45,479 nucleotides of DNA. Origin: Candidatus Zipacnadia bacterium (GTDB lineage Bacteria; Armatimonadota; Zipacnadia; Zipacnadales; UBA5352). The notes under the pieces were generated by a model. The model was given only the letters and a program-made list of their open reading frames with translations. It made no database searches and was not told the DNA's origin. Position 1 is the first letter of the stretch. The number at the start of each line of letters is the position of its first letter. Made by a program: the position numbers and the translations under genes. Shown here in pieces: positions 1 through 45,479 of this stretch. Location: positions 1 through 45,479 of the forward strand of contig JALGVA010000031.1 in NCBI GenBank assembly GCA_029820295.1. The letters run 5' to 3'.

Positions 1-225
1 CCCGCACAGCCGGTGCCGCCGACGCCGCAGCCGTCGATGCCGACCCCTGAGGCGTCGCGACCTGCCGACGCCGCGCCGGCGCCCAGGGTATCGCCGCCGC
101 AGCCCGCGCCACCCACGCAGGCGCAGGCACAGGATGCGCCGAAGTTCTGCGCCAACTGCGGCAAGCCACTGGAGCCGGGGGCGAAGTTCTGCAAGGAGTG
201 CGGCCATCCGGTGCAAGGCGCGTAG
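1..225 (+). CDS. C-terminal part of a Pro/Ala-rich protein ending in a zinc ribbon (partial)
   Basis: The reading frame is open from the first base of the window, so the start lies outside. What is visible is a Pro/Ala/Gln-rich low-complexity linker followed by a C-terminal zinc ribbon with two CxxC knuckles (FCANCGKPLEPGAKFCKECG), then a TAG stop. This double-knuckle ribbon is common at the ends of bacterial proteins of many kinds, where it binds one zinc and probably mediates protein contacts. It lies 67 bases before the AIM24-family gene on the same strand, so the two may be co-transcribed. The N-terminal domain that would reveal the function is missing. The ribbon itself is certain; the role is unknown. 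Confidence 0.75.
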   Translation, partial: PAQPVPPTPQPSMPTPEASRPADAAPAPRVSPPQPAPPTQAQAQDAPKFCANCGKPLEPGAKFCKECGHPVQGA

Positions 226-292
226 CACGACCGGTGGCTCTGGTCACGCGACCCGACACGTGCCGGTACCCTGTCGGTCTGGAGGAACGGCG

Positions 293-976
293 ATGGAATA
301 CACCATCCGTGGCACCGTCATGCAGAGCGTCGAGATCACGCTGAACCAGGGGGAGGCGGTGTATACCGAATCGGGCGGGATGTCGTGGATGACCGCGAAC
401 ATCGACATGGATACGGGCATGAAGGGCGGACTGATGGGCGCGCTGCAGCGCGCGGTCTCGGGCGAGTCGCTGTTCATGACCACCTACCGCTGCAACTCGG
501 GCACGGGCTTCGCCACCTTCACCACCGAGACGCCCGGCAAGATCGTGCCGATGGAGTTGGCGGAGGGGCAGCAGCTTATCTGCCAGCGCGACGCCTTCAT
601 GGTGGCGGCCGAAGGCGTGACCCTGGAGATGCACATGCACAAGAAGCTCGGGGCCGCATTCTTCGGCGGCGAGGGCATCTTCATGCAGAAGGTCACGGGC
701 CCGGGACCGGCGTTCTTCGAGCTGGCCGGTGAGATCGTCGAGTACAACCTGGAGGCGGGCCAGACGCTGAAGGTCGATCCGGGCCACGTGGCGCTGCTCG
801 ATCCGACGGTGGACTTCGACATCTCCATGGTGCCGGGGATCAAGAACATCTTCCTGGCCGGCGAGGGGCTGTTCCTCGCCCAGATCACCGGGCCCGGGCG
901 CGTGTGGCTGCAGAGCATGCCGCTGCCCAATCTGGCGATGCGCCTGATCCCGTACCTGCCCAAGTCGCGGGACTGA
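293..976 (+). CDS. AIM24 family protein
   Basis: This 227-residue protein matches the AIM24/TIGR00266 family: the opening MEYTIRGTVMQSVEITL, the ESGGMSWM segment near residue 25, and repeated glycine-rich beta-strand motifs (FFGGEGIFMQKVTGPG, FLAGEGLFLAQITGPG) that form the pseudo-symmetric beta-rich fold. The start ATG at 293 follows GGAGGA by about 6 bases; a longer open frame upstream lacks family similarity. There is no signal peptide or membrane segment, so it should be cytoplasmic. The biochemical function of bacterial AIM24 proteins is unknown (the yeast namesake is mitochondrial). It follows a zinc-ribbon protein on the same strand, a common association for this family. Family assignment is strong; function is not. 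Confidence 0.88.
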   Translation: MEYTIRGTVMQSVEITLNQGEAVYTESGGMSWMTANIDMDTGMKGGLMGALQRAVSGESLFMTTYRCNSGTGFATFTTETPGKIVPMELAEGQQLICQRDAFMVAAEGVTLEMHMHKKLGAAFFGGEGIFMQKVTGPGPAFFELAGEIVEYNLEAGQTLKVDPGHVALLDPTVDFDISMVPGIKNIFLAGEGLFLAQITGPGRVWLQSMPLPNLAMRLIPYLPKSRD

Positions 977-999
977 GACCGACCCGAGTCGTACACCGA

Positions 1000-1026
1000 G
1001 GCCGGGCGGTACCGTGCCGCCCGGCC
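1000..1026. terminator. Bidirectional hairpin between convergent genes
   Basis: A perfect 10-bp GC stem (GGCCGGGCGG with CCGCCCGGCC) and a 7-base loop lie 23 bases after the AIM24 stop and 68 bases beyond the end of the convergent heparinase-like gene. There is no clear T-tract on either side, so termination efficiency is uncertain. It probably serves both strands. Confidence 0.5.
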
Positions 1027-1094
1027 GGGCTCGCCCAGCGCAACGGCCCCCGCGCGAGGGGCATGGGGGACGGAGGAGGGAAAACGGCTGCCCG

Positions 1095-3629
1095 CTACTC
1101 CCTTCCCCAGCTCACCGTCGGGTTCCCGCTGAGCATGCCCGCGGGCGTGAGGAGTTGCGTGCGCGTCGCCCCCAGCTCGTCCGTGCCGGGCACCAGCACC
1201 GCCTGCGCCTCGCCGCCGCGCAGGCGCGCCAGCCACAGGTCAGCGTTCGCCGACAGCCCCGGCGCGATCTCGCCCGCCGCCAGGCCCAGCGCGATCTCGG
1301 CCTCGCCCCACGCCACGTGCAGGCCCTGCTCGTCGCCTGCAACCGACGGCACGGGCGGCTCCGTGGTGGGCGAGATCAGCAGGAAGGTGACTGCGCGCAG
1401 ACCGCCGCGCCCCACGAAGGTCGCCTGCGCATCGTGCGTTGCGCGGCGCTGATCTTCACGCGCGGCGACCTCCATGGGCAGCACCGTCCCGTCCGGCAGC
1501 ACCGTCAGCGCCTGCAGCGCCATCGTGCCCGAACGCACAGTCAGCACATCGCCCTCGACCGAGCACTCCCCGCTCGGGTGCAGCAGGAAGCGCACGGTGC
1601 GGTCGGCGTGCTCGCCCAGGTTCAGGTCATCGATGAGCGCGATCACATCCGGGCGCAGGTAAAGCACCTGCCGGCGGCTGCCGAAGTACGCGCTCTGCGT
1701 GTCGCCCAGCGAGTAGCCCGAGCGCGGGTCGCAGTGGTAGGCAAGCGTCGCGCCGGACATCCACTTGTTCTGGATCAGGTCGTCGATGACCGGCACGTTG
1801 TGGTCGATGGTACGCCCGCCCAGGCCGTCGGGCAGGATGCGCTGGCCGAGGGCGTAGAGCGTCACCTGGTTCATGTTCTCCTCCTTGTGCTGGCCCTTGA
1901 GCCCGCAGTGGTGCAGGAGGATGGTGGCGTTCTCGTCCCAGCCGCTGCGCCACACACTCACGCCGATGTCCGCGAAGTGCCGGCCGGTGTTGGTCTCAAT
2001 CGGGCGCTGCGCGGGCAAATCGGGGTCGATCCACCAGAAGGTGTCGCCGTAGCCGCCGGGCATCGGCATCTCCGGATCAGGCTTGCCGAGCCACTGAAAG
2101 CGCGGGTCCTGAAAGGCGCGCGCGATCGCGAGGAAGACCCACTGGTTCCAGTATTCACCGGCGCCACCGCCGTTGTAGCCCAGGTCGCGGCCGTCCCAGT
2201 CGGCCACGTGGAGCTGGAACTCCGCGAAGCGCCGCAGGAACGGGTGATCGAGGTGATTCTCGCCGGTAACGTTGCGGATCATCTCCGCCAGCCGGACCCA
2301 CTCGCTGACGCCGTAGGCGCCGTAGCTGGGCGACTCGACCCAGCCGCCCGAGGTGTGCAGCTCGAAGCAGTCGAGCATGAAGCGCTCGGCCAGGGCCACC
2401 CACTTCGGCGCACGCTCGTCCTCGCCCAGCAACGTGAGCCCGGCCATGCCCAGCCCGCACATGGTGACCGCGGTGTGGTTGCCGCGCAGGTCGTTGTAGA
2501 TCGAGCCATGGCCCGAGATCGTGTTGGTGTAGAGGCCGTCGGCGAGAGTCGCGATGGCCGCGCGCACCTGTGTGCGCTCCGCCTCGGACATCGCGTCGAA
2601 GGCGATGTCGTAGGCCGAGCACAGGCACTGCAGGGGGTAGGAGGCGCCGAAGTCGAAGTAGATGTAGTCGGGCCGCAGCCAGAAGCGCCAGCGCGCCATG
2701 GCCAGGGCCCAGCGCTGCGCCTGCTCGACGAAGACCGGGTCATCCGAGAGCGCGGCGCCGATCAGCCAGTGGGAGAAGTCGTGCCAGTAGAGCTGTCGCC
2801 ATGCGGTCTCCACGGCCATGCCGGGGAAGGGGTCGCCGCCCTGGCCGGGGAGCATCTCGGGCGTCTCGGGGGGGCGGACCGAGAGCAGGTGCGCGCCGTA
2901 GGCGGGACGGCGCGTGCGATAGGTCTCGGCGGTGAAGACGTATGGCTCCTCGCCCTTGCGCGCCTCGATCTCGTCGATGACCGTCGCCAGCGGCTGGGCG
3001 CACTCGGGGTGCTCGGCGGCGAACTCCCGCCACCGCTCGCGATTGTTCTCGCTGAAGCGCAGGCGCGGGTGCTCTTCGACGCGCCGATGGATGTCCTCCC
3101 CGTCACGCCGACAGCGGGCATCGAGCGTCGCCATCTCGCCCACAAGCTCGCGGGCATCAGCGTCGGGCTCCGCCGCAACCAGCGACGGCCGCAGGCGCAC
3201 GTACTGCGCCGAGCCATCGCCCCAGCCCCAGATGTGCAGATGGAGCGCGAGCGAGGTCGGGCCGTCGGCGCCGAGCAGCTCCGCGACGTTCCGCCGAGCC
3301 AGCCCCGCCACCTGGCGATCGAGGACCACCAGCTCCGGGCCGTCACCCGCGCGGGCGGTCAGGCGCCACTGGGCGGCCGCGCCGCCGGCCTCGATCTGCA
3401 GGCACGGCGTCGCCGACAGGTCGGCCTCGATGGTGGTCGAGATGCGTGCGTGGTGGGGGGCGCCGCGGCTCACGGTGACGAAGCCTTCGGCGTCGGGGAA
3501 AAATGCGCCGCCCTCGGCGACCCAGCCCCCGCCCTCGGGGCGCTCACGCGACCAGGCGGCGTCGAGTGGCGCGGCGTGGCAGGCGGCAGCGCTTACGGCA
3601 AGCAGAAGCAGGAATGCCATGCGCAACAC
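1095..3629 (-). CDS. Secreted heparinase II/III-like protein
   Basis: This protein of about 844 residues has a signal peptide (MAFLLLLAVSAAACHA), an alpha/alpha-toroid middle part and a C-terminal heparinase II/III-like beta domain. Family hallmarks are the GHGSIYNDLRGNHTAVTMCG stretch, the GGWVESPSYGAYGVSEW stretch and the HKEENMNQVTLYALGQRIL segment, equivalent to HxHxDxN in other members. Such enzymes are polysaccharide lyases acting on uronic-acid polymers; the substrate here cannot be read. The start is taken as GTG 3629, 6 bases after GGAGGT; an ATG nine bases downstream at 3620 is possible, and the frame is open further upstream. The residues around C18 only weakly resemble a lipobox, so export by signal peptidase I is more likely than lipidation. 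Its SD sits in a stem (see 3634-3681). It lies downstream of the ABC/TPR operon on the same strand. Confidence 0.85.
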   Translation of the reverse strand: MLRMAFLLLLAVSAAACHAAPLDAAWSRERPEGGGWVAEGGAFFPDAEGFVTVSRGAPHHARISTTIEADLSATPCLQIEAGGAAAQWRLTARAGDGPELVVLDRQVAGLARRNVAELLGADGPTSLALHLHIWGWGDGSAQYVRLRPSLVAAEPDADARELVGEMATLDARCRRDGEDIHRRVEEHPRLRFSENNRERWREFAAEHPECAQPLATVIDEIEARKGEEPYVFTAETYRTRRPAYGAHLLSVRPPETPEMLPGQGGDPFPGMAVETAWRQLYWHDFSHWLIGAALSDDPVFVEQAQRWALAMARWRFWLRPDYIYFDFGASYPLQCLCSAYDIAFDAMSEAERTQVRAAIATLADGLYTNTISGHGSIYNDLRGNHTAVTMCGLGMAGLTLLGEDERAPKWVALAERFMLDCFELHTSGGWVESPSYGAYGVSEWVRLAEMIRNVTGENHLDHPFLRRFAEFQLHVADWDGRDLGYNGGGAGEYWNQWVFLAIARAFQDPRFQWLGKPDPEMPMPGGYGDTFWWIDPDLPAQRPIETNTGRHFADIGVSVWRSGWDENATILLHHCGLKGQHKEENMNQVTLYALGQRILPDGLGGRTIDHNVPVIDDLIQNKWMSGATLAYHCDPRSGYSLGDTQSAYFGSRRQVLYLRPDVIALIDDLNLGEHADRTVRFLLHPSGECSVEGDVLTVRSGTMALQALTVLPDGTVLPMEVAAREDQRRATHDAQATFVGRGGLRAVTFLLISPTTEPPVPSVAGDEQGLHVAWGEAEIALGLAAGEIAPGLSANADLWLARLRGGEAQAVLVPGTDELGATRTQLLTPAGMLSGNPTVSWGRE

Positions 3630-3633
3630 GAAG

Positions 3634-3681
3634 GCACCTCCGCGGGCTTGGGATGGCGGTCCCTTGGCCGCGCGGAGGTGC
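3634..3681 (-). promoter_or_regulatory. Hairpin enclosing the Shine-Dalgarno of the heparinase-like gene
   Basis: Arms GCACCTCCGCG (3634-3644) and CGCGGAGGTGC (3671-3681) are perfect 11-bp reverse complements, and the stem can extend by GGC/GCC with one bulged base. In the minus-strand RNA the promoter-proximal arm (from 3681) would pair with the arm containing GGAGGT, the ribosome binding site of GTG 3629. It could hold translation off, or it may act as a terminator for the upstream operon ending at 3709; there is no U-tract. The pairing is seen directly; a regulatory role is inferred. Confidence 0.5.
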
Positions 3682-3708
3682 GATTCCTCCGTCACCGGGC
3701 AGAGCGGC

Positions 3709-4731
3709 TCAGTTCACCTCGTGAGTGACGGCCATCTCCTTTCGCAGCTCCTGCTCGCGCATGTAGATGTGGCTGGCGTACTCGGGCACCGGCCAGCCCA
3801 GGCGCTCGCACAGCTCCGCGACCTTGTAGCGCGCGTAGTGGTTGAGGGCGAGGGTCTCGGCGGCCAGCGACCAGTACTCCAGCGCCTTCTCGTAATCGTG
3901 CGCCTGCTCGTAGACGTAGCCCATCATGTGCAGGCCCAGCGTCGAGGTGGGGTAGACCAACAGGTACTGCTGCACGGCCTCGGCCGCCTCGTCGTAGCGC
4001 CGCTGCTGCACGAGCCGCTCGGCGGGCATGTAGCGCTCGCGGATGGTGATGGTCGCGCCCTTGGCGGTGTGATCAGACGGGCGACGCTTGATGCAGTAGT
4101 CGTACCACATCAGCGCCTTCTCCATGTCGGGCAGGCGCTCCCAGGCGTGGGCGATGAGCCGCTCGATGTGCTCGGGGTGCTCGAAGCGCACCGCCGCCGC
4201 CAGCCAGCGCGCCGCCTCCGGGTAGTCGCGGATCTTGTCGAAGTAGGTCCAGCCCAACTCGAAGTACAGCTCGAAGCGGTCGGGGTTCCAGGAGATGCCT
4301 TCCTTGAGCACGTTGACGCCCATGTCGAGCAGCCGCGCCTGCTCCTTCGGGTCGTCGGTCTCGACATAGAGGTTGTAGGCGCAGTGCCAGGCGGTGATGC
4401 GCCACGGCTCCAGCCAGTGCGGGTCGAGCAGCGTGGTCATGCGCATCAGGCTCAGGTGATCCCACTTGGTGCCCTCCCCCGAGTGCCACATGCTGTGGGT
4501 CTTCATCCACAGCATGGAGGCCGCCACCTCACGGAAGCCGCCCATCATGGCCCCGACGATGATGCCGGTCATGGCCGGCGCGTCGAACTGCAGCACCTTG
4601 GTGACCGGTGTCGGGCGCGCGTAGCCCAGCACCAGGCGGTTGTAGCTGAGCGCATCGTTGAGGGGCTGGAGTCCAATGAAGACGCCGATCAGGACGATCC
4701 AGGCCACCAGCTTCTGAGCTGATCTGCTCAT
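3709..4731 (-). CDS. Membrane-anchored TPR protein of an ABC-exporter operon
   Basis: The 340-residue protein has one N-terminal membrane segment (about residues 8-26) and then helical repeats of TPR type, for example ELYFELGWTYFDKIRDYPEA, ALMWYDYCIKRRP and HMMGYVYEQAHDYEKALEYW. The repeat domain probably faces the outside of the membrane. It follows the ABC-2 permease by 52 bases on the same strand, so it is likely the third gene of an exporter operon and may be a scaffold or accessory protein of it. I recognise the TPR architecture but no named family. Substrate and direction of topology are inferred only. Confidence 0.75.
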   Translation of the reverse strand: MSRSAQKLVAWIVLIGVFIGLQPLNDALSYNRLVLGYARPTPVTKVLQFDAPAMTGIIVGAMMGGFREVAASMLWMKTHSMWHSGEGTKWDHLSLMRMTTLLDPHWLEPWRITAWHCAYNLYVETDDPKEQARLLDMGVNVLKEGISWNPDRFELYFELGWTYFDKIRDYPEAARWLAAAVRFEHPEHIERLIAHAWERLPDMEKALMWYDYCIKRRPSDHTAKGATITIRERYMPAERLVQQRRYDEAAEAVQQYLLVYPTSTLGLHMMGYVYEQAHDYEKALEYWSLAAETLALNHYARYKVAELCERLGWPVPEYASHIYMREQELRKEMAVTHEVN

Positions 4732-4783
4732 ACAATCACTCTGTGAACTGCACGTTGGCGTGCGGGCGAGCGGCGGTCAGGCG

Positions 4784-5599
4784 TCACACCTCGCGCTGGT
4801 TGAAGAACAGGTAGCCCAGTGCCAGCACGATGGTGATGTACAGCACTCCCATGCCGATGGTCATGCCCACGTAGGACCAGATCACCGGCACGTCGGTCAG
4901 GATCGATTCGCGCACGTCGAAGTTCTCGAAGTGCGGCAGGACGCGGTAGACGGTGAGCAGCACCACCCGGGCGACCGGGCTGGCGCCGGTGTCGGGGTCG
5001 GCGAGATGGCCGAAGAACTCGCTCATCTGGCCGGTGAAGTAGACGAAGAAGCTGAAGATCGCCGCCAGGATCCACGAGAACACGACCGAGGCGACGACCG
5101 CGATGCCCATGACCACGGCCATCTCGAAGAAGCTGAGCAGCACCGCCTTGGCGATGTTCTCGTACATGAATTCCATCTTGTACGCCGGGCTGTCCTCGGT
5201 CGGCTGGGCGAACTGCGGCGCCTTGATCATGAACACGATGTAGAAGGTCAGGCCCATGAGCGCCATGTTGCTGACCACGGTGGCCAGGCCGCCGAAGAAC
5301 TTGCCCAGGAGGAACTGCATGCGCGTGACCGGCTTGGACAGCAACGTATAGATGGTGCGCTTCTCGATCTCATCGGGGACCAGCCTGGAGCCCAGGAAGA
5401 CCGCGATGAGCATGCCGAAGAACCGAATCGACCCCAATCCCACGTCGATGAGCATCTTCAGCTCGGCCCCGGGCTGCAGGTAGGTGAACACCCAGGACGA
5501 GCCGATGATCAGGATGGCGAAGACCAGGATGCCGTTCAGGAAGCGCTTGCGCCAGCCCTCGTAGTAGGTGGCGCGGGCGACTCTAAAGATCGCTCGCAT
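4784..5599 (-). CDS. ABC-2 type transporter permease
   Basis: This 271-residue polytopic protein has about six hydrophobic segments and the typical ABC-2 layout: an N-terminal segment (RKRFLNGILVFAILIIGSSW), then the conserved IEKRTIYTLLSKPVTRMQFL motif found in NosY/CcmB-like and ABC-2 permeases, followed by a run of transmembrane helices. The start ATG at 5599 overlaps the end of the ATPase gene by 17 bases, so translation is coupled. It forms the membrane part of an exporter with the ATPase at 5583-6581. The cargo is unknown; the family includes lipid, polysaccharide, drug and copper-maturation exporters, and nothing nearby decides. Confidence 0.88.
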   Translation of the reverse strand: MRAIFRVARATYYEGWRKRFLNGILVFAILIIGSSWVFTYLQPGAELKMLIDVGLGSIRFFGMLIAVFLGSRLVPDEIEKRTIYTLLSKPVTRMQFLLGKFFGGLATVVSNMALMGLTFYIVFMIKAPQFAQPTEDSPAYKMEFMYENIAKAVLLSFFEMAVVMGIAVVASVVFSWILAAIFSFFVYFTGQMSEFFGHLADPDTGASPVARVVLLTVYRVLPHFENFDVRESILTDVPVIWSYVGMTIGMGVLYITIVLALGYLFFNQREV

Positions 5600-6581
5600 C
5601 TACAGACACCTCTCCCACAGCATCGATGAAGACCTCCTCGAGGGTACGCCGGTCGGGGCCGGCGGCCAGCACGTAACCGCCCTCGTCCTCAGCCTGCGCG
5701 GCGGCATCGAAGGCGGCCTGCCGGTCGGCGAACAGCAGCCGACAGGTCTCCTCGAGCCACAGGACCTCCTCGGCGTTGCCCTGCAGCTTCGCCAGCAGCT
5801 CCTCGTCCGGCTCGCGCAGCTCCAGGCGGTAGCGCAGCCTGTCGCCCCGCAGCAGCTCCGCCACCGAGCCCTCGGTGACCAGGCGGCCGCGGCTGAGGAT
5901 GGCGATGTTGTCGCAGATCGGCTCCATCTCCTTGAGCAGGTGCGAGCACAGGAACACCGTCTTGCCCTCGCCGCGCAGGCGCAGGATGACCTCGCGGATA
6001 TCCTTGGCGCCGATGGGGTCGAGGCCCGAGGTGGGCTCGTCGAAGAACAGCAGGTCCGGGTTGTTGATCAGCGATTGGGCCACGCCCACGCGCTGAAGCA
6101 TACCGCGCGAGTAGTCGGCGATTCGGTAGTCGCGCCGGTCCCACATGTCCACCAGCTCGAGCAGCTCCTGGATGCGCGCGTCCAGCGCCGCGCCGCCCAT
6201 GCCGAACAGACTGCCGTACATGCGCAGCAGCTCGGGCGCGTTGAGGTGCTCGTAGAAGTACGGGCCTTCGGGCAGGTAGCCCACGCGGTTCTTCGAGCGT
6301 GGGTCGCCCATCGGCTCGCCCAGCACCTCGCCGGCGCCGCTGGTGGGGAAGATCAGGCCCAGCAGGAGCTTGAGCGTGGTGGTCTTGCCCGAGCCGTTGG
6401 GCCCCACCAGGCCGAAGATCTGGCCGGTCTCGACCTCCAGGTTCAGCTCCTCGATCCCGACGTGCTGGCGCCCCCAGCCCACGTCGTAGATCTTGGTCAG
6501 GTTCTCGGTGCGAATGGCGAGAGCTATGTCCGCCACCTCCCGAACGCGCGCTGCGCGCCGTGACTGAACGCCCGCAGGCAT
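5583..6581 (-). CDS. ABC transporter ATP-binding protein
   Basis: The protein carries a Walker A motif GPNGSGKT (about residues 60-67), a signature variant YSRGMLQRVGVAQ (about 157-169), Walker B LLFFDEPTSGLDP (about 177-189) and an H-loop histidine in LCSHLL (about 214). About 100 residues follow the nucleotide-binding domain, as is usual in ABC-2 exporters of the CcmA/NatA type. It powers export together with the overlapping permease gene. The start is uncertain: ATG 6581 has no well-placed SD, and family similarity begins near residue 19. A strong GGGAGGT sits just before a non-standard ATA codon at 6527, which would give a 314-residue product. Confidence 0.9.
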   Translation of the reverse strand: MPAGVQSRRAARVREVADIALAIRTENLTKIYDVGWGRQHVGIEELNLEVETGQIFGLVGPNGSGKTTTLKLLLGLIFPTSGAGEVLGEPMGDPRSKNRVGYLPEGPYFYEHLNAPELLRMYGSLFGMGGAALDARIQELLELVDMWDRRDYRIADYSRGMLQRVGVAQSLINNPDLLFFDEPTSGLDPIGAKDIREVILRLRGEGKTVFLCSHLLKEMEPICDNIAILSRGRLVTEGSVAELLRGDRLRYRLELREPDEELLAKLQGNAEEVLWLEETCRLLFADRQAAFDAAAQAEDEGGYVLAAGPDRRTLEEVFIDAVGEVSVDASDL

Positions 6582-6789
6582 CCTCGCCGCGGGCGCGTCT
6601 CCTATCAGTTCACAGGCTGCAACACCTCCGACACCCCGTGTTGTTCCCGGCGCATGAGCTTTTTCCCCGACACGTGCGCACGGCCCCGCGGGAGGTCAGG
6701 TGCTCGGCGGTGGGGAACACGCAGGCCGCACGGGCCGACCGGCGCTGGCGGTGTTCCTGGCGCGTCGGCGGCTGTGAGGGGCGGGACCG

Positions 6790-7452
6790 ATGGCCGCAGT
6801 TCCCAGCGCGGACGGGCCCGGTATGCGGGCGCGCCGGCCGAAAGCACTTATGCGGGGCTTCGCACTGATCGAGATGATCGTCGTCGTGACCATCATCTTG
6901 ATCCTGGCGGCCATGCTGCTGCCGGTGCTGGAGGCGGCGCTGGGCAGCGGCGAGCGCGTGTCGTGCCTGTCGAACCTGCATCACCTGGGGATGGCGGCGA
7001 CGCTCTACGCCGATGACTACGACGACCGCATCGTCCCGGCCATGCTGCCCTGTCCGGCCGGCGGCGCCATCTGCTGGGACGTGACGCTCCAGCCCTACCT
7101 GCGCAACCGCCAGATCCTGCTGTGCCCGACCGACGAGACGCCCCGGCAGGCGCCCGGCTGCATCTGCGAGCCGCACAGCTACGGCATCAACCTCGCCCTG
7201 GCGCAGGTCGGGGGCTACATGAGTTCGTCGCTGTGCGTGTCGCAGATCGAGCGGCCGGCACAGACGGTGCTGTGGTGCGAACTCAACGGCGCGCGCTACG
7301 CGACCCACGGCGTTGACTACGACGCCGACGGGCTGGAGAAGGTCGCCATCAGCCGCCACGGCACCGGCGCCAACTACGGCTTCGTCGATGGGCACACCAG
7401 GTGGCTGCAGCCCGAACGCACTCTCGATCCACGCAACCTGTGGCGGCCCTGA
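6790..7452 (+). CDS. Prepilin-like protein with H-X9-DG domain (DUF1559-like)
   Basis: This 220-residue protein has a type IV prepilin cleavage and methylation site, G|FALIEMIVVVTIILILAAML (near residues 23-43), preceded by a basic leader. The segment SCLSNLHHLGMAATLYADDY and the C-terminal RHGTGANYGFVDGH, which fits H-X9-DG exactly, identify the large pseudopilin-like family that is expanded in Planctomycetota, Armatimonadota and Verrucomicrobiota. Members probably sit in the inner membrane or in pseudopili; precise functions are unknown. Several cysteines (for example in PCPAGGAICWD and LCPTDE) suggest disulfides. ATG 6790 follows GAGGGG; internal ATGs at 6823 and 6850 are alternatives. It is divergent from the ABC operon; the 208 bases between hold no clear promoter. 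Confidence 0.85.
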   Translation: MAAVPSADGPGMRARRPKALMRGFALIEMIVVVTIILILAAMLLPVLEAALGSGERVSCLSNLHHLGMAATLYADDYDDRIVPAMLPCPAGGAICWDVTLQPYLRNRQILLCPTDETPRQAPGCICEPHSYGINLALAQVGGYMSSSLCVSQIERPAQTVLWCELNGARYATHGVDYDADGLEKVAISRHGTGANYGFVDGHTRWLQPERTLDPRNLWRP

Positions 7453-7490
7453 GCGGCGGCCCGTCCCGCTTACTACGCAGGAGGTGGCCG

Positions 7491-8540
7491 ATGACGTCGC
7501 GAGAGCGCATTCTGTGCGCGATGGCGCTGGGCACGCCCGACCGTGTCCCGGTCACACCGTGGGGGCTGGGGCGCATCCCCGAGGACAGCGAGCTGGGGCA
7601 GCGCATCATCCGGGAGTGCGACCCGTTCATCGGCGCGGGCATCGCCGGCGGCGACTGGTTCCTGGGCACCGCGGTGAAGACGCGCACCGAGGAGCGCGAC
7701 GGGAAGACCTACTCGGTCATCGAGACCCCGCATGGCGACCTCTACTCGCGCTTCCAGCGCACCGAGATCACCGGCGCGCACGTTGAGTTCTTCTGCAAGA
7801 GCGCCGACGATGTGCACAAGCTGCTGGCCTGCCCCTATGAGCCGCCGCAGGTCGATGTCGGCGCCTTCCTCGCGCGCAAGGACCAGATCGGCGAGCAGGG
7901 CATGGTCGGCGCGGGGCTGACCAACCCCGGCGGCATTCCCGCGCGCTTCCTGTCGCCCACCGACTACAACCTGCTGTGGATGGATGACCGCGACACCTTC
8001 ATGGAGCTGACGCGCGTGGCCGCCGAGCGCTGCTACCCCTGGGTCGAGGAGTGCTGCCGCCGGGGGGTGGATGCATGGCGCATCATCGGCGGCGAATTCG
8101 CCTCGACGCAGCTCGGACCGGAGGGCTTCCGCGCAACCATGCTCGACTTCGACCGGCCCCTGGTCGAGATCATGCACGAGCACGGGGCGCTGGCGCACTA
8201 TCACAACCACGGGCCGATGGGCCGGTTCCTGGAGATGCTGGCGGACATCGGCATTGACTCGCTGGACCCGCTCGAGGGCCCGCCGTGGGGCGACACCACG
8301 CTGGCTGAGTGCAAACGGCGCATCGGCGACCGCGTCTGCCTGCTCGGCAATCTGGACGACATGGAGGTCATCGACCAGGTGGACGGGGAGACCATCGAGC
8401 AGCTTGCCGAGGACTGCATCCTGGCCGCGGGCCCGGACGGTTACCTGCTCGGCGGCACCACCTCCGGGACCTTCACCGAGCACGCGGGGCGGAACTTCCT
8501 GCGCATGGTCGAGGTAAGCAAGCGCATGGCCGCGGGATGA
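7491..8540 (+). CDS. Uroporphyrinogen decarboxylase-like (UroD/MtaA fold) protein
   Basis: The 349-residue protein begins MTSRERILCAMALGTPDRVPV, the standard opening of UroD-superfamily proteins, and ends with the (beta/alpha)8 barrel strands LLGNLDD, ILAAGPDGYLLGGTTSG and the helix carrying FLRMVEVSKRM. The start ATG follows AGGAGGTGGCCG. True UroD acts in haem synthesis; the MtaA/CmuA branch moves methyl groups from corrinoids to thiols. In MtaA a zinc site uses His-x-Cys; here the equivalent region reads HYHNHG (about residues 236-241) without cysteine. The gene lies 13 bases before a secreted glycosidase gene and near sugar kinase and oxidoreductase genes, so a role in carbon catabolism is more likely than haem synthesis. 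The actual reaction is unknown. Confidence 0.82.
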   Translation: MTSRERILCAMALGTPDRVPVTPWGLGRIPEDSELGQRIIRECDPFIGAGIAGGDWFLGTAVKTRTEERDGKTYSVIETPHGDLYSRFQRTEITGAHVEFFCKSADDVHKLLACPYEPPQVDVGAFLARKDQIGEQGMVGAGLTNPGGIPARFLSPTDYNLLWMDDRDTFMELTRVAAERCYPWVEECCRRGVDAWRIIGGEFASTQLGPEGFRATMLDFDRPLVEIMHEHGALAHYHNHGPMGRFLEMLADIGIDSLDPLEGPPWGDTTLAECKRRIGDRVCLLGNLDDMEVIDQVDGETIEQLAEDCILAAGPDGYLLGGTTSGTFTEHAGRNFLRMVEVSKRMAAG

Positions 8541-8553
8541 AGGAGCGAGGGCG

Positions 8554-11529
8554 ATGATCAGGGCGGCGATGGTGGCGGCGATCCTGTGCGTGGCGGTCGG
8601 CCTGTGCGGGGCGCAGGTCAACGGATGGGGGCCCTTCGTGTTGGACGGCAGGCCCGGCGACCTTGAATGGGCCGGCGATACCCCGCGCTTCGGCTCCGCC
8701 TTCGATGACAGACGGGCGCACAGTGGGACGTGGTCGCTGCGGCGCCGGGTACCCCTGGCGACCGAAGCGGTCGAGCCGGCCTTCGAGATCCCCGGGACCT
8801 TCGAGACCGCCGAGTGGCGGTTCTCCGCGTGGGTGCTGCTCGAGAACGAGGGGCAGATGCGCATCCACTACCGGGGCGATGGCCGCAACGCCATCGAGGT
8901 CGTCGAGGGCCCCACCGACGGCTGGCAGCAGGTGACGCTGCACCTGCGCGTCAACCCGGAGGGCGATCCGCACGGTCGCCATGCACTGCGCATCGTCCTC
9001 GACTGCGTCGGCACAACCGAGCGGATGACGAGCTGGTGGGACGACATCGAGATCACTCCGCTCTACCAGCACCGCATCCCGCGCGTGAGCGTGCCGCCGG
9101 TCATCGATGGTGAACTCTCGGATGCCTGCTGGGATGACGCGGCCTCGATCGGCGACCCGTACTGGCGCATGTATAACCAGCCGCGCGACGCGCGCATGGC
9201 GACCGAGGTCTGGTGTTGCTACGACGACGACAACCTGTATGCCGCCTTCCGCTGCGAGACGCCGGACGTGAGACGGCTCGTCTCGAACATCGCCCTGCGC
9301 GACGGCTTCGCCTGGCGCGATGATTCGGCGGAGATCTTCTTCGACATCGGCCACGATCACGACACCTACTACGAGTTTGTCATCAACCCCGATGACGTGG
9401 TCTTCGACTCCAAGTGGTTCCGGGCGGGCGGCAATTGGCTGACCGACTGGAACTACATCGGCGAGTGGCAGTCGGGCTTCGCCGAGCGCGCGTGGATCGT
9501 CGAGATCCGCCTGGCGCTGGAGAGCTACGAAGAGCGCGACCTGCAGGGCAACCCGACAGGGTACATGCCGCTGCCGACCGGTGACATCGCGGGCATCCTC
9601 TTCTCCCGCAATGACCTGGTCTCGAAGCAGGGCATGTCGCACGCCGACTGCGTGGGCTCGTTCCACGAGGTGCACCAGTACGGACACCTCGTGGGCTTCC
9701 GGCCCAACCGCATCGAGCCCTACCGGCGCACGGCGCTGCGCGAGATCGGGCGGCTTGAGCGCGCCTGGGAGCGGGTCTACGCCGACGCGGGTCGGCCGGA
9801 GATGGGCGATGAGGCCTTCGGCCATGCCAACGAGCTTCCGGGCTTCCTGGCGGATCTGCGGAGCAGGGCCGAGGTGCCCGCTCCGAGCTTCGATGACTGG
9901 GTCGGGATCCGCGAGCGCATCGAGTATGCCGACGAGTTCCTGCTGGCCACCGCGAGGTCCCTGCTGGCGCCGCAGATTGCGGCACGGCGCTGGCCGGAGG
10001 CGCGATGGGGGCTGGGCGTGAGCGCGGCGTCCGACACGGTGCCCGTTCCCCTGCAGAGCCACGAGAGCCGCATGGCGGTGCCGGACGTGGTGCGCATCTC
10101 CGCGGCGCGCGGGGAGAGCGAGGCCCTGCAGCTCGTGGTGCTCCCGCGCGAAGACGGACTGCGCGTGCGCGTCGATCCTGAGCCACTGGCCGGGCCCGGT
10201 GGCCTGGTGGGTGACATCCGCTGGTATGCGGTCATGTGGGCCGACGGGTCGTCCGTGAGCGATCGCCTGGCGCCGGAGCAGCCGGTTGCGGCCGGGCCGG
10301 TCCTGTGGGAGATCGAGGTCCCGCGCGATGCGGCGCCCGGCGTCTACCGCGGCGAGATCGTGACCACCGATGGTGAGCAGCGGGTCGCGCTGCCGATCGA
10401 GCTGACCGTGCATGACTTCGCGATGCCCGAGCAGCCATCACTGGCGCTGTCGGCGAGCTTCGACTCTCAGGAGGTCGCGCGACTGTGGTACGGCGAGCGC
10501 GCGCCGCTGGGCACCGGCGAGTACTGGCTGTTCGCGCGCGAACTCCTGGCGCACGGCGTCATGCCCCGCGAGATGCTGGCGGACATGACGCGGTGGGGAG
10601 AGGGCCGGGCGCTCGGGCTGACGCTGGCCGACCGCATGGCTGAGCGCGCGGGGGAGATGGGCGTGCGCTGGGACGCTTTCACGGCCGCGCGGCCCGAGCA
10701 GTTGGCAGGACTGCGCGATCCGGGAGGCGTGCTCGACGATGTGCTCGATCACTGGGAGCACGTAACGGGCGAGCGGCCGATTCCGCTCTACGTGCCTTCA
10801 GGTGCACGGGTGCCGGAGGAGCTGTGGGATCGCCAGCTTCGGCGCAGCGTGGCGGCGATCGAGCCGTGGCGGCATGTGGAGGAGACGCCGCCGGGCATCG
10901 GCCTGGGCCTGTGGGCGGTCTGGCCCGAGACCGCGGTGGGCCTGGGCGGCGACGTCGGCTCGCGCGGCTGGGAGGGTGGCGACGAGGTGGCGCGCCTTGC
11001 GGAGGAGCTGGAGAAGACGATGGTCTGGCGCTCCGATGCGCGCAACGCGCCGCGAGACCTGCGCATGCTGGGCTGGATCGCGGAGGACTACGGAGTGGGG
11101 CGCATCTTCCTCGATGACGACGACCACACCAGGCTCGGGCGCGGGCAGGTGGCCTCGGGGCTGCTCTACTGCCTGGCGGGTCCCGGCGAGGATGGCGAGC
11201 GGCTGCGCGAGCCGCAGCCGTCGCTGGCACTCAAGCTCCTGCGCGAGGCCCTCGACGACTATGAGTACCTGCGCATACTCAAGCGCCTCAACGGCCTCGC
11301 GGGCCAGCACCAGGTGGGGGACAGGCTCTGGCGCCTGCGGCTGGCGAACGCCACGCTCACCAACCGCAACTGGGACATGGTCATGAACGTGCATTCGTAC
11401 AACACCGATCCGGAGCATCTGATGGAGCGCCGCGAGGGCCTGGCGCGGCAGATCGAGCGCACGCGCGGGTGGCTGCAGCGCGCCGGCGTGGAGGAACCGC
11501 TGGGCGCGGTGACCCGGGCGCGGAGATGA
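8554..11529 (+). CDS. Secreted CBM9-like + GH123/DUF4091-type glycosidase-like protein
   Basis: The 991-residue protein has a signal peptide (about residues 1-22), a carbohydrate-binding-like beta-sandwich (about 25-170), a CBM9-like domain (about 175-370) marked by VPPVIDGELSDACWDDA and DDSAEIFFDIGHDHDTYYEF, a beta-domain with VPRDAAPGVYRGEIVTTDG (about 590), and a C-terminal GH123/DUF4091-type barrel ending with the hallmark LALKLLREALDDYEYLRIL (about 890-910). GH123 members include N-acetylgalactosaminidases using substrate-assisted catalysis; the catalytic pair was not pinned down here. The ATG follows AAGGAG. It is 13 bases downstream of the UroD-like gene and probably in its operon. Expected outside the cytoplasm. 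Substrate is unknown. Confidence 0.8.
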   Translation: MIRAAMVAAILCVAVGLCGAQVNGWGPFVLDGRPGDLEWAGDTPRFGSAFDDRRAHSGTWSLRRRVPLATEAVEPAFEIPGTFETAEWRFSAWVLLENEGQMRIHYRGDGRNAIEVVEGPTDGWQQVTLHLRVNPEGDPHGRHALRIVLDCVGTTERMTSWWDDIEITPLYQHRIPRVSVPPVIDGELSDACWDDAASIGDPYWRMYNQPRDARMATEVWCCYDDDNLYAAFRCETPDVRRLVSNIALRDGFAWRDDSAEIFFDIGHDHDTYYEFVINPDDVVFDSKWFRAGGNWLTDWNYIGEWQSGFAERAWIVEIRLALESYEERDLQGNPTGYMPLPTGDIAGILFSRNDLVSKQGMSHADCVGSFHEVHQYGHLVGFRPNRIEPYRRTALREIGRLERAWERVYADAGRPEMGDEAFGHANELPGFLADLRSRAEVPAPSFDDWVGIRERIEYADEFLLATARSLLAPQIAARRWPEARWGLGVSAASDTVPVPLQSHESRMAVPDVVRISAARGESEALQLVVLPREDGLRVRVDPEPLAGPGGLVGDIRWYAVMWADGSSVSDRLAPEQPVAAGPVLWEIEVPRDAAPGVYRGEIVTTDGEQRVALPIELTVHDFAMPEQPSLALSASFDSQEVARLWYGERAPLGTGEYWLFARELLAHGVMPREMLADMTRWGEGRALGLTLADRMAERAGEMGVRWDAFTAARPEQLAGLRDPGGVLDDVLDHWEHVTGERPIPLYVPSGARVPEELWDRQLRRSVAAIEPWRHVEETPPGIGLGLWAVWPETAVGLGGDVGSRGWEGGDEVARLAEELEKTMVWRSDARNAPRDLRMLGWIAEDYGVGRIFLDDDDHTRLGRGQVASGLLYCLAGPGEDGERLREPQPSLALKLLREALDDYEYLRILKRLNGLAGQHQVGDRLWRLRLANATLTNRNWDMVMNVHSYNTDPEHLMERREGLARQIERTRGWLQRAGVEEPLGAVTRARR

Positions 11530-11620
11530 CGTCCGCTGAAGGACCCCGCCCCCGGGCCGGCGAATACCGGGAGTGGGCGCGTCGGGTGATGTGCCATGAC
11601 ACACCATCGGGAGTCAGGAC

Positions 11621-12583
11621 ATGAGTCAGGTAGTGTGCGTCGGGATTCTGGTCGCGGACGTCTGGGGCCGGCCGATCGACAGCCAGCCTGAACACGGGCG
11701 GCTGATGCTCGTCGATGAGATAGGGCTGGGAGTGGGCGGCTGCGCGGCGAACACCGGGCTGGGGCTGGCGAAGCTGGGCGTGGACACCGGTCTGATGGGC
11801 AAGGTGGGCGACGACGGCTTCGGCGAGTTCGTGCGCGAGGAGATCGGCGCGCACGGCATCGACACCAGCGGCATCCGCACCACCACCGAGCAGGGCACCT
11901 CCGCGACGATGATCATGGTGGACAGCGCCGGCGAGCGCACCTTCCTGCACTGCATCGGCGCCAACGCCACCATGAAGCCCGAGGACATCGACATGGCGCA
12001 GGTGGCGGCGGCGGAGATCTTCGACTTCGCCGGCGCGCTGGTCATGCCCGGCTTCGACGGCGAGCCCGCGGCGAGCGTGATGCAGGCCGCGCAGGAGGCC
12101 GGGACGACGACCTGCCTGGACACCGTCTGGGACGACACCGGCCGCTGGATGGAGCTGCTCGAGCCGGTGCTGCCGCATACCGACATGTTCCTGCCCAGCC
12201 TGGCCGAGGCGGTCGAGATCACCGGCGAGACTGAGCCGGAGAAGGTCGCGCAGGTGCTGATGGACCACGGCGTGAAGACGGTCGGACTGAAGATGGGCGA
12301 AGAGGGCTGCTACGTGCGCACCGCCGAGCGCGCGATGCGCCTTCCGGCCTACGAGGTGGACGTGGTCGATGGCACGGGCTCGGGCGACGCCTTCGTGGCC
12401 GGGTTCCTGGTGGGCACGCTGCGCGGCTGGGACCTCGAAGACGTGGCGCGCTTCGCCAACGCCGTCGGGGCGCTGTGTGTGACCGCACCGGGCACCACCG
12501 CCGGCCTGCGCGACTTCGCCGGCACCATCGACTTCCTGGTCGAGCGCGAGGGCGAGCGCTGGCGCGAGCTGGCGGCGCGGTAG
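11621..12583 (+). CDS. PfkB-family carbohydrate kinase
   Basis: This 320-residue protein has both ribokinase/PfkB signatures: GGCAANTGLGLAKLG (about residues 39-53) and VDGTGSGDAFVAGF (about 249-262), in which Asp256 is the expected catalytic base and the glycines form the anion hole. The DTVWDDTG segment matches sugar kinases close to fructokinase/ribokinase/KDG kinase. It phosphorylates a sugar or sugar acid with ATP in the cytoplasm; the substrate cannot be named. The ATG follows GGGAG by 7 bases. It lies 91 bases after the secreted glycosidase gene, consistent with use of released sugars. Confidence 0.9.
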   Translation: MSQVVCVGILVADVWGRPIDSQPEHGRLMLVDEIGLGVGGCAANTGLGLAKLGVDTGLMGKVGDDGFGEFVREEIGAHGIDTSGIRTTTEQGTSATMIMVDSAGERTFLHCIGANATMKPEDIDMAQVAAAEIFDFAGALVMPGFDGEPAASVMQAAQEAGTTTCLDTVWDDTGRWMELLEPVLPHTDMFLPSLAEAVEITGETEPEKVAQVLMDHGVKTVGLKMGEEGCYVRTAERAMRLPAYEVDVVDGTGSGDAFVAGFLVGTLRGWDLEDVARFANAVGALCVTAPGTTAGLRDFAGTIDFLVEREGERWRELAAR

Positions 12584-12632
12584 CCGACATCTCCGTCGCC
12601 CGTGTGGCGATGCCAAGAGAGTGGGGTCAACC

Positions 12633-13442
12633 ATGAGGCTTGCACACAGCCGCCCGGCGAGAGCGGCGATGGTGGCGCTGCTGGTCGTGGGAGCGGCCGT
12701 CGCCGCTCATGCCACCGGCGAGCTGCTCTTCGACGTGCAGCCGGTGACGCTGGAGGGGCGCACGATGGTCCCGCTGCGCCCGATCATCGACTGGCTGGGT
12801 GCGGAACTCAAGTACGATGAGGGCCACATCCAGGTCTTCCGCTCCGAGACCGCGGCCGCCCCCTCGGTGGAGCTGTGGCTGGGCAGCACGCACGCCAAGG
12901 TGGGCGAGGCGCCCTACGAGCTGGATGTAGCGCCGCAGACCATCTACGGCCGCTGCTTCGTGCCGCTGCGTTTCGTGGCCGAGGCCTTCGGCGTGTGGGT
13001 GGAGGCGGAGGGCCGCCGCATGAAGCTGAGCCTGCCGCAGGAGGGCGTCGAGGCGGTGATGGCGATCCCGCCGCACCCGCAGGCGCACCTGGGCAAGATC
13101 TGGCGGGTGCTGGAGCGCTGGTATGACGTGCTGCCCCTCGAGGAGCAGGACGATCCGGGACCGCTGCCGCACTGGAACCTCTACTCCCCCGACGAGCAGC
13201 AGGAGATCATCAGCCAGGTCGGGCCGGACGCGCCGGCGATGATGGAGAAGCACTGGGGCGGGCGCGAGGTGCGGGGCATTCGTATCATCGACGGCCAGGT
13301 GGAGCCCGGCGCCACGACCGGCTGGGCGGAGGTCATGGTCGCGTACCTCAACGGCACTACGCGCACCCACCGCTTCCGGTTCGTCCGCCTGGCGGAGGGC
13401 TGGAAGGTTGACGAGTTCACCGTGGAGGACCAACCGCAGTAG
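12633..13442 (+). CDS. Secreted copper amine oxidase N-terminal-like domain protein
   Basis: The protein of about 269 residues starts with a signal peptide (RPARAAMVALLVVGAAVAAHA) and then has the copper-amine-oxidase N-terminal-like fold (PF07833 type) twice over: VTLEGRTMVPLRPIIDWLGA (about 36-55) and GRCFVPLRFVAEAFGVWV (about 105-122). This domain occurs alone in many secreted bacterial proteins and is thought to be a cell-surface or binding module, with no oxidase activity. The remaining 130 residues (about 140-269) show no known domain but resemble a small NTF2-like or DUF4878-like alpha+beta part ending in WKVDEFTV. ATG 12633 follows GTGGGG; GTG 12621 in frame is a weaker alternative. 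Confidence 0.8.
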   Translation: MRLAHSRPARAAMVALLVVGAAVAAHATGELLFDVQPVTLEGRTMVPLRPIIDWLGAELKYDEGHIQVFRSETAAAPSVELWLGSTHAKVGEAPYELDVAPQTIYGRCFVPLRFVAEAFGVWVEAEGRRMKLSLPQEGVEAVMAIPPHPQAHLGKIWRVLERWYDVLPLEEQDDPGPLPHWNLYSPDEQQEIISQVGPDAPAMMEKHWGGREVRGIRIIDGQVEPGATTGWAEVMVAYLNGTTRTHRFRFVRLAEGWKVDEFTVEDQPQ

Positions 13443-13484
13443 CTGCGACACACTCGCGAGGACGACACCCCGAGGAGGATGACG

Positions 13485-13736
13485 ATGTCCGAGCAGGATC
13501 CGAAGCAGGCACTGATGCAGAAGGTCGAGGAGGCGCTGGCCAAGGTCCGGCCGTCGCTTGAGGCCGATGGCGGCGGCGTGGAGCTGGTGAACGTGACCGA
13601 GGACAACATCGCCGAGGTGCGGCTGCAGGGCGCGTGCAAGGGCTGCCCGATGTCGCAGATGACGCTGGCGATGGGCATCGGCCGCGTGCTGCGGCAGGAA
13701 GTGCCTGAGATCGCCGATGTGCGCGCGGTTGACTGA
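13485..13736 (+). CDS. NifU C-terminal domain (Nfu-type) Fe-S scaffold protein
   Basis: This 83-residue protein consists solely of the Nfu domain: VRPSLEADGGGVELVNV followed by GACKGCPMSQMTL, whose CxxC (C51, C54) binds a bridging [4Fe-4S] cluster in a dimer. Such proteins carry clusters to apo-enzymes; possible clients in this window are LipA and the ferredoxin. ATG 13485 is preferred because GGAGG lies 7 bases upstream; the in-frame ATG at 13479 touches the SD. It is 42 bases after the preceding gene and is followed directly by a strong terminator, so it closes this transcription unit. Confidence 0.93.
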   Translation: MSEQDPKQALMQKVEEALAKVRPSLEADGGGVELVNVTEDNIAEVRLQGACKGCPMSQMTLAMGIGRVLRQEVPEIADVRAVD

Positions 13737-13757
13737 GCGCCACGGGCGAGGGCTCGG

Positions 13758-13791
13758 GCAGGGCCGCCGCTCCGGGCGGCCCTGCTTGCTT
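13758..13791 (+). terminator. Rho-independent terminator after the Nfu gene
   Basis: A perfect 11-bp stem (GCAGGGCCGCC with GGCGGCCCTGC) with a 6-base loop is followed by TTGCTT. It lies 21 bases after the stop of the Nfu gene and separates it from the Gfo/Idh/MocA gene. Confidence 0.8.
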
Positions 13792-13822
13792 GAGGCGCCA
13801 CCCGAACGGAGGGATGCGGGCC

Positions 13823-14800
13823 ATGAGCGATGACCTGCGCATGGGCGTGATCGGCTGCGGCGGGATCGCGGGCGCGCACCTGCCCGCGCAGCGTGCCGTC
13901 GAGGGCATGCGCACGGTGGCGGTATGCGACATCAACGAGGACACCGCGCGTGCGGCCGCCGCCGAGTACGAGGTGCCGACCGTGTACACCGACTGGCGCG
14001 ACCTGGTGGCCGATGACGACGTGGACGCCGTCGCCGTGCTGCTGCCCCACCATCTGCACCGCGAGCCGGCGGTGGCCGCCGCGCGTGCGGGCAAGCACGT
14101 GCTGTGCGAGAAGCCCATGGCGACCGCCCTGGCCGACTGCGACGCCATGATCGCCGCCGCCGACGAGGCCGGGGTGGTGCTGATGATCGCACAGATCCTG
14201 CGCTTCCGCCCGGCGAACATCCGCGCTCGCGAGCTGATCGCCGAAGGGGCCATCGGCGAAGTGCGTAACGTGCTGCGCCGCCGTCTGGGCAAGTCCGAGG
14301 GCTTCCGCTCGGAGTGGGCGCGCCATCCCGAGCAGGCCGGCGGCTGGGTGCTCTACGGCTTCGGCAGTCACGAGGTGGACATGATCCTGTGGCTCACCGG
14401 CAGCGAGGCCGGCGCGGTGTTCGCCCAGGCGCGGCGCAACAACGAGTACTGGAACGATCACGATGAGGTCACGGTGCAGATGGCCCTCTCGGGCGGGGGC
14501 ATGGCGACCTACCAGCACAGCCTCAACTGCCCGTGGGGGGCGTGGGAGTGCGTGGTGATCGGCACCGACGGCGCGATGATGGTGGACAGCGCCCGGGTGC
14601 GCCTGGCCGACCGGGTCATCGACGCGCCGCTTGATAGCGCGGCCGCCTTCCGCGACCAGGTGGGCGAGTTCCTGCGCGCGGTGCGCGCGGGCGACGAGCC
14701 CGAGGCCTCCGGTCGCGCGGTGCGACCGACCTACGCCGTGCTGGAGGCCGCCCGGATCTCGATCCGCGACGGGGTGATCGTCGATGCCGCCGACCTGTGA
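13823..14800 (+). CDS. Gfo/Idh/MocA family oxidoreductase
   Basis: The 325-residue protein has an N-terminal Rossmann fold with GCGGIAG (residues 11-17), the family EKP motif in LCEKPMAT (E96-K97-P98), where the lysine acts in hydride transfer chemistry, and a C-terminal alpha/beta domain typical of glucose-fructose oxidoreductases and inositol or scyllo-inosose dehydrogenases. FGSHEVDMILWLTG carries the conserved His-Asp region of the active site. It oxidises or reduces a sugar or cyclitol with NAD(P) in the cytoplasm; the substrate is not readable. ATG 13823 follows GGAGGG by 9 bases. It is the first gene after the terminator and lies 28 bases before lgt. Confidence 0.92.
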   Translation: MSDDLRMGVIGCGGIAGAHLPAQRAVEGMRTVAVCDINEDTARAAAAEYEVPTVYTDWRDLVADDDVDAVAVLLPHHLHREPAVAAARAGKHVLCEKPMATALADCDAMIAAADEAGVVLMIAQILRFRPANIRARELIAEGAIGEVRNVLRRRLGKSEGFRSEWARHPEQAGGWVLYGFGSHEVDMILWLTGSEAGAVFAQARRNNEYWNDHDEVTVQMALSGGGMATYQHSLNCPWGAWECVVIGTDGAMMVDSARVRLADRVIDAPLDSAAAFRDQVGEFLRAVRAGDEPEASGRAVRPTYAVLEAARISIRDGVIVDAADL

Positions 14801-14828
14801 TGCCCGCGAACGGGGAGCGTGAGCGCGC

Positions 14829-15815
14829 GTGCACCCGACGCTGTTCGTCGTCGGTCCCTGGGGCCCCGCGCATCTCCCGCTGGTATTCGCGTTCTTCCTG
14901 GCGGTGGTGACGGTCTGGACGTGGATTGAGCGCCGCGAGCACGAGCGCTCCATGCGCCTGACCGTCGGGCTGGCCGCCGAGCTGCTCATCCAGGCCGCGA
15001 TCCCCACCGCCATCACCTGGCTGCTGGTGAACCGGCTGGGGCCGCTGGCGGTGCGCTCCTACGGCGTGATGATGCTCCTCTCCTTCGTGGCCGCCCTCAC
15101 CTGGATGTACGTCGATCGCGATCGTTACGGCTTCACCGGCGCCCAGGCGCTGCAGACCGGCCTGCTGGGCTTCGCGGGGGGCATCCTCGGCGGACGCATC
15201 GGCTTCGTGCTGCTGGAGTGGAGCCAGTACTCGGGGCGTCTCGAGACGGCGCTTGATCTGTGGCAGGGCGGCATGTCGTGGCACGGGGGGCTGGCCGGCG
15301 GGCTGCTGGTGCTACTGCTGGCCGCGCGCGTGATGAAGGTCAGCTTCGCGCGCATCTTCGACCTGGCGGCGCCGGGCATCGCGCTGGGCTACGCCATCGC
15401 CCGCGTGGGCTGCTTCCTCAACGGCTGCTGCTACGGCCACGACTGCGACCTGCCCTGGGCCGTGACCTTCCCGCAACTGAGCGGCGCCGCGGCCCCGCCG
15501 GTGCCCGTGCACCCCACGCAGCTCTACGCGGTCGCCGGGACGCTGCTGTTTACGCTTCCCGTGCTGCTGTGGACCACGCGCTGGCTGCGGCGGCCCTTCA
15601 GCCGCTTCCTGGGCTTCCTGGTGCTATCCTCGATCGTGCGCTTCGTAGTGGAGTACTTCCGCCGGGGCGCGACGGCCGAGATCTTCCAGCCCATCCCCGC
15701 CTTCACCGTCGCTCAGGCGGCGTCGCTGGCCATCATCGTGGTGTGCGCGACGGTGGTCATCGCCCGCGAGTGGCGGGGCCGGACCGGCGGGAACGCGGAG
15801 GCGGCGACGGACTAA
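14829..15815 (+). CDS. lgt: Prolipoprotein diacylglyceryl transferase
   Basis: Lgt transfers diacylglycerol from phosphatidylglycerol to the lipobox cysteine of prolipoproteins in the inner membrane. The 328-residue polytopic protein contains GGRIGFVL, GGMSWHGGLAGG (about residues 147-158; contains the essential His), RVGCFLNGCCYG (about 192-203, the Lgt signature in its cysteine-rich version) and HPTQLY. Length and about seven membrane segments fit the family. The start is GTG 14829 behind GGGGAGC. Its stop overlaps the stop of the convergent gene at 15812 by 3 bases. A client lipoprotein is likely the product at 36435-37637. Confidence 0.93.
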   Translation: MHPTLFVVGPWGPAHLPLVFAFFLAVVTVWTWIERREHERSMRLTVGLAAELLIQAAIPTAITWLLVNRLGPLAVRSYGVMMLLSFVAALTWMYVDRDRYGFTGAQALQTGLLGFAGGILGGRIGFVLLEWSQYSGRLETALDLWQGGMSWHGGLAGGLLVLLLAARVMKVSFARIFDLAAPGIALGYAIARVGCFLNGCCYGHDCDLPWAVTFPQLSGAAAPPVPVHPTQLYAVAGTLLFTLPVLLWTTRWLRRPFSRFLGFLVLSSIVRFVVEYFRRGATAEIFQPIPAFTVAQAASLAIIVVCATVVIAREWRGRTGGNAEAATD

Positions 15816-16510
15816 CTCCCCACGCGCAGGCTGCGCACCATCCGCAGCGCGATGGGCCGGAACTCGTCCCAGTCATCCGTCGGCGCCTCCGCAGCGATCA
15901 GCACGATGCGTCCGCCCGCCACCAGCGCGGCGCGCAGGCCGGTCATCGACTGCGCCGAACCCATCAGGGGCCGCCGGGAGTAATCAAAGCGCGACCACAC
16001 CGCCGGCCTGCCCGCAAGCACCGTCCCCGCCGTGCGGCCCTCCTGCAGGGGGCCGAGCAGGCGATCCCACAGCTCGCGCGTGTCATCGTGCAGCACCTGC
16101 GGAATGCGGTAGTCTGCCCGCCCGACCACCGCGCCGGCCGGCAGGCGCCACTCCTCCTGCGGGGCGACGATCAGGTGCACACGCACCCACTCCGACGGGC
16201 CGAAAGCGAAGTAGCTCACCGGCGCCACGCCGAGGTCGTGCACATCCCAGCCGACCGGGTGCTCGAGCGCGATCGCGCCGTTGTCGCCGCGCCAGGCGAC
16301 CCAGCCGCGCACCGGCCCTACCGGCGAGGCGCTCCACGCGCTCCAGATCGCCACCAGCACCAGCAGGCCCGCGAAGGCGATGATCAGGCCATCGGTCAGC
16401 GGCGACCACCGGCCGCGACGGCGCGCCCGGGGGTGGCGCACGCCCGGGTGCGGGCCGCCCACAGCGTCCCACGACTGATCCTCGCGATGGCCCGCCTGGT
16501 ACCTGATCAC
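15812..16510 (-). CDS. Hypothetical single-pass membrane protein
   Basis: No family was recognised. The 232-residue product has an Arg-rich N-terminal cytoplasmic stretch (residues 1-38), one membrane helix (LTDGLIIAFAGLLVLVAIWS, about 38-57) and an extracytoplasmic domain of about 170 residues with alternating strands and helices (LEHPVGWDVHDL, FAFGPSEWVRVHLIV, IPQVLHDDTRELWDRLL, ALRMVRSLRV). This pattern, with a final FRPIALRMVRSL helix, resembles the PsbP/DUF1795-like fold seen in surface proteins, but this is only a guess. GTG 16510 has GAGGGGCG upstream. Tail-to-tail overlap with lgt. It is preceded by the ferredoxin terminator, so it needs its own promoter. Confidence 0.7.
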   Translation of the reverse strand: MIRYQAGHREDQSWDAVGGPHPGVRHPRARRRGRWSPLTDGLIIAFAGLLVLVAIWSAWSASPVGPVRGWVAWRGDNGAIALEHPVGWDVHDLGVAPVSYFAFGPSEWVRVHLIVAPQEEWRLPAGAVVGRADYRIPQVLHDDTRELWDRLLGPLQEGRTAGTVLAGRPAVWSRFDYSRRPLMGSAQSMTGLRAALVAGGRIVLIAAEAPTDDWDEFRPIALRMVRSLRVGS

Positions 16511-16580
16511 GCCGCCCCTCGCATCCGGCCGCCGACCGGCAGTTCGCCCGCCATGCCCCCGGCACCTCGCGCCAAGGACA

Positions 16581-16606
16581 ACGGGGCGGCCGCTCGGCCG
16601 CCCCGT
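16581..16606 (-). terminator. Terminator after the ferredoxin gene
   Basis: A perfect 11-bp stem (ACGGGGCGGCC with GGCCGCCCCGT) and a 4-base loop lie 28 bases beyond the ferredoxin stop codon. The downstream T-tract is poor (TGTCCTT), so it is a GC-rich hairpin terminator of moderate certainty. Confidence 0.65.
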
Positions 16607-16633
16607 TCTGCAGTGCGATGCGCGCTCCGTTCG

Positions 16634-16822
16634 CTACTCGGCCCAGTCAATCGCTGAGACCGGGCAGGAGTCGATGGCCTCCTGGATGGTGTCCTCGTCG
16701 TCTCCCTGTGGGTCGATGACCTCGGCCACGCCGTCGTCATTGAGGGCGAAGGTGTCCGGAGCGATGTCCGGGCACAGTCCGCATCCGGTGCACGTATCCT
16801 GATCCACAACGGGCGTCTTCAC
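16634..16822 (-). CDS. Small [4Fe-4S] ferredoxin
   Basis: The 62-residue acidic protein has C11-x2-C14-x2-C17 (CTGCGLCPDIAPD) and a distant C53-Pro (DSCPVSAI), the pattern of single-cluster ferredoxins of the Thermotoga/Desulfovibrio type. It is a soluble electron carrier; candidate partners are radical SAM enzymes such as LipA, or oxidoreductases elsewhere. The start is GTG 16822, with GGGAGGT 7 bases upstream; a much longer open frame continues upstream but has no similarity and would bury the SD. The gene stands alone, divergent from the APH-fold kinase gene. Confidence 0.92.
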   Translation of the reverse strand: MKTPVVDQDTCTGCGLCPDIAPDTFALNDDGVAEVIDPQGDDEDTIQEAIDSCPVSAIDWAE

Positions 16823-16994
16823 GGGCGTTACCTCCCTGGTGAGTGTCGATGCATCGGCGCCCACCTTCGACGCTGGGCTCGACATACCTCCCGCCGGCCG
16901 TTGAATCATCCCCGGCTGGTGGCCGGGCAGGTGAGCGCCGCGCCGCCGGCGAACCGGTCCGTGTGCGATTCCTGCCGCCGCACCGAGGTCAACC

Positions 16995-18044
16995 ATGACC
17001 CTCACCGACACCTCCCTCGGCTTTGAGGAGGCGCGCGACGCGCTCGCGCGCTGGGGTCTGCGTGTCGGCCGGCGCCAGCTCGCCCCCGGCAGTGGCACCG
17101 CGAATGCCGCAGTGGTCGTCGATACGCCCGACGGGCGGCTGATCCTGCGCCGTCGTAACCCCCGCTACGCTCGTGCCGACTGGGCGCGCTTCGATCAGGC
17201 CCTCTTCGCCCACCTGCGCGCGCGCGGGATCCCGGCGCCCGAGCCGGTGCTGGCCCCCGACGGTCATGGGTGGGTCGTGCACCACGAGCAGCTCTACGAA
17301 CTGTTCCACTTCATCGAGGGTGAGCAGCATCGCTCCGGCGACGCGCGCGAGCTGGCCGCCGCCGGTCGGCTGTTGGCACAGGTGCACGCGGCCGGCGGCG
17401 ACTTCGAGCCGCCCGTGGACAAGCCCTGGCCGCGCTTCCACCCGCCCATGCTCAGTCGCGACGGCCTGTGCGAGCTGCTCGAGCACGCGCGCGACCACGA
17501 CGAGCCCGCCGAGCGCGTGCAGGTGCTCGAGCAGGCTCTGGGCCTCGCGATCACGCTCGTCCGGCGTCTGCCCGACGACGCCTACCGCGCGCTGCCCGCG
17601 ACGGTGGTGCACGGCGATTACCACCCGGCGAACCTCAAGTTCCTGCGCGGGCGCGTGGTCGGGCTGTTCGACTGGGACTGGGCCAGCCACCAGCCGCGCA
17701 TGGTCGATCTCGCCGACGGGCTGCTGTTCTTCTGCGCGGTGCGCGACGCCCCCGTGGTGGCCGGTGACATCTGGTCGCTGACCTCGGCCTTCAGCATTGA
17801 CGCCGAGCGCGCCCACGTCTTTGGCGCCGCCTACCGCGACGAGGGAGGCCTTGACGCCGTCGACCTGGGCGCGCTGCCCGACCTGATGCGCTGCCGGTGG
17901 CTCTACTGCCGGGTCGATGCGGCCCAGCGCAAGGTCGAGCCGCACCGGCGTGCGGAGTTCGTGACACGCGACCTGGACGTGCCACTATCGTGCATCGATG
18001 CGCTGGAGCCGTCGATCCTCGACGGGACGCTGTTCGCGAGCTGA
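16995..18044 (+). CDS. APH-fold phosphotransferase (aminoglycoside/homoserine kinase-like)
   Basis: This 349-residue protein has the eukaryotic-like kinase core of the APH family: the catalytic loop HGDYHPAN (about residues 206-213), where Asp is the base, and the metal-binding DWDW (226-229, in place of the DFG/DWE motif). The N-lobe contains LILRRRNPRYARADW with the ATP-binding region. The layout is closest to homoserine kinase type II, choline/spectinomycin kinase-like and CotH/YtaA-like proteins. It phosphorylates a small hydroxyl-containing compound; the substrate is unknown, and nothing suggests antibiotic resistance. ATG 16995 follows GAGGT. The 172 bases before it hold the divergent ferredoxin start and no clear promoter. 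Confidence 0.85.
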   Translation: MTLTDTSLGFEEARDALARWGLRVGRRQLAPGSGTANAAVVVDTPDGRLILRRRNPRYARADWARFDQALFAHLRARGIPAPEPVLAPDGHGWVVHHEQLYELFHFIEGEQHRSGDARELAAAGRLLAQVHAAGGDFEPPVDKPWPRFHPPMLSRDGLCELLEHARDHDEPAERVQVLEQALGLAITLVRRLPDDAYRALPATVVHGDYHPANLKFLRGRVVGLFDWDWASHQPRMVDLADGLLFFCAVRDAPVVAGDIWSLTSAFSIDAERAHVFGAAYRDEGGLDAVDLGALPDLMRCRWLYCRVDAAQRKVEPHRRAEFVTRDLDVPLSCIDALEPSILDGTLFAS

Positions 18045-18094
18045 CACGCGGCCGCGCGATCTTGCCGACATGCGACGGAGGTCATTCCCTGAAC

Positions 18095-18814
18095 ATGGCT
18101 GGGAAGCAGATTGCCGGGATGGCGCTGGCGCTGTGCGCCCTGGTCGGCGCGCGCGTCGCGTGGGCCGAACTCCGGGTCGAGCGCCTGGGCCTGGTGGCGA
18201 ACGTCACCGAGGAACACGTGGGGGGAGAGAGCGAGTACGATTTCGCCGTCGCCCTGGACGGCGTGTGGGCCAGCGAGTGGGAGGGCGCGCGCCTGGAGCT
18301 GACCATCGACTCGGACTACGACCACTCACTCACCGAGCAGGACGAATATGATCGCCTCAAGACCTGGGTACGCTACCTCTTCCGCGACCGTCCCGCCGAC
18401 CGGTGGAACCCGTTGGTCGTGGTCTCCACCGAGGGCGATCACGACTTCGACCAGGTGCAGACACTGATCGCGGGCGGACTGCGCCGGCATTTCGGCGAGG
18501 GCTTCGTCGAGGTGACGTGCGGGGCCAGCAAGGACCTGACCACGGGTGACGACTGGGTGGGCGACGTGGGCGCGCTCGTGCAGTTCGAGAAGAGTTGGGA
18601 GCGCCTCACCTGGACGATCAACCCGGAGGTGAACTACGGGCTGCTGGGCGAGCTGCGCTTCCGCGAAAACCGCATGCTCTACTCGCTCTCGTCCGGACTC
18701 TCGTACCGGCTTACCGGTGACCTGGGTATCGCCTACCGGTTGGAACTCAACAACGCGCGTGGTGACGACCGCCGCCACCAGTTCCTGGGTATCTCCTACA
18801 ACTTCAGACGTTAG
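18095..18814 (+). CDS. DUF481-like outer-membrane beta-barrel protein
   Basis: The 239-residue product has a signal peptide (MAGKQIAGMALALCALVGARVAWA) and then repeated amphipathic beta-strands with aromatic girdles (YDFAVALDGVWASEW, LTWTINPEVNYGLL, YSLSSGLSYRLTGDLGIAY), ending in FLGISYNFRR, a terminal aromatic strand of outer-membrane type. This resembles DUF481 (YdiY-like) barrels of diderm bacteria. ATG 18095 is 12 bases after GGAGGT; a CTG at 18089 is better spaced. It lies 50 bases after the kinase gene, possibly co-transcribed. Function unknown; assignment rests on strand pattern. Confidence 0.68.
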   Translation: MAGKQIAGMALALCALVGARVAWAELRVERLGLVANVTEEHVGGESEYDFAVALDGVWASEWEGARLELTIDSDYDHSLTEQDEYDRLKTWVRYLFRDRPADRWNPLVVVSTEGDHDFDQVQTLIAGGLRRHFGEGFVEVTCGASKDLTTGDDWVGDVGALVQFEKSWERLTWTINPEVNYGLLGELRFRENRMLYSLSSGLSYRLTGDLGIAYRLELNNARGDDRRHQFLGISYNFRR

Positions 18815-18842
18815 GCGCCGCCAGACGGCCACTCTGCAACGC

Positions 18843-19688
18843 TCAGGCCAGGTTGATCAGCGCCACCGCCGCAACCGCGACCACGATCCCCGCCAGGCCC
18901 GTCCGCCCGGGCTTCTCGCGCCACGCCAGCGCCGCGAAGCCCGCCGCGACGATCATGATCCCCGCCTGCATGATCGGGAAGACGACCGCGCCCGGCAGCC
19001 GGTCCAGCGCCGCAAGCAGCATCAGGTTGGCCAGCACGTTGCAGCTCCCGAGCATCATGCCCCACGCGACGCTCGCGCCGCGCAGCCGGCGGCTGCTCAC
19101 GACCCACGTTCCCAGCATGACGAGCGCCGCCACGCCGAACAGGTAGATGAAGTAGACAGGGCGTTCGGCGCTCAGCCCCGTGGTGTGGTACCACTTCTGG
19201 ATCGACCATGCGGTGCCGTTGACTACGAGGAGCGCGCTCAGGCCCAGCGCCATCGGCCACGTCAGCCGCAATCCGTTGGCCGCCCCCTGGTCGAGGCTGA
19301 GCAGCGGGATCGCCAGCAACGCCAGCGCCACCCCCGCGATCTGCACCGTCTCGAGGGTCTCGTGCCAGATGACCAACGAGGCGCCCAGCGGTACCAGCAC
19401 CGACAGTCCCAGCAGCGCCGCCACGATGCCCAGCCCGCGCCAGTGCATCGGCCCGAGCATCAGCAGGAAGCCGCCGGCGTAGAAGACCCCGCCGATGGTG
19501 CCGATGAAGACGGTGCGCGGGTCGGCGGTGAGCATGCCGCCGCCGAACGACCAGGCGGCGTAGAACGCCGCGGCGAAGGCGTAGTTGACGAGGCCGACGG
19601 TGAGCAGGTCGAGGTGTCGGCGCTGCGCGCTGCGCACGACGATGCCGAAGCCCGCGTTGAAGACGGTCGCGATGATGAGCGTCAGCAT
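18843..19688 (-). CDS. EamA/DMT-superfamily transporter
   Basis: The 281-residue protein consists of about ten hydrophobic helices arranged as two five-helix halves, the layout of the drug/metabolite transporter superfamily. Typical segments are LGLSVLVPLGASLVIWHETL (end of first EamA repeat) and AVVFPIMQAGIMIVAAGFAA with WREKPGRTGLAGIVVAVAAV (end of second). The ATG at 19688 lies after GGAAGGCACCCGGGA; the longer upstream frame lacks similarity. It exports or imports a small metabolite at the inner membrane. It follows the glycosidase-like gene on the same strand but is separated from it by a hairpin. Confidence 0.85.
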   Translation of the reverse strand: MLTLIIATVFNAGFGIVVRSAQRRHLDLLTVGLVNYAFAAAFYAAWSFGGGMLTADPRTVFIGTIGGVFYAGGFLLMLGPMHWRGLGIVAALLGLSVLVPLGASLVIWHETLETVQIAGVALALLAIPLLSLDQGAANGLRLTWPMALGLSALLVVNGTAWSIQKWYHTTGLSAERPVYFIYLFGVAALVMLGTWVVSSRRLRGASVAWGMMLGSCNVLANLMLLAALDRLPGAVVFPIMQAGIMIVAAGFAALAWREKPGRTGLAGIVVAVAAVALINLA

Positions 19689-19740
19689 TCCCGGGTGCCT
19701 TCCGTCTTCCTCGCGATGCGCGCCGGCGTGCGCCAACGGC

Positions 19741-19762
19741 CCGCCGACAGGAGTGTCGGCGG
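19741..19762 (-). terminator. Hairpin between glycosidase-like gene and EamA gene
   Basis: Perfect 9-bp stem (CCGCCGACA with TGTCGGCGG) and a 4-base loop, 44 bases beyond the stop of the upstream glycosidase-like gene on the minus strand. An outer pairing of GCCAACG with CGTTGGC is also possible. There is no T-tract, so it may be only a partial stop. Confidence 0.45.
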
Positions 19763-19806
19763 CACGGTCCGCCGTCGTTGTCGTTGGCCGTTGCCTGCCG
19801 CCCGAC

Positions 19807-21939
19807 CTACCCCAGCTCGATGCGCAGCACCTTGTAGATGTGCAGCGACGGCACCATGATGTGCGCGCGGCCGTCGCGCGTGTCATGCGCCAGCGCCTCC
19901 GGCCCATCGGCATCCGGGGCGAAGGCCGTCGCCGCCACCACGGCCGCGCCCTGGGGTAGCGGCACACTCAGCTCCAGGTTCGTCTTGTCCTCCAGCGGCT
20001 CGGGCTCGGCGCCCAGTGGCGTGTCGTAGTTGAGCAGGTGCAGCACCATCGCGTCGCCGTCGGGGTCGATGAAGGCGTTCACGCGCACGCCCGGCCCGGC
20101 GTCGGGGGCGATGTCCAGTTCACCCGCCCGGCGGGAGAGCAGCCCCGCGACTTCGTCGAGCGGAATGCGCGAGTAGCGCAGCCACGTGCCCTCGCCGTAG
20201 GGCATGTTCTCGTGCAGCTCCGCCCCCTCCGGGGCCGGGCGCAGGGCGGCGGGCAGTCTCTGAGGATCCAGCGGCTGCACGCGCAGATCGTGGGTTGGCG
20301 TCTCGCCGATGATCAGCGCCCGTCCGCCGGCGCGCACGTAGCCGTCGAGGGCATCGATCTGCTCGCGGCTCGCGTACCGCACGTCCGCGAACACCACGGC
20401 GGGATAGGCGGCCAGCACCTTCGGCGTGAAGCGGTCCTCGGTGATGTAGTCGAAGAGCACGTGGGCGTCGAGCAGCTCGGCGGTCACCTGCTCGACCGAC
20501 GTGACGTGCTTGCGGTTCTCGTAGAAGTTCTGGTCGCCGAAGGCCGCGATGCCCACCTGCGCATACGGGACGTAGCCGGCGAACAGATCCTCGTGGCCCT
20601 CAAAGAAGGCGCGGTAGCAGTTGAGCACGTCGGCATACTCGTTCCAGCGCGGGCGCAGCAGGAAGCCGGCTCCCGAACCGAAGGCCGCCGCCTCGGCGTT
20701 GCCCAGCGCGGCGGTCTCCTGATTGAGCACCCAGCCCGGCTCCTCGCTCGGGTAGCCGCCACGGGTAAGCAGCAGCGGCGACAGCAGCTCGCGCACCGCG
20801 AGGGTGTACTTGAGCTGCCACACATGGTCGTTGCGCACGGTCATGGAGATGTCGTCCACGATGCGCGAACGGATCAGCCCCGGGTGCGTACCGTAGTCGC
20901 CGATGGACAGCTCGTACATGATGTAGTTGCTGTCCATGAAGGCGTTGCGCACCGATTCGGGCCGGCCGTGGCCGCCGTTGGGGAAGAGGATGAAGCCGCC
21001 GCCGACCTCCTCACCGGCGCGTCGGATCGCCTGCTGGTGCTCATGGATGCTGTGCCGCCAGAAGCGCTGGGACTCCACCCAGCCGAGCGTCATGGGCTCG
21101 CCGGCCGCGGGCTTGACCGCGAGCGGCACCTGCTCGCCCGCGCCCACGCCGAACAGCAGCGGGATCTCCTCATCCACGTAGCGCTCGCGCAGCCAGTCCT
21201 GGTACTTCGCCTGGCAGAACCGGCAGTAGCACTGCTGGGTGCCGCCGTTGTCGATGAAGGCGCCGTCGTAGCCGACCGCGGCGACCAGGCGCGCCACCGC
21301 GTCGATCCAGGTGCGCCAGCCGGGGTTGTTGACACAGGCCGCGTAGCGCATATTGGGCTCATATGGAGGGTAGAACTCGTCCACGTCCGGCCTCACGCCG
21401 TAGGTGGACTTCATCGAGCCGTCGGGGTTGCGCTGCATCCAGTCGGCGGGGTCAAGCTCCGGGCGCGGCGGCAGGCCGAACTCAAGGTACTCGTCCCAGT
21501 GGTCGTAGAACTCCCAGAAGCCGGTGCGCCGGATGTGGCTGCCGCCGAGGGTGATGGAGCAGATGTAGGGCATCACCCAACGCACGCCCGCGGCGTGCAA
21601 GCCGTCCACCATCTCCTCGAGCCGGCGGAAGCGCTCGCGGGTCTCCGCCGGCGTGAGGCGCCGGATCGCGTCGCCCTTGCCGCCCGCCTGGTTCTCCCCG
21701 CCGACGCCCGCGATCGGCCCCCAGTTGTGGCTCATCACGACGTCCTTGCCGAGGTGCAGCAGCGTCGGGGGCGAGGCGGCGACCGCCGCGATGTACTCCG
21801 GGCTGTCGAGATGGCCCTGCCCGTAGTCAAGCACGTAGGTGATCGGCGGCCGGGTGCGCCAGTCAGGATCGGCGGCGAAGCCCGCGGGTGCCATCGCCAT
21901 CATTCCCGCCATCAGGATCAGAACGGTTGCCCTGCGCAT
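19807..21939 (-). CDS. Secreted putative glycoside hydrolase with beta-galactosidase-trimerisation-like domain
   Basis: The 710-residue protein has a signal peptide (MRRATVLILMAGMMAMAPAGFA), an N-terminal (beta/alpha)8-like part with WVMPYICS and GYDGAFIDNGGTQQCYCRFC (about 245-264), a pattern typical of hypothetical glycosyl hydrolases of the GHL6 kind, and a C-terminal class-I-amidotransferase-like/trimerisation domain (LAAYPAVVFADVRYASREQI, YVRAGGRALIIGE), then a beta-sandwich. Related proteins act on extracellular glycans; no activity is established. The start ATG follows GAGGGGGACACCGG. It lies 32 bases downstream of mdh and may be co-transcribed. The CYCxxC cluster could bind a metal or form disulfides. 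Confidence 0.72.
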   Translation of the reverse strand: MRRATVLILMAGMMAMAPAGFAADPDWRTRPPITYVLDYGQGHLDSPEYIAAVAASPPTLLHLGKDVVMSHNWGPIAGVGGENQAGGKGDAIRRLTPAETRERFRRLEEMVDGLHAAGVRWVMPYICSITLGGSHIRRTGFWEFYDHWDEYLEFGLPPRPELDPADWMQRNPDGSMKSTYGVRPDVDEFYPPYEPNMRYAACVNNPGWRTWIDAVARLVAAVGYDGAFIDNGGTQQCYCRFCQAKYQDWLRERYVDEEIPLLFGVGAGEQVPLAVKPAAGEPMTLGWVESQRFWRHSIHEHQQAIRRAGEEVGGGFILFPNGGHGRPESVRNAFMDSNYIMYELSIGDYGTHPGLIRSRIVDDISMTVRNDHVWQLKYTLAVRELLSPLLLTRGGYPSEEPGWVLNQETAALGNAEAAAFGSGAGFLLRPRWNEYADVLNCYRAFFEGHEDLFAGYVPYAQVGIAAFGDQNFYENRKHVTSVEQVTAELLDAHVLFDYITEDRFTPKVLAAYPAVVFADVRYASREQIDALDGYVRAGGRALIIGETPTHDLRVQPLDPQRLPAALRPAPEGAELHENMPYGEGTWLRYSRIPLDEVAGLLSRRAGELDIAPDAGPGVRVNAFIDPDGDAMVLHLLNYDTPLGAEPEPLEDKTNLELSVPLPQGAAVVAATAFAPDADGPEALAHDTRDGRAHIMVPSLHIYKVLRIELG

Positions 21940-21971
21940 GTCCGGTGTCCCCCTCGAAGCAAGGGATGCGG

Positions 21972-22904
21972 TTACGCGTTCTTGAGGCGCTCCCACGCGG
22001 CCACGGTCTCGCGCACATGCGCGGCCGAGGCATGGAGAGCGGCCATCTCCTCGGCCGACAGCTCGCACTCAATGATCTCCTCGACGCCGGCCGCGCCGAG
22101 GCGCACCGGCACACCCACGAAGGTGTCGTCGATGCCGAACTCGCCCCGCAGCAGCACCGAGGCCGGCAGCACCCGGCCCTCATCGCGCAGGATCGACGCG
22201 ACCATGTCCACCACGCCCGCCGAGGGCGCGTAGAAGGCGCTCGCGGTCTTCATCAGCCCCACGATCTCGGCGCCGCCGTCGCGCGTGCGCTGGATGATCT
22301 CCTCGAGGCGCTCGGGCGCGATGAGCCCGGCGATGGGCACACCGCCGACGGTGGCGGAGCTGGCCAGCGGCACCATCGAGTCGCCGTGGCCGCCGAGCAC
22401 CATGGCCTGCACATCGCGCGCCGCGCAGCCCAGCTCGAAGCCGATGAAGCAGCGGAAACGTGCGGTGTCGAGCGCCCCGGCCATGCCCATCACGCGCTCG
22501 CGCGCCAGGCCGGAGACCTCCATCGCGATGTGCGTGGTCACGTCGAGCGGGTTGGTGACCATGATGATGATGGCGTCGGGCGCGTGCTCCGCAATCTGCT
22601 CGACGATTGACGTGACGATCTTCCCATTCGTGGCCAGCAGGTCATCGCGCGACATCCCCGGCTTGCGCGGCACGCCCGCCGTGATGACCACCACGTCCGA
22701 ACCCGCGGCGGGCTCGTAGGTCGTACCGCCCTCGATCCGGCGGCTGTGCCCGACCAGCGGCGCGGCCTGCGCGAGATCCAGCGCCTTGCCCGCGGCCAGG
22801 CCATCGGCGATATCGACCAGGTAGACGTCCGCGATATCGCCTTCGACCAGGCGCTGGGCGCAGGTAGCTCCAACATGTCCGGCTCCGACGACGGTGACTT
22901 TCAT
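21972..22904 (-). CDS. mdh: Malate dehydrogenase
   Basis: Mdh interconverts malate and oxaloacetate with NAD in the citric acid cycle. The 310-residue protein has the NAD fold GAGHVGAT (residues 7-14) with D31 ending the second strand (NAD preference), the substrate loop GVPRKPGMSRDDL with arginines R80 and R86 that select malate over lactate, the VTNPLDV segment (116-122), and the catalytic His173 in GGHGDSMVPL. Overall it resembles the LDH-like tetrameric malate dehydrogenases. ATG 22904 follows GGAGTGAGG. It lies upstream of the secreted glycosidase-like gene and is divergent from the HExxH membrane protein. Confidence 0.94.
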   Translation of the reverse strand: MKVTVVGAGHVGATCAQRLVEGDIADVYLVDIADGLAAGKALDLAQAAPLVGHSRRIEGGTTYEPAAGSDVVVITAGVPRKPGMSRDDLLATNGKIVTSIVEQIAEHAPDAIIIMVTNPLDVTTHIAMEVSGLARERVMGMAGALDTARFRCFIGFELGCAARDVQAMVLGGHGDSMVPLASSATVGGVPIAGLIAPERLEEIIQRTRDGGAEIVGLMKTASAFYAPSAGVVDMVASILRDEGRVLPASVLLRGEFGIDDTFVGVPVRLGAAGVEEIIECELSAEEMAALHASAAHVRETVAAWERLKNA

Positions 22905-23000
22905 AACCTCACTCCGTGAGAGCTATCATCTGCCGGCGATCAGCTACCAGCAAACGGCAACGGCGACGGCATGCGGCGGGCGGCGCAGGCTGCGGCGGTG

Positions 23001-23009
23001 TGCTATAAT
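23001..23009 (+). promoter_or_regulatory. Extended -10 promoter (TGCTATAAT)
   Basis: A perfect sigma-70 -10 hexamer TATAAT (23004-23009) with the upstream TG of an extended -10 element (TGCTATAAT). No -35 is recognisable, which extended -10 promoters do not need. The start of transcription should fall about 7 bases downstream, at or next to ATG 23017, so the transcript would be leaderless. Confidence 0.7.
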
Positions 23010-23016
23010 GCGCGCC

Positions 23017-23781
23017 ATGCCCTCCGCACTTGAACTCATCCGGCGCGTCATGCTGGTGGCGGGCGAGGCGGTCTTCCTCTACGTCGCCTCGCGCCTGGTG
23101 TTCGAGCGCGTGCTGCGCGCGACGTGGGGGAGAGCGCCGGCCCGCCGATGGCTCGTGGGGTTTCTCCGGCTGCCCGGCAACATCCTGCACGAGAGCAGCC
23201 ACGCGCTGGGCTACTACCTCGCCGGCTACACCGTGCGGCGGGTGGTGTTCTTCTTCGTGGACGAGGAGGGGCGTGGCTACTGCCGGCCCGGCCCGCCGTG
23301 GTCGCCTATCGCCCTACCGTGGCTGGCGACCGGATTCGCGGCGTTGATGCCGCTGATCACCGGCGCGGTGGGACTGTGGGCGGCATCGGTGCTCCTGGGC
23401 GTGCCCGGCGACCCGTCTGACCTCGCCATGACCACCGACTGGCGCCGGCTCGCCGACGTGCTGACTGGCCTCGACTACCACGCGTGGCAGACCTGGGCCT
23501 TCCTCTACCTGGCGCTGAGCATCGGGGCCGAGCTTGCGCCCAGCGAGATCGACCTGCCCAAGAGCGTGCCCGCGCTCATCGCCGCGACGGCAGTCGTGGC
23601 GCTGTTGATCGTCGGGGTCTCGAAATTGCCGCCGGCCTCGGCGCTGCGCGGGCAGTTCGACGTCTACTTCAGCGCGGCGCTGTCGTGGACGTCGGCGGTG
23701 CTCGACTTCGGCATCATGGCGCTGGTGTTCGTCGGCGTGCCGGCGGCGATCATCGCCTGGGCGCTGCGCAGCCGGGAGTGA
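23017..23781 (+). CDS. Polytopic membrane protein with HExxH motif (M50-like)
   Basis: The 254-residue protein has about five to six membrane segments and the motif NILHESSHALGYYLAGY with HESSH at residues 58-62. HExxH inside or next to a membrane helix, followed by a Gly-rich helix, is the zinc site of M50-type intramembrane or membrane-embedded metalloproteases, and related DUF-type families. The second metal ligand expected further along (an Asp in NxxPxxxxDG in S2P) was not found, so it may be a divergent or inactive member. ATG 23008 lies inside the -10 box, so ATG 23017 is chosen; it has no SD, as expected of a leaderless mRNA. No operon partner. Confidence 0.75.
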   Translation: MPSALELIRRVMLVAGEAVFLYVASRLVFERVLRATWGRAPARRWLVGFLRLPGNILHESSHALGYYLAGYTVRRVVFFFVDEEGRGYCRPGPPWSPIALPWLATGFAALMPLITGAVGLWAASVLLGVPGDPSDLAMTTDWRRLADVLTGLDYHAWQTWAFLYLALSIGAELAPSEIDLPKSVPALIAATAVVALLIVGVSKLPPASALRGQFDVYFSAALSWTSAVLDFGIMALVFVGVPAAIIAWALRSRE

Positions 23782-23900
23782 GCGGCTGCGGTTCGGCGTC
23801 GCCGGGGAGGGCCTGGCCGCGCCGGGGCGGAAGCCAGGGATGAGACGGGCCCGCGTGCCGCAGGATCTGCGGAGACCACGTGCGTACTGGAGGCAGCGCG

Positions 23901-24737
23901 ATGGACGTCACGACCATCCCGGCGGAAAGGCTGGGTGAGGGCTCGCCGATCCGCGTCGAAGTGCTGGAGACCGACCAGGACCTCTACCACGACATGGCGC
24001 GCACCATGCTCAACCGGGTGCGCGCGAACGATGCCATCGGCCGACCCACCGTCTTCATCCTGCCGGTGGGGCCGGTGGGGCAGTACCGGCGCATGGCGCG
24101 CATCTGCAACCTCGAGCGCATCAGCCTGCGCAACCTCGTCGCCTTCAACATGGACGAGTACCTCACCGAGGACGGCGAGTGGCTGCCCATCGACCACCCG
24201 CTGAGCTTCCGCGGGCACATGCAGCGCAGCTTTCTCGATCTGATGGACCCCGAGCTGGCGCCGCCGGCCGAGAACATCATCTTCCCGGACCCACGCGACC
24301 CCGACGCCGTGGCACGGCGCATGGCCCAACTGGGCGGCGTGGACATCTGCTACGGAGGCATCGGCATCACCGGCCACATCGCCTTCAACGAGCCGCCTGA
24401 ACCGGGCATCGAGATGACGCCCGAGGAGTTCGCGGAGCTGCCCACGCGCGTGCTGGAGCTGTCGCGCGAGACCCGCACCATCAACTCCGTGACTGTGGCC
24501 GACGGCAACATCGCGCTCATCCCGCGGCTGGCGATCACCATCGGCATGAAGGAGATCCTCGCCGCGCGCGAGATCAGGCTCTACGCCAACCGGCCCTGGC
24601 AGCGCGCGGTGGTGCGGCGGGTGCTGCACGGAGAGGTCACCGCGAAGCTCCCGTGCTCGCTGGTGCAGCGCCACCCCAACGCGTCGCTGACGATGACGGA
24701 GTTCGTCGCGCGGCCGCCGCGGCGGCGGCTGGCGTAG
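23901..24737 (+). CDS. Glucosamine-6-phosphate deaminase/isomerase-like protein (NagB fold)
   Basis: The 278-residue protein has the NagB layout: AFNMDEYLTE (about 81-90, with Asp85 matching the general base Asp72 of E. coli NagB), HPLSFRGHM, GGIGITGHIAFNEP (152-165) and ITIGMKEILAARE. The ring-opening His is kept (H159) and Glu148 of E. coli is kept (E164), but the Asp141 position is Thr157. It should act on a sugar phosphate in the cytoplasm, perhaps glucosamine-6-phosphate, perhaps another. ATG 23901 follows GGAGG by 7 bases; the frame opens at GTG 23880 without similarity. Single gene bordered by a hairpin downstream. Confidence 0.8.
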   Translation: MDVTTIPAERLGEGSPIRVEVLETDQDLYHDMARTMLNRVRANDAIGRPTVFILPVGPVGQYRRMARICNLERISLRNLVAFNMDEYLTEDGEWLPIDHPLSFRGHMQRSFLDLMDPELAPPAENIIFPDPRDPDAVARRMAQLGGVDICYGGIGITGHIAFNEPPEPGIEMTPEEFAELPTRVLELSRETRTINSVTVADGNIALIPRLAITIGMKEILAAREIRLYANRPWQRAVVRRVLHGEVTAKLPCSLVQRHPNASLTMTEFVARPPRRRLA

Positions 24738-24767
24738 GGGCGGCCGACCGGCCGGGCCTGCCCCGTC

Positions 24768-24812
24768 CCGATCCTACGCGACCGCACGCGATGCGGTCGC
24801 GGGCGGGATCGG
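24768..24812 (+). terminator. Long two-part hairpin after the NagB-like gene
   Basis: An inner perfect 10-bp stem (CGCGACCGCA with TGCGGTCGCG, loop CGCGA) is enclosed by an outer 7-bp pairing (CCGATCC with GGATCGG). It lies 30 bases after the stop. Only scattered T residues follow. It most likely ends the transcript before the aroF promoter. Confidence 0.6.
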
Positions 24813-24851
24813 TGCTGTCCCCTCCGCCCCTTCCCCTCGCGCGCCCGCCTC

Positions 24852-24860
24852 TGCTATACT
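24852..24860 (+). promoter_or_regulatory. Extended -10 promoter (TGCTATACT) for aroF
   Basis: TGC followed by TATACT is one base from the consensus extended -10. The presumed -35 region (TTCCCC at 24831) is weak. Transcription would begin near 24867, leaving a 36-base leader with GAGAGG before ATG 24903. The same TGC-TATAxT layout occurs at 23001. Confidence 0.6.
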
Positions 24861-24902
24861 TCACCGACCTGAGGGGCATCCCGACGTCGAGAGGCGTTTC
24901 CC

Positions 24903-25919
24903 ATGGTCATCATCGTCGAGTCCGGGGCCGACAGGCAGACGGTCGATAACCTGATAGACAAGGTGCGGTCGCTGGGCTTCACGCCCCACCCGATCTTCGG
25001 TGTCGAGAAGACCGTCATCGCGGTCGTCGGGCACAAGACCCAGGAGAAGATCGAGGCCCTGGAGACCATGCCGGGCGTGCAGCAGATCATCCCGATCCTC
25101 AAGCCCTACAAGCTGGTCGGGCGGGAGGTGCGGGCCGAGCCGACGGTCATCAGCATCGCCGAAGGCGTGGAGATCGGGGCTGAACGGGTGATCGTGATGG
25201 CGGGGCCGTGCGCCCTCGAGAGCTATGAGCAGTTCTCGCACATCGCGCACTACGTCCACGCCGCCGGCGCTCAGGTGCTGCGCGGCGGCATCTTCAAGCC
25301 GCGCACCTCGCCCCACGACTTCCAGGGCCTGCGCGAGGAAGGCATCCCCATCGCGAAGGCAGTCAAGGAGGAGGTGGGCGTGCCCTTCGTGACCGAAGTC
25401 GTGGACATCCGCGACATCGAGACGCTGCATGAGGTTGCCGACATCTATCAGGTGGGCGCGCGCAACATGCAGAACTTCAGCCTGCTCACCGAGCTGGGCA
25501 AGGTGGATCGCCCGGTGATGCTCAAGCGCGCCATGAGCGGCACCATCGAGGACCTGCTGCAGGCGGCCGAGTACGTGATGGTCGAGGGCAACGCCGACGT
25601 CATCCTGTGCGAGCGCGGCATCCGCACCTTCGAGACCACCACGCGCAACACGCTCGACATCTCGGCGGTGGTGGCACTCAAGCGCTTCAGCCACCTGCCG
25701 GTGGTGGTCGATCCGAGCCACGCGTCGGGTCACGACTGGATGGTGCCCGCACTGTGCAAAGCCGCGGTCGCCGCCGGCGCCGATGGCCTCCTGGTCGAGA
25801 CGCACTGGCGCCCCCAGGAGGCCATGGTGGACGGCCACCAGTCGCTCACGCCCTCGACCTTCGAGCAGCTCATGAACGAGCTGCCCGCGGTGTGCGAGGC
25901 GGTGGGGCGGACACTGTAG
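24903..25919 (+). CDS. aroF: 3-deoxy-7-phosphoheptulonate (DAHP) synthase, type I-beta with N-terminal regulatory domain
   Basis: The enzyme condenses phosphoenolpyruvate and erythrose-4-phosphate, the first step to aromatic amino acids. In its 338 residues an N-terminal ferredoxin-like domain (about 1-70, MVIIVESGADRQTVDNLIDK) precedes the TIM barrel, as in the Thermotoga maritima type, where the domain gives feedback control by Tyr/Phe. Barrel motifs are MAGPCALES (C103, metal ligand), RGGIFKPRTSPHDFQGL, VGARNMQNFSLL, LKRAMSGTIEDLL, CERGIRTFE and VVDPSHASGHDW. The usual AGPCSVES reads AGPCALES here. Own promoter upstream, hairpin downstream; a single-gene unit. Confidence 0.95.
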   Translation: MVIIVESGADRQTVDNLIDKVRSLGFTPHPIFGVEKTVIAVVGHKTQEKIEALETMPGVQQIIPILKPYKLVGREVRAEPTVISIAEGVEIGAERVIVMAGPCALESYEQFSHIAHYVHAAGAQVLRGGIFKPRTSPHDFQGLREEGIPIAKAVKEEVGVPFVTEVVDIRDIETLHEVADIYQVGARNMQNFSLLTELGKVDRPVMLKRAMSGTIEDLLQAAEYVMVEGNADVILCERGIRTFETTTRNTLDISAVVALKRFSHLPVVVDPSHASGHDWMVPALCKAAVAAGADGLLVETHWRPQEAMVDGHQSLTPSTFEQLMNELPAVCEAVGRTL

Positions 25920-25943
25920 GCGTGCCGGAGGGAGGGTACGCCC

Positions 25944-25971
25944 TGAGCGCCGGCGACGCGGCCGGCGCTCA
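25944..25971 (+). terminator. Hairpin after aroF
   Basis: Perfect 11-bp stem TGAGCGCCGGC / GCCGGCGCTCA with a 6-base loop, 24 bases after the aroF stop. No T-tract follows. Probable GC-rich terminator. Confidence 0.6.
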
Positions 25972-25981
25972 GACATGTACC

Positions 25982-26035
25982 GGCAATCTTCACCGGACAG
26001 GGAGAGATTGCCCGCGGGTGTCGAAGGCTCAGGTG
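25982..26035 (+). other. Structured intergenic segment with glycine-riboswitch-like fragments
   Basis: Between aroF and lipA about 550 bases lack an intact gene. This part contains an 8-bp inverted repeat (GGCAATCT / AGATTGCC) and, overlapping it, the order TCACC, GGAGAGA, CGAAGG, CTCAGG and GGTGA, which recalls the core of glycine aptamers in shortened form: TCACC/GGTGA could be P1 and GAG/CTC a short P2. The usual AGCAA and long second hairpin are absent. It may be a decayed leader of the broken gene behind it, or chance. Confidence 0.2.
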
Positions 26036-26092
26036 ACGTCGCGGGAGTGGCGCGCGGCCGGCGATGCGCGTGATTTGAGGAGGATGCGACAG

Positions 26093-26417
26093 ATGAGAGG
26101 CATGAGGCGAAGGCGGGGCGGTGGTGGTGGTGGGCATCATGGTGGTGGCCTGCGCGCCCGGCGCCGACGCGGACTTCACGCCGGTGTGCACGAGCGAGTT
26201 CGTGACCTTCGCGTCGATGGTGGAGCAGTTCCGGCAGCTCAACTGCTGGTTGATCGGCCTGTCGATCGACAGTAACTACGGGCACATCGTGTGGCCGCGC
26301 ACCATCACTGAGCGCATCGAGTTCGGGACGGGGGAAGAGGCTGTTGCGGTCCGCCCTGCGTCAACCGTCGCTCATACCGACATTCCGGACTCACAGCCAC
26401 CGCGATCCCCAGGTTGA
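26093..26417 (+). pseudogene. Broken peroxiredoxin-like (AhpC/TSA) fragment
   Basis: The frame from about 26121 encodes [31 protein letters not shown] and RTITERIEF in order, matching the peroxidatic-Cys loop and following strand/helix of peroxiredoxins. The thioredoxin-fold strands before the Cys are missing, the usual Pro seven residues before it is Asp, and similarity stops after about 60 residues. Upstream, GAGGAGG precedes ATG 26084/26093, and MRGMRRRRG in that frame joins [14 protein letters not shown] of the other frame only through a one-base frameshift, as if a signal sequence were broken. The stop overlaps the -35 of the lipA promoter. Likely a decayed gene; a sequencing error cannot be excluded. 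Confidence 0.5.
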
Positions 26418-26443
26418 CGGTGGCCCCTCGCGGCAAGTACAAT
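26414..26443 (+). promoter_or_regulatory. Sigma-70 promoter for lipA
   Basis: TTGACG (26414-26419) and TACAAT (26438-26443) are separated by 18 bases, each one mismatch from consensus. Transcription would start near 26450, giving a leader of about 20 bases with AAGGGAG before GTG 26470. Confidence 0.7.
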
Positions 26444-26469
26444 GACTCCTCTTGAAGGGAGCGCTGGTT

Positions 26470-27351
26470 GTGCGGAGAAATCGCCCCGAGGCGGGCCGCC
26501 GGCACGGCGGCGTGCCTGACTGGCTGAAGGTGAAGACCGGCAAGGCGGGGCTGACGCGGCGCACGCGCGCGCTGCTGCACGACTGCGGCGTACACACCGT
26601 GTGCGAGGCCGCGATGTGCCCGAACATCGGCGAGTGCTTCAACTGCGGCACCGCCACCTTCATGCTGCTTGGAGACGTCTGCACGCGTGACTGTCGATTC
26701 TGCGCGGTCTCGCATGGCGATCCGGCGCCGCCAGACCCGGAGGAGCCCGGGAACGTCGCCGAGGCGGCGGCGCGGCTGGGCCTGCGCTTCGTGGTGCTCA
26801 CCTGCGTGACGCGCGATGATCTGCCCGACGGCGGCGCGGGGCAGTTCGTGGCCACGATGGCGGCGCTGCGCGAGCGTCTGCCCGAGGTGCGCATCGAGGT
26901 GCTGACGTCGGACTTCGGCGGCGACAGCGCGCCGCTGGACGCGGTTCTCGCCGCGCGACCGACCGTGTACAACCACAACGTGGAGACCGTCCGCCGACTG
27001 CAGAGCGCCGTGCGGCCGCAGGCGGACTACGAGCGATCGCTGGCGGTGCTGCGCCACGCGGCGGCGCATGCGCCGGAAGCGATAGTGAAGTCGGGGCTGA
27101 TGGTGGGCCTGGGGGAGACGCGGCAGGAGGTGGGCGAGGCGCTTGGGGACCTCGCCGACGCCGGCTGCCGGGTGGTCACCATCGGCCAGTACCTGCGGCC
27201 CTCGCCGGCGCATCTGCCGGTCGAGCGTTATGTCACGCCCGAAGAGTTCGCGCTCTATGAGCGCATGGGCCTCGAGCGCGGCCTGGCCCGCGTGGTCAGC
27301 GGGCCGTTCGTGCGCAGCAGCTACCATGCGGCCGAGGCCGCGGAGATCTAG
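26470..27351 (+). CDS. lipA: Lipoyl synthase
   Basis: LipA inserts two sulfurs into octanoyl groups on 2-oxoacid dehydrogenase E2 or GcvH subunits. In the 293-residue protein the auxiliary cluster ligands are C45-x4-C50-x5-C56 (CEAAMCPNIGEC), the radical-SAM ligands C71-x3-C75-x2-C78 (CTRDCRFC), and the RSSY near the C-terminus (VRSSYHA) supplies the serine ligand of the auxiliary cluster. IKSGLMVGLGE-like sequence (VKSGLMVGLGETRQEV) is typical. The start is GTG 26470 with AAGGGAG about 9 bases upstream. No lipB or lplA is adjacent. Cluster donors may include the Nfu protein. Confidence 0.95.
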   Translation: MRRNRPEAGRRHGGVPDWLKVKTGKAGLTRRTRALLHDCGVHTVCEAAMCPNIGECFNCGTATFMLLGDVCTRDCRFCAVSHGDPAPPDPEEPGNVAEAAARLGLRFVVLTCVTRDDLPDGGAGQFVATMAALRERLPEVRIEVLTSDFGGDSAPLDAVLAARPTVYNHNVETVRRLQSAVRPQADYERSLAVLRHAAAHAPEAIVKSGLMVGLGETRQEVGEALGDLADAGCRVVTIGQYLRPSPAHLPVERYVTPEEFALYERMGLERGLARVVSGPFVRSSYHAAEAAEI

Positions 27352-27402
27352 GCCCGCGGCCGGGTCGTGCACCTGGAGTCATGCGATGCGCCTGGGCACG
27401 TC

Positions 27403-30400
27403 ATGACCAACCGTGTGCTGACAATCGTGCTGATCCTCGGCGTCACCGCCGCCCTGCTCTTCGAGGCCGGGCGCAGCGTCCTGACGCCCGAGGGGCGCTG
27501 GCGTGCCTGGCTGCAGGCGCTGGTGGCGCAGCAGGCCGCGGACATCCTCAACCGCCAGGTGCAGCTCGGCCCGGTGACGGACATCTCGCTCACCGGCGTT
27601 GAGGCCCGCGACCTGGCGGTGGCGGAGGAGTTCGCGCTGGCCGACGGCCTGCTCGCCGAGGCTGAGCGGCTGCGGCTGAGCTTCGACGCGGTGGGCATGC
27701 TGCGCGGCCAGGTGGCGCCCGCCGCCGCCATCGACCTGGTGGAGCTGGCCGGCGTCCGGCTGCACGTGGTGCGTGACGAGCAGGGCGAGCTGAACCTGCA
27801 GAAGCTGCTGCCCAAGGGGCCGCCGGCGCCGCCGGAGGAGCGCTTCCAGGGCCTCGTGCGTATATGCGACACGGACGTCGTCTACGATGACTATGCGCTG
27901 CCCACCGCCCACGGAGGCGTGTTCAACGTCGAGCTGACGCAGATCGACGCGGAGATCGACCTGCGGCGCACGGGGTGGGCGAAGATCGACCTGTCGGCCG
28001 GCGAGCGGCTGGGACGCGTCGGGTCGCTGCTGCTCGAGGCTGAGAGTGAACTCGACACGGGCTTCGTGTGGGCCACGGTGCGGCTGGGCGCCGTGGATGC
28101 CGCCTGGTGGTACCAGACCTTTGTGCCCGGCCGCGACATCCTGATCGAGCGCGGGCGGGTGGACATCGAGGCCAGCATCGGCCTGGTCGAGCAACACGGT
28201 CGGCCGCAGGCGTCGGTGTCGGGCGATGTCACCGTGCGGGACGTTGCGGTGCGGTTGGCGGCGCTGGGGGGCAGGCGGATCACGGGTAACCTGGATGCCA
28301 GCGGGACCATGGCGGGTGTGGAGGTGCACCACCTGAACGCCCGCATGGGCGGCGTGAGCATTGACGCGGGCGGCTTCCTGGGCGACTTCTCCGACCCCGT
28401 GCTCGACCTGGTCTTCGACGCGCGCGCGACGCGCCCGGAGGAGCTGCTGGACCTGGCCCCCGAGGAGGCGGGCCTGGAGGAGCAGCTTGCCGGGCTGGAC
28501 GTCAGCGGGCCGGTGCTGGTGTCGGGCGCGCTGACCGGGCCGCTCGCGCGGGCGAATGTGAGCGCGCAGATAGGCGCCCCCGGCATGGTGCGCTACGCCG
28601 ACGCCGACCTGGGCGAGATCACCGCGGGGCCGCTGGACGTGCGCGTGGACGTTCTGGACCTGACCAGCCCCAATGTGCGCGCCCGGGCGGAGGTCGCCGC
28701 GGTGGACCCGGTGGACGTGAGGCCGCTGGCCGGGCGCCTGCTGGGGAGCCCGGGGTCCGGCGGTAAGCCCACGCCTGTGGAGATGCTGGCCGAGCACCTT
28801 GAGGTGGAGCCGCTCGAGGGCGTCGCGGCCGACGTGTTGTGGTCGCCTGAGCTGCCGCTCGCGCAGACCCGGCTGGAGCTGCCCCGCGTGGCGGCCGGCG
28901 ACCTGGAGGTCAGCAACCTGAGCGCCGACCTGGCGCTGGCGGGCGACGTCCTGCTGGTGCGCGACCTCTACGCCGAGCCGCTGGGCGGACGGCTGACTGC
29001 CGACGCGGTGGTGGCGGTCACCGGGCCGGAGGCGCCCTGGGCGTGGGCGCGGGGGGAGACCGAGCTCGACCTGTCCCGCCTGGCCGAGCTGCCTGAACTC
29101 GAAGACCTGCGCGAGCTGGGCGGCACCGCGTCGGCGCGCTTCGCCGGCGGCTGGGACGGCGAGGCGCCGATGGCGGTTGCGCAGGTGGAGCTGGACGAGC
29201 CGCGCTGGCAGCAGTACGGTGTGCGCTCCGCAGAGGGCCTGGTGATGCTCGACGCCGACAGCGTGCAGGTGCGCGGCCTGACCTTCGAGGACCCGGTGGC
29301 GCGTGGCTGGGCGAGCGGGGTGATGCCCTTCGAGGGAGAATTGGCCGGCAGCTTCGGCGTGGCGGACGTGCGGCTGGCGATGCTCGACGACCGCTTCGAC
29401 CTGCCGACGGAGAAGCTGCGTGGTGAGGCCTTCATCAGCGGCGACTTCGGCGGGACGCCCGACGCCCCCCGGGTGGACGCCACGGTGCGGGCCTTCGCGC
29501 CGGGCTGGGGCGACTACTCCGTTGACGCGGCCATGGGGCGCGTGTACGGGGACGTGGACGCGTTGCACATCGAGGACCTGTACGCGTCCGCGGGGCGCAT
29601 CGTCGCTCGCGTCAGCGGCACGCTGACGCCGCAGATGGACGGCGGCGCACAGCCGACCCCGGCGGAGGTGATGGACGCGCTCATGCAGCCCGGGGGCGCA
29701 CAGAACGTCGCCCTCGACGGCACGGTCACGCTCGCCGGGCCGGTGGACCGGAACGCGCTGGAGCTGGCGGAGCTTGAGGAGTACGAGACGGCGGGGGCGG
29801 TGACCGCGGACATCAAGATCGCCGGTACGCTCGCGCGGCCCAGTGCCCGCGGTGAGGTGCGGCTGCCCTACGCACACTATGACACCGTCGCCACTGATGA
29901 CGCCATCCTGACGGTCAGCCTGCAGGGCGATGTGCTGGAGTTGGAGGAGTTCGAGGTGCCGGTGGGGGGGGCGCTGGTCGCGGGAGGGGCGAGCGTCACC
30001 TCGATCTACGACGAGCCGATCGTCTCGGTGAACGTGAGCGCCAGCAACCTGGTGCTGCAGGACCTGGCGCCGTGGCAGGAGGTGGACCTGCCGCTAAGCG
30101 GCAGGGTCGATCTGCCCGTCCTCAGCCTCACCGGACCGCTGCACGATCTCTACGGCGTTGCGCGGATGGAGGCGCGCGACCTCGAGCTGGGGCGCGAGGA
30201 GATCGGCGGCGTCTCGGCCGATGTGGTGTTCGATGAGAACACTCTCATGCTGCAGCGGACGACGCTGGCGCTGGCGGAGGGCACGCTGTCGTTGGGGGGC
30301 AAGGTGGAGCTGAGCAAGCCGCTGCGCATCGACGAGCAGAACCCGCTGGCCGTCGAGCTATCGGACGTCTCGATCGCCAGGCTGCTGCGCGTGGCCGTGC

Positions 30401-32856
30401 CGCTGGCGGAGCGGTTCGGCGATGCGCCGCCCGAGGAACTGGCCCCGGGCGAGCAGCCGCTGTCGAAGCGGCTGGCGTCGCTGTCGATGCGGCTGAGCGG
30501 ACGGCTCGACGGGTCGGTGTCGGTGGGGGGGGCCGCGCCGACCATCGCGGAGGACGCCGAGCCCACCGAGGCGATCCGGACTGTGCTCGAGGCCCTCGCG
30601 GGCAGAGCGCGGGTTGCATGGCGTGACGCGGCCTTCGACGGCAAGCCGCTGCCGGATACCGAGGTGACCGCGAACACCACCGAGGAGGCCGGGGTCGCTC
30701 TGACGCTGGAGGCCACCGAGGGCGACGCGCTGATTACCACCGACGGCACCTGGCAGCCCGAGGGCGACATCGACATGCTGGCCGAGGTGTCGGCGCTGGA
30801 CCTCGCGCTGCTGCGGCCGTGGGTGCCCGAGGCCGTGGAGTCACTGGGCGGGCGCCTGAACCTGACGGTGCAGGCCACCGGCTCGACCGCCGATCCCCAG
30901 GTCATCGGCAGCCTGGACATCCTTGAGCCCGAGGTGCACGGCGCGCAGTTTGACATCATCTCCGCGCCGACCTTCGAGTACCGTGGCGAAGCGCTGACCA
31001 TCAATGACCTCGTCGTCCGCGAGGACGAGGAGGAGTTCTACGTTGACGGCACGGTGCCGTTCGACTGGGACACGCGCAGCGTGCCGACGGGCGCCGAGTT
31101 TAACGTCGCGCTGCGTGCCGACCAGGTGAGGCTGGCGATCTTCCCGCCGCTGATCGCCGACGTGCTGGAGTCACAGGGGCAGAGCGCCGAGTGGCTCGCA
31201 CAGGTCAACGCCACCGGCTCGCTGTCCACTGCGCCGCCGTCCGCCGAGCCCGGAGAGGTGGAGAGCATCACGCTGAGCGGGGCGCTGGTGGAGGCCGAAC
31301 CGCAGGCGCAGCCCGCCGAGGACGGGGCGCCGGTGCGTGAGCTGAAGCTCGCGGTGAGGGGGGCGCTGAGCGTGCAGGCCCCGACGATCACCGTCCCGTG
31401 GTTGGGCAGCCCGGTCGAGGACCTGGCGGTCGGCCTCGAGTTCGCGAGCACGGGAGGCGGCGGCGACGATGAAACGTTCGGCGACGCTGAAGCCAAGACG
31501 GTCGTGACGCTGAACACCTTCTCCGCACGCGTGGAGAGCACGGAGCTTGAGGCCAGCGGTGAGGCGACGCTGTCGGTCTACGAGCCGGCGAAGCTGCAGG
31601 AGAACGAGTACCACTTTGCGGCCAGCGTTCAGGCGCCGCAGCAGAGCCTGGCGGACGGGCTGACCGCGCACAAGCTGCGCGGCACGCTGACGCTGGACAC
31701 GCAGGCGGACGGAACCCAGCTTGTGAGCATCGATGATCTGGGCGCCGATTTCGGCGGGGGGAGCGTGCTGCTCGGGGGAACCGTTGGGGTGAGCAGCTTC
31801 CTGCCCTCCAGGCTGGCGGACAACGATTTCGACCTGGCGCTGGTCGTGGACCATGCCCGGCCGCGCTACTCGAACCTGTTCCTGGGCACGGTGGACGGTA
31901 AGATCACGTTCGTGAAGCCGCCTTCGGACGAGCCCATGACGATCTCCGGGGGCCTGACAATCTCGCACGCAGAGTTGGGCATGCCGCGCTCAAGCGGGGA
32001 GGGGGAGCGCGAGCTGCACGGGATGCCCGCGGGCTTCCCCAGCCCCAAGCTCGACCTGTGGTTGGCCATCGGGCCGGATGTGCGCGTCAAGACCACGGGC
32101 ATGGCCGCGCCCCTGGAGCCAAATGAACGTGCGCTGACGGTGGGAGGTGATCCACAGCGGCCGATTGTTCAGGCGTTGGTGGAAGTGCAGCAGGGCGAGG
32201 CGAGCGTCCCTGGTGGCGTGCTGGATATCCAGACGGCCGGTGTGCGCCTTCTCGTGCGCCCGAGGGGGCTCAGGCGACGCAGGCCGCCGGTGCCGCTGGC
32301 GATGGAGGGGCGGGTGTGGGCGACCGCGACGCGCATGGTCGAGTCGACCATGGTCGAGGGCCGTGAGGTGGGGCCGATCGAGATCCAGCTTGATGTGAGC
32401 GGCACCTTGCCGGACAACATCATCGTGCAGGTGCGCTCGGTTCCGCCGCTGTCGGAGGAGCAGATCTTCGCGCTGCTGGGCACCGCCCCGTTCTCCGGGG
32501 GCGGCGGGCTGGCCGGAGGCGGCAGCCTGGAGGATGTGATGACCGAGCAGTTCCTGTCGGCGCTGGGCGCGGCCTTCCGGCAGTACATCTTCCAGCCGTT
32601 CGAGGAGGATCTCAAGCAGCTCCTGGGCCTGTCGGTCTTCGAGGTGAACTTCGCGTTCGACCAGCCGGTGTCGTTGCGGCTCGGCGGCTACCTGGTCGAA
32701 GACCTGCTGGTCACCTACAGCACCTCGGTGCTGGCAGGGACGGAGGAGTACGATCTCGCCGTGTCCTATAAGGTCGAGCGGAGGTTCCAGGTGGGCTTCA
32801 GCACCAACGAGAGGAACGACCACCGGGTGTTCGTGGAATATGTGCGGACCTTCTGA
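27403..32856 (+). CDS. TamB-like translocation/assembly module protein (AsmA-like family)
   Basis: This protein of about 1817 residues has one N-terminal membrane anchor (VLTIVLILGVTAALLF) and then a long run of repeated beta-strands with AsmA/TamB character, ending in the DUF490/TamB C-terminal domain: SEEQIFALLGTAPFSGGGGL, QPFEEDLKQLLGLSVFEVNF and FVEYVRTF. It is longer than E. coli TamB (about 1260). TamB-like proteins bridge the periplasm and are implicated in phospholipid transport and barrel assembly with an Omp85 partner; bamA is two genes downstream. ATG 27403 lacks a strong SD; GTG 27367 is an alternative in frame. Located 51 bases after lipA, 59 before the sigma gene. Confidence 0.88.
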   Translation: MTNRVLTIVLILGVTAALLFEAGRSVLTPEGRWRAWLQALVAQQAADILNRQVQLGPVTDISLTGVEARDLAVAEEFALADGLLAEAERLRLSFDAVGMLRGQVAPAAAIDLVELAGVRLHVVRDEQGELNLQKLLPKGPPAPPEERFQGLVRICDTDVVYDDYALPTAHGGVFNVELTQIDAEIDLRRTGWAKIDLSAGERLGRVGSLLLEAESELDTGFVWATVRLGAVDAAWWYQTFVPGRDILIERGRVDIEASIGLVEQHGRPQASVSGDVTVRDVAVRLAALGGRRITGNLDASGTMAGVEVHHLNARMGGVSIDAGGFLGDFSDPVLDLVFDARATRPEELLDLAPEEAGLEEQLAGLDVSGPVLVSGALTGPLARANVSAQIGAPGMVRYADADLGEITAGPLDVRVDVLDLTSPNVRARAEVAAVDPVDVRPLAGRLLGSPGSGGKPTPVEMLAEHLEVEPLEGVAADVLWSPELPLAQTRLELPRVAAGDLEVSNLSADLALAGDVLLVRDLYAEPLGGRLTADAVVAVTGPEAPWAWARGETELDLSRLAELPELEDLRELGGTASARFAGGWDGEAPMAVAQVELDEPRWQQYGVRSAEGLVMLDADSVQVRGLTFEDPVARGWASGVMPFEGELAGSFGVADVRLAMLDDRFDLPTEKLRGEAFISGDFGGTPDAPRVDATVRAFAPGWGDYSVDAAMGRVYGDVDALHIEDLYASAGRIVARVSGTLTPQMDGGAQPTPAEVMDALMQPGGAQNVALDGTVTLAGPVDRNALELAELEEYETAGAVTADIKIAGTLARPSARGEVRLPYAHYDTVATDDAILTVSLQGDVLELEEFEVPVGGALVAGGASVTSIYDEPIVSVNVSASNLVLQDLAPWQEVDLPLSGRVDLPVLSLTGPLHDLYGVARMEARDLELGREEIGGVSADVVFDENTLMLQRTTLALAEGTLSLGGKVELSKPLRIDEQNPLAVELSDVSIARLLRVAVPLAERFGDAPPEELAPGEQPLSKRLASLSMRLSGRLDGSVSVGGAAPTIAEDAEPTEAIRTVLEALAGRARVAWRDAAFDGKPLPDTEVTANTTEEAGVALTLEATEGDALITTDGTWQPEGDIDMLAEVSALDLALLRPWVPEAVESLGGRLNLTVQATGSTADPQVIGSLDILEPEVHGAQFDIISAPTFEYRGEALTINDLVVREDEEEFYVDGTVPFDWDTRSVPTGAEFNVALRADQVRLAIFPPLIADVLESQGQSAEWLAQVNATGSLSTAPPSAEPGEVESITLSGALVEAEPQAQPAEDGAPVRELKLAVRGALSVQAPTITVPWLGSPVEDLAVGLEFASTGGGGDDETFGDAEAKTVVTLNTFSARVESTELEASGEATLSVYEPAKLQENEYHFAASVQAPQQSLADGLTAHKLRGTLTLDTQADGTQLVSIDDLGADFGGGSVLLGGTVGVSSFLPSRLADNDFDLALVVDHARPRYSNLFLGTVDGKITFVKPPSDEPMTISGGLTISHAELGMPRSSGEGERELHGMPAGFPSPKLDLWLAIGPDVRVKTTGMAAPLEPNERALTVGGDPQRPIVQALVEVQQGEASVPGGVLDIQTAGVRLLVRPRGLRRRRPPVPLAMEGRVWATATRMVESTMVEGREVGPIEIQLDVSGTLPDNIIVQVRSVPPLSEEQIFALLGTAPFSGGGGLAGGGSLEDVMTEQFLSALGAAFRQYIFQPFEEDLKQLLGLSVFEVNFAFDQPVSLRLGGYLVEDLLVTYSTSVLAGTEEYDLAVSYKVERRFQVGFSTNERNDHRVFVEYVRTF

Positions 32857-32915
32857 CACCGGCCGCGGACCGGCCGCAGGCAGCGCGCAACCCGCAGCGG
32901 GAGAGGCTGTCTAAA

Positions 32916-33536
32916 GTGAACGGCGACGCCGGCGCCGGGGCCCGTGAGGCGACCAGCTTCGGGGGCGAGGGCATGCACAGCGCCAACCGGCCGCACCCGC
33001 CCTTCGCCCAGGTCGTCGCGGAGAACTACGAGCGCATCTACAACGTCATATACCGGCTCGTCAACGATGACGAGGAGGCGGCGGACCTCACCCAGGACAC
33101 CTTCATCGCCGCCCACCGCGCCTACGGGCGCTTCCGGCATGAGGCGTCGGCCTACACCTGGCTATACCGCATCGCCGTCAACCTGACCAAGAACCGGTTC
33201 GAGCGGCAGCAGCGTGTCGATGCGCGTGAGGCGTTCTCGCTGGATGCGCCCGTGCAGCTCGACAGTGATGATGTGTCGCGCCAGGTGGAGGACTGGGCGC
33301 TGGCGCCTGACCGGGTGGCCGAGAACGATCAGTTGCGCGCGATCGTGCTGCGGGAAGTGGCGGCGCTCAAGTACGACTACCGCGAGGTCGTGGTGTTGCG
33401 CGACCTCGAGGGGCTGCGCTATCGGGAGATCGCCCGGGTGCTGGGGTGTAGCGTGGAGGCGGTCAAGAGCCGCCTCTTCCGGGCGCGCAGCGTGCTGCGC
33501 GAGCGGCTCGAGGAGCTGCTGGAGGAGATACCCTGA
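32916..33536 (+). CDS. ECF-type RNA polymerase sigma factor
   Basis: The 206-residue protein has sigma region 2 (FAQVVAENYERIYNVIYRLV, DDEEAADLTQDTFIAAHRAY, and the -10-reading YTWLYRIAVNLTKNRF) and region 4 (YREVVVLRDLEGLRYREIA, CSVEAVKSRLFRARSVLRE), without regions 1 or 3: an ECF (SigE/RpoE-like) factor. No anti-sigma gene follows; instead bamA starts 55 bases downstream. ECF factors of this kind often sense envelope damage. GTG 32916 follows GGGAGAGG; ATG 32973 with GGGGGCGAGG upstream would remove 19 residues that lie before the conserved part. Confidence 0.92.
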   Translation: MNGDAGAGAREATSFGGEGMHSANRPHPPFAQVVAENYERIYNVIYRLVNDDEEAADLTQDTFIAAHRAYGRFRHEASAYTWLYRIAVNLTKNRFERQQRVDAREAFSLDAPVQLDSDDVSRQVEDWALAPDRVAENDQLRAIVLREVAALKYDYREVVVLRDLEGLRYREIARVLGCSVEAVKSRLFRARSVLRERLEELLEEIP

Positions 33537-33591
33537 CAGGCCGCGCGCGTGTGAGGCGAAGCGGAATGCGCGCAGTCGTGAGGAGCATGGG

Positions 33592-35487
33592 ATGGCTATG
33601 AAGCCAAGCGCACGGATCGCCGTCGTGGTCGCGCTGGCCCTGTCGGGCGCGGCCGCGTTCGCTCAGGACAACCCGCTCATCGGGGAGGTGGTGGTCGAGG
33701 GGAATGACTACGTCGCCCGGGAGCCGATCCTGGACGTGGTCAAGGACGTGCTCGTGGTCGGCCAGGAGTTCACCGACACCCGGGCCACTGAGGCGCGGCG
33801 GCTGATCATGCGCATGGGCTACTTCGACGATGTCACGCTCTCGGTGGAGCAGTTGGAGGAGGGTGTGCGCGTCGTCATCACCGTGGTGGAGAAGCAGCGC
33901 ATCGAGCAGGTCATGTTCGCGGGCAACACGGTCATCTCCGACGAGGAGTTGGCCGAGGCGATCAACACCAAGCCCGGCCACGTCGCCGACGAGCGCGCCA
34001 TCGGCCGGGATGTGCGCCGCATCGAGGACTACTACGAGGCGCAGGGCTATATTGCCAAGGTCTCCGAGGCCAAGGTCGATGAACTCGGCGTACTGACCTT
34101 CGTGGTCGAGGAGGCGCGCCTCGAGGACATCGTCATCGAGGGCCTGACCCGCACCAGGGAGTGGGTGGTGCGCCGGGAGCTGCAGCTCGAGCCCGGGGAG
34201 CTGTTCCGGCTGCCCGAGGTTACGGCGGCCATCCGCCGCGTGACCGCGCTGGGACTGTTCGAGACGCCGGAGTTCGATCTCGAGCCGGGCGTCGAGAACC
34301 CGCTTCGGGATGTCATCCTGGTGGTGAAGCTGACTGAAGCGAAGACCGGGCGGGCCTCGTTCGCGATGGCCTACTCGAGCCTCGACGACTTCGTGGTGAT
34401 GGTGTCGGCGTCCGAGAACAACCTCCGAGGGCGCGGCGAGCGCGCCTCGGTCACCGTGGAGATGGGGGGGCGCGAGAGCTACGAGGTGAGCTTCTTCGAG
34501 CCCTACCTGGATGCCCGCGGCTCAACGCTGCAGGTAAACGTCTTCGACACCGAGCGCACGCGCCGCTTCGTCGGCGGCACGGCCGTCGCCCTGGCCGACA
34601 GCGAATTCGATGAGCGCCGCACCGGCGGGAACTTCACCGTGACCACGCCCATCACCGACCGGCGTGCCTTCAGTGTGCGCTTCCGCTCCGAGGAGGTCTC
34701 CAGCTCGTTCTTCCAGGCCACGACGACCATCACGCCCGGGGTGGGCACGCTGTCCGCGCTGCAGCCGACCCAGGACCTGCTCCGCGGCGACGGGAACGAG
34801 TCGCCGATCCCCGACAACCCGGACCTGAACCCGGACGTGGCCGAGCCCGGGGACCTGCCCATCCCGGTCGAGGTCGCCGCGCCGCTGCATCCCGGCGGGC
34901 GCGTCAACAGCCTGGCGCTGGGGCTGATCGACGACGCGCGGGACGTGCGCACCGATCCGCACCGGGGTAGTTGGAGCCAGCTCTCCTTCGAGCAGGCGGG
35001 CAACTTCCTCGGCGGCGGCACTGAGTTCGGCAAGCTGTCGCTCGATCACCGGCGCTACTATGAGCTGGGCCACCACGAGACCATTGCCATGCGCGATGTT
35101 CTTGCCCTGCGTGTCATGGGCGGCACCAGCTTCGGCTCGCCGCCGCTGTTCGAGTCATTCAGCGTCGGCGGGTCGGACTCGTTGCGCGGCTATGAGCCGG
35201 ATCGCTGGCGCGGCGAGAGCCTGGCGCTGCTCAACCTCGAGTACCGCAAGCCGATCACGCCGACGCTGCGAGCAGTCGCCTTCGTGGACGTGGGAACCGC
35301 CTGGGGCGGAACCTTCGAGACCGTGGTGCCGGGCTTCGACCTGCCGGCCGACGACCAGGAGTTCTCCCCACACGTCGGAGCCGGGGTCGGCCTGCGCGTG
35401 CAGACGCCGATCGGCCCGATCCGTCTCGACGTGGGCTGGGGCGAGGACGGCAGCGAGACGCACTTCAGCTTCGGGCAGACGTTCTGA
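33592..35487 (+). CDS. bamA: Outer-membrane protein assembly factor (Omp85/BamA family)
   Basis: BamA inserts beta-barrel proteins into the outer membrane. The 631-residue protein has a signal peptide (residues 1-23, ending AAAFA), three POTRA domains (about 26-97, 98-170, 171-250; each with a GN/GL-type turn and Y/F-F-D strand such as MGYFDDVTL and LGLFETPEF), and a C-terminal barrel with the lid-loop motif GGSDSLRGYEPD (about 523-534) and a terminal phenylalanine (FSFGQTF). E. coli BamA has five POTRAs; three occurs in TamA and in BamA of other phyla. A Pro/Asp-rich insertion (about 395-438) interrupts the barrel. ATG 33592 follows AGGAG. Confidence 0.92.
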   Translation: MAMKPSARIAVVVALALSGAAAFAQDNPLIGEVVVEGNDYVAREPILDVVKDVLVVGQEFTDTRATEARRLIMRMGYFDDVTLSVEQLEEGVRVVITVVEKQRIEQVMFAGNTVISDEELAEAINTKPGHVADERAIGRDVRRIEDYYEAQGYIAKVSEAKVDELGVLTFVVEEARLEDIVIEGLTRTREWVVRRELQLEPGELFRLPEVTAAIRRVTALGLFETPEFDLEPGVENPLRDVILVVKLTEAKTGRASFAMAYSSLDDFVVMVSASENNLRGRGERASVTVEMGGRESYEVSFFEPYLDARGSTLQVNVFDTERTRRFVGGTAVALADSEFDERRTGGNFTVTTPITDRRAFSVRFRSEEVSSSFFQATTTITPGVGTLSALQPTQDLLRGDGNESPIPDNPDLNPDVAEPGDLPIPVEVAAPLHPGGRVNSLALGLIDDARDVRTDPHRGSWSQLSFEQAGNFLGGGTEFGKLSLDHRRYYELGHHETIAMRDVLALRVMGGTSFGSPPLFESFSVGGSDSLRGYEPDRWRGESLALLNLEYRKPITPTLRAVAFVDVGTAWGGTFETVVPGFDLPADDQEFSPHVGAGVGLRVQTPIGPIRLDVGWGEDGSETHFSFGQTF

Positions 35488-35511
35488 GCCGACCCGCCGT
35501 CGAGATCGCAC

Positions 35512-35536
35512 GCCGCGCCGGGCCCCCCGGCGCGGC
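35512..35536 (+). terminator. GC-rich hairpin after bamA
   Basis: Perfect 11-bp stem GCCGCGCCGGG / CCCGGCGCGGC with a 3-base loop, 24 bases after the stop. Followed by TTCG only. It may partly stop transcription, with a new start before the skp gene. Confidence 0.6.
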
Positions 35537-35585
35537 TTCGCAGTAACCGCAGATCGCCCGTGGGGCGGAGAAACCACCCCGCGCC

Positions 35586-35594
35586 TGGTACTGT
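35586..35594 (+). promoter_or_regulatory. Possible extended -10 promoter for the skp/ompH-like gene
   Basis: TGG followed by TACTGT resembles an extended -10 element in the 172-base gap between bamA and the Skp-like gene. No -35 is clear. Support is the preceding hairpin and the similar TGn layout of two other promoters here. Confidence 0.3.
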
Positions 35595-35659
35595 CTATGT
35601 CCCCGAGGATGGCGTCACCCGGCATCCCCGGCATCATGTCCGCAGTCAGGAGAGTCGTC

Positions 35660-36472
35660 ATGCCTGTGTACAGAAGCCTCACGCGCGCGCTGGTGCCGGC
35701 CGTGCTCGCCGCGGCCGCGTTCGCCACGGCACACGCCCAGGAGCCCGCGCCGATGCCCAGGATAGCCGTCGTCAGCCTGGCACAGATCGAGCGCGACTAC
35801 GTCTCCCTGCGCACGCAGGAGGAGACCCTGGGCCAGTGGCTGGGGCAGCGGCGCACCTTCCACGAGGAGTTGCTGAACTACGTGTTCCTGTCGGCCGAGG
35901 CCTTCCAGGAGGTCGTCGATCTGCTGCAGAAGCCGCGGCCGCTGTCGGAGGCCGACCAGGCGCGGCTGGACGAGCTGCGCGCCCTCTCGGACGAGAAGGA
36001 CGCCCGCTGGGCGGAGCTGCAGGCCAAGCCCGACCGCACGGCCGCCGAGAGCGAGGAGTTCAGCAGCCTGCAGGAGATCCAGGAGGCGCGGCTGGGGCAG
36101 CTTGAGGAGTCGTGGGGGGCGACCATGGACGAGCTGGGCGACCGCCGCCAGACGGCCGTGGCCGGCCTCATGAGCACGGTCGAGCAGGCCATCGTGGCGG
36201 AAGCCGAAGCGGGCGGGTACACGATGGTGCTCGACGCCGATGCGGTGTTCTTCGGCGGCGACGACATCACCGAGGCGGTGCTGGCGCGCCTCAATGCCGG
36301 GGCTGAGCCCGCCGCTGAGCCGGCGGCTGAACCTGCGGCAGAGCCGGCGGCTGAACCTGCCGCTGAGCCCGCCGCCGAGCCGGCCGCCGAGCCGGCGGCG
36401 CAGCCCCCGCCGGCGGGTGGCGGCGAAGAGACCGGTGGTGGCGAAGAAGGTGGCGAAGGCGGCGGCGAGTAG
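35660..36472 (+). CDS. Skp/OmpH-like periplasmic chaperone with Ala-Glu-Pro tail
   Basis: The 270-residue product has a signal peptide (ending ATAHA), then IAVVSLAQIERDYVSL, a long alpha-helical coiled coil rich in Glu/Gln/Arg (about 60-165), and a returning beta/alpha part (VAEAEAGGYTMVLDADAVFF) that match OmpH/Skp proteins, which hold unfolded barrel proteins in the periplasm. Unusual is the tail: eight AEPA repeats (residues about 215-246), AQPPPAGGG and a Gly/Glu stretch to the end. ATG 35660 follows AGGAG. The last 38 bases overlap the next gene. Position between bamA and lpxD is the classic one for skp. Confidence 0.82.
   Translation: MPVYRSLTRALVPAVLAAAAFATAHAQEPAPMPRIAVVSLAQIERDYVSLRTQEETLGQWLGQRRTFHEELLNYVFLSAEAFQEVVDLLQKPRPLSEADQARLDELRALSDEKDARWAELQAKPDRTAAESEEFSSLQEIQEARLGQLEESWGATMDELGDRRQTAVAGLMSTVEQAIVAEAEAGGYTMVLDADAVFFGGDDITEAVLARLNAGAEPAAEPAAEPAAEPAAEPAAEPAAEPAAEPAAQPPPAGGGEETGGGEEGGEGGGE
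36302..36397 (+). repeat. Eight tandem 12-bp units encoding AEPA
   Basis: Units of the form GCTGAGCCCGCC, with synonymous changes (GAG/GAA excepted, mostly third positions), encode Ala-Glu-Pro-Ala eight times in the Skp-like protein. A ninth, diverged unit (GCGCAGCCCCCG, AQPP) follows. Such a tract may vary in copy number between strains. Confidence 0.9.
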
Positions 36473-37637
36473 CTCGCAGCGCGCGCGCATCGTCTGGGCC
36501 GTCGCGCTGGCGGCGGCCGTGATGGCGGGCGTCGCCGGCGGTTGCGCCCCGCGCAGCGCACCGGCGCGCGGGGCCGCGGCCGAGCCGCGGGAGGGATACG
36601 CCTACACGGCGGTGCTGATGGCCGGGCACCCGCTCTACCAGGCGGTCGCGGATCTGGAGCGAGCACTGGAGGAACTCGGGGACGACGAGTGGGAGCCCGT
36701 GCTCGAGCCCATCGACGACCGCTTCGCGCAGGTGGCGTTCCTTGAGAGCCTGGCCTTTGCCGACCCGACCGACCGGCTGGCGGCGCTGCGCGGCCGGTGG
36801 CGCGACGCATACCCGTCACACCTGGCCTTGGGGCCGGGCGCGTACTCGCCCGACCTGCAGGCGCGCGTCGAGTGGGAGCAGCGGCGGTCCGAACGCCTGG
36901 TCGCGCGGCGCATGGCGGCGGCTGAGGCGGCGGAGGGCCGGCGGCTGGCACGGCTGCGCGCCGAGCTGGTGAAGCGCTACCAGGAGCGGCTGATCAACCT
37001 GCGCATTGATGCGTGGGCGGGGGGTGAGGAGGCTGAGGCCGCCAGGGCCGAGATCGAGCGCATCATGCCGGAGGTCGATGACATTCCGCAGCCGGGGGAG
37101 GTCATTGAGGCGCAGCTCGAGGCCGAAAGAGAGCGCAGCCGCGAGCTGCTCGCCAAGATGCAGATGCGCCTGCGGCGGCAGGCTCTGCTCGACATCATCA
37201 GCGCGCAGGAGCGGGCCGACGCGATCGCGGCCGACCGGCGCGTGGAGGTGCGCGGCGCCGGGCAGGCCCTCTACGAAGACATGGTCGCGGTGCTCTCGCA
37301 GCCGTGGGAGGGGATGCCGCCCGGGAGGGTGAGCACGGTAGCGGAGGTGGCCGAGCCGAATGAGCGGCTGGTGGAGGCCGAGAGCATGCGCGCGCGGGGC
37401 GAGCAGGTGCGCCGCGAGGCGGCTGATGAACAGCGGCGGCGATTGCTACGGGCATTGGGCAGGCTGCGGGCCCGCCTGAAGTCGGACACGGAGACCGCGG
37501 CGCTGGTAGTGGCACATCGCGACGGCATCGACCTGCAGCTCCTGCCGGGCGGGTCGGGCCGCGGGGAGAACATGACCGAAAGCATCGCTGAGAAGCTGGG
37601 GCAGTTCTGGAGCGATGCCGACGGGCGAAGGAGCTGA
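36435..37637 (+). CDS. Unrecognised coiled-coil lipoprotein between skp and lpxD
   Basis: No known family was recognised. The product of about 400 residues has a basic N-terminus, a hydrophobic segment and lipobox-like AGGC (Cys37), so it is probably a lipoprotein. It then shows a segment [20 protein letters not shown] that resembles the start of OmpH/Skp-like domains, and long charged helices, for example [20 protein letters not shown] and [20 protein letters not shown], predicted to be coiled coils. Location between skp and lpxD suggests a role in outer-membrane assembly. Start uncertain: GTG 36435, 36438 or 36450 all lie inside the skp tail. The gap to lpxD is 5 bases. Confidence 0.75.
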
Positions 37638-37642
37638 CGACG

Positions 37643-38704
37643 GTGGCGCAGATCTCGTTCAAACTGGCGGACCTGGCACAATTCCTCGACGCTGAACTGC
37701 GCGGCGATGGTGACATCACCATCACCGGCGCGGCCCACCTCGAGGATGCCTCGGACGGGCACATCACGTTCGCGGACGGGCCCAGCCTGCAGCCCCTGTG
37801 CGACGTCAGCAACGCCTCGGCGCTCATCGTCCCGCCCGACGTAGAGGTGCGGGACAAGCCGTTCATCGTCACCGAGGATCCGCGGCTGGCGTTCTCGAAG
37901 GTGCTGGAGATGTTCGCGCCCGACATGCGCCCGCCGGCCGGCGTCCACCCCACCGCGGTGCTGGGCGAGAACGTGGTGCTGGGCGAGGGCGTCAGCATCG
38001 GGGCCCACGCCTACGTGGGGGACAGCACCATCGTCGGCGACGACACCATCATCCATCCGCTCGCGTACGTCGGCCCCGAGGTCACCATCGGCGCCGCCTG
38101 CGAGATCCACCCGCAGGTCTTCGTGGGCGCGCGTGTGCAGCTCGGCAACCGCGTGACGTTGCACGCCGGCGCGGCCGTCGGCGCCGACGGCTTCGGCTTC
38201 CTGCAGACCGAGGAGGGCCACCGGAAGATCCCGCAGATCGGCACGGTGATCGTGGAGGACGACGTGGAGATCGGGGCCAACTGCACCGTGGACCGGGCGA
38301 CCGTCAGCGCCACGCGCATCGGCGCGGGCACCAAGATCGACGACCACGTGCACATCGCGCACAACTGCGTGATCGGGCGCAACTGCCTGCTGTGCGGCCA
38401 GGTGGGCATCGCGGGCAGCACGCGCATCGGCGACAATGTGGTTATGGGCGGCCAGGTGGGCGTCAACGACCACGTCACCATCGGCTCTGACGTCATCTTC
38501 GCCGCGCAGGCCGGGGTGTTCGGCGACATCGACGAGCCCGGGGTGTACTCCGGGCACCCGGCGCGCCCGCATCACGAGCAACTGCGCGTGACCGCACTGA
38601 CGCGGCGACTGCCCAGGCTGGTCGAGCGCATCAAGGAGCTGGAGAGCACGGTGAAGGAGCTGCGCGGCCGTCTCGGCGATGCAGATGACGATGCGACAGC
38701 GTGA
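37643..38704 (+). CDS. lpxD: UDP-3-O-(3-hydroxyacyl)glucosamine N-acyltransferase
   Basis: LpxD adds the second acyl chain to the lipid A precursor, in the third step of the Raetz pathway. The 353-residue protein has an N-terminal uridine-binding domain (about 1-100), a left-handed beta-helix of hexapeptide repeats (about 100-290: [38 protein letters not shown]) with the catalytic histidine in HIAHNCVIG (H240), and a C-terminal helix. The start is GTG 37643 after AAGGAG. The 3' end overlaps the next reading frame by 14 bases. It shows that this bacterium makes lipid A-type lipids. Confidence 0.96.
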
Positions 38705-39099
38705 AGAGCGGCACGGGCGCAGCCCAACGCCCGCACACCAACCGACGCACTCCCGACATCACCCCGGCGCGCGTGGCCCTCACGGCAGCCGCCGGGGCGC
38801 GCACGTACCGATACTGCTGCTGTGCGCCCTCGCCGCGCTCGCGTCGGCCGCGCGCGCCGACCGCGTGCTCGCATTCTCGCCCTCCAGCGGCACCATCGGC
38901 GGCGTGGCGTCGGCGGAAGTGATGGCCGACGGCCTGGTGGTCATGCGCCTGCGCTCCACCAACGCGCAGGCTCTGACCGGGAAGGCCGAAGCGATCGCTG
39001 AGCGGCTCAACGAGCTGGCGCTGGGGGGCCTGACGCCGACGCAGGTCGCGGTCGCCCAGGTCGCCGGCCAGTGCGCAGAGTCTGTGCGAGAGCTGGCGC
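38691..39099 (+). CDS. N-terminal part of a frameshifted periplasmic protein
   Basis: ATG 38691 (or 38679) lies within the end of lpxD. The product has a basic leader, a signal-like segment ([18 protein letters not shown]), then [40 protein letters not shown] and [19 protein letters not shown], an exported alpha/beta domain. After [11 protein letters not shown] the protein-like sequence stops in this frame and continues in the next frame as [13 protein letters not shown]. So this and the following entry are two pieces of one gene split by a one-base shift between about 39069 and 39095. Confidence 0.6.
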
Positions 39100-39162
39100 G
39101 CCCGCCTCGCCGACGCCCTGCGCGAGCCCTACCTCGCGCTCGCGCCAACCGAGCTGATCCTG

Positions 39163-40509
39163 GTGCCGCTGGGCGAGACCCGCTCGGTCCGCTTCGGCGG
39201 AACCATCGGTGTTGCGCCCGACGTCGAGAGCATGGCTCCCGACGTGGCGACGGCCGCGGTGGACCGCGCGGCGGGACGCATCGTGCTGACCGGTCGGGCC
39301 ACCGGCAGCACAGTCGCCACGATCGTCGTCGGCGAGGCGCGACATGCGCTCACCGTCGAGGTCAAGCGCTGGGCGGCGCGCATGGTCGCCCGCGCCACGG
39401 CACGCACCACCGGCGGCGGGCTCGACCCGGAGATGGCCGAGGTCGCCGCGCTCAACGCCGTGCTCGACGCCGTGAGCGCCGAGGCGGGCGCGACCGTGTA
39501 CATCACGCGCAAGGCCGAGACGACGACCGGACTGACGGTGTCGGTGCGCGCCGGCGGCGCCGACTTCATCCCCGTCTCCGGCGACATCGACGTAACACTC
39601 GCAGGCGGCCTGCCTGCGATCCCGGCACCCGAGGCCCTGTTGGTGAGCAACTACCCCGAACGCGTGACCGGGGTCGGCGCGCTTATGCGTCAGTCGCTCA
39701 CGGTCGGCCGCGCCGCGCGACTGATGTGGCATCACAAGAACTACGCGGGGCGGCCCATCGTGCTGGGTGTGCGGCTCATCAACGGGGGCGCGCAGACGGC
39801 CTGCCTGCGCGTGGGCTGGGCGGACGCAGGGCCGAACCCCGACGAGATCTTCGTGGGCTTCAACGCCATGTGCCGCTACTGGCAGACGGTCATGCGCGGC
39901 CAGGCCCTGCAACTGCGCATCCCCGCGGGCAGCTCGTTCGAGACGGTCGCGACGCATATGGACCCCACCGACGTGGTCAGTGGCCTCATGGACATTGCCG
40001 CGGATGAAGGCAGCGACCTCTACGTCGAGGTGCTGGGACGCGAGCCGCGCGACGAGCCCGCAGGCTTCATCCGCCTGCGCAATCCCGGCGACCCGCTGGC
40101 GGTCACGCCCTTCGAGTTTGCGGCCACGCTCGACAGCGAACTGAGCTACGAGGTGGGTGGACGCTTCGCGTACCTGAGCATCGGGCGCGAAGCGGTGGTC
40201 AACGAGGAGGGCGTGGCCCTGGACGGCGCCTACGGGGTCATGCACCGCGTGCGCATCACGCTGCACAACTCCGGCCCCGGCCCCGGTCGGGCGGAGATTG
40301 CCACCCGCGCCGGCGGCGGCGTCGCGCGGGTGGTGGTATCCATCGACGGCGCTACCGCGACCAGCAGCCTGCTGCGCGCAGGGCAGGAGGAAGTGCTGGC
40401 GAGGTACGACCTCGAGCCCGGCGCCGGCCGCGTGGTGAGTCTGCAGATGATCCCGACCGCCGGCTCGAACCTCCCCATCACGCTGGCCGTGCGCGGTAGT
40501 GCGCGCTGA
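39163..40509 (+). CDS. C-terminal part of the same protein, with secretin-N/pil_N-like segment
   Basis: The frame is continuous from about 39091 ([20 protein letters not shown]) and has a usable GTG at 39163. The segment ILVPLGETRSVRFGG then VATAAVDRAAGRIVLTGRAT and GSTVATIVVGEARHALTVEV matches the pilus-formation/secretin N-terminal (T2SS-T3SS_pil_N) pattern, a small beta-sandwich in CpaC-like proteins. The remaining 350 residues have no secretin domain and form beta-rich segments. It is therefore a periplasmic protein of unknown role. Together with 38691-39099 it makes one gene of about 600 codons. An intact gene with a sequencing or assembly error is as likely as a real mutation. Confidence 0.7.
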   Translation: MPLGETRSVRFGGTIGVAPDVESMAPDVATAAVDRAAGRIVLTGRATGSTVATIVVGEARHALTVEVKRWAARMVARATARTTGGGLDPEMAEVAALNAVLDAVSAEAGATVYITRKAETTTGLTVSVRAGGADFIPVSGDIDVTLAGGLPAIPAPEALLVSNYPERVTGVGALMRQSLTVGRAARLMWHHKNYAGRPIVLGVRLINGGAQTACLRVGWADAGPNPDEIFVGFNAMCRYWQTVMRGQALQLRIPAGSSFETVATHMDPTDVVSGLMDIAADEGSDLYVEVLGREPRDEPAGFIRLRNPGDPLAVTPFEFAATLDSELSYEVGGRFAYLSIGREAVVNEEGVALDGAYGVMHRVRITLHNSGPGPGRAEIATRAGGGVARVVVSIDGATATSSLLRAGQEEVLARYDLEPGAGRVVSLQMIPTAGSNLPITLAVRGSAR

Positions 40510-40594
40510 CGCCGGCCGTCGCGGAAGGGCGCAGCGCCACGGGTGGCGAAGGGCGCGGCCCGACCCCAAGCACCCGCCCGGCACGGTGAGGCGA

Positions 40595-42571
40595 ATGCCC
40601 GCGCACGAGTTCGGTGCCCCTACCATGGCCCCGCCGGAGGCCGTCTCCGGGCGCGCGCTCACCGTGCGCGGCATGGTTATCGCGCTGGCGCTGCTCGTGC
40701 TGGCGAACATCTGGATGAAGTACGCGGCGCTGATCACGGTCAGCGCGCAGGTGACCATGAGCGTTCCCCCCGTGCCGGCGCTCATGGGGCTGGTCGTGCT
40801 CCTCGGTCTGGTGGCGCTGGTGCGGCGCATCGCCTCGCGCCTCGCCCTCTCCCGTCACGAGCTGCTGGGCATCTACGTCTTCCTGACGCTCTCTGTGTCC
40901 CTGACCTCTGGCGGCGCGTTGCGCGAGTTCATGCCCGAGCTGACCGCGCTGCAGTACTTCGCCACCACTGAGAACGGGTGGGGGGAGTTCGTGCAGTACC
41001 AGCCGTCGTGGCTGGCGCCGCATGACGTGGAGGTCGTGCGCACCTACTACGAGGCCACCGAGGGCCCGGTGCCGTGGCGGGCGTGGCTGCTGCCGCTCAC
41101 CTCATGGTCGGTGTTCTTCGCCCTGATGCTCGGCGGCATGCTGTGCCTGGCGGTGCTCCTGTACGACGAGTGGGCCGAGGGTGAACGGCTGCAGTTCCAG
41201 GTCACCGAGCTGCCCCTGTCGATGACCGCGCCCGCCGGGGCCGACGTGCGCATCCCCCAGCTCTGGCGCGACCCGATCATGTGGAGCGGCTTCACGCTGG
41301 CCACGGTGTACAACCTGCTCAACATCCTGCACGCTCTGAACCCCGCTGTGCCCGCGCTGGGGCTGAGCTACCCCCTGGGCCAGCTCTTCACCGAGCGCCC
41401 GTGGTCAGGGCTGAGCGGCGTCATCCTGCATTACCGTCCTGAGGTGCTCGGCTTCGGCTACCTGATGCCCCAGGAGGTCGTGGTGTCGTCGCTGGTGTTC
41501 TACGCGCTCATCGAGTTCGAGTCGGTCGGCGCGCTGGCGCTGGGCTACGACATCCCCGAGTTCCCGCACTTCGAGAGCCAGGCGGCGGGGGCCTTCGTGG
41601 CCTTCGCGCTTATCCTGCTGTGGCGCGCGCGGCATTCGCTCGTGGCGTCCGTGCGCGGAGCCCTCCATGGAGACGCGCGACCCGTGGTGCGACAGGCCGT
41701 GTGGGGGCTGCTGGCGTGCATCGTCGGCACCTGGCTGTGGTGGTGGCGGGCGGGGATGTCCACATCCACCATCCTCGCTTACTTCGGCCTGCTCTTCCTG
41801 ATGGCTTTGAGCTACGCGCGCATCCGTGCCCAGACCGGCCTGCCGCTGCAGTGGGGCTACCCGGTCACGCAGGCCAACCGCTCGCTGGTGTGGGCCATCG
41901 GCAGTGAGCCGCTCAAGCGCTCGGGCGGGCTGAGCAACCTGACCATGCTCTACACGAGCTGGTTCCTGCCGCGTGGCTACCTGCCCAACCTGTCGGCCTA
42001 CCACTTCGAGGGCCTGCACATCGCGCGCCAGGTCGGGGTGCGCTGGCGCGAGATGATCGCCATCCTGCTCCTCGCGATGGTGCTGGGGATGGCGGTGTCC
42101 TACTGGGTGCAGCTCGGCGCCTACTACGAGTACGGGGCCAACTTCCTCGAGGGCGGCACACACATGGGCGGCATGCGCGTGGCCGCCGCGCGCTACGGCT
42201 TCTCGCTGCTGGCCGATGCCGCCAGAGCGGGCATCCCGCCCAGCCGCGGCAAGACCATCGCCTTCGGTTGGGGCGCGCTCGCCACCGTCGCGCTGACCAT
42301 CATCCGCCTGCGCTTCCTGCGCTTCCCGCTGCATCATCTGGGCTTCATCATCGGCACCACGCGCGGCTATCGGGCCTGGGGCGGGCTGCTGGGCGCCGCC
42401 GTGGTTAAGGCGCTGGCGGTCGGCCTGGGCGGGGTCGGCCTTTACCGGCGGCTGATCCCCGGCGCGGTCGGCGTGGTGCTGGGGCACTTCATCGTGGGGG
42501 CGGGCATCTGGTCGATTATTGCACTCTTCGGTGGCGAGGCGCACCGCTCGTATCAGGTCTGGTTCGGATAA
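40595..42571 (+). CDS. Polytopic membrane protein, DUF6785/DUF6784-like
   Basis: This 658-residue protein has at least twelve hydrophobic helices, including LTVRGMVIALALLVLANIWM near the start and paired Trp/Gly-rich segments later. Typical fragments are HELLGIYVFLTLSVSLTSGG, RPEVLGFGYLMPQEVVVSSL and RIRAQTGLPLQWGYPVTQAN. The layout matches the large DUF6785/DUF6784 (OPT-transporter-like) family common in Armatimonadota and Planctomycetota. The role is probably solute transport in the inner membrane, but the substrate is unknown. ATG 40595 follows GTGAGG; ATG 40625 is an alternative. The gap to the preceding gene is 85 bases. Confidence 0.75.
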   Translation: MPAHEFGAPTMAPPEAVSGRALTVRGMVIALALLVLANIWMKYAALITVSAQVTMSVPPVPALMGLVVLLGLVALVRRIASRLALSRHELLGIYVFLTLSVSLTSGGALREFMPELTALQYFATTENGWGEFVQYQPSWLAPHDVEVVRTYYEATEGPVPWRAWLLPLTSWSVFFALMLGGMLCLAVLLYDEWAEGERLQFQVTELPLSMTAPAGADVRIPQLWRDPIMWSGFTLATVYNLLNILHALNPAVPALGLSYPLGQLFTERPWSGLSGVILHYRPEVLGFGYLMPQEVVVSSLVFYALIEFESVGALALGYDIPEFPHFESQAAGAFVAFALILLWRARHSLVASVRGALHGDARPVVRQAVWGLLACIVGTWLWWWRAGMSTSTILAYFGLLFLMALSYARIRAQTGLPLQWGYPVTQANRSLVWAIGSEPLKRSGGLSNLTMLYTSWFLPRGYLPNLSAYHFEGLHIARQVGVRWREMIAILLLAMVLGMAVSYWVQLGAYYEYGANFLEGGTHMGGMRVAAARYGFSLLADAARAGIPPSRGKTIAFGWGALATVALTIIRLRFLRFPLHHLGFIIGTTRGYRAWGGLLGAAVVKALAVGLGGVGLYRRLIPGAVGVVLGHFIVGAGIWSIIALFGGEAHRSYQVWFG

Positions 42572-42576
42572 CGGCG

Positions 42577-42597
42577 GGCAATCGGCAATCGGCAATC
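42577..42597. repeat. Three tandem copies of heptamer GGCAATC
   Basis: Three exact head-to-tail copies of GGCAATC directly after the DUF6785-like stop codon. Such heptamer tracts (STRR-like) are known in cyanobacteria and other GC-rich genomes. It is short and could be slippage. Confidence 0.8.
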
Positions 42598-42624
42598 GAG
42601 CCCGGCAGCGACGGCGCAGGTGAG

Positions 42625-42738
42625 GTGGTCGCGCCGGCACTGACCTGCCCGAAGTGCGAGAGCGGCGCGCTCGTGGCCTGCGAAACCGTCGAGGGCGTCG
42701 AGTGGTGGCGCCCGATGCCCATCATCTTCCGCCGCTAA
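42625..42738 (+). CDS. Possible 37-residue CxxC peptide
   Basis: From GTG 42625 a short frame encodes ALTCPKCESGALVACETVEG, then VEWWRPMPIIFRR and stop. The CPKC plus a later Cys and the Trp-rich end look like a small zinc-ribbon tail more than random sequence. There is no good SD, and an upstream in-frame opening reaches the heptamer repeat at 42577-42597, so it may be the remnant 3' end of a lost gene. The end overlaps the stop of the convergent heparinase gene by 4 bases. Unsure. Confidence 0.3.
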   Translation: MVAPALTCPKCESGALVACETVEGVEWWRPMPIIFRR

Positions 42739-45479
42739 CCGGCCGGCGCCAGCGCCAGGTAGTCGAGGTTCAGGCGCCCCTCGATACAGATCATGCGTAG
42801 GTCGTGGGCGCCGGGCCCCAGGTCGAGCACGATCGGCGCGCCATCCTCGTCCACAACCTCCATCTGCACCCACTCGTCGGGGGTTGCGCCGAAGCCACCG
42901 GTGTATTCGAAGCGGAAGACGCGCCACGTGCCGCCCAGCGGCTCGCCGTCGAGCAGGATGAGGCGATCGGCGTGCGGCTGATGGGTCGCGCCCTTGACGA
43001 TGAGCCGGTAGCGGGCGGGCGCGGGCGGCTCGATGCGCCAGCGCAGCCACATGCCCGGGACGATCCACTCGCCCACCCCCACCCCGCCGGACAGGAAGGT
43101 CCGGTGCGAGTAACGGCTCGGGCTGCCGAGGCCGTACTCGGCGAAGGTCTCGGCCTCGATCACCTGCGCGCCGTCGGGCAGCGCCTCGACCGTTCGCGTG
43201 ACCAGCGGCTCGCCCTCCACGTGGATGCGCTGCAGGCCGAGAGCCACAGTGTCGGGTCCGTCCAGGCGTGCCTCGATCGAGTTGCTCTCGCTCAGCCACA
43301 GCGGACCGGCAGCCGCGGCCAGCGGGGATCCGTTCACCGTCACCGACGGTGCGGGCGGTGCGTCCAGCGCGTACAGCCCGGGCTCGGCAGACAGCGTCCC
43401 CGCGAGCAGGCCGCCACCGGTGTAGCGCGGCAGCACCTCCTGGTTCAGATCAGCGACGGCTCCGTCGATGGTCACCTCCAGCGACGCGCCCTGCAGCGGC
43501 GCCTGCGTCGCCGAGGTCACGGCATGCCGGCCGGGCGTGAGGCGCAGGGCCAGCACCGCGCGCTGCGCGTCCCAGTCGGCCGCAGCCAGGTCCAGCGGCT
43601 CACCATCGAGCGACAGCTCGCCGGTCTCTCCGGCGACCCACAGCGTCACCCGCGCAGGCTGCTCGACCTGCACGTCGGCGCGCTCGAAGCCGTCCTTGCC
43701 GTACTGCAGCGTGACCGTGGCCGGCTCGGTCGCCGTGAAGAACGCCGCGGGTGCGCCCGTCGCGGCGATCTCCATGGCGCCCACCGCGAGCATGCTCATG
43801 CCCGCCTCGCTCTCGTACGCGGCAGCCAGGTCGGCGTCGATGGTGTTGTCGCCGACCACCAGCGGCGCGCCCGGCTCGGTACGCACCGCCGCGCGCAGGC
43901 CGCCGAGCTGCCCGCGGATGCCGGCGCCAGCGTCGGGCGCGCCCGAGGTGAACGGCTCCGGCGCGCCGCCCCCGCGCACGCGCATCAGCGCCACGAAGCG
44001 GCGGGTGGCGGCCGGCTGGTCCGTCTCGGCGTAGAGGTGCCACTGCCGCGGCTGATTCTCGTAGCGGCCCTGGGGCGGGTGCCCGTCCCAGTCGTCGTCC
44101 TGCGTGAACGTCAGTTCGGTGGGCTGGGCGAAGGCGATGTCCAGCGCCGCGTCGCCCTGCTGCACGAGGATGCGCCGCGCGGCCTCGTCGATCGTCATCC
44201 GTTGCAGCGCGTGGCAACACCAGGTGAAGGTCGCGGGCTCGTCCGCGGCAAGCTCATCCACGATCACGAAGGCGTCGGGACGCAGGTAGAGCACATGCCG
44301 CACGAAGCGGGACAGCTTGCCGCCGTAGGCCGGCGTGGCGTCGCCCGCGGTGTAGCAGCCGGTGGGCGACTCGAAGTAGTCCACGATCGCGCCCTTCGCC
44401 GTGATGTCGAAGGTGCGCTGGCCCTCGCCGTTGACCAGCACGCAGTTGTGCGCCTTCGTGTGGCGCGTCCAGTTGCTGTCGTGATCGGAGCCGTACCAGT
44501 CGTAGTAGCCCGAGTCGATCAACAGCGGCTCGCCGTAGCCGTACACCACGAAGTGGTTCTGGTCGGCGTGGCTGTGATTGAAGGAGCCGTACCACGATGA
44601 CTTGAAGATGAGCATGACGTCATCGGGATCGCTCATGTCCGAGTGCATCCCGACCCAGCCGATGTCGGGCAGGTAGCGGCTCTGGGGCACATCCACGGGC
44701 GGGCGCGCGGGCAGGCCGTAGTCGTACCACCAGTAGCCGAAGACGCCACCGTCGCGGTCGCCGGGGATCTGGTCGGCGTACCACTTGAGGTATGGGTCGC
44801 GGTAGTGCGTGGCGTAGTAGAGCAGGTTCATGCGATCGGTGGTGCCGGGTGCGCCCACGTTGCCGTCGCCGAAGTGGTGGCGGTCGCAGCATGGAGGATG
44901 CATCGCGAGCTTGAACCAGCCGTTGTTGCGGCAGAAAGCCTTGTCGAGCAGGTCGAGCCCGGTCGCGGAGCGCAGCGCCTCGGCGAACTCGGCGAAGAAG
45001 CTCACGCTCCACTTCCAGTAGGCCGTGCCCTGGCACCAGCCGCCCTCCTCGCCGCCCCAGGGCGGATACAGCGGCGGATAGGTCGCGGCCACGAAGCGCA
45101 GCCACTCGTCGGCCTCAGGGGCGTCGTGGCAGATGGCCGTCGCGATGATGCCCAGGAAGCCCATCGAGGTCCAGCCGTGCGAGTCGAAGGGCCACTCATA
45201 GATCGGCCGGCTGTCCTCGCGGAAGTCGCGGTAGAGGATGCCACCGCGCGTCACGATGGCCGCGAGGGCCGTCGCGCGCTCCTCCGGCGACATCAGATCC
45301 CAGGTCCAGTCGTAGACGCACGCGCTCTTCCAGGCGATGTCGCGGAAGACCTGATCGTGGTTGCGGTAGCCGGTGGTGCCCTCGGGGTCCCAGCTCGAGA
45401 TCTCCAGCAGCCACTGCACGGCGCGCCGGCCGTACGCCTCCTCGCCGCTCACCAGGTAGCCGAAGCCCAGCTCCCACAT
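42735..45479 (-). CDS. Heparinase II/III-like protein with carbohydrate-binding-like tail (5' end outside window)
   Basis: At least 914 residues; the visible ATG at the edge is not the start, since the alpha/alpha-toroid domain is already under way. The toroid (VFRDIAWKSACVYDWTWDLM, WGGEEGGWCQGTAYWKWSV) is followed by the heparinase II/III beta domain with FNHSHADQNHFVVYGYGEPL and AHNCVLVNGEGQRTFDI, the metal/catalytic region of heparinase II-like lyases, and a C-terminal galactose-binding-like domain (about 770-914, QVIEAETFAEYGLG to LNLDYLALAP) of CBM35/CBM6 type. It is expected to be secreted. It is related to the product at 1095-3629 but longer and with a different tail. Substrate unknown, uronic-acid polymer likely. 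Confidence 0.85.
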   Translation of the reverse strand: MWELGFGYLVSGEEAYGRRAVQWLLEISSWDPEGTTGYRNHDQVFRDIAWKSACVYDWTWDLMSPEERATALAAIVTRGGILYRDFREDSRPIYEWPFDSHGWTSMGFLGIIATAICHDAPEADEWLRFVAATYPPLYPPWGGEEGGWCQGTAYWKWSVSFFAEFAEALRSATGLDLLDKAFCRNNGWFKLAMHPPCCDRHHFGDGNVGAPGTTDRMNLLYYATHYRDPYLKWYADQIPGDRDGGVFGYWWYDYGLPARPPVDVPQSRYLPDIGWVGMHSDMSDPDDVMLIFKSSWYGSFNHSHADQNHFVVYGYGEPLLIDSGYYDWYGSDHDSNWTRHTKAHNCVLVNGEGQRTFDITAKGAIVDYFESPTGCYTAGDATPAYGGKLSRFVRHVLYLRPDAFVIVDELAADEPATFTWCCHALQRMTIDEAARRILVQQGDAALDIAFAQPTELTFTQDDDWDGHPPQGRYENQPRQWHLYAETDQPAATRRFVALMRVRGGGAPEPFTSGAPDAGAGIRGQLGGLRAAVRTEPGAPLVVGDNTIDADLAAAYESEAGMSMLAVGAMEIAATGAPAAFFTATEPATVTLQYGKDGFERADVQVEQPARVTLWVAGETGELSLDGEPLDLAAADWDAQRAVLALRLTPGRHAVTSATQAPLQGASLEVTIDGAVADLNQEVLPRYTGGGLLAGTLSAEPGLYALDAPPAPSVTVNGSPLAAAAGPLWLSESNSIEARLDGPDTVALGLQRIHVEGEPLVTRTVEALPDGAQVIEAETFAEYGLGSPSRYSHRTFLSGGVGVGEWIVPGMWLRWRIEPPAPARYRLIVKGATHQPHADRLILLDGEPLGGTWRVFRFEYTGGFGATPDEWVQMEVVDEDGAPIVLDLGPGAHDLRMICIEGRLNLDYLALAPAG

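Follow-up and report, generated by a model that had tools for sequence, protein, structure and literature searches.

Which genes does an ECF sigma factor serve, and which protein restrains it, if it is encoded in the middle of a cluster for outer-membrane assembly? In Escherichia coli the regulon of the envelope sigma factor sigmaE includes bamA, skp, lpxD, fabZ and lpxA, and a membrane anti-sigma is co-regulated by sigmaE. In the 45,479 nucleotides from Candidatus Zipacnadia bacterium analyzed here (the window; its contig is C326, and the genome has 5.6 Mb at 98.6% completeness) the sigma gene itself is part of such a cluster.

The sigma gene and its neighbors

The island contains the following genes and sequence elements:

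26452..27351, plus strand, lipA (lipoyl synthase); TIGR00510, 369.7 bits against a cut-off of 310.25
27403..32856 (Pfam frame 27367/27403-32856), plus strand, tamB-like gene; PF04357 (TamB), 2.1e-20
32887..32914, plus strand, P1, ECF-type promoter-like element GCAACC-N16-GTCTAA, directly 5' of the sigma gene
32916..33536, plus strand, ECF sigma factor gene; Sigma70_r2 (1.6e-16), Sigma70_r4_2 (2.4e-16), NCBIfam, orthologues
33592..35487, plus strand, bamA; Omp85 (7.5e-42), three POTRA stretches
35570..35598, plus strand, P2, the element once more, here as GAAACC-N17-GTCTAT, 5' of skp1
35660..36472, plus strand, skp1 (OmpH/Skp family); PF03938 (2.1e-11), signal-peptide-like start (by eye)
about 36519-37637, plus strand, skp2 (a label only); kept in relatives, lipobox-like start VAGGC (by eye)
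37643..38704, plus strand, lpxD; TIGR01853, 364.2 bits against a cut-off of 242.5

All genes from lipA to lpxD, including the one for the lipobox-like protein, are read in the same direction. The gaps between them measure 59 nt (tamB/sigma), 55 nt (sigma/bamA), 172 nt (bamA/skp1) and then 46 and 5 nt, so that no room is left for a further gene on either side of the sigma gene. Neither the Pfam search nor the inspection of the gaps in the window found an anti-sigma gene adjoining it. This confirms the arrangement described in the original prediction: an ECF gene with no adjoining anti-sigma gene stands between a tamB-like gene and bamA, and skp and lpxD come next. The bamA product scores 237.4 bits with TIGR03303, under the cut-off of 297.15, and the product of 36519-37637 matched no family in the Pfam search. 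In TamB the top hydrophobic stretch, the N-terminal membrane anchor, starts from residue 5 and is preceded by few residues. A gene 3' of lpxD (39163-40509) is kept with the island, and its match to a pilus/secretin N-terminal domain is sub-threshold (0.065).

The sigma factor comprises 206 aa with Sigma70_r2 and Sigma70_r4_2 as its only domains, which places it among the ECF sigma factors (TIGR02937, 101.9 bits against a cut-off of 42.9). It stays below the cut-off of the RpoE equivalog family (TIGR02939, 124.8 bits, cut-off 236.15), and the RpoE-like layout with rseA or another anti-sigma directly 3' is replaced by bamA at this position.

The order tamB-ECF-bamA-skp1-(36519)-lpxD is found in seven loci of the window's family (L039-L045), with lipA upstream in five of them, i.e. 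in all whose stretch extends to that point. This recurrence is an argument that the tamB-ECF-bamA arrangement is not due to chance. The sigma factors of these loci are 72-83% identical to that of the window, compared to 43-57% for TamB, 61-75% for BamA and 69-78% for LpxD; the sigma factor is thus better conserved than TamB or BamA and close to LpxD. If the window's own genome is counted, an intact sigma orthologue (72-83% identity) occurs in 8 of the 10 family genomes. In G003 tamB is followed by a sigma fragment where the contig ends, and G005 (59% complete), in which neither a sigma orthologue nor a match to the zinc-finger protein described below was found, was scored as a miss.

Outside the family we considered 40 loci from 39 genomes and 25 Armatimonadota families, hand-picked from the listed sigma-profile matches to spread over families, with some genomes overlapping the best-80 set below. 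Here bamA lies directly 3' of the sigma gene in 38 loci and tamB directly 5' in 35, and the possibility that the sigma gene is not conserved beside bamA in relatives is rejected. In a scan of named genomes 311 places were confirmed and the best 80 were analyzed. The closest relatives with a name are genomes assigned to candidate division WS1, to Candidatus Zipacnadia and to Armatimonadetes. TamB is encoded directly upstream in 35 of the 80, or 36 together with L087, whose contig begins in the sigma gene, and BamA is encoded downstream in 32 of these 36. The four others end with the contig (L074, L076) or have other genes there (L081, L089). No TamB match was found at the other 44 of the best 80 loci, which were not counted as support (L095 is among those set aside). 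One genome (G010, loci L272/L089) and L081 keep the tamB-sigma pair, and bamA was not found directly downstream.

At E<=1e-55 the sigma profile matches, among the matches listed, in 173 of 291 genomes of the phylum. A threshold of E<=1e-42 (206 of 291) was dropped because a family paralogue passes it, too (G003, G005). The genomes without a sigma match, among those listed (n=20), all belong to family f25.

Promoter-like elements and the unlinked zinc-finger gene

A promoter motif ahead of the island genes was part of what the original prediction led one to look for, and copies of an ECF-type element (consensus about SAACC-N16-TGTCTAA) were found before the sigma gene, which bamA follows (P1), and before skp1 (P2). 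In its strict form P1 is present in 29 of 62 non-redundant tamB/sigma gaps, compared to a mean of 0.43 (maximum 3 in 300) for dinucleotide shuffles and 0 for reversed sequences over the same gaps. The 33 gaps missing it by this definition are mostly from outside the window's class. In the loci L061-L076 it was found in 16 out of 16, with diverged or unrelated spacer sequences. P2 occurs in all eight family genomes having the bamA/skp1 gap, some reading GTCCAA or GTCAAA, and an element before skp1 was also seen in two genomes of family f2. A scan of 46 genomes of the class with CAACC-N15/16-TGTCTAA gave 31 matches (15 in the tamB/sigma gap, 2 at skp1) versus 17 in the control; this pattern alone lacks specificity outside its context. 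The window has a third match of the motif on the minus strand at 20930, which was treated as chance because long overlapping frames enclose it.

The position of P1 bears on the start of the sigma gene. Throughout the window's family its -10 element stops one base 5' of the listed GTG (32916 in the window), which makes this start unusable for P1 transcripts; the in-frame ATG at 32973 is a possible start for them in the window, while an obvious alternative is absent in some family relatives. Outside the family the element stands well upstream of the sigma start.

A search of the window's genome for zf-HC2, a zinc-finger anti-sigma domain, gave 10 matches in nine proteins, eight of which adjoin another sigma gene and one of which is an orphan. 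Besides its two zinc fingers this orphan contains a single hydrophobic stretch, and its tail is long and rich in Pro and Ala. Its gene (G000:C143:19783-20791, L297, cut by the contig end; orthologues L296-L345) is located 3' of ftsA in 9 of 9 family genomes having it, where the ftsA-zinc-finger pair closes a run with murC and ftsQ, and with ftsW and murG, too, where the stretch extends that far. Two copies of the ZAS motif H-x3-C-x2-C are present in 48 out of 50 of the proteins and one copy in L303 and L304; PF13490 was matched. Against the PDB only RsiW (1.2e-9) and DdvA (3.7e-5) pass 1e-3 with the zinc-finger profile, followed by weaker matches to a CHAT-domain protein, a mycobacterial membrane protein, RsrA and RctB. 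Judged by eye, the C-termini seem to be conserved, with GIELR in the family, GIELR-like tails in the class and GIVVIK-like ones within the order. Those of other families (VARIEF, ARIIKASF, VNLFGSKF) often have a final F and alternating hydrophobic residues and resemble the ends of outer-membrane proteins.

The ftsA/zinc-finger gap contains a further copy of the element, P3, which reads GAAAC(C/T/A)-N16/17-GTCTAA. A pattern derived from P1 and P2 matched once in each of nine relatives' stretches (82 kb), always in this gap, and since the pattern had been fixed before P3 was known this is an independent test. The same pattern gave two matches in two other stretches of the genome, neither of them at a zinc-finger gene of this kind. 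Among 50 zinc-finger loci, the best-scoring of 141 genomes matched (one, G288, was skipped), P3 lies within 330 nt upstream in 37, and in 28 of the 41 outside the family; shuffles gave 0.47 (maximum 3) and reversed sequences 0. With patterns drawn from P3, 9 of 10 matches in ten whole genomes (control 4) and 14 of 15 in 46 whole genomes (control 3) fall at the zinc-finger gene, where the match at P3 itself is built in and the scarcity elsewhere is the informative part. P3 is found in 24 out of 27 loci with ftsA upstream and in 13 out of 23 without ftsA in the stretch (checked by tblastn; a few stretches are short). The latter suggests that the element travels with the zinc-finger gene.

One must keep in mind that some lineages which keep tamB-sigma, mostly with bamA, give no zinc-finger match at E<=1e-12 (e.g. 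f11 and f15), so the pairing of sigma and zinc-finger protein cannot be universal. As the promoter element is mostly absent in such lineages as well, the circuit has either diverged past the reach of the search or restraint differs there. In the window's genome eleven other Sigma70_r2 places are also without a zf-HC2 neighbor over the cut-off, and pairing by elimination alone therefore proves nothing.

Proposed circuit, alternatives and known systems

We propose that the island sigma is probably an autoregulated, sigmaE-like envelope-stress factor that drives bamA, skp-lpxD and its own unlinked candidate anti-sigma, perhaps together with fabZ-lpxA. The two traits that make it sigmaE-like, an autoregulatory ECF promoter and outer-membrane targets, are seen in the sequence of P1 and P2. 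The proposal is built on gene order and its conservation, on the elements and their positions, and on domain architecture, from which we infer that the elements are promoters for the island sigma. The sigma factor would steer RNA polymerase to (G/C/A)AAC(C/T)-N15-17-TGTCTAA promoters: P1 would serve its own gene and bamA, P2 the genes from skp1 onwards through lpxD, and P3 the orphan membrane protein with its two zinc-finger anti-sigma domains. The PD40 propeller protein and fabZ-lpxA described below would be less certain targets. The orphan protein is a likely anti-sigma, whose N-terminal zinc fingers may hold the sigma factor in the cytoplasm, and its predicted topology continues with one transmembrane helix and a periplasmic tail that could act as a sensor of damage. 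Damage would then lead to proteolysis of the orphan protein, and the sigma factor would be freed. As it would also transcribe its own inhibitor, the loop would shut itself off.

With the sigma gene in the bamA operon and its candidate inhibitor in the division cluster, the building of the envelope may be linked to division. A more far-reaching version, which we regard as speculative and rather doubtful, is a two-locus stress circuit in which the sigma factor is made with BamA and the inhibitor with the division genes (by read-through from ftsA and from the sigma-dependent P3). The ratio of outer-membrane assembly to division expression would set the alarm, and the conserved C-terminal tail of the inhibitor would serve as a sensor peptide in the periplasm, where BamA or a PDZ protease would read it.

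The restraint of the sigma factor could also be organized differently. The island sigma might read P1-P3 while the zinc-finger protein belongs to its regulon for a different task, or acts as anti-sigma to another sigma factor; the island sigma would then be restrained otherwise or by low expression only. The lineages that keep tamB-sigma-bamA with the zinc-finger orthologue undetected and the further unpaired sigma genes in the genome speak for this; yet the zinc-finger gene has a well-conserved element that is scarce in other places, and an autoregulated ECF gene commonly shares its regulation with the gene of its own anti-sigma. A paralogous ECF on contig C238, considered as the partner of the zinc-finger protein, was rejected, as it already has an adjacent protein of its own with a sub-threshold zf-HC2 match and no element upstream. 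In addition, 65 of the 73 genomes with a zinc-finger match of at least 140 of 193 positions have a sigma match at E<=1e-55, compared to 173 of 291 overall, among the matches listed and with the relatedness of genomes uncorrected. Taken with these points we consider this explanation unlikely, though one to be taken seriously.

The reading closest to the original prediction is that no protein restrains the sigma factor, or that it is under feedback from TamB or BamA. The island without an anti-sigma gene and the strict co-conservation of sigma with bamA fit this, but TamB has few residues before its anchor, BamA, skp1 and the product of 36519 seem, by eye, to be exported, and a cytoplasmic domain is found among the island products only in the enzymes LipA and LpxD. 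A co-regulated anti-sigma-like protein exists, and both versions of this reading are very improbable. That the element is an RNA or translation signal of the tamB/sigma gap instead of a promoter, with coincidental likeness at other genes, is hardly credible: it does overlap the ribosome-binding region of the sigma gene in the window's family, but lies well upstream of the start in other families, and the same two blocks with fixed spacing and unrelated spacers recur before skp1 and the zinc-finger gene. An unusual way of restraint, as first supposed, is thus probably the wrong reading, since the orphan double zf-HC2 membrane protein shares the promoter element. The notion of a self-contained unit holds as far as the island is conserved and has its own sigma factor and ECF-type elements; in view of the unlinked zf-HC2 candidate, self-containment is not supported. 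An anti-sigma encoded elsewhere, which would speak against the original prediction, is at hand in candidate form only, as this same protein.

The proposed circuit resembles the E. coli sigmaE-RseA system in its ECF sigma factor, a -35 element with a central AAC (GGAACTT in E. coli, according to an excerpt of PMC8103513), the activation of the sigma gene by its own product, a set of targets concerned with lipid A and the assembly of the outer membrane, and a membrane anti-sigma, here a candidate, that is co-regulated by sigma. It differs in that the sigma gene is inside the tamB-bamA-skp-lpxD operon, whereas the anti-sigma candidate is unlinked, often 3' of ftsA, and has two zinc fingers, with a match to zf-HC2 and not to RseA. 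For Neisseria meningitidis an excerpt of PMC2893595 describes a zinc-containing (ZAS) anti-sigma, NMB2145, encoded directly 3' of rpoE, a small regulon, and a promoter with -35 GTMAGBWTT, a spacer of 12-13 nt and -10 CGTCTAAH. The zinc-type anti-sigma (a candidate here) and the GTCTAA-type -10 are common to both systems, and the candidate is unlinked here.

In Bacillus subtilis the genes sigW and rsiW lie side by side, and RsiW contains a single zinc finger. RsiW is also the best PDB match of the zinc-finger profile, and P3 reads GAAACCTT in several genomes; the -35 box of SigW is ATTGAAACCTTT (PMC8103513, in excerpt), and the -10 block of the Armatimonadota element is GTCTAA. The same excerpt offers a precedent for an unlinked anti-sigma in Sinorhizobium meliloti, where RsiA1 is encoded away from its ECF RpoE2, although there the sigma operon carries a second anti-sigma, RsiA2. 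Class I anti-sigmas are reported near about one third of ECFs (PMC7406223, excerpt), and the review PMC8103513 treats ECFs without a neighboring anti-sigma as an open question, for which the anti-sigma could be encoded elsewhere. The present case indicates that an orphan-looking ECF can be paired with a distant candidate anti-sigma via a common promoter element.

The association of tamB, bamA and skp has been published for Negativicutes, Halanaerobiales, Spirochaetes and other phyla (PMC5007114, excerpt). While this synteny is known, the ECF gene as a fixed member within it, together with the unlinked promoter-sharing anti-sigma candidate, may represent a variant wiring of the sigmaE logic. 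The word "sigma" does not occur in the main text of PMC5007114, nor in that of PMC10290634, which describes Zipacnadia genomes as likely gram-negative with LPS genes. A literature search over titles and the beginnings of abstracts found no paper that describes an ECF gene within the tamB-bamA cluster of Armatimonadota. For this diderm phylum, most of which is uncultured, a sigmaE-like response can now be predicted with sigma factor, promoter elements, anti-sigma candidate and targets. It may be asked if the assembly of the outer membrane came under the control of ECF factors early in evolution or on two separate occasions.

Further possible targets

An element before fabZ-lpxA was found in three genomes, two of them in one genus. 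The corresponding scan with CAACC-N15/17-GTCTAA gave 12 matches, of which 8 belong to the sigma gene, 3 precede fabZ-lpxA and 1 is elsewhere, versus 15 in the control, and with so few genomes and this control fabZ-lpxA is a tentative target. A GGAAC-type -35 as in E. coli resulted in 37 matches in the ten family genomes versus 18 in the control; the 37 may include real targets. All 10 family genomes encode an M50 (RseP-like) protease, but so do all 14 controls.

A third form of the motif gave 27 matches in the ten family genomes (control 5), which are distributed over the zinc-finger gene (7), skp1 (8), one PD40 family (7) and one secreted family (2), with 3 unassigned. In 7 of the 10 family genomes the element precedes a gene of the PD40 propeller protein family (L213, L218, L212, L223, L225, L222, L217; assigned by a Pfam run on one member, L213). 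In three genomes (L206, L215, L350) it precedes the gene of a secreted-looking protein, which the end of the locus truncates and which has 475 aa or more; no Pfam family was found for L206 and L215, and L350 was grouped with them by eye, from its start. The sole match not at the zinc-finger gene in the scan of 46 genomes with the P3-derived pattern stands before a secreted protein, the start of which resembles the family seen twice with the third form.
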